Positions 1 to 39,363 of a stretch of DNA of 39,363 bases are shown piece after piece; position 1 is the first letter of the stretch, and every line of letters starts with the position of its first letter. A program made the position numbers and the translations under genes. A model generated the notes under the pieces. That model saw nothing but the letters and a program-made list of their open reading frames with translations, searched no databases and had not been told where the DNA came from. Location: the NCBI GenBank assembly GCA_016868785.1, contig VGFS01000019.1:1-39363 (forward strand), given 5' to 3'. The stretch is from Bacteroidota bacterium. Lineage in GTDB: Bacteria; Bacteroidota; Bacteroidia; NS11-12g; UBA955.

Positions 1-1360
1 CGTTGATTTTGAACGAAGGCATGGCTTCTGTTTCGTTGGATGTAAATGCGTTCACACCCACAACAATTTGGTCGCCATTTTCGATGGCTTTTTGTGCTTC
101 ATAGCTACTTCTTGCGATTTGCTCTTGCATCCATCCAGATTCCACGGCAGAAACAGATCCTCCCATTTCATCGATTTGTTGGATCAGTTTCATGGCTTCT
201 GCTTCTAGGGTATCGGTGAGGTGTTCTACATAATAGGAACCTGCTAACGGGTCAACGGTATGGGTGGCGCCACTTTCATGGGCGATGATTTGTTGGGTTC
301 TCAGGGCAATGCGGGCGGCTTTCTCTGTGGGGAGGTTGAGGGCTTCATCGTATCCATTGGTATGTAGACTTTGGGTTCCGCCTAAAACTGCGCTGAGTGC
401 TTGAATGGTAACACGGGCGATGTTGTTCTCGGGTTGTTGCGCCGTTAGGGTAGATCCCCCGGTTTGGGTATGGAAACGGAGCATCATGGCATCTGGGTTT
501 GTGGCGCCCATGTCTTTCATGATTTTGGCCCAGATTCTTCTGGCTGCCCGAAATTTCGCGGCTTCTTCGAAAAAATCGTTGTGGGCGTTAAAAAAGAAGC
601 TGAGGCGTTTGCCGAATACATTTACGTCCAGCCCTTTTTTCTTGGCGGCTTCTACATAGGCTTTTCCATTGGCCAAAGTAAAGGCCAATTCTTGCACGGC
701 GGTAGAACCGGCTTCACGGATGTGGTATCCGCTGATGGAAATGGTATTCCACCTTGGCAATTCGTTGCTGCACCACTCAAAAATGTCGGTGATGAGGCGC
801 ATGCTGGGACGTACAGGGTAAATATAGGTGCCGCGTGCGGCGTACTCTTTAAGGATATCGTTTTGAATGGTTCCACCAATTTTGCTCAGGTCGGCCCCTT
901 GTTTTTTCGCCAAGGCAACATACATCGCCAAAAGGGTAGAAGCCGTGGCGTTGATGGTCATGCTGGTGGTGACGTCTTGCAATTTGATTCCTTTGAACAA
1001 GATTTCCATGTCGGCCAGTGAGTCAATTGCCACCCCAACTTTTCCGACTTCTCCTTCACTCATGGCATGGTCTGAGTCGTATCCAATTTGGGTGGGAAGG
1101 TCGAAGGCCACGGAGAGTCCGGTGGTGCCTTGATTCAATAGGTAGTGGTATCGCTCATTGGATGCTTCGGCGGTAGAGAATCCGGCGTATTGGCGCATGG
1201 TCCATAAGCGACCACGATACATATCGGCTTTCACTCCACGGGTGTAGGGGAACTGTCCGGGCGTTTCGTGCTGCGATGATTGCTGTCCGTTTGGGCCGTA
1301 TACGATGTCGATTGGCAAGCCGCTGTTGTTCTTTTTCTCGTTTGTCATTCCGCGATGCAT
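1..1360 (-). CDS. Methylmalonyl-CoA mutase, catalytic chain (3' part beyond window)
   Basis: About 453 N-terminal residues are visible; the gene runs off the left edge. The translation has the TIM-barrel signatures of the B12-dependent mutase family: [13 protein letters not shown] near the N-terminus, [28 protein letters not shown] (the His is the active-site histidine of the family) and [17 protein letters not shown]. The Tyr in RQYAGF and the Arg in AARGTY match residues that, as I recall, favour methylmalonyl-CoA over isobutyryl-CoA. The enzyme interconverts methylmalonyl-CoA and succinyl-CoA in propionate metabolism. The ATG at 1360 overlaps the upstream gene's stop (TAATG), suggesting translational coupling; a second in-frame ATG at 1348 is the alternative start. 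The cobalamin-binding domain is not in view, so it may be on this chain beyond the window or on a separate subunit. Confidence 0.95.
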
Positions 1361-1935
1361 TACTGTCCTAAAGTGAGTGCAATTTCATTTTTCATGAATT
1401 CCAAGCCACGGTCTTGGGGTTGGATTTCCATGGATTGGAGGTATTCGATCAGTTTTTGGCTTAGGTCGGCGGCAGTGGCATCCGCGGGCAGGCTTGCGGA
1501 GATATTTTGAAACAGTTGGATGTGTTGTTCTTTGATGGCTTTTACCAAGGTCCACATTTGGGTGCTCACATAGATCTGCTGGGATACGTTGTAGCTATAT
1601 TCTTCTTTGATGGCGTGGGTGGCGGCCGCGGCGAAGCCGCGGGCCGACTGTCCAGCTTGGGCATAGCTCTGGATCAAAGCCGGAATACTCGTGCGCTCCA
1701 AAAACAAGGCAATGCGCTCGTAGGCCTGTAATTTTAGCGGTGTGAACGTATTTAAATTGGTCTTCAAGATTTCCGTCTTCACCAAATGAACACTGTTGGC
1801 TATGTGCTGCTTCATCATATATTGGGCGGTGAAAAAAACCAACAACGCGGGCAATACAATCAAACAGAGAATAAAAATGGTGTCTGAGCCCGCGGGAAAG
1901 ATCGCCATGGGCGTGATTACAGCTTGAAATTCCAT
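1360..1935 (-). CDS. Conserved hypothetical membrane-anchored protein upstream of methylmalonyl-CoA mutase
   Basis: 191 residues, function not recognised. One hydrophobic segment at about residues 20-42 ([20 protein letters not shown]) is followed by a helical, mostly soluble domain, giving a single-span anchor with a cytoplasmic or periplasmic body. From memory, similar small proteins sit directly before the mutase in other Bacteroidota, but their role is unknown to me. Its stop shares one base with the mutase start, so the two are co-transcribed and probably coupled. A TAnnTTTG box lies four bases before the ATG. Residues around 97-105 (SARGFAAAA) are encoded by a GC-rich hairpin that looks inserted. 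Confidence is for being a real gene. Confidence 0.8.
1624..1645. repeat. GC-rich hairpin inside the 1360-1935 gene
   Basis: GGCCGCGGC (1624-1632) pairs with GCCGC-GGGCC (1636-1645) with a one-base bulge and a GAA loop. The shape (GC stem, GAA loop) recalls the second hairpin in the ComEA-like gene. It encodes an Ala-rich stretch. Confidence 0.6.
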
Positions 1936-1939
1936 TCAA

Positions 1940-1947
1940 CAAAGATA
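1940..1947 (-). promoter_or_regulatory. -7 promoter box (TATCTTTG) for the 1360-1935 gene
   Basis: The minus strand reads TATCTTTG, a full match to the Bacteroidota -7 consensus TAnnTTTG, and only TTGA separates it from the ATG at 1935. The start point is therefore expected at or within a few bases of the start codon. No convincing -33 TTG lies 19-21 bases upstream. Confidence 0.5.
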
Positions 1948-1991
1948 CAAAGCGTTTATCGAGAAGTGTACCTACTTTCATCGTGTCGTTG

Positions 1992-1999
1992 TATTTTTG
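1992..1999 (+). promoter_or_regulatory. -7 promoter box (TATTTTTG) for the IscA-like gene
   Basis: TATTTTTG matches TAnnTTTG and is followed by TAATT and then the ATG at 2005. It diverges from the box at 1940-1947, so two genes appear to share a 69-bp control region with almost no 5' leader on either side. No clear -33 element is seen. Confidence 0.5.
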
Positions 2000-2004
2000 T
2001 AATT

Positions 2005-2361
2005 ATGGAAACCGCAACACCTACTGTAGAGACCGCGCCCGTTACGTTCACCACTTCTGCCTTGGAAGAATTGCATCGCTTGCAAGCCAACTTGGAATTG
2101 TCTGAAGATTCGTATTTGCGCATCGGCGTAAAAGGGGGTGGATGCTCTGGCATGAGCTATTTGTTGGCCTTTGACAAAAAGGAACAGGGCGATAATGAAT
2201 ATGAAGTAGAGGGGATCAAGATGGTCATGAATAAAGCCCATGTGATGTACGTTTTGGGGATGCAAGTTGACTGGGAAAATGGGTTGGCCAACCGCGGATT
2301 TTCGTTCAACAATCCCAACGCAACTTCTACCTGCGGCTGTGGTCAGTCGTTCTCGGCCTAA
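2005..2361 (+). CDS. IscA/HesB/ErpA-type iron-sulfur cluster assembly protein
   Basis: 118 residues with the A-type carrier fold: GVKGGGCSGMSY holds the first conserved Cys, and the C-terminal CGCG (in TSTCGCGQSF) supplies the pair that completes the Fe-S or iron site. These proteins receive [2Fe-2S] or [4Fe-4S] clusters from a scaffold and pass them to apo-enzymes in the cytoplasm. I chose ATG 2005 because the reading frame upstream (to 1924) overlaps the divergent promoter region and shows no family similarity. The first 15 or so residues are a Thr/Ala-rich extension not needed for the fold. No other suf or isc gene is present here, so it is a stand-alone carrier. A three-base gap separates it from the permease gene. 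Confidence 0.93.
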   Translation: METATPTVETAPVTFTTSALEELHRLQANLELSEDSYLRIGVKGGGCSGMSYLLAFDKKEQGDNEYEVEGIKMVMNKAHVMYVLGMQVDWENGLANRGFSFNNPNATSTCGCGQSFSA

Positions 2362-2364
2362 GGC

Positions 2365-3606
2365 GTGTCGTTATTCGCCGAAAATATCAAGCAGGGTTTG
2401 GGCTCAGTAAAGGCCCACGCTACCCGTGCTGTGATTACCTCCAGCATTATTGCCATTGGGATTGCCGCATTGGTAGGGATTCTTACCAGTATCAGTGCGA
2501 TGCAAATCGCGGTGACAAAGACTTTCAGCAAGATGGGTTCTCAAAGTTACACCATCCGGGATGCATCGGGGGTAAGACGGTTTGGGGAAGTGGGCGATAG
2601 CGAACCTGTAACTTTTGACCAGGCATGGGAATTTCAAAAGCGGATGGAAGCCCAAGGTGCGATGGTTGCCTTGCAAGTGAATGCCGATTTTACCGCTAAG
2701 GCCTCCTTTCAGTCGGCCGAAACCAACCCCAACGTGCGGGTGCTGGGTGTGGATGCCGATTACCTGAAAATCGCAAACTACGACCTAGCCTCTGGCAGGG
2801 GCTTTACCGATAATGAAGTGAATCATGCCGTGCCGATGGTGGTGGTTGGACAAGAGATCGTAGACAAATTGTTTCCAGAATCGCAGCGAAAGGATCGGGC
2901 CATCAACCAAATAATCGCAGTGAATGGAAAACCGTATCGGGTGGTTGGACAGTTGCAAGCCAAAGGCTCGAGCATGGGCATGAGTGGGGGTGACCGGGTG
3001 ATATTTTTACCGGTGACGCGGGCGCGGCGCGACATGAAATTGGCCAGCGATAATTGCGTGATTACAGTGGCTGTGGATGCCGTGGTGGATTTGGATGCCA
3101 GTATGAGTGAGGCGTACAGCATGATGCGCAGAATCAAACGGCTGAAACCGGAGGATGAAGACAACTTTGTACTTCAACAAAGCAGTGCGATGGCCAAAGA
3201 GGCCATAGAGAATATCAAAATGGTATCGGGTGTGGGCACGGTGATCGCCATCATTACCTTGTTGGGTGCGGCGGTGAGCTTGATGAATATCATGTTGGTA
3301 TCGGTGACGGAGCGCACGCAAGAAATTGGACTTCGAAAGGCGTTGGGTGCCACGGCCAAGCAAATCAAGAATCAATTTTTAGTGGAGGCGGTGGTTATTT
3401 GTCAGATTGGCGGCTTGGGCGGCATAATTCTGGGCCTCATCATTGGCAATTTGGTGGGTGCGGCCTTGGGTGCGGGCTTTGTGGCGCCTTGGGAATGGAT
3501 GGTTTTGGCACTGGCGGTGTGCGTTTTTGTGGGCTTGGTGGCGGGATTATATCCAGCGCAGAAAGCGGCTAAATTGGATCCCATTGAAACCTTGCGCTTC
3601 GATTGA
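2365..3606 (+). CDS. ABC transporter permease, MacB/FtsX type
   Basis: 413 residues, GTG start three bases after the preceding stop. Topology is that of MacB-like permeases: one N-terminal membrane helix (about residues 20-48), a large extracytoplasmic MacB_PCD-like domain, then an FtsX domain with three C-terminal helices. The coupling segment ERTQEIGLRKALGA before the second helix is diagnostic, as is the terminal YPAQKAAKLDPIETLRFD. Such permeases power efflux or lipoprotein and peptide export with a separate ATPase. No ATP-binding subunit is adjacent, so the partner is encoded elsewhere or was lost. Substrate cannot be inferred. Confidence 0.9.
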   Translation: MSLFAENIKQGLGSVKAHATRAVITSSIIAIGIAALVGILTSISAMQIAVTKTFSKMGSQSYTIRDASGVRRFGEVGDSEPVTFDQAWEFQKRMEAQGAMVALQVNADFTAKASFQSAETNPNVRVLGVDADYLKIANYDLASGRGFTDNEVNHAVPMVVVGQEIVDKLFPESQRKDRAINQIIAVNGKPYRVVGQLQAKGSSMGMSGGDRVIFLPVTRARRDMKLASDNCVITVAVDAVVDLDASMSEAYSMMRRIKRLKPEDEDNFVLQQSSAMAKEAIENIKMVSGVGTVIAIITLLGAAVSLMNIMLVSVTERTQEIGLRKALGATAKQIKNQFLVEAVVICQIGGLGGIILGLIIGNLVGAALGAGFVAPWEWMVLALAVCVFVGLVAGLYPAQKAAKLDPIETLRFD

Positions 3607-3721
3607 TGGGGTTTTTTGGTTAGGACATCCTTACTTTTTTCGTTCGAGTTTACACAGCGCTGATAATTCGGTTTTTTGGTTTCTCCGTAAGTGGGGTTGT
3701 TGTTGGTCAATCGTATAAACG

Positions 3722-3763
3722 ACACGGGGGAGGCATAGCCTCCCCCGTGTAAGGGTGTTTTTT
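3722..3763. terminator. Hairpin terminator between convergent permease and gcvT genes
   Basis: ACACGGGGGAGGC (3722-3734) and GCCTCCCCCGTGT (3738-3750) form a perfect 13-bp stem with a three-base loop. On the plus strand it is followed by AAGGGTG and a T run, which fits termination of the permease transcript; the very strong stem may also stop gcvT transcripts from the other side. Confidence 0.75.
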
Positions 3764-3794
3764 GAAAAATCGAATCGACTTGTGTCGACAAAAA

Positions 3795-4889
3795 TTACAT
3801 GAAAGGAATTTTGCAAACGGTGGCTTTGAGCAATTTGCCGCGGACTTCCACGTAAATTTCTGAGCCGGCTGCTGCGAATTCGCTTTTTACATAACCCAAT
3901 CCGATGGCTTTGTTGAGGCTAGGGCTCATGGTTCCGCTGGTTACTTCGCCAATGACCGCACCGCTGGCATCGCACAAGGGGTAGTGTTGACGGGGAATTC
4001 CTTTATCGACCAATTCAAAACCAACCAACTTTTTGGTGGGCTTGTTGTCTTTGATGGTTTTGTGGTGTTCGCTCATCACAAAGGGGTGGTTGAACTTGGT
4101 GATCCAGCCCAAACCTGCTTCGATGGGTGATGTTTCATCGTTGATGTCGTTGCCGTACAAGCAAAAACCTTTTTCTAGGCGGAGTGTATCGCGGGCACCC
4201 AATCCGATGGGTTTGATGCCAAATTCTGCACCTGCTTCGAAAACTTTATCCCACAGCGTGCGGGCATCGGCATTTTTCACGTAAAGTTCAAATCCGCCAG
4301 CTCCGGTATACCCAGTGCAAGAGATGATCAATTGCAAACCGGCCAATTCACCTTCTACGAAGTGGTAGTAGGGGATTTCGGAGAGGTTTACGGCGGTTAG
4401 TTTTTGCAGGGCTTCGGTGGCTTTGGGACCTTGGATGGCCAGCAAGCTATAATCGGGGCTGACATCGGTGATGGTGGCGCCAAAATTTTTGTTTTGTTCG
4501 TGGATCCATGCCAAGTCTTTGTCAATGTTTCCCGCATTGATTACCAGCAGGTATTTTTCGGCATTGAAGCGATAAACCAACAAATCGTCGACGATACCGC
4601 CTGTTGCATTGGGCATGCATGAGTATTGCACACGACCGTCGTACAGGGTGCTTACGTCATTGGTGGTGATGTATTCAATCAGGTCATAGGCTTTGGGGCC
4701 TTCCACCCAAACTTCACCCATGTGACTAACGTCGAACACGCCCATGGCATTGCGCACGCACAGATGTTCTTGGATGAGGTTGTCGTACAGTACAGGCATA
4801 TTAAATCCTGCAAAGGGGACCATTTTTGCACCCAGCGAGTTGTGTAGATCTGTGAGGGCGGTTGATTTTAGCGCTTGGTTGTCTGACAT
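3795..4889 (-). CDS. gcvT: Aminomethyltransferase, glycine cleavage system T protein
   Basis: 364 residues, the normal length for GcvT. It transfers the methylene group from the aminomethyl-lipoyl H protein to tetrahydrofolate, releasing ammonia, in the cytoplasmic glycine cleavage complex. Visible hallmarks are [14 protein letters not shown] near the N-terminus, [48 protein letters not shown] (folate-binding region) and [20 protein letters not shown] near the C-terminus. I start at ATG 4889 (MSDNQALKS); extension to 4982 would translate through the terminator hairpin at 4911-4944 and the promoter box at 4904-4911, so it is rejected. gcvH and gcvP are not nearby. The gene is monocistronic, with its own promoter and a terminator beyond its end. 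Confidence 0.97.
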
Positions 4890-4903
4890 GGATTTGATTT
4901 TTA

Positions 4904-4911
4904 CAAAGATA
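4904..4911 (-). promoter_or_regulatory. -7 promoter box (TATCTTTG) of gcvT
   Basis: TATCTTTG on the minus strand, 14 bases before the gcvT ATG. Its first base is also the end of the terminator palindrome 4911-4944, so the -33 region would fall within the hairpin DNA. No TTG is seen at the usual distance. Confidence 0.55.
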
Positions 4912-4944
4912 ATGAAAAAGCCCCGAAATCGGGGCTTTTTCATT
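4911..4944 (-). terminator. Terminator of the metal-uptake operon, upstream of gcvT
   Basis: A perfect 16-bp inverted repeat (arms 4911-4926 and 4929-4944, two-base loop) contains AAAAAGCCCCGA and its complement TCGGGGCTTTTT. Read on the minus strand it is a GC stem followed by TTTTT, a classical intrinsic terminator. It lies after the repeat cluster behind the lipoprotein gene. It is symmetric and could also work on the plus strand. Confidence 0.8.
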
Positions 4945-4983
4945 GGATGGCGCGATGGGGCGAGGCGGAGCCGAGCCCTCATT

Positions 4984-5108
4984 GCGGCGGCAATCCGCCG
5001 CGGGAAGTCGATGCAATCTTCCTATGGAAATCAATGGTATTTATTGCAGGTCCTGGGATTCCGCCACAGGGAGGTTGTTTGAATCCGCCGCAGGAAGTCG
5101 ATGCAATC
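4984..5108. repeat. Short repeat cluster: 27-bp direct repeats plus GC hairpin
   Basis: Two copies of a 27-bp repeat lie at 4992-5018 and 5082-5108. Both run AATCCGCCGC-(G/A)-GGAAGTCGATGCAATC and differ at one base; 63 bases separate them. A partial degenerate copy (GATTCCGCCACAGG) lies near 5058-5071. The first copy overlaps a hairpin GCGGCGG-CAAT-CCGCCGC (4984-5001), preceded by an imperfect palindrome near 4956-4976. The second copy contains the last base positions of the lipoprotein stop codon. The pattern is that of small dispersed intergenic repeats rather than a CRISPR. Confidence 0.7.
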
Positions 5109-5694
5109 ACATCACCTTGTAGGGGAAGGTTACTTCAACGTCGGTTTCTCCCACACCACAGGTGCCATTTTTGATCCCGGGCTGATGTTTTAATCGAACC
5201 ACTACCACCCCGAAATCTTTGCCCAAGGTTTTCCATTCTGTACTCAAGCCAATGGGTAGGTTGTTGGCATCTTTGTCGGTGGCCGTGATGGTTAACCCCA
5301 CCGGTGGCATGGTGATGCTCGACACTTCATAGCAAACGAAATGGCCTTCGGCCTCGTTTTTTATTTCCAAAGTGATGTCTTCCATCTTCCCATTCTGCTC
5401 ATTTAAAAATGTTAACATACCTAGGTAAGGACTTCCACCCGTGGTAACTTGTCCGATTTTAATGGTGTCTGGCAATACCGGAGCATTTCCGCCCACACCA
5501 TCGAGGTCTTGCCAAGTGTACACTGAGGGTGTTCCGCCGGCCAAACCCAGTGAAAGTTTCACCGTGGTGATGAGTTCGCCTTCCTCTTCCTCCGGACTGC
5601 AGGCGCTGAAATTTAGGGCTGAAAAAAGGGTTGCGAAAGCGAATACTAAAAAGTTGAAATGTTTGATTTTTTTGTTTTTAATTTTGTTTTTCAT
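5107..5694 (-). CDS. Surface-type lipoprotein partner of the TonB receptor
   Basis: 195 residues. The N-terminus has basic residues, a hydrophobic segment and a lipobox-like FSAC at about residue 32. The mature protein starts CSPEEEEGE, an acidic stretch after the Cys that resembles the Bacteroidota lipoprotein export signal for surface display. The mature part has TWQDLDGVGGNAPV, a motif I recall from a lipoprotein family encoded next to His-rich TonB receptors and often annotated as type 1 periplasmic binding fold superfamily protein. It may capture ligand or assist the receptor at the outer membrane. I chose ATG 5694; the longer frame from 5811 lies inside the receptor gene and would bury the signal peptide. 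The gap to the receptor gene is 28 bases. Confidence 0.85.
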   Translation of the reverse strand: MKNKIKNKKIKHFNFLVFAFATLFSALNFSACSPEEEEGELITTVKLSLGLAGGTPSVYTWQDLDGVGGNAPVLPDTIKIGQVTTGGSPYLGMLTFLNEQNGKMEDITLEIKNEAEGHFVCYEVSSITMPPVGLTITATDKDANNLPIGLSTEWKTLGKDFGVVVVRLKHQPGIKNGTCGVGETDVEVTFPYKVM

Positions 5695-5722
5695 AAAGTT
5701 TGATTTTAAAATTTGTTTGTTT

Positions 5723-8266
5723 TTAATCGATGCTTGTTGATGAATTGTTTGAATGGCGACGCTCATTGTGCTGCATGCCTTCATGTTTGTGCTCATGGTG
5801 ATGGTGCACATCGTACAGCCATTTGATGCCCACGTTCATGCCAGATTGATTGGTGAAATACCGGAATCGATCCATATAATCACGGTATGCTTTGTTGCCC
5901 AAATTCTCGCCGTAAATCACCCAATGTGCGTGTTGGTCGTGTCCTCTCGTATTCAATTGCAATTGAGCATTTACCAGTACATAACCATTTGGCGGTGGCA
6001 AAAAATCGCTCCCCGGCGTATAGAATGGTTGTTTGCCCACGCCCACAGTTTCAAGCAACAATGTGGCCTGAGACCAACGCTTGTTGATTTGGATGCTGCC
6101 TTTCGGACAAGGTAAGAAATTGGGGTACCGCACATCCTTGCCTTGCTTAAATCGCGCATAAATTCCACCTGCTCTCAATGCGATTTGTAAACCTCGATTG
6201 GCCCATTTTTGTGAATACTGGATTTCGGCGCCGGCATACTGCGTGGGGAGCTGTTTGTATTCATAGCCAGGGAAAGCGCCTCGGACGGTTAAAATGGGTG
6301 TGGCCATCGGGAAAAGGGCAATGAAATTCTGAGATTGTTGATAAAACGAGGTTGCCCGGATTTCTTGGGTTTTACCTGTTTTCAACCACAATAGTTCGAT
6401 TTTCTGTCCTGTTTCCGGCTTCAGCGCGGCGTTGCCTTCTTCGTAGGAAGCGGCCCCATGATGAACGCCACGGGTGTAAAGTTCGTTTACACTAGGGACT
6501 CGCCAGAGCTGGCTTAAATGAAGTTGCCATTGTTGATTGCCCATTTCCTTGATCAACGAATAGGCCGCGGACGGACCAAAATTGCGCTGCCATGTTTCTG
6601 TTGTTTGTCCGGTCGATTTGGGGAAGACGTTCCGAATCAAATAATCACTTCTCAAAACCAAGCTATGTTGTGCACGCATGTTGCGCGTATTGCTGATATG
6701 CCAATGGACATTGGGCTGCCATTGCTGGTAATCCGGCAGAAAATAATAGCCGGCATATCGTTGCCACTGGCTGGTGTTTTGAAATACCCATTTTGATTGC
6801 CATTTACTGGTTGGTCGGATTCTTGTAATGCCCGTATATTGATTGATCGTGCCTTGCCACAAGTTCAACTGTGCGAATGTTTTTGTACTGCTTCGGTGGG
6901 GGTCATACTCCCAGCGTTGGTTTATTTGTACTGCGAATTTGTGGTGTACGATAAATTTGTGCAGCACCTCATTTCGGTTGTTGTAACTGGCTTGAAAATG
7001 CCCCGCTTGTTGCATCGGTTTTTGAATGCGGTAGCTGAAGGGCACGTCTTGAAGCGGCTCTGTTCTTTGCATGGCCAGCAACAAATCATTGACATTCCCG
7101 ATGTGACTTTCAGAGAAAATGCCACCGCGGAAAAAATAGACTTTTGCATGAAACTCACGCTCGGCTTTGGCCTTTAATCCCCAATAGCCCCTTTGGCTGT
7201 TCCACAGGTTGCCATACGACACAGTCGCCTCTCGGGTTGCGGTATTGCTGAGTGTGTGAGTTGGCGTGTTATAGTTCCCGGTGATTTTTCCTGAATAAAG
7301 CCAATAATGACCTTTCCCGTAGGGATGTTGAAGCAATCTCGATGAGTTCTCTGTCCATTGTCCGGGACGTTGTTTTTCTCTTCCCTGTATATACCTGCCA
7401 GCAACCTGAATTCCACCCCCATTGGATTGGGTTGATAACAGTTGGGTATAATCACGATTGAACTGGTGGAAATCATAATGGTTCACCAGATTGATGGCGT
7501 TGCCCCAAGCATCCGCGGCCACTGCCAGTGCCTCGGTTCCCCGTAGTAATTGAACCGTTTTTGCTCCCCATAGATCAATTTCAGGAGCGTGATCTAGCCC
7601 CCAAGTTTGTCCCTCTATCCTAAAGCCATTGTTCAAAATCGGCAATCGCTGACCAAACATACCTTGTACCACAGGTTTGCCAATCCCCATACCGGTGGAA
7701 AGGGTTTTGGCCATTGGTAGGGGCTCTAGCGATCTGGCGAGATTTTGCAAGGGCATCGCTTGGAGTTGTGTACTGAGAAGGGCATCACCTTGTGTGTTGA
7801 CGCGGGCGCGCACTTGTGCCAAAGGAAGCGTCTCGGTTAGGAATTGTTGGCTGGACAGATACTCTGTTTTCGATACAACAAAGGTGCTATCCCTGTCTCC
7901 GTTTAAAACAACAACGAATAAGCTCCGATTTGCGGATTCTTCAGCTGATTTGCATAACAATGTCAGATGATGGTGTTTTCCTTGGTGGTTGATTTCTACA
8001 TCAGTTGTGATAGCACACAAGCCTTTTAATGTGGCATAGCCGTTGGCATCGGCATGGGCGATGGAGTGGCTTAACTCTACGAAAATTTCGGCACCATCAG
8101 CGGGTTTGTGGAAAATACCTGTAGCGCTATCCCCGTCTTTTATGGGGGCTTGGGGCAATTCTGTCAGGATTCGTAAATGCAAAAAATAGGGACAATCCAT
8201 TCTCTGGGCGACACTGTCGCCAAGACAAAAGAGCGCTATCATGAAAATGAAAATCCTTTGAAACAT
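5723..8266 (-). CDS. TonB-dependent outer-membrane receptor with His-rich C-terminal tail
   Basis: 847 residues with signal peptide (MFQRIFIFMIALFCLGDSVAQ). A roughly 130-residue N-terminal region, partly a carboxypeptidase-regulatory-like beta domain, precedes the plug (around residues 180-265: VVQGMFGQRLPILNNGFRIEG, cut here to its core, then DHAPEIDLWG and VQLLRGTEALA). A 22-strand-type barrel follows. TonB receptors usually end with an aromatic residue of the last strand; here IKWLYDV is followed by about 30 extra residues with eight His in HHHHEHKHEGMQHNERRH. Family, His-rich tail and neighbours suggest uptake of a transition metal (zinc or copper) or metal chelate across the outer membrane, energised by TonB-ExbBD. 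The exact ligand is not determinable. Confidence 0.93.
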   Translation of the reverse strand: MFQRIFIFMIALFCLGDSVAQRMDCPYFLHLRILTELPQAPIKDGDSATGIFHKPADGAEIFVELSHSIAHADANGYATLKGLCAITTDVEINHQGKHHHLTLLCKSAEESANRSLFVVVLNGDRDSTFVVSKTEYLSSQQFLTETLPLAQVRARVNTQGDALLSTQLQAMPLQNLARSLEPLPMAKTLSTGMGIGKPVVQGMFGQRLPILNNGFRIEGQTWGLDHAPEIDLWGAKTVQLLRGTEALAVAADAWGNAINLVNHYDFHQFNRDYTQLLSTQSNGGGIQVAGRYIQGREKQRPGQWTENSSRLLQHPYGKGHYWLYSGKITGNYNTPTHTLSNTATREATVSYGNLWNSQRGYWGLKAKAEREFHAKVYFFRGGIFSESHIGNVNDLLLAMQRTEPLQDVPFSYRIQKPMQQAGHFQASYNNRNEVLHKFIVHHKFAVQINQRWEYDPHRSSTKTFAQLNLWQGTINQYTGITRIRPTSKWQSKWVFQNTSQWQRYAGYYFLPDYQQWQPNVHWHISNTRNMRAQHSLVLRSDYLIRNVFPKSTGQTTETWQRNFGPSAAYSLIKEMGNQQWQLHLSQLWRVPSVNELYTRGVHHGAASYEEGNAALKPETGQKIELLWLKTGKTQEIRATSFYQQSQNFIALFPMATPILTVRGAFPGYEYKQLPTQYAGAEIQYSQKWANRGLQIALRAGGIYARFKQGKDVRYPNFLPCPKGSIQINKRWSQATLLLETVGVGKQPFYTPGSDFLPPPNGYVLVNAQLQLNTRGHDQHAHWVIYGENLGNKAYRDYMDRFRYFTNQSGMNVGIKWLYDVHHHHEHKHEGMQHNERRHSNNSSTSID

Positions 8267-8302
8267 GCAGTTTGGTTTAATTACTTCGTAGAATCGAGGC
8301 CA

Positions 8303-8635
8303 TTAAACGCAGGGAGGTGCTTTGTTTTTGGGTTGTTCAAAGGAAATTAAAATCAGCAAAGGCACGTTGGCCGATGGGGTGATTCTTTTAGATAATTGCG
8401 GTTGAGTAACTGGATGGAAAAGAGCAACATCTGCCACCACTTTGGTAAAATCGCAAGCTGCGCAATCTTCCGAAATATGGGATTGAGCATCGCATTCATG
8501 CGAATGGAAGTGTGCATCACTGTGATTGTGGAGATCTGTCCAATTAAAATCGAAGTGTTTGTGTTGGTTGTTTCCTTGGAAAACAATGAAAAGCAGAATG
8601 CAGAATCGAGCGATATGGGCACGAACCCCTTGCAT
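8303..8635 (-). CDS. Small secreted His/Cys-rich protein upstream of the TonB receptor
   Basis: 110 residues. An N-terminal hydrophobic stretch (FCILLFIVFQ) looks like a signal peptide or anchor. It is followed by a His/Asp-rich region with HKH, HNH, HFHSH and then CAACDF, a CxxC pair. About ten His and four Cys lie in the first 65 residues. The composition suggests metal binding in the periplasm or outside the cell. The C-terminal half is hydrophobic (VPLLILISF) with a terminal Cys. I recognise no named family, but small His/CxxC proteins are known beside metal-related TonB receptors, and the gene lies 36 bases before the receptor. The start ATG 8635 is nine bases after the stop of the 108-aa gene. 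Confidence 0.75.
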   Translation of the reverse strand: MQGVRAHIARFCILLFIVFQGNNQHKHFDFNWTDLHNHSDAHFHSHECDAQSHISEDCAACDFTKVVADVALFHPVTQPQLSKRITPSANVPLLILISFEQPKNKAPPCV

Positions 8636-8644
8636 GGTTGATTT

Positions 8645-8971
8645 TTAGGCGACGGATTGCAGCTGATTGGTCATTTCGCGCAGTTCGTCGCGGTTGAGGG
8701 CGTTTTCTGAGCGCACGATCAACGACAAAAAGTATACGAAATTCTCCTCAGGCGTTTCAATTTCTTCAGCCAAATCGATGTCAAAAGCCTCGTTGGCTTC
8801 AACGTGTTGCCAAGCCAAACGCAATGCGCGTGTTATCAAGGGATCGTTTTCTTTCAACGCATGTTCGCGGGCCGCTTGCAAAGGGCTGATGATTTTGTCG
8901 GCATTGATACCGCTTTTCTCTACGCTTTCGATAACGCTGTTTATGAGGTCGTTGGCTTCTTTGGTACGCAT
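8645..8971 (-). CDS. Conserved hypothetical protein, 108 aa, first gene of the metal-uptake run
   Basis: A soluble, acidic, all-helical protein (AREHALKENDPLITRALRLAW, shortened here to its centre LKENDPLITRALRLAW; IDLAEEIETPEENFVYFL). No signal peptide, membrane span, Cys or metal motif is seen, and I do not recognise the family. It has its own promoter box 14 bases upstream and is only nine bases from the His/Cys-rich protein gene, so it likely leads the four-gene transcript, although it may simply be a neighbour. Confidence 0.8.
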   Translation of the reverse strand: MRTKEANDLINSVIESVEKSGINADKIISPLQAAREHALKENDPLITRALRLAWQHVEANEAFDIDLAEEIETPEENFVYFLSLIVRSENALNRDELREMTNQLQSVA

Positions 8972-8985
8972 AACTTGATAAAATG

Positions 8986-8993
8986 CAAAGATA
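8986..8993 (-). promoter_or_regulatory. -7 promoter box (TATCTTTG) for the metal-uptake operon
   Basis: TATCTTTG on the minus strand in the 35-bp gap after the DMT transporter gene, 14 bases before the ATG at 8971. It is the only clear promoter upstream of the four closely spaced genes that follow. Confidence 0.5.
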
Positions 8994-9006
8994 GCGATTT
9001 TTTCAA

Positions 9007-9879
9007 TTATTTTGGTGAGAACCGCGTGGCCAAAAACACACCTCCCATAATGCTGATCATTAACAGGGCTTTGGTGGGTGTAAGCGTGTCGGTTCCGAGC
9101 ATCATGGCGATGATGGTGGCTAGCAAGGGTTGGAGGTAAATGTACAATCCGGCCAGCGTGGGCCCCGCTTTTTTTACTGCATAGGAGTTCAGCAGGTAAA
9201 CCAAAAAGCTGGTAAAGAAAAGGATGTAAACCACTTTCGCGCTAATGCTGGGAGTGAAGGTGTAGAAGGGGGTGTTGTACAGGGCCCATCCCCCAATCGG
9301 TAGCATGTATAGGGTTCCGAAGGTGAAAGTGATTTTGTTGATGGTGATGGGCTTGTAGATGTGGGCGATTTTTTTCACTCTCACCAAGTAAATGGCGTAG
9401 AAAAGGGCGTTCACGGCCACAAATAAATCGCCCCGCAACGTATCGCTATTAAAATGCGCGCCTTTTCCAACCATGAGCCAAACGCTGGCCGCTGCGGCAA
9501 ACAAAGCGCCCATGACAAACCATTTCTGTGGCCAAACCCGAAGTCGAATGTGGTCGAAGATCCCAACAAAAAGGGGTGTTACGAGCATAAGTACTGCGCC
9601 ATTGATGGGGTGGGTGAGGGCCAAGCCATGGAAGAACAGGTACATGTTGGCGGAGGTGCCGAAAAAACCACAAATGGCAAATTCCAGTCCGTGGGCTTTC
9701 CATTGGATGGGATCGCGAGGGATGGTGAATGAGAACAGATAGAATAGGCTGGTTGCGGTGATGACCCGCAGCATCACAAACGCTTCTGGCGTGAGGAAGT
9801 TGGGCATGATTTGACCGGCCCAGGAGAAAAGAATGGCGTAGAGTAGGGAGACGAAAAACAGCGATATGTGTACCCTCAT
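9007..9879 (-). CDS. DMT-superfamily (EamA-type) transporter
   Basis: 290 residues, about ten hydrophobic helices in two homologous halves, the layout of EamA-type drug/metabolite transporters. The first half shows PNFLTPEAFVMLR and the second GPTLAGLYIYLQPLLATI, the typical helix-nine Pro-rich segment. Substrate is unknown; relatives export amino acids, nucleosides or other small metabolites from the inner membrane. I start at ATG 9879, whose last two bases form the stop of the J-domain gene (ATGA overlap); an in-frame ATG at 9888 is possible but less well placed. It is the last gene of a three-gene minus-strand unit. Confidence 0.9.
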   Translation of the reverse strand: MRVHISLFFVSLLYAILFSWAGQIMPNFLTPEAFVMLRVITATSLFYLFSFTIPRDPIQWKAHGLEFAICGFFGTSANMYLFFHGLALTHPINGAVLMLVTPLFVGIFDHIRLRVWPQKWFVMGALFAAAASVWLMVGKGAHFNSDTLRGDLFVAVNALFYAIYLVRVKKIAHIYKPITINKITFTFGTLYMLPIGGWALYNTPFYTFTPSISAKVVYILFFTSFLVYLLNSYAVKKAGPTLAGLYIYLQPLLATIIAMMLGTDTLTPTKALLMISIMGGVFLATRFSPK

Positions 9880-10637
9880 CCCTTCCATCCTTTGGCTTTT
9901 TTGACGTTTTCGTAGGCTTGCTGAACCTTGATGAATTTGGCTTCAGCGGCCTTTTTCTCCGCATCATCCAAGCCTTGGAGTCGGTCTGGGTGAAACCGCA
10001 TCACCATTTTACGGTAAGCTTTTTTGGCTTCTTCTTCGGTGGCGGTTGGGGTGATTTCAAGGATTTGGTAATCGCTGTCGGGCGAGGTGACGAACATGGC
10101 TCGGATCGACAAAAAATCGGGTGTGCTGATGCCGAGTTGGGTGGCAATTTGTTGGATGAGTGATAATTCAGATGGAGAGATATCGCCATCGGCCCGGGAG
10201 ATGCGGAAAAGTACGTGCACCAATTCTAATCGTGGTGAGTAGCTCATGCGCATACGGAGGTTGCGACATACTTCGGACAGGTTGTGTGATTCTTTGAGGT
10301 AATCACGCAGTCGCAGCAACAGTATTTTGGCTTCGTCTTCGCCGTAGGTTCTCACGAGCATGGCTTTCACCAGCTCTAATTCGCTTTTCAGCACGGAGCC
10401 ATCGGCATTCATGATGGCGGCGATGAGAATGAGTAGGGAGTTCTTGAAATCTACGGGTGGGTAGCGGTCGCTGCGCTGTTGAAATCGGGTGCGTTTTTGG
10501 TATTCGGGGTCGTCTTCGTCTTTGGGTCCGTTAACGTAATCGATGTACATACCAACCAAAAATCCGATGACGGCACCGGTAGGACCGGAGGATGTAAAGC
10601 CGAGGATGGCGGCGATGATGGCAAACTGGAATTTCAC
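9876..10637 (-). CDS. djlA: DjlA-like co-chaperone: TerB domain plus C-terminal J domain
   Basis: 253 residues. A Gly-rich N-terminal hydrophobic segment (IIAAILGFTSSGPTGAVIGF) resembles the DjlA membrane anchor. A TerB-like all-helical domain follows at about residues 65-180 with two acidic motifs, NADGSVLKSE and RADGDISPSE. A J domain occupies about residues 185-250 with MRFHPDRLQG; HPD is the catalytic tripeptide that stimulates the ATPase of DnaK. It should recruit DnaK to the inner membrane. It lies six bases after the DUF4340 gene and overlaps the transporter gene by four bases, but the link between the three functions is unclear. Confidence 0.92.
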   Translation of the reverse strand: MKFQFAIIAAILGFTSSGPTGAVIGFLVGMYIDYVNGPKDEDDPEYQKRTRFQQRSDRYPPVDFKNSLLILIAAIMNADGSVLKSELELVKAMLVRTYGEDEAKILLLRLRDYLKESHNLSEVCRNLRMRMSYSPRLELVHVLFRISRADGDISPSELSLIQQIATQLGISTPDFLSIRAMFVTSPDSDYQILEITPTATEEEAKKAYRKMVMRFHPDRLQGLDDAEKKAAEAKFIKVQQAYENVKKAKGWKG

Positions 10638-10643
10638 GCGGGG

Positions 10644-11678
10644 TTAGGGTTGGAGGAAGTTCGACAAGGTTTTCAGGCGATTGCGAAGGATGATTTCTTG
10701 GATTGTCCACAAGGTAGGCTCGTCGTTCGATTTGGCCCAGAAAAGGGTAGTTTCCACTGTTTTAGGGGTGCCGTCTTTGGTTTCCATGGAGTAGGTTTCG
10801 CCTTCGGTTACCGCCATGGAGTATATATAAATGGTCTTCTTGGGCTGGGTGGAAAAGGTGTATTCGAAGATTGCCACAGGGGGGGAGGCGGTCACTTCTT
10901 TACATTGTTGAGGATTGCGGTTGATGACGGCGGGTTCGCCAGCCTCGCGTGCGAGGGTTTTGCTTAGTTCGAGGTAGCCAGCGATGAGGCTTCGGTTTGC
11001 GGCTATGGGCTGCTGCTGGTAATTCAGCAGTTGCCATTGATTTTGTTTTTGGGTGATTTGAAACGATTGGTCGGGTGCGCTGGGGTAGGTAACTTTCAAG
11101 GAGGTGATTTCTTGGCTATTCACATCAACCAGAAAAACGGAGCGCCACAGTTGAATATTGGTGTTAAAGTAGGGTGTGAGGTAACCGATGAAGCCGGGCA
11201 CGGTAATTTCGCAGGGTCGTTCGGTGCCGGGAAAGTACATGTAGGTAGCATCTTGGGTGGGGGTAGCATAGCCCACAAATACGGTATGTTGTTCTACGTC
11301 GTTGGTGGAGAAAATGACTTTGGTACCGTTGAGGGTGATGTCTTTGATCACGTTTTCTTTGGCGGCATCGGGTACGGGGCATTTGACTTGAAGTTTGGGC
11401 ATGGCCCAGAACAGCAATTGGTTTACGGAGTTGGTATCGGCGGGGTAGCTGTAGGCTTCATTTCTAACGATCCATTTGCCATCGACCTTTTCCAGGGTGA
11501 GGTAGGGCAGTTTGGGATTGTTGGGGCTGATGGTTATTTTGTTGATTTGATTGGGCGATTTTAGGGCAAACAGATCATGGGAGATGGCGGTGGTTTGGTT
11601 GAGGTTACGCCACAGGAGGAATAAAAAGGCGAAGGTAGACAGCAGTACTGCGAGGACGATTTTGGTTCGTTTTTGCAT
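10644..11678 (-). CDS. DUF4340-domain membrane-anchored protein
   Basis: 344 residues. The N-terminus (MQKRTKIVLAVLLSTFAFLFLLW) is a short basic stretch and one membrane helix; the rest is extracytoplasmic beta-rich sequence with DUF4340 features (ITISPNNPKLPYLTLEKVDG, WIVRNEAYSYPAD, LRNRLKTLSNFL at the end). The domain's function is unknown; relatives sit beside gliding/ABC genes in some bacteria, but not here. I start at ATG 11678, preceded by a TAnnTTTG box seven bases upstream; a longer frame to 11762 would run over that box. It heads the unit with djlA and the DMT transporter. Confidence 0.85.
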   Translation of the reverse strand: MQKRTKIVLAVLLSTFAFLFLLWRNLNQTTAISHDLFALKSPNQINKITISPNNPKLPYLTLEKVDGKWIVRNEAYSYPADTNSVNQLLFWAMPKLQVKCPVPDAAKENVIKDITLNGTKVIFSTNDVEQHTVFVGYATPTQDATYMYFPGTERPCEITVPGFIGYLTPYFNTNIQLWRSVFLVDVNSQEITSLKVTYPSAPDQSFQITQKQNQWQLLNYQQQPIAANRSLIAGYLELSKTLAREAGEPAVINRNPQQCKEVTASPPVAIFEYTFSTQPKKTIYIYSMAVTEGETYSMETKDGTPKTVETTLFWAKSNDEPTLWTIQEIILRNRLKTLSNFLQP

Positions 11679-11684
11679 GGGAAG

Positions 11685-11692
11685 CAAAGGTA
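11685..11692 (-). promoter_or_regulatory. -7 promoter box (TACCTTTG) of the DUF4340-djlA-DMT unit
   Basis: TACCTTTG on the minus strand, six bases (CTTCCC) before the ATG at 11678. It also helps decide the start codon. The intergenic region up to the tRNA genes holds this and the divergent tRNA-tuf promoter; nothing else was seen. Confidence 0.5.
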
Positions 11693-11793
11693 TAACAGAT
11701 TTTTGGATAGGGGGATGGTGATTTACGAGAGGGGGTGAGAGGTGTAGACGTGGAGTGGACATTAAAAATTATGTGTAAAAATTTCAAAGAGGG

Positions 11794-11824
11794 TTTGACA
11801 ATTCGCGAATTAATGCTATTTTTG
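11794..11824 (+). promoter_or_regulatory. Strong promoter of the tRNA-tuf-secE-nusG-ribosomal operon
   Basis: TTTGACA (11794-11800) carries a -33 TTG at 11795-11797. After exactly 19 bases comes TATTTTTG (11817-11824), a perfect Bacteroidota -7 box, so both elements and the spacing fit consensus. Transcription should start near 11829-11832, about 45 bases before tRNA-Thr. The spacer holds a perfect 12-bp palindrome AATTCGCGAATT (11800-11811), a possible operator. Confidence 0.8.
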
Positions 11825-11872
11825 CAGTCCTTTTGTGAAAGTGACCACAAATTGAAGTTCTTAAACTTAAAA

Positions 11873-11945
<73 letters not shown>

Positions 11946-11995
11946 CCGTGTGTAAAAGTGCACTTCAAGAGGATCGGGGGACCGTGAATTTTACT

Positions 11996-12075
11996 GGGGG
12001 TATCGCATAGCGGCAATTGCGGCGGACTGTAAATCCGCTCCTTCGGGTTCAGTGGTTCGAGTCCACTTGCCCCCA
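11996..12075 (+). tRNA. tRNA-Tyr (anticodon GTA)
   Basis: Acceptor GGGGGTA pairs with TGCCCCC (one G-T pair). The anticodon stem GCGGA/TCCGC encloses CTGTAAA, giving GTA. A long variable arm (TCCTTCGGGTTC) marks it as a class II tRNA, as expected for bacterial tRNA-Tyr. Confidence 0.96.
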
Positions 12076-12095
12076 CTACACTTTTATGCAAAATT

Positions 12096-12168
12096 GCGGG
12101 AGTAGCTCAGTTGGTAGAGCGACAGCCTTCCAAGCTGTAGGTCGCGGGTTCGAGCCTCGTCTCCCGCT
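12096..12168 (+). tRNA. tRNA-Gly (anticodon TCC)
   Basis: Acceptor GCGGGAG pairs with CTCCCGC. The anticodon stem ACAGC/GCTGT encloses CTTCCAA, giving TCC, which reads GGA and GGG. The T-arm is GCGGG/CCTCG-type with loop TTCGAGC. Confidence 0.96.
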
Positions 12169-12203
12169 CGCATCGAAACAGGGGCTTGCCTTTGTGGGGA
12201 TTC

Positions 12204-12275
12204 GCCGATGTAGCTCAGGGGTAGAGCGTTTCCTTGGTAAGGAAAAGGTCAGGGGTTCAATTCCCCTCATTGGCT
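12204..12275 (+). tRNA. tRNA-Thr (anticodon GGT)
   Basis: Acceptor GCCGATG pairs with CATTGGC (one G-T pair). The anticodon stem TTTCC/GGAAA encloses TTGGTAA, giving GGT, which reads ACC and ACU. It ends 31 bases before tuf; the spacer between is almost free of G and T (CAAACAACAAAACAACAC...), an A/C-rich leader suited to an SD-less, highly translated gene. Confidence 0.96.
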
Positions 12276-12306
12276 CAAACAACAAAACAACACAAAACAA
12301 ACAACT

Positions 12307-13488
12307 ATGGCAAAAGAAACATTTGACCGTTCCAAGCCGCACTTGAACATTGGTACCATTGGTCACGTTGACCACGGTAAGACCACTTTGACTGCGGCCA
12401 TCACAACTGTACTGGCCAACGCTGGTCTTTCTGAAATGCGTTCATTCGAGTCAATTGACTCTGCTCCTGAGGAGAAAGAGCGCGGTATTACAATTAACAC
12501 GGCTCACGTTGAGTATTCAACTGCCAACCGTCACTACGCACACGTTGACTGTCCAGGTCACGCTGACTATGTAAAGAACATGGTTACGGGTGCTGCGCAG
12601 ATGGACGGTGCGATTTTGGTAGTGGCTTCTACTGACGGTCCTATGCCTCAGACACGCGAACATATCTTGTTGGCACGTCAGGTTGGTGTACCTCGTTTGG
12701 TAGTTTTCATGAACAAGGTTGACATGGTTGACGATCCAGAAATGTTGGATTTGGTTGAAATGGAAATGCGTGAGTTGTTGGAGTTCTACGAATTCTCAGC
12801 TGACACCCCGATCATCCGAGGTTCTGCATTGGGTGGATTGAATGGTGATGCCAAGTGGGTTGACACCATCATGGACTTGATGAACGCTGTTGACGAGTGG
12901 ATTCCAGTTCCTCCACGTTTGGTTGACCAGGCTTTCTTGATGCCTGTAGAGGACGTATTCTCGATCACTGGTCGTGGTACTGTTGCTACTGGTCGTATCG
13001 AGCGTGGTGTAATCAACGTACAAGACGCGGTAGAAATCATCGGTTTTGGTTCACACATGACTTCAACTTGTACCGGAGTAGAGATGTTCCGTAAGTTGTT
13101 GGATCGTGGTGAGGCTGGTGACAACGCTGGTATCTTGTTGCGTGGTATCGACAAAAACGATATCCGTCGTGGTATGGTAATTTGCGCACCTAAGTCAGTA
13201 ACTCCTCACAAGAAGTTCAAGGCGGAGGTTTACGTATTGAGCAAGGAAGAAGGTGGACGTCATACTCCATTCTTTAACAAATACCGTCCTCAGTTCTATT
13301 TCCGCACTACAGACGTAACTGGTGAGATTTCTTTGCCTGCAGGTACAGAAATGATCATGCCTGGTGACAACGTTTCTATCACAGTTGAGTTGATTCAACC
13401 TATTGCGATGGAAAAGAGCTTGCGTTTCGCTATCCGTGAGGGTGGTAGAACTGTAGGTGCTGGTCAGGTAACTGAGATCATCGAGTAA
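12307..13488 (+). CDS. tuf: Translation elongation factor Tu
   Basis: 393 residues, full length. EF-Tu brings aminoacyl-tRNA to the ribosomal A site and hydrolyses GTP. Visible motifs are GHVDHGKT (P-loop, residues 19-26), [12 protein letters not shown] (switch I), DCPGHADYV (switch II), NKVDM (guanine specificity) and GSALGGL. Domains 2 and 3 follow ([30 protein letters not shown]). Codon use is strongly biased, as expected of a highly expressed gene. It is co-transcribed with four tRNAs upstream and tRNA-Trp-secE-nusG downstream, the usual order in Bacteroidota. A GNRA-loop hairpin follows the stop. Confidence 0.99.
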
Positions 13489-13509
13489 TAGAACATCGAA
13501 AGATATAGA

Positions 13510-13535
13510 GGGAGCATTGCAAAATGCTCCCTTTT
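13510..13535 (+). terminator. Hairpin with U-tract after tuf (partial terminator or processing site)
   Basis: GGGAGCATT (13510-13518) pairs perfectly with AATGCTCCC (13523-13531) around a GCAA (GNRA) loop, followed by TTTT. tRNA-Trp starts two bases after the T run, and no promoter is visible between, so the hairpin may attenuate read-through to secE-nusG or protect the tuf 3' end after RNase P cleavage at the tRNA. Confidence 0.75.
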
Positions 13536-13537
13536 AT

Positions 13538-13608
13538 ACGGGCATAGTTCAATGGTAGAATAGAGGTCTCCAAAACCTTTGATCAGGGTTCGAATCCTTG
13601 TGCCCGTG
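13538..13608 (+). tRNA. tRNA-Trp (anticodon CCA)
   Basis: Acceptor ACGGGCA pairs perfectly with TGCCCGT, discriminator G. The anticodon stem GAGGT/ACCTT encloses CTCCAAA, giving CCA. The T-arm is CAGGG/CCTTG with loop TTCGAAT. Its place just before secE is conserved in many bacteria. Confidence 0.96.
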
Positions 13609-13622
13609 CTAATAAAAGCGCA

Positions 13623-13820
13623 ATGTTTGGAAGAATAAATAACTACTTCCGTGAGACCAGAGACGAGTTGGTAAACAAAGTCAGCTGGCCCACATGGGAA
13701 GAACTGAGGGAAAGCACATGGATTGTGTTGGTAGCCTCTTTATTATTTGCCCTAGTGATATGGGCGCTTGATTCTGTATTGGGTGTAAGTCTCACTCAGT
13801 TTTACAAATTATTCAAATAA
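13623..13820 (+). CDS. secE: Preprotein translocase subunit SecE
   Basis: 65 residues, the short single-span form. The amphipathic segment RDELVNKVSWPTWEELREST precedes one membrane helix (WIVLVASLLFALVIWALDSV). VSWPTWEE is the conserved SecE clamp motif. It stabilises SecY in the inner-membrane translocon. It lies 14 bases after tRNA-Trp and two bases before nusG. Confidence 0.96.
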   Translation: MFGRINNYFRETRDELVNKVSWPTWEELRESTWIVLVASLLFALVIWALDSVLGVSLTQFYKLFK

Positions 13821-13822
13821 TT

Positions 13823-14374
13823 ATGACAAACGCAGAAGACAGACACAAGTGGTACGTAGTTCGTGCGATTACCGGACAGGAAAAGAAGGTAAAGCACAGC
13901 ATTGCGGTTGAGCTAGAGCGCGATCGTAAGAGTGATTTTGTGCTTGAAATTCTGATACCAACCGAGAAGGTGTATTTGATCAAGAATGGCAAGAAGGCCA
14001 TTAAGGAGAGAAATGCATTTCCCGGATATATTTTGATTCACGCCGATTTGTCGGATCCAGAAATCATGCCTTTGATAAAGAGTGTCACTGGCGTGGTTGG
14101 TTTTTTGGGTTCCAAGGATCAACCTGTACCTTTACGTCCAAACGAATTGAGTCGTATTTTGGGTACTGCCGATAATTTGTCTGAAGCGGAAGCATCGGAT
14201 GAGGAACATTTCTTGGTGGGTGAATCGGTGAAGGTCGTTGACGGTCCGTTCAACGATTTCGATGGTGTCATCGAAGAAGTAAACGAAGAAAAGCGCAAAC
14301 TCAAGGTAATGGTGAAGATTTTCGGTCGCCGTACGCCTCTTGAGTTAAATTATAACCAAATACAAAAATTGTAA
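13823..14374 (+). CDS. nusG: Transcription elongation/antitermination factor NusG
   Basis: 183 residues. The N-terminal NGN domain begins [19 protein letters not shown] and contains [13 protein letters not shown]. The C-terminal KOW domain contains [20 protein letters not shown], the Tudor-like fold that meets Rho or ribosomal protein S10. NusG binds the RNA polymerase clamp, whose beta and beta-prime subunits are encoded downstream in the same operon. Confidence 0.98.
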
Positions 14375-14382
14375 CAGTAACA

Positions 14383-14820
14383 ATGGCAAAAGAAATAACA
14401 GGTTTCGTCAAGCTCCAGGTAAAAGGTGGTCAAGCTAATCCAGCGCCTCCAATCGGTCCAGCGTTGGGTTCAAAAGGTTTGAACATCATGGATTTTTGCA
14501 AACAATTCAATGCGCGCACGCAAGACAGAATGGGTAAGGTGTTGCCAGTCGTGATTTCCGTATACTCGGACAAATCATTTGACTTCATCATCAAAACTCC
14601 TCCAGTGGCAACGCAGTTGTTGGAAGCTACCAAGCTCCAAAAAGGATCGGCTGAGCCTAACCGTAAGAAGGTAGGTTCTGTAAGTTGGGATGTAGTTAAG
14701 ACCATCGCTCAAGACAAAATGCCTGATTTGAACTGCTTCACAGTTGAGTCTGCCATGAAATTGGTTGCAGGAACTGCCCGCAGTATGGGTATCATAGTAA
14801 CAGGGGATGCCCCATTTTAA
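14383..14820 (+). CDS. rplK: 50S ribosomal protein L11
   Basis: 145 residues with [20 protein letters not shown] at the N-terminus (Pro-rich thiostrepton-binding region) and [17 protein letters not shown] near the C-terminus, the 23S GTPase-centre binding helix. It forms the base of the L7/L12 stalk. It lies eight bases after nusG. Confidence 0.98.
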
Positions 14821-14831
14821 AAATTTGAATT

Positions 14832-15527
14832 ATGAAAGTTGGTAAAAAAAGAAAAGAAGCGGAAGCAAAATACGACAACACAAAGTCGTATACTTTGCTT
14901 GAGGCATGTAACATCCTTAAGCAGATTTCAACCACCAAATTTGAAGCGTCTGTAGACATCGACGTTCGTTTGGGTGTGGATCCTCGCCAAGCGAACCAGA
15001 TGGTTCGTGGTGTGGCTTCATTGCCTCATGGTTTGGGTAAGGTTGTACGTACTTTGGTGCTTTGTACTCCTGATAAAGAAGAAGAGGCTAAGGCTGCGGG
15101 TGCTGACCACGTAGGTTTGGACGATTATATCGAAAAGATTGCAGGTGGTTGGACCGACATCGACATCATCATTGCCGTACCTAGTGTAATGGCGAAGTTG
15201 GGTCGTTTGGGTAAAATCCTAGGTCCACGTAACTTGATGCCGAACCCCAAGAGTGGTACAGTTACCATGGAAGTGGGCAAGGCTGTAACTGAGGTGAAGG
15301 CTGGTAAGATCGACTTCAAAGTTGACAAAACCGGTATCATTCACACATCGGTAGGTAAAGTGTCATTTGACGCAGATAAATTAAGCGAAAACGCATTGGA
15401 ATTGGTTCAGGTATTGCACCGTTTGAAGCCTAGCGCCGCGAAGGGTACATACTTCCGCAGCATCTTCATGAGCAGCACCATGAGTCCTAGTGTTAGTATC
15501 GATGTTAAATCAATCCCAGGAATATAA
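14832..15527 (+). CDS. rplA: 50S ribosomal protein L1
   Basis: 231 residues, the usual length. Signatures are [40 protein letters not shown] (L1 signature) and [17 protein letters not shown]1 forms the mobile stalk near the E site. In other bacteria L1 represses translation of its own L11-L1 mRNA; no leader mimic was identified here. It starts 11 bases after rplK. Confidence 0.98.
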
Positions 15528-15530
15528 GCG

Positions 15531-16052
15531 ATGAACAAGGCAGATAAAATGACGGTTGTAGCCGAATTGACGGAAACGTTTAAATCAAACAATTTCGTGT
15601 ATTTGGCGGACACCACCGATTTGGGTGCAAATGACACCAACAAATTGCGTCGTATGTTGTTCGAGCGTGGCGTTGAAATGCGCATGGTGAAAAACACTTT
15701 GTTGCGTATCGCCATGGAAGAGAGTGGAAAAGATTTCGGTGCATTGAAAGATGTATTGAAAGGTACCACTTGTGTATTGACTGCCGAGGCTCAAAAGGCA
15801 CCTGCAGAATCGATCAAGGATTTCCGTGGTGCAACCCAGAGTGTTCTGTTGAAGGGCGCTTGGATCGACAACGCGGTATTCCTCGGAGATGACCAATTGG
15901 CTACTCTGGTGAAGTTGAAGACCAAAGAAGATGTTATTGGCGAAATCATTGGATTGTTGCAATCTCCCATCAAGAATGTTATTGGTGGTTTGCAAGCCAG
16001 TGGTCCACAAAAAATTGGCGGCTTGATCAAGGCGCTTGAAGAACGTAACTAA
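15531..16052 (+). CDS. rplJ: 50S ribosomal protein L10
   Basis: 173 residues. N-terminal RNA-binding domain includes NTLLRIAMEESG and RRMLFERGVEMRMVKNT; the C-terminal helix, ending IGGLIKALEERN, binds L12 dimers. Only three bases separate it from rplA, so there is no room for the long L10 autoregulatory leader known from E. coli. Confidence 0.97.
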   Translation: MNKADKMTVVAELTETFKSNNFVYLADTTDLGANDTNKLRRMLFERGVEMRMVKNTLLRIAMEESGKDFGALKDVLKGTTCVLTAEAQKAPAESIKDFRGATQSVLLKGAWIDNAVFLGDDQLATLVKLKTKEDVIGEIIGLLQSPIKNVIGGLQASGPQKIGGLIKALEERN

Positions 16053-16085
16053 ACAAATAAAAAAAAACACTTAAATTAAATAACA

Positions 16086-16469
16086 ATGGTAGATTTAAAA
16101 GAATTCGCGAACCAGTTGGTAAACCTTACTGTAAAAGAGGTTAACGAGCTTGCTCAAATTTTGAAAGAAGAGCACGGCATCCAGCCTGCAGCTGCTGCTG
16201 TAGCTGTTGCTGCTCCTGCTGCCGGTGGCGCTGACGCTGGTGCAGCTGCTGCTGAACAGACTGAATTTGACGTAATCTTGGTAAGCGCAGGTGATGCCAA
16301 ATTGCAGATCGTTAAGATCGTGAAAGATTTGACTGGCTTGGGCTTGAAAGAAGCTAAAGACTTAGTAGACGGTGCTCCTAAGGCTGTAAAAGAGAAAGTT
16401 TCTAAAGCAGAAGCTGAAGACTTTGCAGCTAAATTAAAAGAGGCCGGCGCTACAGTTGAAATTAAGTAA
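16086..16469 (+). CDS. rplL: 50S ribosomal protein L7/L12
   Basis: 127 residues. The N-terminal dimerisation domain ([20 protein letters not shown]) is followed by an Ala/Gly-rich hinge (residues about 36-57) and the globular C-terminal domain ([39 protein letters not shown]) that recruits translation factors. The spacer to rplJ (33 bases) is A-rich without SD, fitting enhanced initiation for the stalk protein made in several copies per ribosome. Confidence 0.98.
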
Positions 16470-16489
16470 GCACTAAACCAATGTACCCT

Positions 16490-16525
16490 AAGGCCCCGGT
16501 AATTCCGCGGGCCTTTTGGGCGTTT
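16490..16525 (+). terminator. Attenuator-like hairpin between rplL and rpoB
   Basis: AAGGCCC (16490-16496) pairs with GGGCCTT (16509-16515). Inner GG/CC pairs and one mismatch or bulge lead to a loop around TAATT; TTGGGCGTTTT follows. This resembles the partial terminator between rplL and rpoB in E. coli, which lets most polymerases stop so that ribosomal proteins outnumber polymerase. No promoter is visible before rpoB. Confidence 0.65.
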
Positions 16526-16566
16526 TAAGACCAACACCACTGTCAAACCTAAAAAAACCAACAAAA

Positions 16567-19500
16567 TTGAGCACCATACAAAACAAAAGGATCTCATTTG
16601 GCAAAGTAAAACATGCCATTGATTATCCCGATTTTCTGGACGTACAACTCCAATCTTTCCAAGAGTTTTTCCAGTTAGACACACCAGCCGACAAGCGAGA
16701 AGGAGAAGGTTTGTTTGAAGTTTTCCGTGAGAACTTCCCCATTACCGACACCCGTAACATTTTCGTATTGGAGTTCCTCGATTACTTCGTGGATCCCCCA
16801 AGATACGTAATCAACGAGTGTATCGAGCGTGGACTTACCTACGCCGTTCCGTTGAAGGCCAAGTTGAAACTGAGTTGTAACGATCCCGAGCACGAAGATT
16901 TCCAAACCATTGTGCAAGACGTGTATTTGGGTACCATCCCTTACATGACGCCCAATGGCACTTTCATCATCAATGGTGCTGAACGTGTTATTGTAAGCCA
17001 ATTGCACCGCTCACCCGGTGTTTTCTTTGGTCAAAGCGTTCACAGCAACGGTACCAAGTTGTACTCTGCGCGTGTAATTCCTTTCAAGGGTTCTTGGATT
17101 GAATTCGCCACAGACGTTAACGCGGTAATGTATGCTTACATTGATCGTAAAAAGAAATTCCCCGTAACCACGTTGCTCCGTGCAATTGGTTTCGAAAGTG
17201 ATAAAGACATTTTGGACATCTTTGGATTGAGTGAAGAGGTAAAAGTGTCGAAAGCAGGTCTCAAGCGCGTGATTGGTAGAAAATTGGCAGCGCGTGTTTT
17301 GCGTACTTGGATTGAGGACTTTGTAGACGAAGATACCGGTGAAGTGGTGAGTATCGAGCGTAACGAAGTGATCTTGGAACGCGATACTGTGCTAGCTGAA
17401 GACCATATCGACATCATCGTTGATGCCGGTGTGAAATCAATCATTTTGAATGCTGAAAGTGAAAATGGCATCAGCTACGATGTTATTTACAACACGTTGC
17501 AGAAGGATACTTCAAACAACGGAAAAGAAGCGTTGGAAGTGATTTACCGTCAGTTGCGTAACGCAGATCCACCAGATGAAGAAACCGCTCGTGGCATCAT
17601 CGAGCGTTTGTTCTTCTCAGACAAGCGTTATGATTTGGGTGAAGTAGGTCGTTACCGTATCAACAAGAAATTGGAGATTGATACTCCAATGGAGGTGCGT
17701 GTATTGACCAAAGAAGATATCATTAGCATCATCAAGTATTTGATTGAGTTGTACAATGGTTCTGAGATCCTTGACGATATCGATCACTTGAGCAACCGTC
17801 GTGTTCGCACCGTGGGTGAGCAGTTGTACGCTCAATTTGGTGTTGGTTTGGCTCGTATGGCTCGTACCATTCGCGAGAAAATGAACATCCGCGACAACGA
17901 AGTATTCACGCCTCAAGATTTGGTTAATGCCCGTACCCTTTCGAGTGTGATCAATTCATTCTTTGGAACCAACCAGCTGAGCCAGTTTTTGGATCAGATC
18001 AACCCCTTGGCAGAAATTACGCACAAACGTCGTTTGAGCGCCCTCGGTCCAGGCGGTTTGAGTCGTGAGCGTGCAGGTTTCGAGGTTCGTGACGTACACT
18101 ACACCCACTATGGCCGTTTGTGTACCATTGAAACACCAGAGGGTCCTAACATCGGTTTGATTTCTTCTTTGTGTGTTCATGCCAAAATTAATGGTATGGG
18201 CTTCTTGGAAACCCCTTATCGCAAGGTGGTTGAAGGAAAAGTAGAAGACGGAATCGTATACTTGTCTGCTGAGGAAGAAGATGGAAAAACCATCGCACAG
18301 GCCAACGCAGAATTGGACGAAAAAGGCAACTTCAAGACTTCCTTGGTGAAGAGTCGTAAGGAAGGTGACTTCCCGTTGGTGGCTCCTGCACAGTTGGAGT
18401 ACATGGACGTTGCGCCTAACCAAATTGTGTCTATTGCAGCGTCGTTGATTCCTTTCTTGGAGCACGATGATGCGAACCGTGCGTTGATGGGATCAAACAT
18501 GCAGCGTCAGGCCGTTCCATTGTTGCGTCCTGAAGCCCCCATCGTAGGTACTGGTTTGGAGGAAAAAGTAGCCAGAGACAGTCGTTCGTTGATCAATGCC
18601 GAAGGCAATGGTGAGGTAGTGTATGTGGATGCTCGCGAAATCCGCATTCGTTACGACCACAACGATTTCGATGATTTGGTAAGCTTTACCGGAGATACCA
18701 AAACTTATAATTTGATTAAGTTCCGCAGAACCAACCAAAACTCTTGTATCAACTTGCGTCCTATCCTTAGGAAGGGCGACCGTGTTACAAAAGGACAGGT
18801 TTTGTGTGAAGGATATGCCACTCAGGGCGGAGAATTGGCCTTGGGTAGAAACTTGCGAGTAGCCTACATGCCTTGGCAGGGTTACAACTTCGAGGATGCG
18901 ATCGTAATTTCAGAGAAAGTGGTGAAAGACGACTGGTATACCACCGTTTACATCACTGAGTTTGAATTGGAAGTTCGCGATACCAAACGCGGAGAAGAAG
19001 AGTTGACCAATGACATCCCTAATGTGAGCGAGGAAATGACCCGCAACTTGGATGAAAATGGATTGATTCGCGTGGGTGCCGAAGTGAAAGAAGGCGATAT
19101 TTTGATCGGTAAAATCACGCCAAAGGGCGAGACCGAGCCATCACCAGAAGAAAAATTGTTGCGCGCCATCTTTGGTGACAAAGCGGGCGACGTAAAAGAT
19201 GCTTCATTGAAAGCGTCTCCTGGTGCGCAAGGGGTAGTTATCGACAAGAAATTGTTCTCTAAGAGCAAGAAAGACAAGGGTACCCGCAGTGGTGATAAGA
19301 CTCGTTTGTCTAAGATGGACGATGACCACCGCAAGGACTTGGGTCAATTGAAGGACGAATTGGTGAAGAAATTGTTCCAATTGGTTGGTGGCAAGACTTC
19401 TCAAGGGGTTTACAACATGTACAGCGAGGAGTTGATTCCGAAGGGTACGAAGTTTACCCAGAAGAACTTGATGAGCATTGATTACAGCAATGTGAACTAC

Positions 19501-20370
19501 CACAACTGGACCGGTGATGCAGACAAGAATGAGTTTGTTGTTCGCTGTTTAACAAACTACATCAACGTTCACAACGAAAAAGTAACCAACTACAAGCGTG
19601 ATCATTACTCTATTAGCGTAGGGGATGAGTTGCCAACCGGTATTTTGCAATTGGCAAAAGTATACGTGGCCAACAAGCGTAAGTTGAAAGTGGGTGATAA
19701 GATGGCAGGTCGTCACGGAAACAAGGGTATTGTTGCCCGTATCGTTCGTGAGGAAGATATGCCATTCTTGGACGACGGAACACCGATGGATATCGTATTG
19801 AACCCATTGGGTGTACCTTCTCGTATGAACTTGGGACAGATTTACGAAACTGTATTGGCATGGGCCGGTAAGGAAATGGGTGTGAAATTTGCTACACCAA
19901 TTTTCGATGGTGCTACCATGTCTGAGATCGATGAGGTGACTGAGAAAGCGGGCATCCCTAAGAACGGTTTGGTTTATTTGAACGACGGTTTGAGCGGGGT
20001 GAAATTTGATCAGCCTACCACAGTGGGAATCAGCTACATGTTGAAACTCGGACACATGGTGGATGACAAGATGCACGCACGTTCAATCGGGCCTTACTCG
20101 CTCATTACTCAGCAGCCGTTGGGTGGTAAAGCGCAGTTTGGTGGTCAGCGTTTTGGTGAGATGGAAGTGTGGGCGTTGGAGGCATTTGGTGCATCTAACA
20201 TCTTGCGCGAGATTCTTACTGTTAAGTCTGACGATATCACAGGTCGTGCCAAGGCTTATGAAGCGATCGTTAAAGGTGATAACATCACCAATATCGGTAC
20301 TCCAGAGTCGTTCAACGTATTGCTCCACGAGCTCCGTGGTTTGGGCTTGGAAGTAACATTTATGGATTAA
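16567..20370 (+). CDS. rpoB: DNA-directed RNA polymerase subunit beta
   Basis: 1267 residues if begun at TTG 16567 (reading [16 protein letters not shown]), which aligns with the usual Bacteroidota N-terminus before YPDFLDVQL. No ATG is available in this stretch; an upstream TTG at 16516 lies at the foot of the attenuator hairpin and gives an unusual N-terminus, so it is less likely. The rifampicin region shows [20 protein letters not shown] then [20 protein letters not shown]. Residues equivalent to E. coli Q513, D516, H526, R529 and S531 are all wild type; N518 is Ile. Other hallmarks are [31 protein letters not shown] and [12 protein letters not shown]. rpoC follows after 16 bases. Confidence 0.98.
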
Positions 20371-20386
20371 TTCCCAGAAATCAATC

Positions 20387-23300
20387 ATGCAACTTCAAAA
20401 GAAAATACAAAAACAAGGGAGTAACTTCAGCAAGATTCGTATCTCGCTTGCTTCTCCTGAAAACATATTACGTCGCAGTTTCGGTGAGGTAACAAAACCT
20501 GAAACCATCAACTACCGCAGTTACAAGCCTGAAATGGGTGGATTGTTCTGCGAACGCATCTTCGGTCCTATTAAGGATTACGAATGTCATTGCGGTAAAT
20601 ACAAGCGTATCCGTTACAAGGGTATCGTTTGTGACCGTTGTGGTGTTGAGGTAACTGAGAAGAAAGTACGTCGTGAGCGTATGGGCCACATCAACTTGGT
20701 GGTGCCTGTTGCGCACATTTGGTACTTCCGTTCATTGCCAAACAAGATCGGTTATTTGTTGGGTATCCCTACCAAGAAATTGGACATGGTTATCTACTAT
20801 GAGCGCTATGTTGTGGTTCAAACGGGTGCTGCGAGCAACGTAAACTATTTGGATTTGTTGACCGAAGAGGAATACCTCGATATTTTGGATTCTTTGCCAA
20901 AAGAGAACCAGATGTTGGAGAATTCTGATCCTAACAAATTCGTGGCGATGATGGGTGCTGAGGCCCTTGAGGAATTGTTGAAGCGTGTTAATTTGGACAC
21001 CTTGAGCTATGACTTGAGAAACCAAGCAGCCACTGAAACTTCACAACAGCGTAAGCAAGAGGCGTTGAAGCGTTTGAAAGTCATCGAAAGCTTCCGCGGT
21101 GCTCAGTTGACTGGTGAGAACCGTCCTGAGTGGATGATTATGAAGATGTTGCCTGTGATCCCACCCGAATTGCGCCCATTGGTGCCATTGGAAGGCGGTC
21201 GATTTGCAACTTCTGATTTGAACGATTTATACCGTCGTGTAATCATCCGTAACAACCGTTTGAAGCGTTTGGTTGAGATCAAAGCGCCTGAGGTGATCTT
21301 GCGTAACGAAAAGCGTATGTTGCAGGAAGCGGTGGATTCATTGTTGGATAACACCCGTCGTGCAAGTGCGGTGAAGAGTGAGGGTAACCGTCCTTTGAAA
21401 TCTTTGAGCGATATGTTGAAAGGTAAGCAAGGTCGTTTCCGTCAGAACTTGTTGGGTAAACGTGTTGACTACTCAGGTCGTTCAGTAATCGTGGTTGGAC
21501 CTACACTCAAATTGAACGAGTGTGGTTTGCCAAAGAACATGGCTGCGGAATTGTTCAAGCCGTTTATCATTCGCAAATTGATTGAAAGGGGTATCGTAAA
21601 GACCGTAAAAACTGCGAAGAAAATCGTAGAAAAGAAAGATCCGGTTATTTGGGATATCTTGGAAAATATTTTGAAAGGTCACCCAGTATTGTTGAACCGT
21701 GCTCCTACGCTTCACCGATTGGGTATTCAAGCTTTCCAGCCTAAGTTGGTGGAAGGTAAGGCCATTCAATTGCACCCATTGGTATGTTCTGGATTTAACG
21801 CGGATTTCGATGGTGACCAGATGGCGGTTCACGTGCCTTTGGGCAACGCAGCTGTGGCGGAAGCTCAGTTGTTGATGTTGGCATCGCACAACATTTTGAA
21901 CCCAGCGAACGGTGCGCCAATTACCGTACCTTCTCAGGATATGATCTTGGGTCTTTACTACATTACCAAAGAGCGTAAATCAACGCCTGAGCATCCAGTG
22001 AAAGGTGAGGGTTTGACGTTCTACGGAGCAGAAGAGGCCATCATCGCTTACAACGAAGGTCGCGCAGAATTGCACACCAAAGTAAAAACCAAAGCGGTAG
22101 TTCGTGAGAACGATGAGTTGGTAGAAAAAATCATTGACACCACCATTGGTAGAATTATCTTCAACCAGGTAGTTCCCCGCGAGGTTGGATACATCAATGA
22201 GTTGTTGAAGAAGAAAAACTTGCGCGATATCATCACAAACATCATTCGTTTGAGCGGTGTTGCGAAAGCGGCAGATTTCTTGGATAACATTAAAAACCTT
22301 GGTTTCCACTATGCATTTAAAGGCGGATTGAGCTTTAACTTGAGCTATGTTAAAATCCCCGTTGAGAAAGAGCAATTGGTGAACAAGGCCATGGAAGAAG
22401 TGTTGGAAATTCAATCGAATGCCGACATGGGATTCATTACCAACAACGAGCGTTACAACCAAGTTATTGACTTGTGGACACGTGTAAACAACCAGTTGGC
22501 GCGTGTATTGATCAACGATTTACAGAATGAGGATCAAGGATTCAACCCCATTTACATGATGTTGGATTCTGGAGCCCGTGGTTCTAAAGAACAGATTCGT
22601 CAGCTCGGTGGTATGCGTGGTTTGATGGCTAAACCCCAAAAGAACACAGGCAACTCGGGTGGAGATACCATTGAAAACCCAATTATTTCAAACTTCAAAG
22701 AAGGTTTGAACGTATTGGAGTACTTCGTATCTACACACGGTGCACGTAAAGGTTTGGCGGATACGGCGTTGAAAACGGCGGATGCGGGTTACTTGACTCG
22801 TCGTTTGCATGACGTAGCCCAAGATGTAGTAATTACAGAGCCAGATTGTGGTACCCTCCGTGGTATTGCGATGACTGCGTTGATGAATAACGACGAAACT
22901 ACTGAGCCATTGTACGAGCGTATCTTGGGTAGAACAGCCCTTGACGATGTATATCATCCAACCACTGGTGCGTTAATCGTAGCAGGTGGTCAGGAATTGA
23001 CTGAAGAAATCGCTACTGCCATTGAAGAGGCAGGTATCGAGGAATTGGAAATTCGTTCGGTATTGACTTGTGAAACGTTGAGCGGTGTATGTGCCGCTTG
23101 TTACGGTCGTAACTTGTCAACCGGAAGAATGGTTCAAGCGGGTGAAGCTGTGGGTGTAATTGCTGCACAGTCAATCGGTGAACCTGGAACTCAGTTGACA
23201 CTGCGTACATTCCACACGGGTGGTGCGGCGTTGAACATTGCGGCGGAAAATACATTGACAACCAAGTACGATGGTACCATCAGTTTCGACGGTATGCGTA

Positions 23301-24703
23301 CGGTTACCAAGGTTGAAACCGACGAAAACGGCGAAGCGAAAAATTCAGAGATCGTATTGGGTCGTTCTGGTGAAGTACGTGTATTGGATCCTAAGACCAA
23401 AACAGTGATCACCAGTTACAACATTCCTTATGGTGCTGTATTGATGGTAAAAGAAGGTCAGAAAGTGAAGAAGGGCGATGTGATGTGCACATGGGATCCT
23501 TTCAACACTTTGATCGTTTCTGATATTGATGGTAAAGTTTCTTTCGAGAACATAATCGAAGGTGTGAACATGCGTGAGGAAGGGGATGAGCAAACAGGTT
23601 TGTCTGAATTGGTGATCGTGGAGAGCCGCGATAAAACCAAGGTGCCTCAGTTCCGTGTTGAGGGCAGCGATGATGTGGTTAAAATCTTCAACATGCCTAC
23701 TGGCGCTATTTTGGTAGCGAAAAACGGCAGCACCATCAAAGGTGGTGATGTGTTGGCGAAGATTCCACGTTCAGCTACCCGTACCCGTGATATCACTGGT
23801 GGTCTTCCACGTGTTACAGAATTGTTTGAAGCACGTAACCCATCGAACCCAGCTGTAGTAGCTGAGATCGACGGTGTTGTGACTTATGGTGTGTCTAAGC
23901 GCGGTAACCAGGAAATCATCATCACTTCAAAAGATGAGGAGGTGAAGCATTACCAAGTGCCTTTGTCTAAGCATATCTTGGTTCACGATGGTGACTATGT
24001 GAGAGCTGGTCAGCCTTTGAGCGACGGTGCCATCACGCCTCAAGATATCTTGCGCATTGAAGGTCCCGCATCTGTACAGCGTTATGTATTGAATGGTATT
24101 CAAGAAGTATATCGTTTGCAGGGTGTAACCATCAACGACAAGCACATTGAGGTAATCGTTCGTCAGATGATGCAGAAAATGGAAATCATCGATCCAGGTG
24201 ATACCCGTTTCTTGGAAGGTGAAATTGCTGATCGTTTCTCATTGCAACAGGAGAATGACAATATTTGGGACAAGAAATTTGTTACCAACCCTGGAAATTC
24301 CTCTACTATGCATGCAGGTCAGATCGTTAGCTTGAAAGATTTGCGTCAAGAGAACAGCACTTTGCGTCGTCAAGACATGGCATTGGTAGAATACCGTGAT
24401 GCGGTTCCAGCCACTGCTACGCCTGTTTTGCAAGGTATTACACGTGCATCTTTGGGTACACAGAGCTTCATGAGTGCAGCGTCGTTCCAGGAAACTACCA
24501 AAGTTTTGAACGAAGCGGCTATCTCAGGAAAGGTCGACGAACTCAAAGGGTTGAAGGAAAACGTAATTGTGGGTCATTTGATTCCTGCTGGCACTGGATT
24601 GAGAAGATTCCAGGAAGTGATCACAGGTTCAAAAGAAGAATACGATCGTTTGATGGCGACCAAATACGAAGAGGAAGAAGAGTCTACCGCGGTAGAAGCA
24701 TAA
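20387..24703 (+). CDS. rpoC: DNA-directed RNA polymerase subunit beta-prime
   Basis: 1438 residues. The N-terminal zinc ribbon has [20 protein letters not shown] (four Cys). The catalytic loop [15 protein letters not shown] carries the three Asp that bind active-site Mg. The second zinc site uses the Cys of EPDCGTLRG and those of [17 protein letters not shown]. Bridge and trigger regions include [20 protein letters not shown] and LRTFHTGG. The C-terminus ends in an acidic [11 protein letters not shown] tail. Codon bias matches tuf and rpoB. A strong terminator follows after 25 bases, so rpoC ends the superoperon. Confidence 0.99.
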
Positions 24704-24728
24704 TTGCTCATTCAATAGAATCTATGAG

Positions 24729-24760
24729 GAAGGGCGGCCGTGAGGCCGCCCTTCTTTTTT
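24729..24760 (+). terminator. Rho-independent terminator of the rpoBC operon
   Basis: GAAGGGCGGCC (24729-24739) pairs perfectly with GGCCGCCCTTC (24744-24754) around a GTGA (GNRA) loop, followed at once by TTTTTT. This is a textbook intrinsic terminator. Confidence 0.93.
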
Positions 24761-24891
24761 GAGATTAATGTGAAATAAAACGGAGGTTGTGGGGGTTGAG
24801 CGTGGGTCTATAACGTCCAGTAGAAAGAGGGATGTTTGTTAAATAGGGATATGAGGGTGCTATACGGATGAGTACACACACCGGACATATG

Positions 24892-24939
24892 GATGTTAAC
24901 GGATTGGGATGTTAGTGGATTTAGATGTTAATGCTTTGG
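24892..24939. repeat. Intergenic 16-bp tandem repeat, three units
   Basis: Three adjacent 16-base units begin GATGTTA: GATGTTAACGGATTGG, GATGTTAGTGGATTTA and GATGTTAATGCTTTGG. They share the first seven bases exactly and are looser after that. The array ends three bases before the ABC exporter stop codon, in the convergent gap with rpoC. The rest of that gap (24761-24891) shows nothing I can assign. Confidence 0.6.
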
Positions 24940-24942
24940 ATT

Positions 24943-26697
24943 TTAATCCCGGATCTGGGTTTCGTAAAGATGGGCGTAATGGCCTCCGGCCGACATCAAT
25001 TGATGATGGTTACCACGTTCAATGACGGAGCCTTTTTCGAGGACCAAAATTTCATCTGCTTTGGCAATGGTGCTCAAACGGTGTGCAATTACGATGGCCG
25101 TTCTTCCTTCCAACAACCGATCGATGGCCTTCTGAATAAGCTGTTCTGTTTCCGTATCGATGGCACTGGTGGCCTCATCGAGCAAAATGATTCTTGGGTC
25201 AAACGCCAACGCGCGGATGAAGCTGATGAGCTGACGTTGTCCGAGCGACAAAGTCATGCCACGCTCCATTACGTTGTAGTCAAATCCGCCGGGCAGTTTT
25301 TCAATGAATTCATAGGCTCCGATGGATCGCGCAGCATCAATCATTTTCTGAACATCAATGGCATCATGGTGTAAGCGAATGTTGTCTTTCACACTACCAC
25401 TGAATAAAAATACATCTTGCAAAACCAGCGCGATTTGCTGTCGCACCGAGGTGATATTCAACGAACGAATGTTGTGGTTATCGAGCAGGATTTCTCCTTT
25501 TTGGTGTTGGTATAATTGATTAACCAGCGATGCAATGGTGGTTTTGCCTGATCCTGTAGCACCCACGATGGCCATGGTTTTGCCCGGCTTTAGGTGGAAG
25601 TAAACGCCGCGAAGCACCCATTCTTCGGGGTTGTAGGCAAACCAAACGTCTTTGAATTCAACGGCACCTTGTAGCACGGGTGCTGGGGTATCGGTGGTGG
25701 CTTCTATGTTCTCTGTATCGTCGATGAGTTTGAAAATTCGATCTGCGGCCACGATACCCATCTGAATGTTGTTGAAACGATCGGCGATGGCACGAACTGG
25801 GCGGAAGAACAGGTTGATGAACATGATGAACGCGGTTAGTTCTCCAAATTCGATGTCTCCTTTCACCAGCGAACCACTTCCATACCAAACTATCAGGGCG
25901 AAACTACAAGCCACAAGGACCTCTACGATGGGGAAGAAAATGGCATAGTAGTAAATGCTGCGAATGTTTGCATCGCGGTGGGCTTGGTTGATGAGATCGA
26001 ACCGACGCATTTCCTCTTTTTCTCGGTTGAATAGTTGCACCATTTGCATGCCGGTGATGCGCTCTTGAAGGAAGGCATTGAGTTTGGCCACTTGATTGCG
26101 CACATCTTGGAAGGTGTCGCGGATGCCTTTTCTAAAACGGTTGGCAGCGAGAAGCAAAAGGGGTACAACGATGAGTGTAATGAGGGTGAGTTTTACATCC
26201 ATGTAGAACATGCAGCCCAGAATCACAATGATTTGGATCAAATCCCCGGCGATGGTGATCACACCCGACGAAAAAAGGTCTGTGATGGTTTGAATGTCGG
26301 AGATAGAACGGGTAACAGCGGTACCCACCGGCGTTTTGTCGTAAAATGAGAGCTTTAGCCTTGTGAGGTGGTCGTACACATAGTGACGCAGTTTCAAAAT
26401 CACCGATTGGGCGATGCTTTCAGACAGGTAAGAATTCGCAAACCCGAGCGTGGCTTGAAGCAATAACCATCCCAACAGAATTAATGCCCATTTTTCGAGC
26501 AGGTGAAATTGCTTTGGAATGATGACCGAGTCGATGACAATTTTGTATAAGTAGGGCTGGAAAGCGGTGATGATACTCTGTACAATGGTTAAAATTACAG
26601 CCACAATCATCCAATGTTGTTGGAATTTCGCCGAGGACAAAATTCGTTTGAAAAGGGTCCATTGGGAGGCGGTTTTTTCTTTGGGTTGTGACTTCAT
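24943..26697 (-). CDS. ABC exporter, fused permease-ATPase (MsbA/LmrA-like)
   Basis: 584 residues. An N-terminal six-helix membrane domain (about residues 25-320) is followed by an ATPase domain with Walker A GATGSGKT, Q-loop LVLQDVFLFSG, signature LSLGQRQ (canonical LSGGQ with the first Gly replaced by Leu), Walker B RIILLDEATSAID and H-loop IVIAHRLSTI. It is a half-transporter that works as a dimer in the inner membrane, exporting lipids, drugs or peptides. The LSxGQRQLISF form occurs in relatives of bacterial multidrug heterodimers, but no partner gene is adjacent. A weak -7 box precedes the ATG. It is convergent with rpoC. Confidence 0.95.
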   Translation of the reverse strand: MKSQPKEKTASQWTLFKRILSSAKFQQHWMIVAVILTIVQSIITAFQPYLYKIVIDSVIIPKQFHLLEKWALILLGWLLLQATLGFANSYLSESIAQSVILKLRHYVYDHLTRLKLSFYDKTPVGTAVTRSISDIQTITDLFSSGVITIAGDLIQIIVILGCMFYMDVKLTLITLIVVPLLLLAANRFRKGIRDTFQDVRNQVAKLNAFLQERITGMQMVQLFNREKEEMRRFDLINQAHRDANIRSIYYYAIFFPIVEVLVACSFALIVWYGSGSLVKGDIEFGELTAFIMFINLFFRPVRAIADRFNNIQMGIVAADRIFKLIDDTENIEATTDTPAPVLQGAVEFKDVWFAYNPEEWVLRGVYFHLKPGKTMAIVGATGSGKTTIASLVNQLYQHQKGEILLDNHNIRSLNITSVRQQIALVLQDVFLFSGSVKDNIRLHHDAIDVQKMIDAARSIGAYEFIEKLPGGFDYNVMERGMTLSLGQRQLISFIRALAFDPRIILLDEATSAIDTETEQLIQKAIDRLLEGRTAIVIAHRLSTIAKADEILVLEKGSVIERGNHHQLMSAGGHYAHLYETQIRD

Positions 26698-26708
26698 GAA
26701 AAGGATCG

Positions 26709-26716
26709 TAAAAATA
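26709..26716 (-). promoter_or_regulatory. Weak -7 box (TATTTTTA) of the ABC exporter
   Basis: Matches five of the six fixed bases of TAnnTTTG on the minus strand, 11 bases before the ATG at 26697. It is listed because of its position; the evidence is modest. Confidence 0.3.
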
Positions 26717-26845
26717 AGTTGATTGCATCAACCTTGGGGTATGTGAGACGCAGAATTGACGCGATTTTTATGGATTCTTGTGGGGGGGGTGATTTTGGGG
26801 GAGGTGGTACCCAAATAATTGTGTAAAACTTTTGTTCGTTAATGA

Positions 26846-26878
26846 TTTGTAAACCCCTGGTAGTGCTTCGTAATATTG
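26846..26878 (+). promoter_or_regulatory. Promoter of the deoxynucleoside kinase gene
   Basis: TTTG (26846-26849) is separated by 21 bases from TAATATTG (26871-26878), which matches five of six fixed bases of TAnnTTTG. CAGT and the ATG at 26883 follow directly. The gap between the divergent genes also holds a run of eight G at 26782-26789; nothing else is assigned there. Confidence 0.5.
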
Positions 26879-26882
26879 CAGT

Positions 26883-27500
26883 ATGGCTAAGCACATTGCG
26901 GTTGCAGGAAACATCGGCGCTGGGAAAACCACCCTCACGAATTTGCTGTCGAAACACTACGGTTGGGAGATGCAATTGGAGGATATGGATGACAACCCAT
27001 ACATCTCTGATTTCTATGAGGATATGCAGCGTTGGAGTTTCAATTTGCAGGTGTACTTTTTGACAACCCGCTGGCGCCATGTGCAAGACATTCGCAATGG
27101 AAAGCAGACGGTGATACAGGACAGGACCATCTATGAGGATGCCCATATTTTTGCACCAAACTTGCATGCCATGGGGTTGATGAGCACCCGTGATTTTGAA
27201 AATTACAAGCAATTGTTTGATGCGATCAGCAACCAAGTGGAGCCCCCAGATTTGTTGATTTATTTGCGTGCGGGTATTCCCAAGTTGGTTCACCAGATTC
27301 AAATGCGTGGCCGCGATTATGAAGATGCCATTCGGTTGGATTATTTGAAGCGATTGAACGAGCGTTATGAGGCCTGGATTAGCAATTACAAAGGCAAGTT
27401 GCTCATTTTTAATGTGGATGACATGGACTTCCAAGAACGCCCAGAAGACGCTGCCGAAATCATTCAAAAAGTAGAAAGCACGCTGAACGGTTTGTTCTAA
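26883..27500 (+). CDS. Deoxynucleoside kinase (dCK/dGK family)
   Basis: 205 residues. P-loop GNIGAGKTT at residues 9-17, then QDRTIYEDAHIF (the DRS-like motif with the catalytic and substrate-binding Arg and Glu) and the LID-region Arg residues in QMRGRDYEDAIRLDYL. The enzyme phosphorylates deoxyadenosine, deoxycytidine or deoxyguanosine to the monophosphate, the first salvage step for dNTPs. Length matches the bacterial dAK/dGK type. Its stop and the next ATG overlap by one base (TAATG), so it is coupled to the BatA-domain gene, although no functional link is known to me. Confidence 0.93.
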   Translation: MAKHIAVAGNIGAGKTTLTNLLSKHYGWEMQLEDMDDNPYISDFYEDMQRWSFNLQVYFLTTRWRHVQDIRNGKQTVIQDRTIYEDAHIFAPNLHAMGLMSTRDFENYKQLFDAISNQVEPPDLLIYLRAGIPKLVHQIQMRGRDYEDAIRLDYLKRLNERYEAWISNYKGKLLIFNVDDMDFQERPEDAAEIIQKVESTLNGLF

Positions 27501-29539
27501 TGCACTTTCAACAGCCAAATATGCTTTGGGGATTGCTTTTGCTAGCGATTCCGCTGTTGATTCACCTATTCCAATTTCATCGAACCAAAACCCTTTATTT
27601 TCCGGGTGTGTTTCGCCTAACACAGCGGTTGCAACAGGCAAGGCAGCGAAAAAAGCTGGAGCATTGGCTTGTCTTGGCCTCGCGATTGTTGGGGATTTTG
27701 TGTTTGGTACTTGCTTTTGCTATGCCGAGTTGTGAAAATCAGCAGGCATCCAACAAAGGGTATTCACATGTGTTGCTGCTGGTAGATAACGGGTTTTCAT
27801 TGTCTATAGAGACACAAGAAGGCCAATTGATAGAGCAAGTGAAATCCCAGGCCCGGGCCATCTTGAACGATTTGCCTGCAGAGGCTCAAGTGAAATTGGT
27901 TTCGCAGACTACCCAAACCGATCTTTGGATGTCGCCCAGCCAAATTGCCTCCCTCCTGGATACATTGGGCGTTGGACCTCAGCGCTATTCTTTGAAAGAT
28001 TGGATTGAAAAGGCTGAATTGGCGTCGCAGGAATCTGGGGTTCAGTCTATTGCTACCATTGTGTTTACTGATGCCCAGTCTACTTTTTTATCGGGTTTGC
28101 AAGCCCATTCTCAGCCAACCAACATCGATTGGCGATTTGTATCGTTTAATTCTAATCCCGACGATGTGAAAGGGGGCAACCTGAGTTTGGATACGGCTTG
28201 GTATGTTTCACAGTTTTCGAGCGATAGTAAAGCCACTGGGTTACTGATGAAAGCGAGAGTATCGCACCGAGGGGGTCAAGCAAAGGAAGCCCGTCTGTCG
28301 TTGTTGGCCAATGGCAAAACGCTGTTTGCCCAGACCAAAGAAATAGCTCCGGGGCAGACGGTTGAATTTGAGGGATTGATATCTCCAGAAAATGCCAGTG
28401 AGTCTTTGCTGTTGCAATTGGGGAAGGACGGATATGTTTATGATGATCAATTGTATTTGCACCCGGTAAAAACTTGGCAAACGCGCGTTGGGGTGATAGG
28501 CGGGGACCGTTCGTTGGATGCTTTGTTCGCAGCACAACCCCTTTTGCAGAAGCAATTGATACGCACATCGGATATAGAGGTCAACCCGGCTGTTTTGGTG
28601 GGATTGGATGCCATGGTTGTGGTTGGTGTTAGTGCTTTGAAGGACAAAACACGAGAAGCCATTCGGGCTCAAGTTGAGGCGGGAACCACGTTGTTGCAAT
28701 TTCCAACTTCAGCGACGTCGCAGCCCCAAGATATTTTGGGAGGAATTTCATCCCGTGGAACTTGGCGAAAAGTATCACAGAGATTGGCGCTGCCGGGATT
28801 GAATCATCCGGTTTTTCAAGGGGCTTTTGCCGAGAGTTTGTCGGACAAAGTGCAGTTGCCCCTCATTCGCAACGTGTTTCAAAGCGATGCATTTTCGGAT
28901 TGGGAAACTGTGATTCAATTGGAGGACGGACAACCCTTGCTGGTGTTGAAAAGGATGGAAATAGGGACCCAGTGGTTGTGGCTATCGGACTTGAACGAGG
29001 GCAGCAAGGAGTTTTTGAATTCGGGATGGTATTTGCCCTTGGTTACGCAAATTTTGGCCAGCAATGCATTGCAAGAAAAACCCTTGTACGGGGTATTGTT
29101 CTCAAAACAATTGTTGTCGCTACCGGCACCAATTTCCACCGACGAACGAGCGGCTCAGTTGGTGGGTGAGCGTGGCACTTCTGTTGTGGAATTGCAGGTG
29201 AATTCGGAGCGACATACTTCCATGTATGTGGGCGTGGAGCCCAGCTATTCTGGGCTGTTCGAACTGAAATCGCCCTTGGAAAAATCGGCAGTACTCGTGG
29301 CCTTTAACTGGCCCAGAGTGGAGTCGAATTTACAGACAGATCCCAACTTAAACGACAAATTGGGGTTAACCAAACTCACTTGGAAGCAAAGTTTGGCCGA
29401 TGGCAGGACCTCTATTTTACAGAATGAGCCGTTAAAGGTGTTGTGGCGCTTGTTTATGTGGGGGGCTGCCATTTTCTTCGCGGTAGAGGTGTTGCTATTG
29501 TTATGGCAATCGAGAAATAAAAGACTTGAAAATCAATAA
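27500..29539 (+). CDS. BatA-domain membrane protein with vWA-like region
   Basis: 679 residues. The N-terminus carries the aerotolerance-regulator (BatA) N-terminal domain: MLWGLLLLAIPLLIHLFQFH, then RTKTLYFPGVFRL and a second helix (LASRLLGILCLVLAFAMPS). A von Willebrand A-like segment begins VLLLVDNGFSLSIETQ; the usual MIDAS DxSxS reads D-N-G-F-S, losing its first Ser. A long periplasmic part and a C-terminal membrane helix (MWGAAIFFAVEVLLLLW) complete it. Relatives are common in Bacteroidota beside dihydroorotase-like genes; a precise role is unknown. The next gene's ATG lies one base after this stop. Confidence 0.88.
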   Translation: MHFQQPNMLWGLLLLAIPLLIHLFQFHRTKTLYFPGVFRLTQRLQQARQRKKLEHWLVLASRLLGILCLVLAFAMPSCENQQASNKGYSHVLLLVDNGFSLSIETQEGQLIEQVKSQARAILNDLPAEAQVKLVSQTTQTDLWMSPSQIASLLDTLGVGPQRYSLKDWIEKAELASQESGVQSIATIVFTDAQSTFLSGLQAHSQPTNIDWRFVSFNSNPDDVKGGNLSLDTAWYVSQFSSDSKATGLLMKARVSHRGGQAKEARLSLLANGKTLFAQTKEIAPGQTVEFEGLISPENASESLLLQLGKDGYVYDDQLYLHPVKTWQTRVGVIGGDRSLDALFAAQPLLQKQLIRTSDIEVNPAVLVGLDAMVVVGVSALKDKTREAIRAQVEAGTTLLQFPTSATSQPQDILGGISSRGTWRKVSQRLALPGLNHPVFQGAFAESLSDKVQLPLIRNVFQSDAFSDWETVIQLEDGQPLLVLKRMEIGTQWLWLSDLNEGSKEFLNSGWYLPLVTQILASNALQEKPLYGVLFSKQLLSLPAPISTDERAAQLVGERGTSVVELQVNSERHTSMYVGVEPSYSGLFELKSPLEKSAVLVAFNWPRVESNLQTDPNLNDKLGLTKLTWKQSLADGRTSILQNEPLKVLWRLFMWGAAIFFAVEVLLLLWQSRNKRLENQ

Positions 29540-29540
29540 A

Positions 29541-30815
29541 ATGAATCATACCACCCTGCTCCAAAACGTGAGATTGTTCGATCCTAAAAGTGATTTACAC
29601 AACCAACTTGTAGAGATATTGATCAAAGATGGTGTCATTGAGGCCATCGGCGAAGGTCTCAGCATGGCGGCTTCAGAGCTCGTTGACGGGGATGGGGCTT
29701 ATGTGTCATTGGGATGGTTTGATGCCTTTGGGTATTGTCCTGATCCTGGGGAGCCTTGGAAAGAATCGCTCATTTCTTACAGCGAGGCAGCACAGCAAGG
29801 TGGATTTACCCATGTGGCGGCATTGTGTGGTTCATCGCCCAAATCAGACAATGAATCGGTGATTGCACAAGTGAAACAGGTTGGTTCGTTACAACGGGCG
29901 GCCTTGATGCCGTGGGGGTTGGCCAGCGTGCAAGGCGAAGGCAAGGAGATGACTGAGGTTTATGAAATGCATGAATCCGGTGCAGTGGCTTTTACCGATG
30001 GCATTCATAGCAGTTCGTCGTTGGGACTTCGCACCAAATTGATGCAATATTGTGCATCGTTGGGGTTGAGGTATGCGCATTTTCCTTTTCAAAAAACATT
30101 GGCGCCAGACGGCAAGATGCACGAAGGATTGGCGAATGCCTCATTGGGCTTCAAGGGGATACCTGCCGTGAGCGAGGTGGTTGAGTTGATGTCGGACATC
30201 GCCCTGGCCAAGCACTTAAATGTATCGCTGACCGTTTTGGGTGTGAGTGCTGCGGAGAGCGTAGAAATTATTCGCAAGGCCAAATTGGAAGGTGTAGACA
30301 TTGTTGCGGCTGTGCCTGTGATGAATTTGTTGTTTACGGATGAGTCATTGAGCGACTTTGATGAAAACTTGAAGGTGTTGCCACCGTTGCGCAGTGAAGC
30401 CGATCGGAAGGCGCTGTTATTGGGGTTGTTGGATGGTACGTTAACGGCTGTGGTGAGCAATCATCACCCAGAAGATATCGAATCGAAAAAAGTGGAATTT
30501 GACTATGCCGCTTGGGGTGCTGCCACGTTGGGAATGACGTTTGGGATGATGTGTAAGGCGTTTGAGCACGAGCGTCCCGAAAACTGGGTGCCCTTGTTGT
30601 ATAGCGGAAGTCGTGTGTTTATGGGAATGGAAGTGTCGGGTTTGTCGGTGGGAATGCCTGCAGACTTAACCCTATTTCAGCTAGAGGGCGAGCAAGAGGT
30701 GAACGGACAAAAATGGGCCAGCAGGGCGTACAACGTTCCGCGGATTGAGGGTGTATTGAAAGGAAAGGTAAAAGGCACAATTCGCAAGGGTTGTTACATG
30801 GAAAATCATGGTTGA
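29541..30815 (+). CDS. Dihydroorotase-like protein lacking metal ligands (probable pseudoenzyme)
   Basis: 424 residues with the overall amidohydrolase pattern of PyrC type I: N-terminal beta sandwich (VRLFDPKSDLHNQLVEILIK), barrel and C-terminal return (GMPADLTLFQLEGEQ). The HxH of the first strand is replaced by FGY (GWFDAFGYCPDPG), the His of HVS by Gly (VLGVSAAES), the PHH segment by PVMN, and the catalytic Asp of TDHAPH by Asn (VSNHHPE). It therefore probably cannot bind the binuclear metal site or cyclise carbamoyl-aspartate. Such homologues can have structural roles, for example with aspartate carbamoyltransferase. ATG 29541 follows the previous stop by one base; an in-frame start at 29526 would overlap it. 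Confidence 0.88.
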   Translation: MNHTTLLQNVRLFDPKSDLHNQLVEILIKDGVIEAIGEGLSMAASELVDGDGAYVSLGWFDAFGYCPDPGEPWKESLISYSEAAQQGGFTHVAALCGSSPKSDNESVIAQVKQVGSLQRAALMPWGLASVQGEGKEMTEVYEMHESGAVAFTDGIHSSSSLGLRTKLMQYCASLGLRYAHFPFQKTLAPDGKMHEGLANASLGFKGIPAVSEVVELMSDIALAKHLNVSLTVLGVSAAESVEIIRKAKLEGVDIVAAVPVMNLLFTDESLSDFDENLKVLPPLRSEADRKALLLGLLDGTLTAVVSNHHPEDIESKKVEFDYAAWGAATLGMTFGMMCKAFEHERPENWVPLLYSGSRVFMGMEVSGLSVGMPADLTLFQLEGEQEVNGQKWASRAYNVPRIEGVLKGKVKGTIRKGCYMENHG

Positions 30816-31380
30816 TCGTATCAAGTTGTTGGCCAATCGCGCTTCCGTGTTCCATGGGGTGTTGGCCGGGATTTTTATTTTCATGGCGAAAATTGTGGTG
30901 TATGTGACGCAGCATTGGGAATTTAGATTTTTACCGGCCTTTACGGTATTGTCGTTTCTGATTGTTTTGGCTGCCATGATCATGGGTGGTTTGGGTGATC
31001 GTCGTCAGTTGGAGGGCATTCATTACACATACAAACGTGCTTTGATGAGCTGCTTTCGGGCGGTGGTTTTTGCGGTGATGTTGGGCAGTTTGGCGGACAA
31101 TGTTTTGTACGGACTGGTGGATGTGTCGTTGGTTAATCAAACCAAGTCGATATTGATAGAGCAATTGCAGAGCAGTATCGGACAGGCCAAATGGATGAGC
31201 AACGAGGACATGGAACGTTTGGTAAAGGAGATTCGCGCTACGGAAATGGGTACGGTTTGGTCGTATTTTCAGGGGCTACCGGGTTTGGTGCTTGGGAACA
31301 TGATTTTTGGGTTGATTGTTGCTCGTTTTTTGCGGGTGAAACAAACGCAAGATTGGTTAAACGATTCAGAAGTTGCCTAA
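30808..31380 (+). CDS. DUF4199-family integral membrane protein
   Basis: 190 residues with four hydrophobic segments (GVLAGIFIFMAKIVVYVT, FTVLSFLIVLAAMIMGG, AVVFAVMLGSLADNVLYGLV, LPGLVLGNMIFGLIVARFL), the layout of DUF4199 proteins. Function is unknown. It overlaps the dihydroorotase-like gene by eight bases (ATGGTTGA), so the two are coupled, an arrangement I recall from other Bacteroidota. Confidence 0.8.
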   Translation: MVDRIKLLANRASVFHGVLAGIFIFMAKIVVYVTQHWEFRFLPAFTVLSFLIVLAAMIMGGLGDRRQLEGIHYTYKRALMSCFRAVVFAVMLGSLADNVLYGLVDVSLVNQTKSILIEQLQSSIGQAKWMSNEDMERLVKEIRATEMGTVWSYFQGLPGLVLGNMIFGLIVARFLRVKQTQDWLNDSEVA

Positions 31381-31401
31381 CGAATCAAGCCGTTAAAATC
31401 G

Positions 31402-32211
31402 ATGATAAAAGCCATTACCTCTGCCCAGAACCCTTGGTTAAAAGACGTGGTTTTGCTCCAGGAGAAGGCCAGGCATCGCAGGCAAGTGGCGAAGTTTACG
31501 GTTGAGGGTATCAACGAAATTCGATTGGCTATAAAGGCGGGGTTGAAATTGATGGAGTTGGCTATCAATCCCAAGAAAATGGATTGGGAGGGGTTGTTGT
31601 TGGCCCTGGAAATGCGGTCGTTTCCTGCGGGAATGCATCAATTGGAGTTGAACGATATTGCTTGGGCGAAGGTGGTGATGAAAGAAACCGGGCAGAATGC
31701 CTTGGCGGTATTTGAAATGCCTCAGGCCTTACCTCAGTGGAATCCACAGCCGGGCGAGTTTTACTTGATGGTTGAGTCGGTGGAGAAGCCGGGGAATTTG
31801 GGGGCATTGTTGCGTACTGCCGATGCTGCCGGTGCAAGTGGCGTGGTGTTGTGCGATGAGCGCATTGATGGGTTTCATCCGCAAGTGATTCGCAACAGTG
31901 TGGGGACTACGTTTACTGTACCTTTGTACGTGCTTACCTCGGACAATGCTTGGACGGTTATTCAAGCCAATAATGTTGAATTGTACACCACTTTCATGGA
32001 AACGTCTGTGAGTGTTTGGGAGGCGAATTTAACCGGATGTGTGGCCATGTTGGTGGGTACCGAGCATCAAGGGGTTTCGGATTTTTGGCGAGATAAAGGC
32101 ACCAATATCAATATTCCCATGTTTGGATCGGTTGATAGTTTGAATGTGTCTGTGGCAGCGTCATTGTTATTGTATGAGGCGAAGCGACAGCGTGAGTTGA
32201 AGCAGAAATAA
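31402..32211 (+). CDS. SpoU/TrmH-family RNA 2'-O-methyltransferase
   Basis: 269 residues. An N-terminal substrate-binding domain (ITSAQNPWLKDVVLLQEKAR, RRQVAKFTVEGINEI) precedes the SPOUT knot domain, whose motifs are KPGNLGALLRTADAAG (motif 1), MLVGTEHQGVSDFW (motif 2) and IPMFGSVDSLNVSVAASLLL (motif 3). It methylates a ribose in rRNA or tRNA with S-adenosylmethionine; the exact target cannot be told from sequence. It starts 21 bases after the DUF4199 gene. Confidence 0.93.
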   Translation: MIKAITSAQNPWLKDVVLLQEKARHRRQVAKFTVEGINEIRLAIKAGLKLMELAINPKKMDWEGLLLALEMRSFPAGMHQLELNDIAWAKVVMKETGQNALAVFEMPQALPQWNPQPGEFYLMVESVEKPGNLGALLRTADAAGASGVVLCDERIDGFHPQVIRNSVGTTFTVPLYVLTSDNAWTVIQANNVELYTTFMETSVSVWEANLTGCVAMLVGTEHQGVSDFWRDKGTNINIPMFGSVDSLNVSVAASLLLYEAKRQRELKQK

Positions 32212-32218
32212 TGGTTTT

Positions 32219-33553
32219 ATGAACATGAACGTCCGGAAGATTGGTGTTTTGGGAGCGGGCCGGAGTGCCGGATATTTGATTGAATATTTGGGTCAATACT
32301 GTGATCGCACGGGCCGCAGTTTGTTTGTTTACGATTGGCAATTTGAGCGATTAAAATCGTCATTTACGGTGGCGAATTCGGTTGAGTTGCAGGTGGCTTT
32401 TTTAAACGAGGCTGCTGTATTGGAGTCCATCGTATCGGATTTGGATTTGGTGGTGAGTTTGTTGCCGCCGATGATGCACATATCTGTGGCAGAGGCTTGT
32501 TTGCGTCAGCAATGTCATTTGTTCACCGCTTCTTACACATCGACAGAAATGCGTGCATTGGGCGAGGAGGCGGCAAAAAAAGGGCTGTTGTTCATGAACG
32601 AGCTGGGGCTGGATCCTGGCATTGATCATTTGAGTGCCAGTCGTTTGTTTGATCAAGCCCATTCTCAAGGACTTCAAATAGAATCGTTTGAGAGTCATTG
32701 CGGTGGTTTGGTTGCCTTGGAAGATTGTCAGCGCAATCCGTGGCAGTATAAATTTACTTGGAATCCCACGAATGTGGTGCTGGCTGGACAGGGGGGCGAC
32801 AGTATATGGAAGGAGGGTGGACAACCGCAGCGTTTGGATGGGTGGGATGTGTTTGCGCATGCAAGAACCATGGAGGTGCCGGGCTTGGGTTTGTTTGATG
32901 TGTATCCCAACCGCAATAGTTTAACCTATGAAGCTTTGTATGGTTTGGAGGGTGCTTCCACCATGTTGCGAGGCACGTTGCGCAGGCAGGGATTCTGTAG
33001 GGCTTGGGATTTATTGGTTCGAAGTGGGTTTACTCGCTGCGATGTTGTGGTTGGTTGGACTTCGGTACATGAATGGTTTTACCGGCACACGGGATTTAAA
33101 AACAGCGAGCAATGGGCTTCGTTTTTGGAGATGGAAACGGCAACGCAGGGGCTTGGTAACTATGTAACATTTTTGCGACTGGAAGAGGGTGTGTCGGATT
33201 TGTTGGTGGGTGGTAAGACCTCTGCCCAAATTTTGGAGGCTATTTTGTTGGATCGATGGGGCTTGGGCGACAACGATAAAGACGAGGTGGTCATGGTTCA
33301 CAAGCTTGGATTGCGTGGGGTTTCCGGCGAATTTCAGCAGTGGTATTCTGTGTTGCAGGTGATGGGTGAGGGAGGCGATCGCACGGCCATGGCAAAAACG
33401 GTGGGGTTGCCGTTGGCGATGGGTGTGGAAACATTTTTGGAGGGCGATGCGGTGGGGGTTGGAGCGGTTGTGCCGTTCGATAAATCATGGTATTTATCCA
33501 TTCTGCACAAGCTTGAAAATCAAGGAATTGTATTCCAAGAATATTTGACCTAG
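32219..33553 (+). CDS. Saccharopine dehydrogenase-family oxidoreductase
   Basis: 444 residues. A Rossmann NAD(P) site (VLGAGRSAGYLIEYL) at the N-terminus is followed by the saccharopine reductase C-terminal domain with NELGLDPGIDHLSASRLFDQ and SHCGGLVALEDCQRNPWQYK. Late features are NYVTFLRLEEGVSDLL and AMAKTVGLPLAMGVETFLEG. The family forms or cleaves saccharopine in lysine metabolism; no partner gene (lysine-ketoglutarate reductase) is adjacent, so the direction in this organism is unknown. A second in-frame Met is two codons in. It is seven bases after the methyltransferase gene. Confidence 0.9.
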   Translation: MNMNVRKIGVLGAGRSAGYLIEYLGQYCDRTGRSLFVYDWQFERLKSSFTVANSVELQVAFLNEAAVLESIVSDLDLVVSLLPPMMHISVAEACLRQQCHLFTASYTSTEMRALGEEAAKKGLLFMNELGLDPGIDHLSASRLFDQAHSQGLQIESFESHCGGLVALEDCQRNPWQYKFTWNPTNVVLAGQGGDSIWKEGGQPQRLDGWDVFAHARTMEVPGLGLFDVYPNRNSLTYEALYGLEGASTMLRGTLRRQGFCRAWDLLVRSGFTRCDVVVGWTSVHEWFYRHTGFKNSEQWASFLEMETATQGLGNYVTFLRLEEGVSDLLVGGKTSAQILEAILLDRWGLGDNDKDEVVMVHKLGLRGVSGEFQQWYSVLQVMGEGGDRTAMAKTVGLPLAMGVETFLEGDAVGVGAVVPFDKSWYLSILHKLENQGIVFQEYLT

Positions 33554-33594
33554 CGCAATTATCCACACTCCGAAAATGTTGGTGGGTTTGGCGT

Positions 33595-33602
33595 TAATTT
33601 TG
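33595..33602 (+). promoter_or_regulatory. -7 promoter box (TAATTTTG) of the WD40 gene
   Basis: TAATTTTG fits TAnnTTTG and lies 24 bases before the ATG at 33627. It supports a transcript separate from the saccharopine dehydrogenase-like gene. No -33 TTG is seen at standard spacing. Confidence 0.45.
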
Positions 33603-33626
33603 ATAAACCAAGCATCAAATTCAGGT

Positions 33627-34922
33627 ATGAAAAATATTTCTCGAGTATTTAGTGGTAAGTCTTTGTTAGCCAGTGTGCTGCTGTGTGCTACGATGGGGTT
33701 AGTTCCCGCGTTGTTTGCACAATCGAAACAACCCACGACCAAACCAGCGACTTCGGCGGTTCAAAAAGGTCCCAGCAAGCCAGCTCCGGTAAAATCCTCA
33801 GAAGTCGTTTCGGCCGATGAAAAAGCCAAAACGGATTCAGCGGTGGTGGCAAATGAGCCGGTGATTTTGGCCACAGATACCATTTTTGCATTGCAAGAGA
33901 AGTTGATGGGTCACACATCTTCCACAGAGTCTGCAGCCATCTCTCCCGACGGGAATTGGGTAGCAACAGGTGGATGGGATCGGAAAGTGTTACTGTACGC
34001 TTTGGATAGTAATGGTGTGTTTAAATTAATTCAGACATTCACCGGTCACAACGGAGCGGTTACTTGTTTGGCCTTTGACGCACAGAGTACGATGTTGGCC
34101 AGCGGCTCCAAAGATTTTTCATTACGCGTGGTAGAATTGGCTTCGGGCGCGCTGAAGTTTCAGACGATGGATCACCGCGATGCTTTAACCGCGGTAGAAT
34201 TTGATGCATCGGGCAATTTTGTGATGTCGGCATCTGCGGATGGTACCATCCGATTGTATGATGTTGCCAATCCAACCAACAATCAAAAACCCAGATTTTA
34301 CACGTATGGCAAGCCGGTGAACGATTTGATCACGGCGCCCAATGGCAAAACATTTTATTTAGCCAATAACAGCAACAACGATGTTGAGGCAATCGACTTT
34401 ACCGGTAAGGTATATCAGCGATTTTTGGGTGTTCACACCATGCCTGTGAACTGTTTGGCAATTTCCAACGACAAGCGATTGTTGGTGACGGGCGGTAACG
34501 ACAAGTCGGTGGTGATTTGGGATATTGCCACGGCGAAACCCGTGAAAACCTTGTTGGGACACACATGGAAAGTGAATTCAGTGAGTTTTTCACGGAACGA
34601 TCAATACTTGGTGACAACGGGCAATGATGGAGAGGTTCGTGTTTGGGATGTTAATACGGGGGCTTGTGTATCGACACAAAAGAATTTGATCACGGCGGCC
34701 AGAGAAGCAGTGTTTACGCCTAATATGAAGCGTTTGATTGTGGCCGGTAAAATGGTGGCACAGGGAAGCACCTATGGGGCATTGGTGTATACCACGCCTC
34801 CAATTTGGCACAAGGCCAAAGCCAAGCCCGTGAAATCAGAGCCAGTGAAGCCAGGTGCACCCGCAGTGAAGCCCGGTTCTGCTACTTCAAGACCTACGAC
34901 AAAACCCACCCCAAAACGTTAA
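33627..34922 (+). CDS. Secreted WD40-repeat protein with low-complexity tails
   Basis: 431 residues. The signal peptide (LLASVLLCATMGLVPALFAQ) is followed by a Lys/Pro/Ser/Thr-rich linker. About six to seven WD repeats follow from residue 105, e.g. LMGHTSSTESAAISPDGNWV, GHNGAVTCLAFDAQSTMLAS, NKPVIWD-type ends such as KSVVIWD and GEVRVWD. The C-terminus is again Lys/Pro-rich (KPVKSEPVKPGAPAVKPG). It is a beta-propeller scaffold exported across the inner membrane; partners are unknown. I start at ATG 33627 because it gives a proper signal peptide; the frame open to 33576 would cover the promoter box. Confidence 0.88.
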   Translation: MKNISRVFSGKSLLASVLLCATMGLVPALFAQSKQPTTKPATSAVQKGPSKPAPVKSSEVVSADEKAKTDSAVVANEPVILATDTIFALQEKLMGHTSSTESAAISPDGNWVATGGWDRKVLLYALDSNGVFKLIQTFTGHNGAVTCLAFDAQSTMLASGSKDFSLRVVELASGALKFQTMDHRDALTAVEFDASGNFVMSASADGTIRLYDVANPTNNQKPRFYTYGKPVNDLITAPNGKTFYLANNSNNDVEAIDFTGKVYQRFLGVHTMPVNCLAISNDKRLLVTGGNDKSVVIWDIATAKPVKTLLGHTWKVNSVSFSRNDQYLVTTGNDGEVRVWDVNTGACVSTQKNLITAAREAVFTPNMKRLIVAGKMVAQGSTYGALVYTTPPIWHKAKAKPVKSEPVKPGAPAVKPGSATSRPTTKPTPKR

Positions 34923-34927
34923 CTTTG
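34920..34927 (+). promoter_or_regulatory. -7 promoter box (TAACTTTG) overlapping the WD40 stop codon
   Basis: TAACTTTG fits TAnnTTTG. Its TAA is the stop codon of the WD40 gene, and only CAGC separates it from the ATG at 34932. The RidA-family gene may therefore be transcribed from here without a leader. Confidence 0.5.
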
Positions 34928-34931
34928 CAGC

Positions 34932-35351
34932 ATGTCAGATCAGAGCATTCATAGCGGAAAAGCCCCGGAGCCAGTGGGATTATATCCTCATGCCAAGCGT
35001 GTGGGAAATTTGCTGTTTTTGAGCGGTGTAGGTCCGAGAGAAAAGGGCACCAAAAAAATCCCCGGCGTAGAACTGAACGAGGCGGGAGAGATTGTGAGTT
35101 ATGATATTGAATTGCAGTGTAGAAGCGTTTTTCAAAACGTTCGTTGGATTCTGGAAGATGCGGGTAGCAGTTGGGATAAAATTGTGGATGTAACAGTGTT
35201 TTTGACCAATATGAAAGATGACTTTCCTATTTACAACCGTTTGTGGGCGGAATATTTTGGAGAGAATCCTCCATGCCGAACCACGTTGGAAATTAATTGT
35301 CTTCCCACACCCATAGGCATTGAATTAAAGGTGTTGGCCACCATTGATTAA
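34932..35351 (+). CDS. RidA-family deaminase (2-aminomuconate deaminase-like)
   Basis: 139 residues of the YjgF/YER057c/UK114 fold. LLFLSGVGPREKGTKKIPGV, VFQNVRWILEDAGSSWDKIV, DVTVFLTNM and PCRTTLEINCLP are family signatures; the Arg in CRTTLE is the carboxylate-binding residue of active RidA proteins. The insertion after GVGPR and the length resemble 2-aminomuconate deaminases of the kynurenine pathway more than the generic 125-residue RidA, but no other kynurenine genes are close. A general enamine/imine deaminase role is the alternative. Confidence 0.88.
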   Translation: MSDQSIHSGKAPEPVGLYPHAKRVGNLLFLSGVGPREKGTKKIPGVELNEAGEIVSYDIELQCRSVFQNVRWILEDAGSSWDKIVDVTVFLTNMKDDFPIYNRLWAEYFGENPPCRTTLEINCLPTPIGIELKVLATID

Positions 35352-35361
35352 AAATTCAGTT

Positions 35362-36225
35362 ATGGAGCCGCAGCGTCTGCAGTTTTTGGATTACATCGCC
35401 AAAACCAAGCGGATGTCGGTTCATACGGTATCGGCTTACGGCCACGATTTGCTACAGTTTACGGATTTTTTGGCTACTCAGTATGTGACGAGTCTCGCCG
35501 ATTGCAAGCCCATACACATTCGTGGGTTTATGGCGATGTTGTTGCAGAACAATCTCACACCAAGGTCGGTGCATCGGAAAGTATCGAGTGTGCGGGGCTG
35601 GTTCAGGTATTTGCGAAAACAGGGGGAGCTCACGGTGGATCCGATGAGTAAAATCGTGTTGCCAAAGATGCCTAAGGTGTTGGTAAAGGACATTCCTGCT
35701 ACAGATTTGCACAATTTATTTGCGCGTTTTCCGTGGAACGAAGTTGCCAACGGCGAGCGGGATCGGTTGTTGTTATTGATGTTGTACACTACAGGGATGC
35801 GCTTAAGCGAATTGATCGGTTTGAAGGTTGGGGATGTCGATTTTTACCGGCAGTCGCTGAGGGTATTGGGAAAGCGTAACAAGGAGCGAATTATACCGAT
35901 GCATCCGGAGATGGTAGACTGGTTGAAGGCGTATTTGGAGGGACACACGCAGGCGATGTTATTCGTTACAGAGAAGGGGAAGCCATTGTATCCGGTGTAT
36001 GTGTATCGGTTGGTGAATCACTATTTGAAGTTGTTTTCACACGCGGCCAAGACGAGTCCGCACGTTTTGCGACACAGTTTCGCAACGCATATGTTGAATA
36101 ACGGGGCGAATTTGTTGGCGATCAAAGATATATTGGGGCATGCTAATTTGTCGGCCACCCAGGTTTACACGAAGAATTCTTTTGAAAAGTTGAAGCAGAT
36201 TCACGCGCTGCATCCACGCAAGTAG
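35362..36225 (+). CDS. Tyrosine recombinase XerC/XerD-like
   Basis: 287 residues. The N-terminal SAM-like core-binding domain (MSVHTVSAYGHDLLQFTDFL) precedes the catalytic domain with all six expected positions: Arg in TTGMRLSEL, Lys in GKRNKERIIP, HxxR in HVLRHSFATHM, His in GHANLSATQ and Tyr in QVYTKNSF. This fits the chromosomal-dimer resolvases acting at dif. No integron, prophage or attachment-site features are near, and the housekeeping setting supports Xer over an integrase. I use ATG 35362; a TTG at 35344 inside the preceding gene is possible. Confidence 0.92.
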   Translation: MEPQRLQFLDYIAKTKRMSVHTVSAYGHDLLQFTDFLATQYVTSLADCKPIHIRGFMAMLLQNNLTPRSVHRKVSSVRGWFRYLRKQGELTVDPMSKIVLPKMPKVLVKDIPATDLHNLFARFPWNEVANGERDRLLLLMLYTTGMRLSELIGLKVGDVDFYRQSLRVLGKRNKERIIPMHPEMVDWLKAYLEGHTQAMLFVTEKGKPLYPVYVYRLVNHYLKLFSHAAKTSPHVLRHSFATHMLNNGANLLAIKDILGHANLSATQVYTKNSFEKLKQIHALHPRK

Positions 36226-36235
36226 TAGAGGGAAC

Positions 36236-36261
36236 AAAAAAAGCCACCCGGAGGGTGGCTT
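36236..36261 (-). terminator. Terminator of rpsU
   Basis: AAGCCACCC (36241-36249) pairs perfectly with GGGTGGCTT (36253-36261) around a three-base loop. On the minus strand it ends in TTTTTTT, giving a strong terminator 28 bases after the rpsU stop. The plus strand has no T run, so it serves xerC weakly at best. Confidence 0.88.
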
Positions 36262-36289
36262 CAATATCTATTCGGCGCAACGGTTAGGA

Positions 36290-36487
36290 TTATCCTTCTA
36301 CGTCGGCAGTTTGCATTTTCTGTTTGTATGCCGCACGAATTTTCTGCATACGCTTGGTGATGCAGGGTTTTTCGAAAGCTTGACGAGCGCGAAGTTCCTT
36401 AACAACACCAGTCTTTTCGAACTTCTTCTTGAATTTCTTCAATGCTTTTTCGAGCGAATCGTTTTCTTTTACGTTAATTACAAGCAT
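36290..36487 (-). CDS. rpsU: 30S ribosomal protein S21
   Basis: 65 residues, the family length. MLVINVKENDSLEKALKKFK and KTGVVKELRARQAFEKP are S21 signatures, with the Arg/Lys-rich C-terminal half (TKRMQKIRAAYKQK). S21 joins the 30S platform near the anti-SD end of 16S rRNA; in Bacteroidota S21 belongs to the proteins that mask the anti-SD, which fits the SD-less starts across this window. It is monocistronic with its own promoter and terminator. Confidence 0.97.
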   Translation of the reverse strand: MLVINVKENDSLEKALKKFKKKFEKTGVVKELRARQAFEKPCITKRMQKIRAAYKQKMQTADVEG

Positions 36488-36508
36488 GTTAAATTTTATT
36501 TTGGGTCA

Positions 36509-36539
36509 CAAAAATACGATTTTCTTTTCAAAACGACAA
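36509..36539 (-). promoter_or_regulatory. Promoter of rpsU
   Basis: On the minus strand TTG (36539-36537) is followed after 20 bases by TATTTTTG (36516-36509). Both elements and the spacing fit the Bacteroidota consensus. The ATG at 36487 lies 21 bases after the box, leaving a short A-rich leader. Confidence 0.7.
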
Positions 36540-36545
36540 GAAAAA

Positions 36546-37691
36546 TTAATCTTTCAATATGTTTCTTGAAATTACCAACTTTTGAATTTCGCTGGTGCCT
36601 TCTCCGATGGTGCACAGTTTGCAGTCGCGGTAGAATTTTTCCACGGGGAAGTCTTTGGTAAATCCGTAACCACCAAATATTTGAACGGCTTCATTGGCGC
36701 AGTACACACTCACTTCTGAGGCGTAGTATTTGGCCATGGCGCCTTCTTTTGTCATACTGAGTCCTTTATTTTTCCGATCGGCTGCTTCTTGGGTTAGCAG
36801 TTCAGCGGCTTCGATGCGTGTGGCCATGTCGGCCAATTTGAAGGCGATGGCCTGAAAATTGGCGATGGGTTTGCCAAATTGTTCGCGTTCTTGGGCGTAT
36901 TTCACGCTGGCTTCGAAGGCGCCTTTGGCGATTCCCAGAGACAGGGCAGCGATGGAAATACGACCGCCATCGAGGACTTTCATGGCTTGGATGAATCCGT
37001 CTCCCACATTGCCTAGGATTTGGCTTTCATGGACGCGACAATCTTCGAAGATTATTTCGGCGGTTTCGCTGGCGCGCATCCCCAATTTATTTTCTTTTTT
37101 ACCACCTTTAAAGCCGGGGGTACCGCGTTCAACCACGAAGGCGGTGATGCCGCGTGAATCGAGGAGTTCTCCGGTGCGCACCAATACAACGGCTACATCG
37201 CCGGTGATTCCGTGGGTGATCCAGTTTTTGGCGCCATTAATAACCCAATATTCACCGTCTTTTTTGGCGGTGCATTGCATTCTCAGGGCATCAGACCCGG
37301 TATTGGCTTCGGTTAATCCCCAGGCGCCTATCCATTCTGCGGTGGCGAGTTTGGGCAACCAGCGCATTTTCTGCTCTTCATTGGCGAAGGCCAGGATATG
37401 GCCGGTGCAGAGGCTGTTGTGGGCGGCCATACTCAGGCCAACGGAGCCGCACACTTTGGCCAATTCTTCGATGCCTGCGGCATATTCGAAGTAGGAAAGT
37501 CCGGAGCCGTTGTATTTTTCTGGCACAAGCACGCCCATCAATCCTAATTCGCCTAGGGCTTTGAAGATGTGGATGGGGAATGTTTGTGATTCATCCCATT
37601 CCATGAGATAGGGACGGATGTTTTTTTCGGCAAAATCTCGTACGGTTTGACGTACCATTTGCACACTTTCGCTCTCTTGAAAACTTGCCAT
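36546..37691 (-). CDS. Acyl-CoA dehydrogenase
   Basis: 381 residues, typical for the family. The N-terminal helical domain has GVLVPEKYNGSGLSYFEYAA; the beta domain has WGLTEANTGSDALRM and VINGAKNWITHG (FAD and substrate-binding); the C-terminal domain has FGKPIANFQAIAFKLADMAT, FGGYGFTKDFPVEKFYRD and IGEGTSEIQKL, where the Glu of EGTSEIQ is the catalytic base of short and medium-chain enzymes. It makes the first alpha-beta double bond in fatty-acid or branched-chain acyl-CoA oxidation, passing electrons to ETF. Chain specificity is not determinable. No other beta-oxidation gene is next to it. Confidence 0.96.
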   Translation of the reverse strand: MASFQESESVQMVRQTVRDFAEKNIRPYLMEWDESQTFPIHIFKALGELGLMGVLVPEKYNGSGLSYFEYAAGIEELAKVCGSVGLSMAAHNSLCTGHILAFANEEQKMRWLPKLATAEWIGAWGLTEANTGSDALRMQCTAKKDGEYWVINGAKNWITHGITGDVAVVLVRTGELLDSRGITAFVVERGTPGFKGGKKENKLGMRASETAEIIFEDCRVHESQILGNVGDGFIQAMKVLDGGRISIAALSLGIAKGAFEASVKYAQEREQFGKPIANFQAIAFKLADMATRIEAAELLTQEAADRKNKGLSMTKEGAMAKYYASEVSVYCANEAVQIFGGYGFTKDFPVEKFYRDCKLCTIGEGTSEIQKLVISRNILKD

Positions 37692-37701
37692 AATTGCTGA
37701 A

Positions 37702-37709
37702 CAAAGATA
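37702..37709 (-). promoter_or_regulatory. -7 promoter box (TATCTTTG) of the acyl-CoA dehydrogenase gene
   Basis: TATCTTTG on the minus strand, ten bases before the ATG at 37691, in the 86-base gap after the helix-hairpin-helix gene. No -33 TTG is seen at standard spacing. Confidence 0.5.
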
Positions 37710-37777
37710 GAAAAGGATTGGTTTGAAATTTCCTAAGAAATATCATTTCCGACCAAGTTCACGAGTGGCGGATTTCT

Positions 37778-38596
37778 TTAGTCGGTGAATTGCAGGTAGG
37801 GGGTGATTTTGGCTTTAGATTCCGGGGGTATGCCTTGCATGGATTGCCAATCTTGGTGGGTTAGATTGGGGTGTTGGGTGAGGAAGGGGTGCAAGATTTT
37901 TGCCATGGCTGCACCGATGTAGGGGTGGATATAGAGGGCTTTCCAGGAGGGGTTGGGGTTGAGTTTGGTGATTTCGTTGGGGTGAAACTGAAAGGTAGGT
38001 GCGAGGTATTGGGCAAGCAGGGTGTCGAATTTGGGGATTTCCAATAGCTGTTGTGGGTTGTTAAATCCGCCAAGTTTTTGTTGGTATCGGATGATTTTCC
38101 TTGCGGTTGCAGGTCCGATGCCTGGGAGTGCTTCCCATTGGGCGGAGTCGAGTCGGTTCCAGGCCAGGGGTCTGGAACCGACTCGACTCCCATTTCGGAC
38201 CGATTGTTCGAGTTGTCGGCCGAGCCGAAGGCTGTCGGCCGACGACCAATTGCCCTTATGGCCATTGTTGCTTTGTCTAAGGGCCAGGAGTAATTCAAGG
38301 GCCAGTTTGGGGTTGAGCGGTTTGTGTTTGTCCGCGGAAAATTTCGCCATGGCACCTGAGATGTTCAGGGGGGTGCGCGCAAACCTTTTGGGCCATTTGT
38401 GTCTGCGGTACGTGTTTTTGTGTTTGTAGTTGGCATCCATCCATACCGCGGCGGTGTCGGATAAATTTGGGGCCAATGTGCTGTGCACGATTTTGTCGTT
38501 CGATGCCAACCGATGACACCGCGATATGCCAAAAAGAAGAAGGGTCGTCATGGCAAACCATAACGACCCTTTTGTGATAGTGTTTCGTAATTCCAT
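37778..38596 (-). CDS. ComEA-like helix-hairpin-helix protein with inserted palindromic segment
   Basis: 272 residues. N-terminal membrane anchor or signal (GSLWFAMTTLLLFGISRC). A helix-hairpin-helix pair at about residues 148-190 has LDSAQWEALPGIGPATARKI and LGGFNNPQQLLEIPKF; a second HhH-like part (YIHPYIGAAMAKILHPFL) lies near the C-terminus. Relatives bind DNA non-specifically; ComEA does so during natural transformation, but no com genes are adjacent. Residues about 118-151 are encoded by two GC-rich hairpins and look like an in-frame insertion just before the HhH motif. The gene lies 31 bases after the oxoamine synthase gene on the same strand. The minus-strand ORF at 37861-38355 is a shadow. 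Confidence 0.8.
   Translation of the reverse strand: MELRNTITKGSLWFAMTTLLLFGISRCHRLASNDKIVHSTLAPNLSDTAAVWMDANYKHKNTYRRHKWPKRFARTPLNISGAMAKFSADKHKPLNPKLALELLLALRQSNNGHKGNWSSADSLRLGRQLEQSVRNGSRVGSRPLAWNRLDSAQWEALPGIGPATARKIIRYQQKLGGFNNPQQLLEIPKFDTLLAQYLAPTFQFHPNEITKLNPNPSWKALYIHPYIGAAMAKILHPFLTQHPNLTHQDWQSMQGIPPESKAKITPYLQFTD
38144..38243. repeat. Two GC-rich palindromes inside the ComEA-like gene
   Basis: Palindrome one: GGAGTCGAGTCGGTTCCAG (38144-38162) and its exact complement CTGGAACCGACTCGACTCC (38172-38190), nine-base loop. Palindrome two: GTCGGCCGA (38215-38223) with TCGGCCGAC (38235-38243), continued by GCC/GGC around a GAA loop with a two-base bulge. Both keep the reading frame open. 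Confidence 0.85.
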
Positions 38597-38627
38597 CCTC
38601 CGCTGCCGTTAAACTCCGGCAACGAAA

Positions 38628-39363
38628 TTAGGCGAACTCAGCGAGTTTTTCTTTGCGATATTCGCCAGAGTCCAATTTGTTTTTGATAGATTTAAAAGCA
38701 TCGATGGTTTCTTTTACGTCTTCCAAACTGTGAACGGCGGTTGGAATCAAACGCAAAATGATCATGCCTTTGGGTACCACGGGGTAAACCACAATGCTGC
38801 AGAAGATGTTGAAGTTTTCGCGCAAGTCTTGGGTTAAGTGGGTGGCCTCCGGAATGGTTCCGTTCAATACCACGGGGGTTACGGGGGTGGTGGTGATGCC
38901 GATGTTGAAACCCGCTTCACGCAATCCATTTTGCAATGCGTTGGTGATGGTCCATAGTTTGTCTTTCAACTCCGGCATGGTGCGAATCATTTCCAAGCGC
39001 TTGATAGAGCCAATAACCAAAGGCATTGGCAAGGCTTTCGCATAAATTTGAGAGCGCAAATTGTAGCGCAAGAACTTGATTACATGGGGCTCAGAAGCGA
39101 TAAAGGCCCCGATGCCTGCCATGGATTTGGCAAACGTAGAAAAATAGATATCAACCCCTTCGATGCAGTTTTGCTCTTCGGCAGTGCCTGCGCCGGTTTT
39201 GCCCATCGTGCCGAAACCATGTGCATCGTCAACAAACAAACGGAAGTTATACTTCTCTTTCATTGCCACGATTTCTTTCAGCTTTCCTTGAGATCCGGTC
39301 ATGCCGAAAACACCTTCAGTGATGACCAAAATGGCCCCACCGGTGGTTTCAACCATCTTAGTA
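38628..39363 (-). CDS. Alpha-oxoamine synthase (serine palmitoyltransferase/KBL-like), 5' part beyond window
   Basis: About 245 C-terminal residues are visible; the start lies past the right edge. ITEGVFGMTGSQGKLKEI and RLFVDDAHGFGTMGKTGAG carry the Asp and His that hold PLP, and DIYFSTFAKSMAGIGAFIAS carries the Schiff-base Lys. The C-terminal domain (VVYPVVPKGMIILRLIPTAV) matches the family. Members condense an acyl donor with an amino acid: serine palmitoyltransferase, 2-amino-3-ketobutyrate ligase or AONS. The form resembles the Bacteroidota enzyme linked to sphingolipid or sulfonolipid bases; substrate is not certain. Confidence 0.92.
   Translation of the reverse strand, partial: TKMVETTGGAILVITEGVFGMTGSQGKLKEIVAMKEKYNFRLFVDDAHGFGTMGKTGAGTAEEQNCIEGVDIYFSTFAKSMAGIGAFIASEPHVIKFLRYNLRSQIYAKALPMPLVIGSIKRLEMIRTMPELKDKLWTITNALQNGLREAGFNIGITTTPVTPVVLNGTIPEATHLTQDLRENFNIFCSIVVYPVVPKGMIILRLIPTAVHSLEDVKETIDAFKSIKNKLDSGEYRKEKLAEFA

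Follow-up and report, generated by a model that had tools for sequence, protein, structure and literature searches.

In a stretch of 39,363 nucleotides of DNA from a Bacteroidota bacterium (contig VGFS01000019.1; hereafter referred to as the window), three adjacent genes probably encode an outer-membrane importer of the ZnuD type, the most likely substrate being zinc, which has its own surface lipoprotein and is under the control of a CruR-like upstream ORF (uORF). This model is based on the observations that the receptor and lipoprotein genes are kept together, that ligand positions of ZnuD are retained, that operators and regulators occur at the loci of relatives, that two motifs in the small ORF are separated by a fixed spacing and that the junction behind this ORF is structured. 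From these observations we infer zinc transport, the surface location of the lipoprotein, ribosome arrest and the metal that is sensed.

Organization and co-occurrence of the genes

The small ORF, the TonB receptor gene and the lipoprotein gene, all on the minus strand, follow each other in the order given in the original prediction, and the gaps between them are likewise confirmed as 36 and 28 nt (Table 1). In the window's family the gene order eamA, 108-aa protein, small ORF, receptor, lipoprotein, gcvT is repeated, and the 108-aa gene, whose product has no clear Pfam match, ends 9 nt before the small ORF. No obvious promoter is present directly before the small ORF, given the 108-aa and eamA genes upstream, which counts against our model. 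A longer lipoprotein ORF, reaching position 5811, overlaps the receptor gene. A search for all three families together had been proposed as a check; conserved co-occurrence was found for the receptor and lipoprotein genes, which lie side by side in 71 of the 79 Bacteroidota loci sampled. This adjacency and the recurrence of the gene order represent more than chance. Between roughly a quarter and two fifths of the genomes sampled contain the proposed importer.

Table 1. Features of the importer locus in the window.
Feature	Position	Strand	Assignment or basis
108-aa neighbour protein	8645..8971	-	conserved, immediately upstream of the small ORF; probably same transcript
Small ORF, 110 aa, 10 His, 5 Cys	8303..8635	-	proposed upstream ORF of the CruR/CutF type that senses metal (arrest peptide)
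CxxC codons, residues 58-61	8453..8464	-	candidate metal-sensing site; C58 and C61 do not vary among 24 family members
KAPP codons, residues 105-108	8312..8323	-	candidate ribosome arrest motif, 43 residues past CxxC
RNA hairpin GUUUAAU...AUUAAAC	8275..8308	-	predicted fold and two compensated pairs
ZnuD-like TonB-dependent receptor, 847 aa	5723..8266	-	ZnuD homology and aligned zinc ligands
Receptor D225-H226	7589..7594	-	align with ZnuD zinc ligands D99-H100
Receptor H602	6461..6463	-	aligns with ZnuD zinc ligand H499
Receptor His-rich C-terminal tail, 8 His in residues 821-838	5753..5806	-	particular to the window's family
Lipoprotein, 195 aa	5107..5694	-	unnamed family; lipobox Cys32, then acidic residues; proposed surface-exposed receptor partner

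A ZnuD-like receptor and an unnamed lipoprotein family

ZnuD was the sole PDB match of the single receptor sequence. When the receptor family profile was compared with the PDB, ZnuD was found with an E-value of 2.4e-33, 40 bits ahead of the copper receptor OprC (2.6e-21), which was the next nearest metal-ion receptor among the next-best matches; XusA ranked second overall, and haem receptors were, like XusA, among the weaker matches. Three of the four zinc-ligand positions of ZnuD are kept in the window receptor (D225, H226 and H602). The two histidines are invariant in 18 receptors, position 225 being either D or E, while the region of the fourth ligand, E340, falls outside the HMMER alignment and therefore has no aligned counterpart, which is a point against our model. 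As the window receptor did not reach the NCBIfam cut-off for ZnuD (40 versus 950 bits), we refer to it as ZnuD-like rather than as ZnuD. The His-rich tail noted in the original prediction is present as described, but it was rejected as a core feature of the system: the last 25 receptor residues include 3 to 6 His in the window's family and mostly 0 or 1 elsewhere.

The mature lipoprotein starts with the predicted sequence CSPEEEEGE, an acidic N-terminus resembling a surface-export signal. The lipobox Cys was found in all 102 family members, with a mean of 4.2 acidic residues among the 14 that follow it. H118, H170 and D185 are likewise invariant in 102 of 102 lipoproteins, and C121 and C179 are always either both there or both missing. 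This family of about 165 residues has no match in Pfam, NCBIfam or the PDB. The lipobox Cys and the acidic residues after it suggest a location on the cell surface, where the lipoprotein would be a partner of the receptor. Structure predictions for four sequences each of the lipoprotein and the receptor gave mean pLDDT values of 47 and 30, respectively, which were too low to be used.

Zur-type operators and regulators in related loci

Outside the window's lineage, a Zur-type operator, TGCAACANTGTTGCA, precedes this gene pair, which is sometimes accompanied by a Zur-like gene. At a match threshold of at least 13 of 14 positions, the box was detected upstream of 21 of the 79 clusters scanned, with 22 sites in 28 kb of upstream sequence as compared to 6 sites in 869 kb elsewhere. 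A Fur-family gene is present in 8 of the 79 loci, where about 0.5 to 1.5 would be expected, and all eight proteins contain the invariant H, C and H that correspond to H77, C88 and H96 of E. coli Zur. For four of the eight, Zur was the best NCBIfam match, albeit below the cut-off. Exact boxes elsewhere in these genomes precede genes for COG0523, DUF1826 and MerC proteins and a Fur-family gene, the last of these arrangements being predicted autoregulation. Because the same box precedes the COG0523 and DUF1826 genes, which are known from zinc starvation, zinc is the best-supported substrate. The outer-membrane uptake of zinc or copper that had originally been suggested is supported, with zinc favoured by the ZnuD homology and ligands and by the Zur boxes and genes, but metal capture by the small protein is not.

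Zur boxes were absent from the window and from the upstream regions of its family, and canonical Fur was the only regulator of this kind found in the window's genome, with no Zur gene among the matches; both observations count against our model. The window's genus does have a lipoprotein-receptor locus of a second type, with a box and a Zur-like gene. No shared palindromic motif beyond the box was seen at the unboxed loci. A search of the window's own genome returned one tandem pair of boxes only, at a contig end. The ORF behind this pair resembles what we take to be the start of threonyl-tRNA synthetase, and neither Pfam nor the PDB confirmed this.

Zur boxes were found at 4 of 44 uORF loci as compared to 17 of 30 loci in the comparison group. 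This negative association was significant by Fisher's test (1.3e-5), but not in tree-aware analyses (median p-value of 0.25), and we therefore do not use it as proof.

The small ORF and the RNA junction behind it

The small ORF heads the cluster regardless of whether the receptor or the lipoprotein gene is next, and it always immediately precedes one of the two. The encoded protein has a hydrophobic, export-like N-terminal segment and ends two residues after the KAPP motif. In 52 of 52 proteins the CxxC is separated by 43 to 45 residues from an [RK][AGS]PP motif just ahead of the stop codon, although the total length varies from 90 to 144 residues. Conservation is low across the middle of the protein, where column identity averages 34%, and the His tract is highly variable. 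The second Cys of the CxxC has been lost in 14 uORFs, several of which have kept an HxHC motif. A fixed spacing and fixed last residues around a variable middle fit a constraint imposed by the ribosome tunnel rather than by a folded carrier. The small protein matched no NCBIfam or Pfam family of its own; the DUF2946 profile did not match it, which speaks against our model, and gave a weak match (E-value of 0.002) for 2 of 24 relatives.

The 5' arm of the predicted hairpin overlaps the last codon and the stop codon of the small ORF, and 8 nt separate its 3' arm from the start codon of the receptor gene. Both compensated pairs in the hairpin core come from one divergent sequence. In general, uORF junctions are unusually structured, with a mean z of -2.25 as compared to -0.60 in 293 control junctions (P of 4e-11). 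The gap after the uORF has a median of 53 nt over 51 loci, and the long intergenic region that is a trait of CruR is absent from the window.

The small protein had originally been regarded as a secreted metal-capture partner. This view was abandoned, as the CxxC, the fixed spacing, the [RK][AGS]PP motif, the position at the head of the cluster and the structured RNA are of the CruR/CutF type. The small protein is probably a metal-sensing arrest peptide, and the metal that it senses may be zinc or copper.

Proposed model and alternative explanations

In our model, the ribosome would pause at the C-terminal KAPP during translation of the small ORF, thereby holding the downstream hairpin open, or Rho away, and allowing the receptor and lipoprotein to be made. 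Once metal bound to the CxxC/His segment of the growing protein, the pause would be relieved, the hairpin would form and expression would drop. The lipoprotein would capture or gate the metal at the receptor, and zinc would then cross the inner membrane by a ZIP transporter, which is present in the window's genome, where an ABC-3 permease was not found. In other Bacteroidota a Zur-type regulator would repress the same importer, instead or in addition.

It seems rather unlikely that the locus serves copper uptake, with an OprC-like receptor under a copper-sensing CruR uORF and the Zur-boxed loci as a zinc branch that diverged within this family. The proven relatives of the uORF do sense copper, CruR heads OprC-type operons, CxxC is a classical Cu(I) motif, and the position of OprC among the PDB matches and the rarity of Zur boxes at uORF loci point the same way; the copper-sensing relatives and the OprC match also weigh against zinc in our model. 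However, the lead of ZnuD over OprC and the retained zinc-ligand positions argue against copper, as do the uORFs without the second Cys and the receptor tree, in which boxed and uORF loci share subclades and some loci (for example L075, L083, L084 and L109) carry both.

Still less probable is a secreted His/Cys metal catcher that hands metal to the receptor. Such a protein would account for the export-like segment and the His and Cys content, but not for the fixed spacing and fixed last residues around a poorly conserved middle with a variable His tract, nor for the structured RNA after the ORF; moreover CutF, the tested analogue, is degraded once exported. An importer of haem or of a siderophore or metallophore, with the lipoprotein binding the complex as XusB does, is to be regarded with comparable scepticism: ZnuD itself is similar to haem receptors, which like XusA appear among the weaker matches, but the best match and the ligands are those of ZnuD, homologous loci have Zur-type boxes and a regulator, and the lipoprotein has no Pfam family and hence is not of XusB's DUF4374.

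If the zinc importer model is right, Bacteroidota gain a zinc importer, a searchable Zur operator and an unnamed lipoprotein family. The open papers searched contained no description of an outer-membrane zinc importer or a Zur regulon in this phylum, the literature search on zinc in Bacteroidota returned only work on ZntR in Riemerella, and Bacteroidota are not mentioned in a review of Zur regulons from 2018. Metal-sensing leader peptides, known so far for copper, could then replace Zur at a zinc-type importer, and zinc sensing by a nascent chain would become a directly testable question. We tentatively suggest, as a possibility somewhat short of even, that the small ORF represents the first arrest-peptide leader that responds to zinc, its nascent chain measuring zinc and controlling a zinc importer post-transcriptionally in place of Zur in lineages like this one, and that the lipoprotein represents a new surface zinc-binding family.

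Comparison with known systems

The locus had originally been assigned to no named system, which remains true for the lipoprotein family, without a Pfam or PDB name, but not for the other parts, for which ZnuD, Zur and CruR/CutF can be named. ZnuD of Neisseria is a Zur-regulated TonB-dependent zinc receptor. The window receptor is homologous to it in plug and barrel and keeps the D99, H100 and H499 positions, and a Zur-type box is found in relatives, whereas an extra N-terminal domain before the plug, a lineage-specific His tail and an obligate lipoprotein neighbour set it apart. In XusAB, BtuBG and SusCD, the lipoprotein-capped systems of Bacteroidota, a TonB receptor is likewise encoded with a lipoprotein in which the lipid Cys is followed by acidic residues, but the lipoprotein described here belongs to an unrelated family, with its invariant His and Asp.

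CruR, the copper-sensing DUF2946 uORF of the bp2923-bfrG-bp2921 operon of Bordetella pertussis, also codes for a small protein that looks exported, is followed immediately by a TonB receptor gene and then by a third gene, and has a CxxC at a spacing of 45 from an [RK]xPP motif just ahead of the stop codon. It differs in having RAPP instead of KAPP, far fewer His and a 162-nt gap, far above the 36 nt of the window, which is a further point against our model, and a zinc-type receptor is encoded downstream here. CutF of Rhodobacter capsulatus is a nascent exported protein, and CutF-like genes are common in Bacteroidota, often ahead of TonB receptors. The small ORF shares with CutF a Cys motif, a proline-rich C-terminus and an RNA hairpin ahead of the following start codon; however, copper switches a copper oxidase on through CutF, whereas metal would switch uptake off here.

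Gene layout and conservation of the cluster

The cluster, consisting of a small His/Cys ORF, a ZnuD-like TonB receptor and a lipoprotein of an unnamed family, is a real, conserved system. Its three genes follow each other in the order originally noted, separated by 36 and 28 nt. The eight histidines noted are indeed present in receptor residues 821-838, and CSPEEEEGE forms the start of the mature lipoprotein. No significant match in Pfam or NCBIfam was obtained for the small gene or the lipoprotein gene.

Genes of the cluster and the gene directly upstream of it in the window
Feature	Length	Position	Strand
Protein without clear Pfam family	108 aa	8645-8971	
Small His/Cys ORF	110 aa	8303-8635	minus
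TonB receptor	847 aa	5723-8266	minus
Lipoprotein		5107-5694	minus

The anticipated co-occurrence across Bacteroidota was borne out for the receptor and the lipoprotein, which are adjacent in 71 of the 79 loci read with their flanks and can therefore be regarded as a unit. With a profile of the lipoprotein, homologues were detected in 171 of 395 genomes from the class and in 67 of 296 taken from the phylum. The order receptor-lipoprotein prevails in most families, and lipoprotein-receptor is found in one clade. The named close relatives of the window's genome are Flavobacteriales metagenome-assembled genomes from freshwater or wastewater, and the recurrent order in its family is eamA - 108-aa unknown - small - receptor - lipoprotein - gcvT. 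Throughout this family, the gene for the 108-aa protein directly precedes the small ORF, with which it probably shares one transcript.

The receptor and its lipoprotein partner

As a single sequence, the window receptor matched only ZnuD, the neisserial zinc receptor, in the PDB. A profile built from 18 family members matched ZnuD with an E-value of 2.4e-33, compared with 5e-23 for XusA, 3e-21 for the copper receptor OprC and about 2e-12 for haem receptors. The zinc ligands of ZnuD are Asp99, His100, Glu340 and His499 (PMC4557270). Three of these four were placed by the HMMER alignment, E340 being unplaced: D225-H226 (WGLDHAPEID) of the window receptor aligns to D99-H100 and H602 (ELYTRGVHHG) to H499, with the numbering offset of 14 between chain and mature protein counted by hand. 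Across all 18 receptors H226 and H602 are unchanged, and position 225 is occupied by either Asp or Glu. We consider it likely that the ZnuD-like receptor, together with a surface lipoprotein, transports zinc.

Among 102 aligned lipoproteins, four positions never vary (the lipid Cys, H118, H170 and D185), and D140 and D142 are nearly invariant. The unvarying His and Asp residues are candidate metal ligands. C121 and C179 occur together in 43 sequences and are jointly missing from 59, with no sequence having just one of them, and this pattern indicates a putative disulfide between them. The acidic residues behind the lipid Cys match a surface export signal, which would place the lipoprotein at the cell surface.

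The small ORF as a probable metal-sensing leader

Two of 24 relatives of the small protein weakly matched DUF2946. The member of this family that was studied first is CruR, encoded by the first gene of the Bordetella operon bp2923-bfrG-bp2921. Nascent CruR detects copper via a CxxC motif and arrests the ribosome through a C-terminal RAPP, and relief of the arrest by metal allows Rho termination upstream of the TonB receptor gene (PMC9426467). The distance between the CxxC and RAPP of CruR is 45 residues, conserved within one or two (PMC9426467). The small proteins of the present family carry [RK][AGS]PP at a distance from the CxxC of 43 (34 of 52), 44 (12 of 52) or 45 residues (6 of 52). This spacing is fixed despite total lengths of 90-144 residues and a barely conserved sequence between the motifs, and 1-8 residues follow the PP. 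The other 14 small proteins with a readable C-terminus have no second Cys but keep one at the same distance, and several of them carry HxHC. In the lipoprotein-first clade, the small ORF precedes the lipoprotein gene rather than the receptor gene (CxxC-RxPP ORFs of loci L106, L113, L123, L128 and L132). That it remains at the front despite the rearrangement fits a leader and not a receptor partner.

The RNA between the end of the small ORF and the receptor start is much more highly structured than 293 other gene junctions from the same loci, with a mean z of -2.25 (n=51) compared with -0.60 (P=4e-11). The last part of the ORF is base-paired with RNA further downstream in 41/51 of these junctions versus 144/293 of the controls (P=3e-5). 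The 5' arm of the hairpin predicted in the window (GUUUAAU) spans the last codon and stop of the small ORF, and the 3' arm (AUUAAAC) is separated by 8 nt from the receptor ATG that follows it. In one divergent relative, two pairs are compensated (A-U to G-C and U-A to C-G) and other pairs are broken. Judging from this anatomy, a ribosome arrested at KAPP would keep the 5' arm, and with it the hairpin, open. It is quite likely that the small ORF is a metal-sensing leader; we hold with moderate confidence that it senses zinc rather than copper.

Probable Zur-type control in relatives

A Fur-family gene lies in or beside the cluster in 8 of the 79 loci, against an expectation of about 0.5 to 1.5; in four of these, the lipoprotein, receptor and regulator genes follow one another in that order, with junctions that are short or overlap. 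Residues matching H77, C88 and H96 of E. coli Zur are common to these proteins, and for four of the eight the best NCBIfam match was Zur, in all cases under the curated cut-off. With at least 13 of 14 positions matched, the palindrome TGCAACANTGTTGCA was found just 5' of the cluster's first gene in 21 of 79 loci, with 22 sites in 28 kb of upstream DNA versus 6 in 869 kb elsewhere (P ~3e-28) and none in shuffled sequences. The exact box occurs 1-5 times per genome in 13 genomes (reversed control, 0). Apart from this cluster, it lies ahead of genes for COG0523 GTPases and DUF1826 proteins, an LCIB-type carbonic anhydrase gene, an FAD oxidoreductase gene, and a Fur-family gene that is oriented divergently from one for a MerC-domain protein. 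Zur regulons are known to include COG0523 and DUF1826 genes (PMC2770081, PMC6103462, PMC9431628), so the box most likely serves as a Zur operator in these lineages and the cluster most likely belongs to their Zur regulon. Boxed loci are spread over the receptor tree: they are found in the lipoprotein-first clade and recur at several points of the other large clade. Zinc control is therefore not confined to a single branch. Leader ORF and box were negatively associated (4/44 versus 17/30), an association not upheld against the tree.

Several boxed loci have further contents. MerC-domain membrane proteins are encoded at the box or after boxed genes in L162, L164, L168, L171 and L174, and the MerC proteins of Bacteroidota are candidates for a zinc-related function. 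The oxidoreductase, which is thioredoxin-reductase-like, lies immediately 3' of the box in four genomes (L163, L166, L167 and L174). The LCIB-type enzyme (L169:3826-4539) is encoded first in a boxed gene run that ends with a COG0523 GTPase, and possibly replaces a zinc carbonic anhydrase.

In the window itself, no Zur-type box was found. A Zur gene was likewise not found in its genome (a 2.07-Mb assembly of 79 contigs), where the only family member found is a canonical Fur adjoining purA. The same genome carries a tandem pair of imperfect Zur-type boxes at G000:C15:46309-46361 (region L200:6310-6362); their 38-nt spacing is shared with L171 and L172. The ORF behind them (MLIETDPLVKTLDWENDTHKSTFWHTSSHLLAYALELLYPGIKLGTGPS), which is interrupted by the contig end, presumably encodes a protein resembling threonyl-tRNA synthetase; in Anabaena, thrS2 is a Zur target. 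The genome encodes a ZIP transporter; a search for an ABC-3 zinc permease did not find one. G047, from the window's genus, has a second-type lipoprotein-receptor locus (L199, G047:C13) that contains boxes and a gene for a Zur-like protein and whose lipoprotein is without the two cysteines.

Comparison with known systems

CutF-like genes have already been recorded in Bacteroidota and ahead of TonB receptors (PMC9973294), so leaders of this type are not in themselves novel. The cluster combines known kinds, namely a ZnuD-like receptor with a CruR-like leader in the window and a Zur-type repressor elsewhere; its lipoprotein partner is new.
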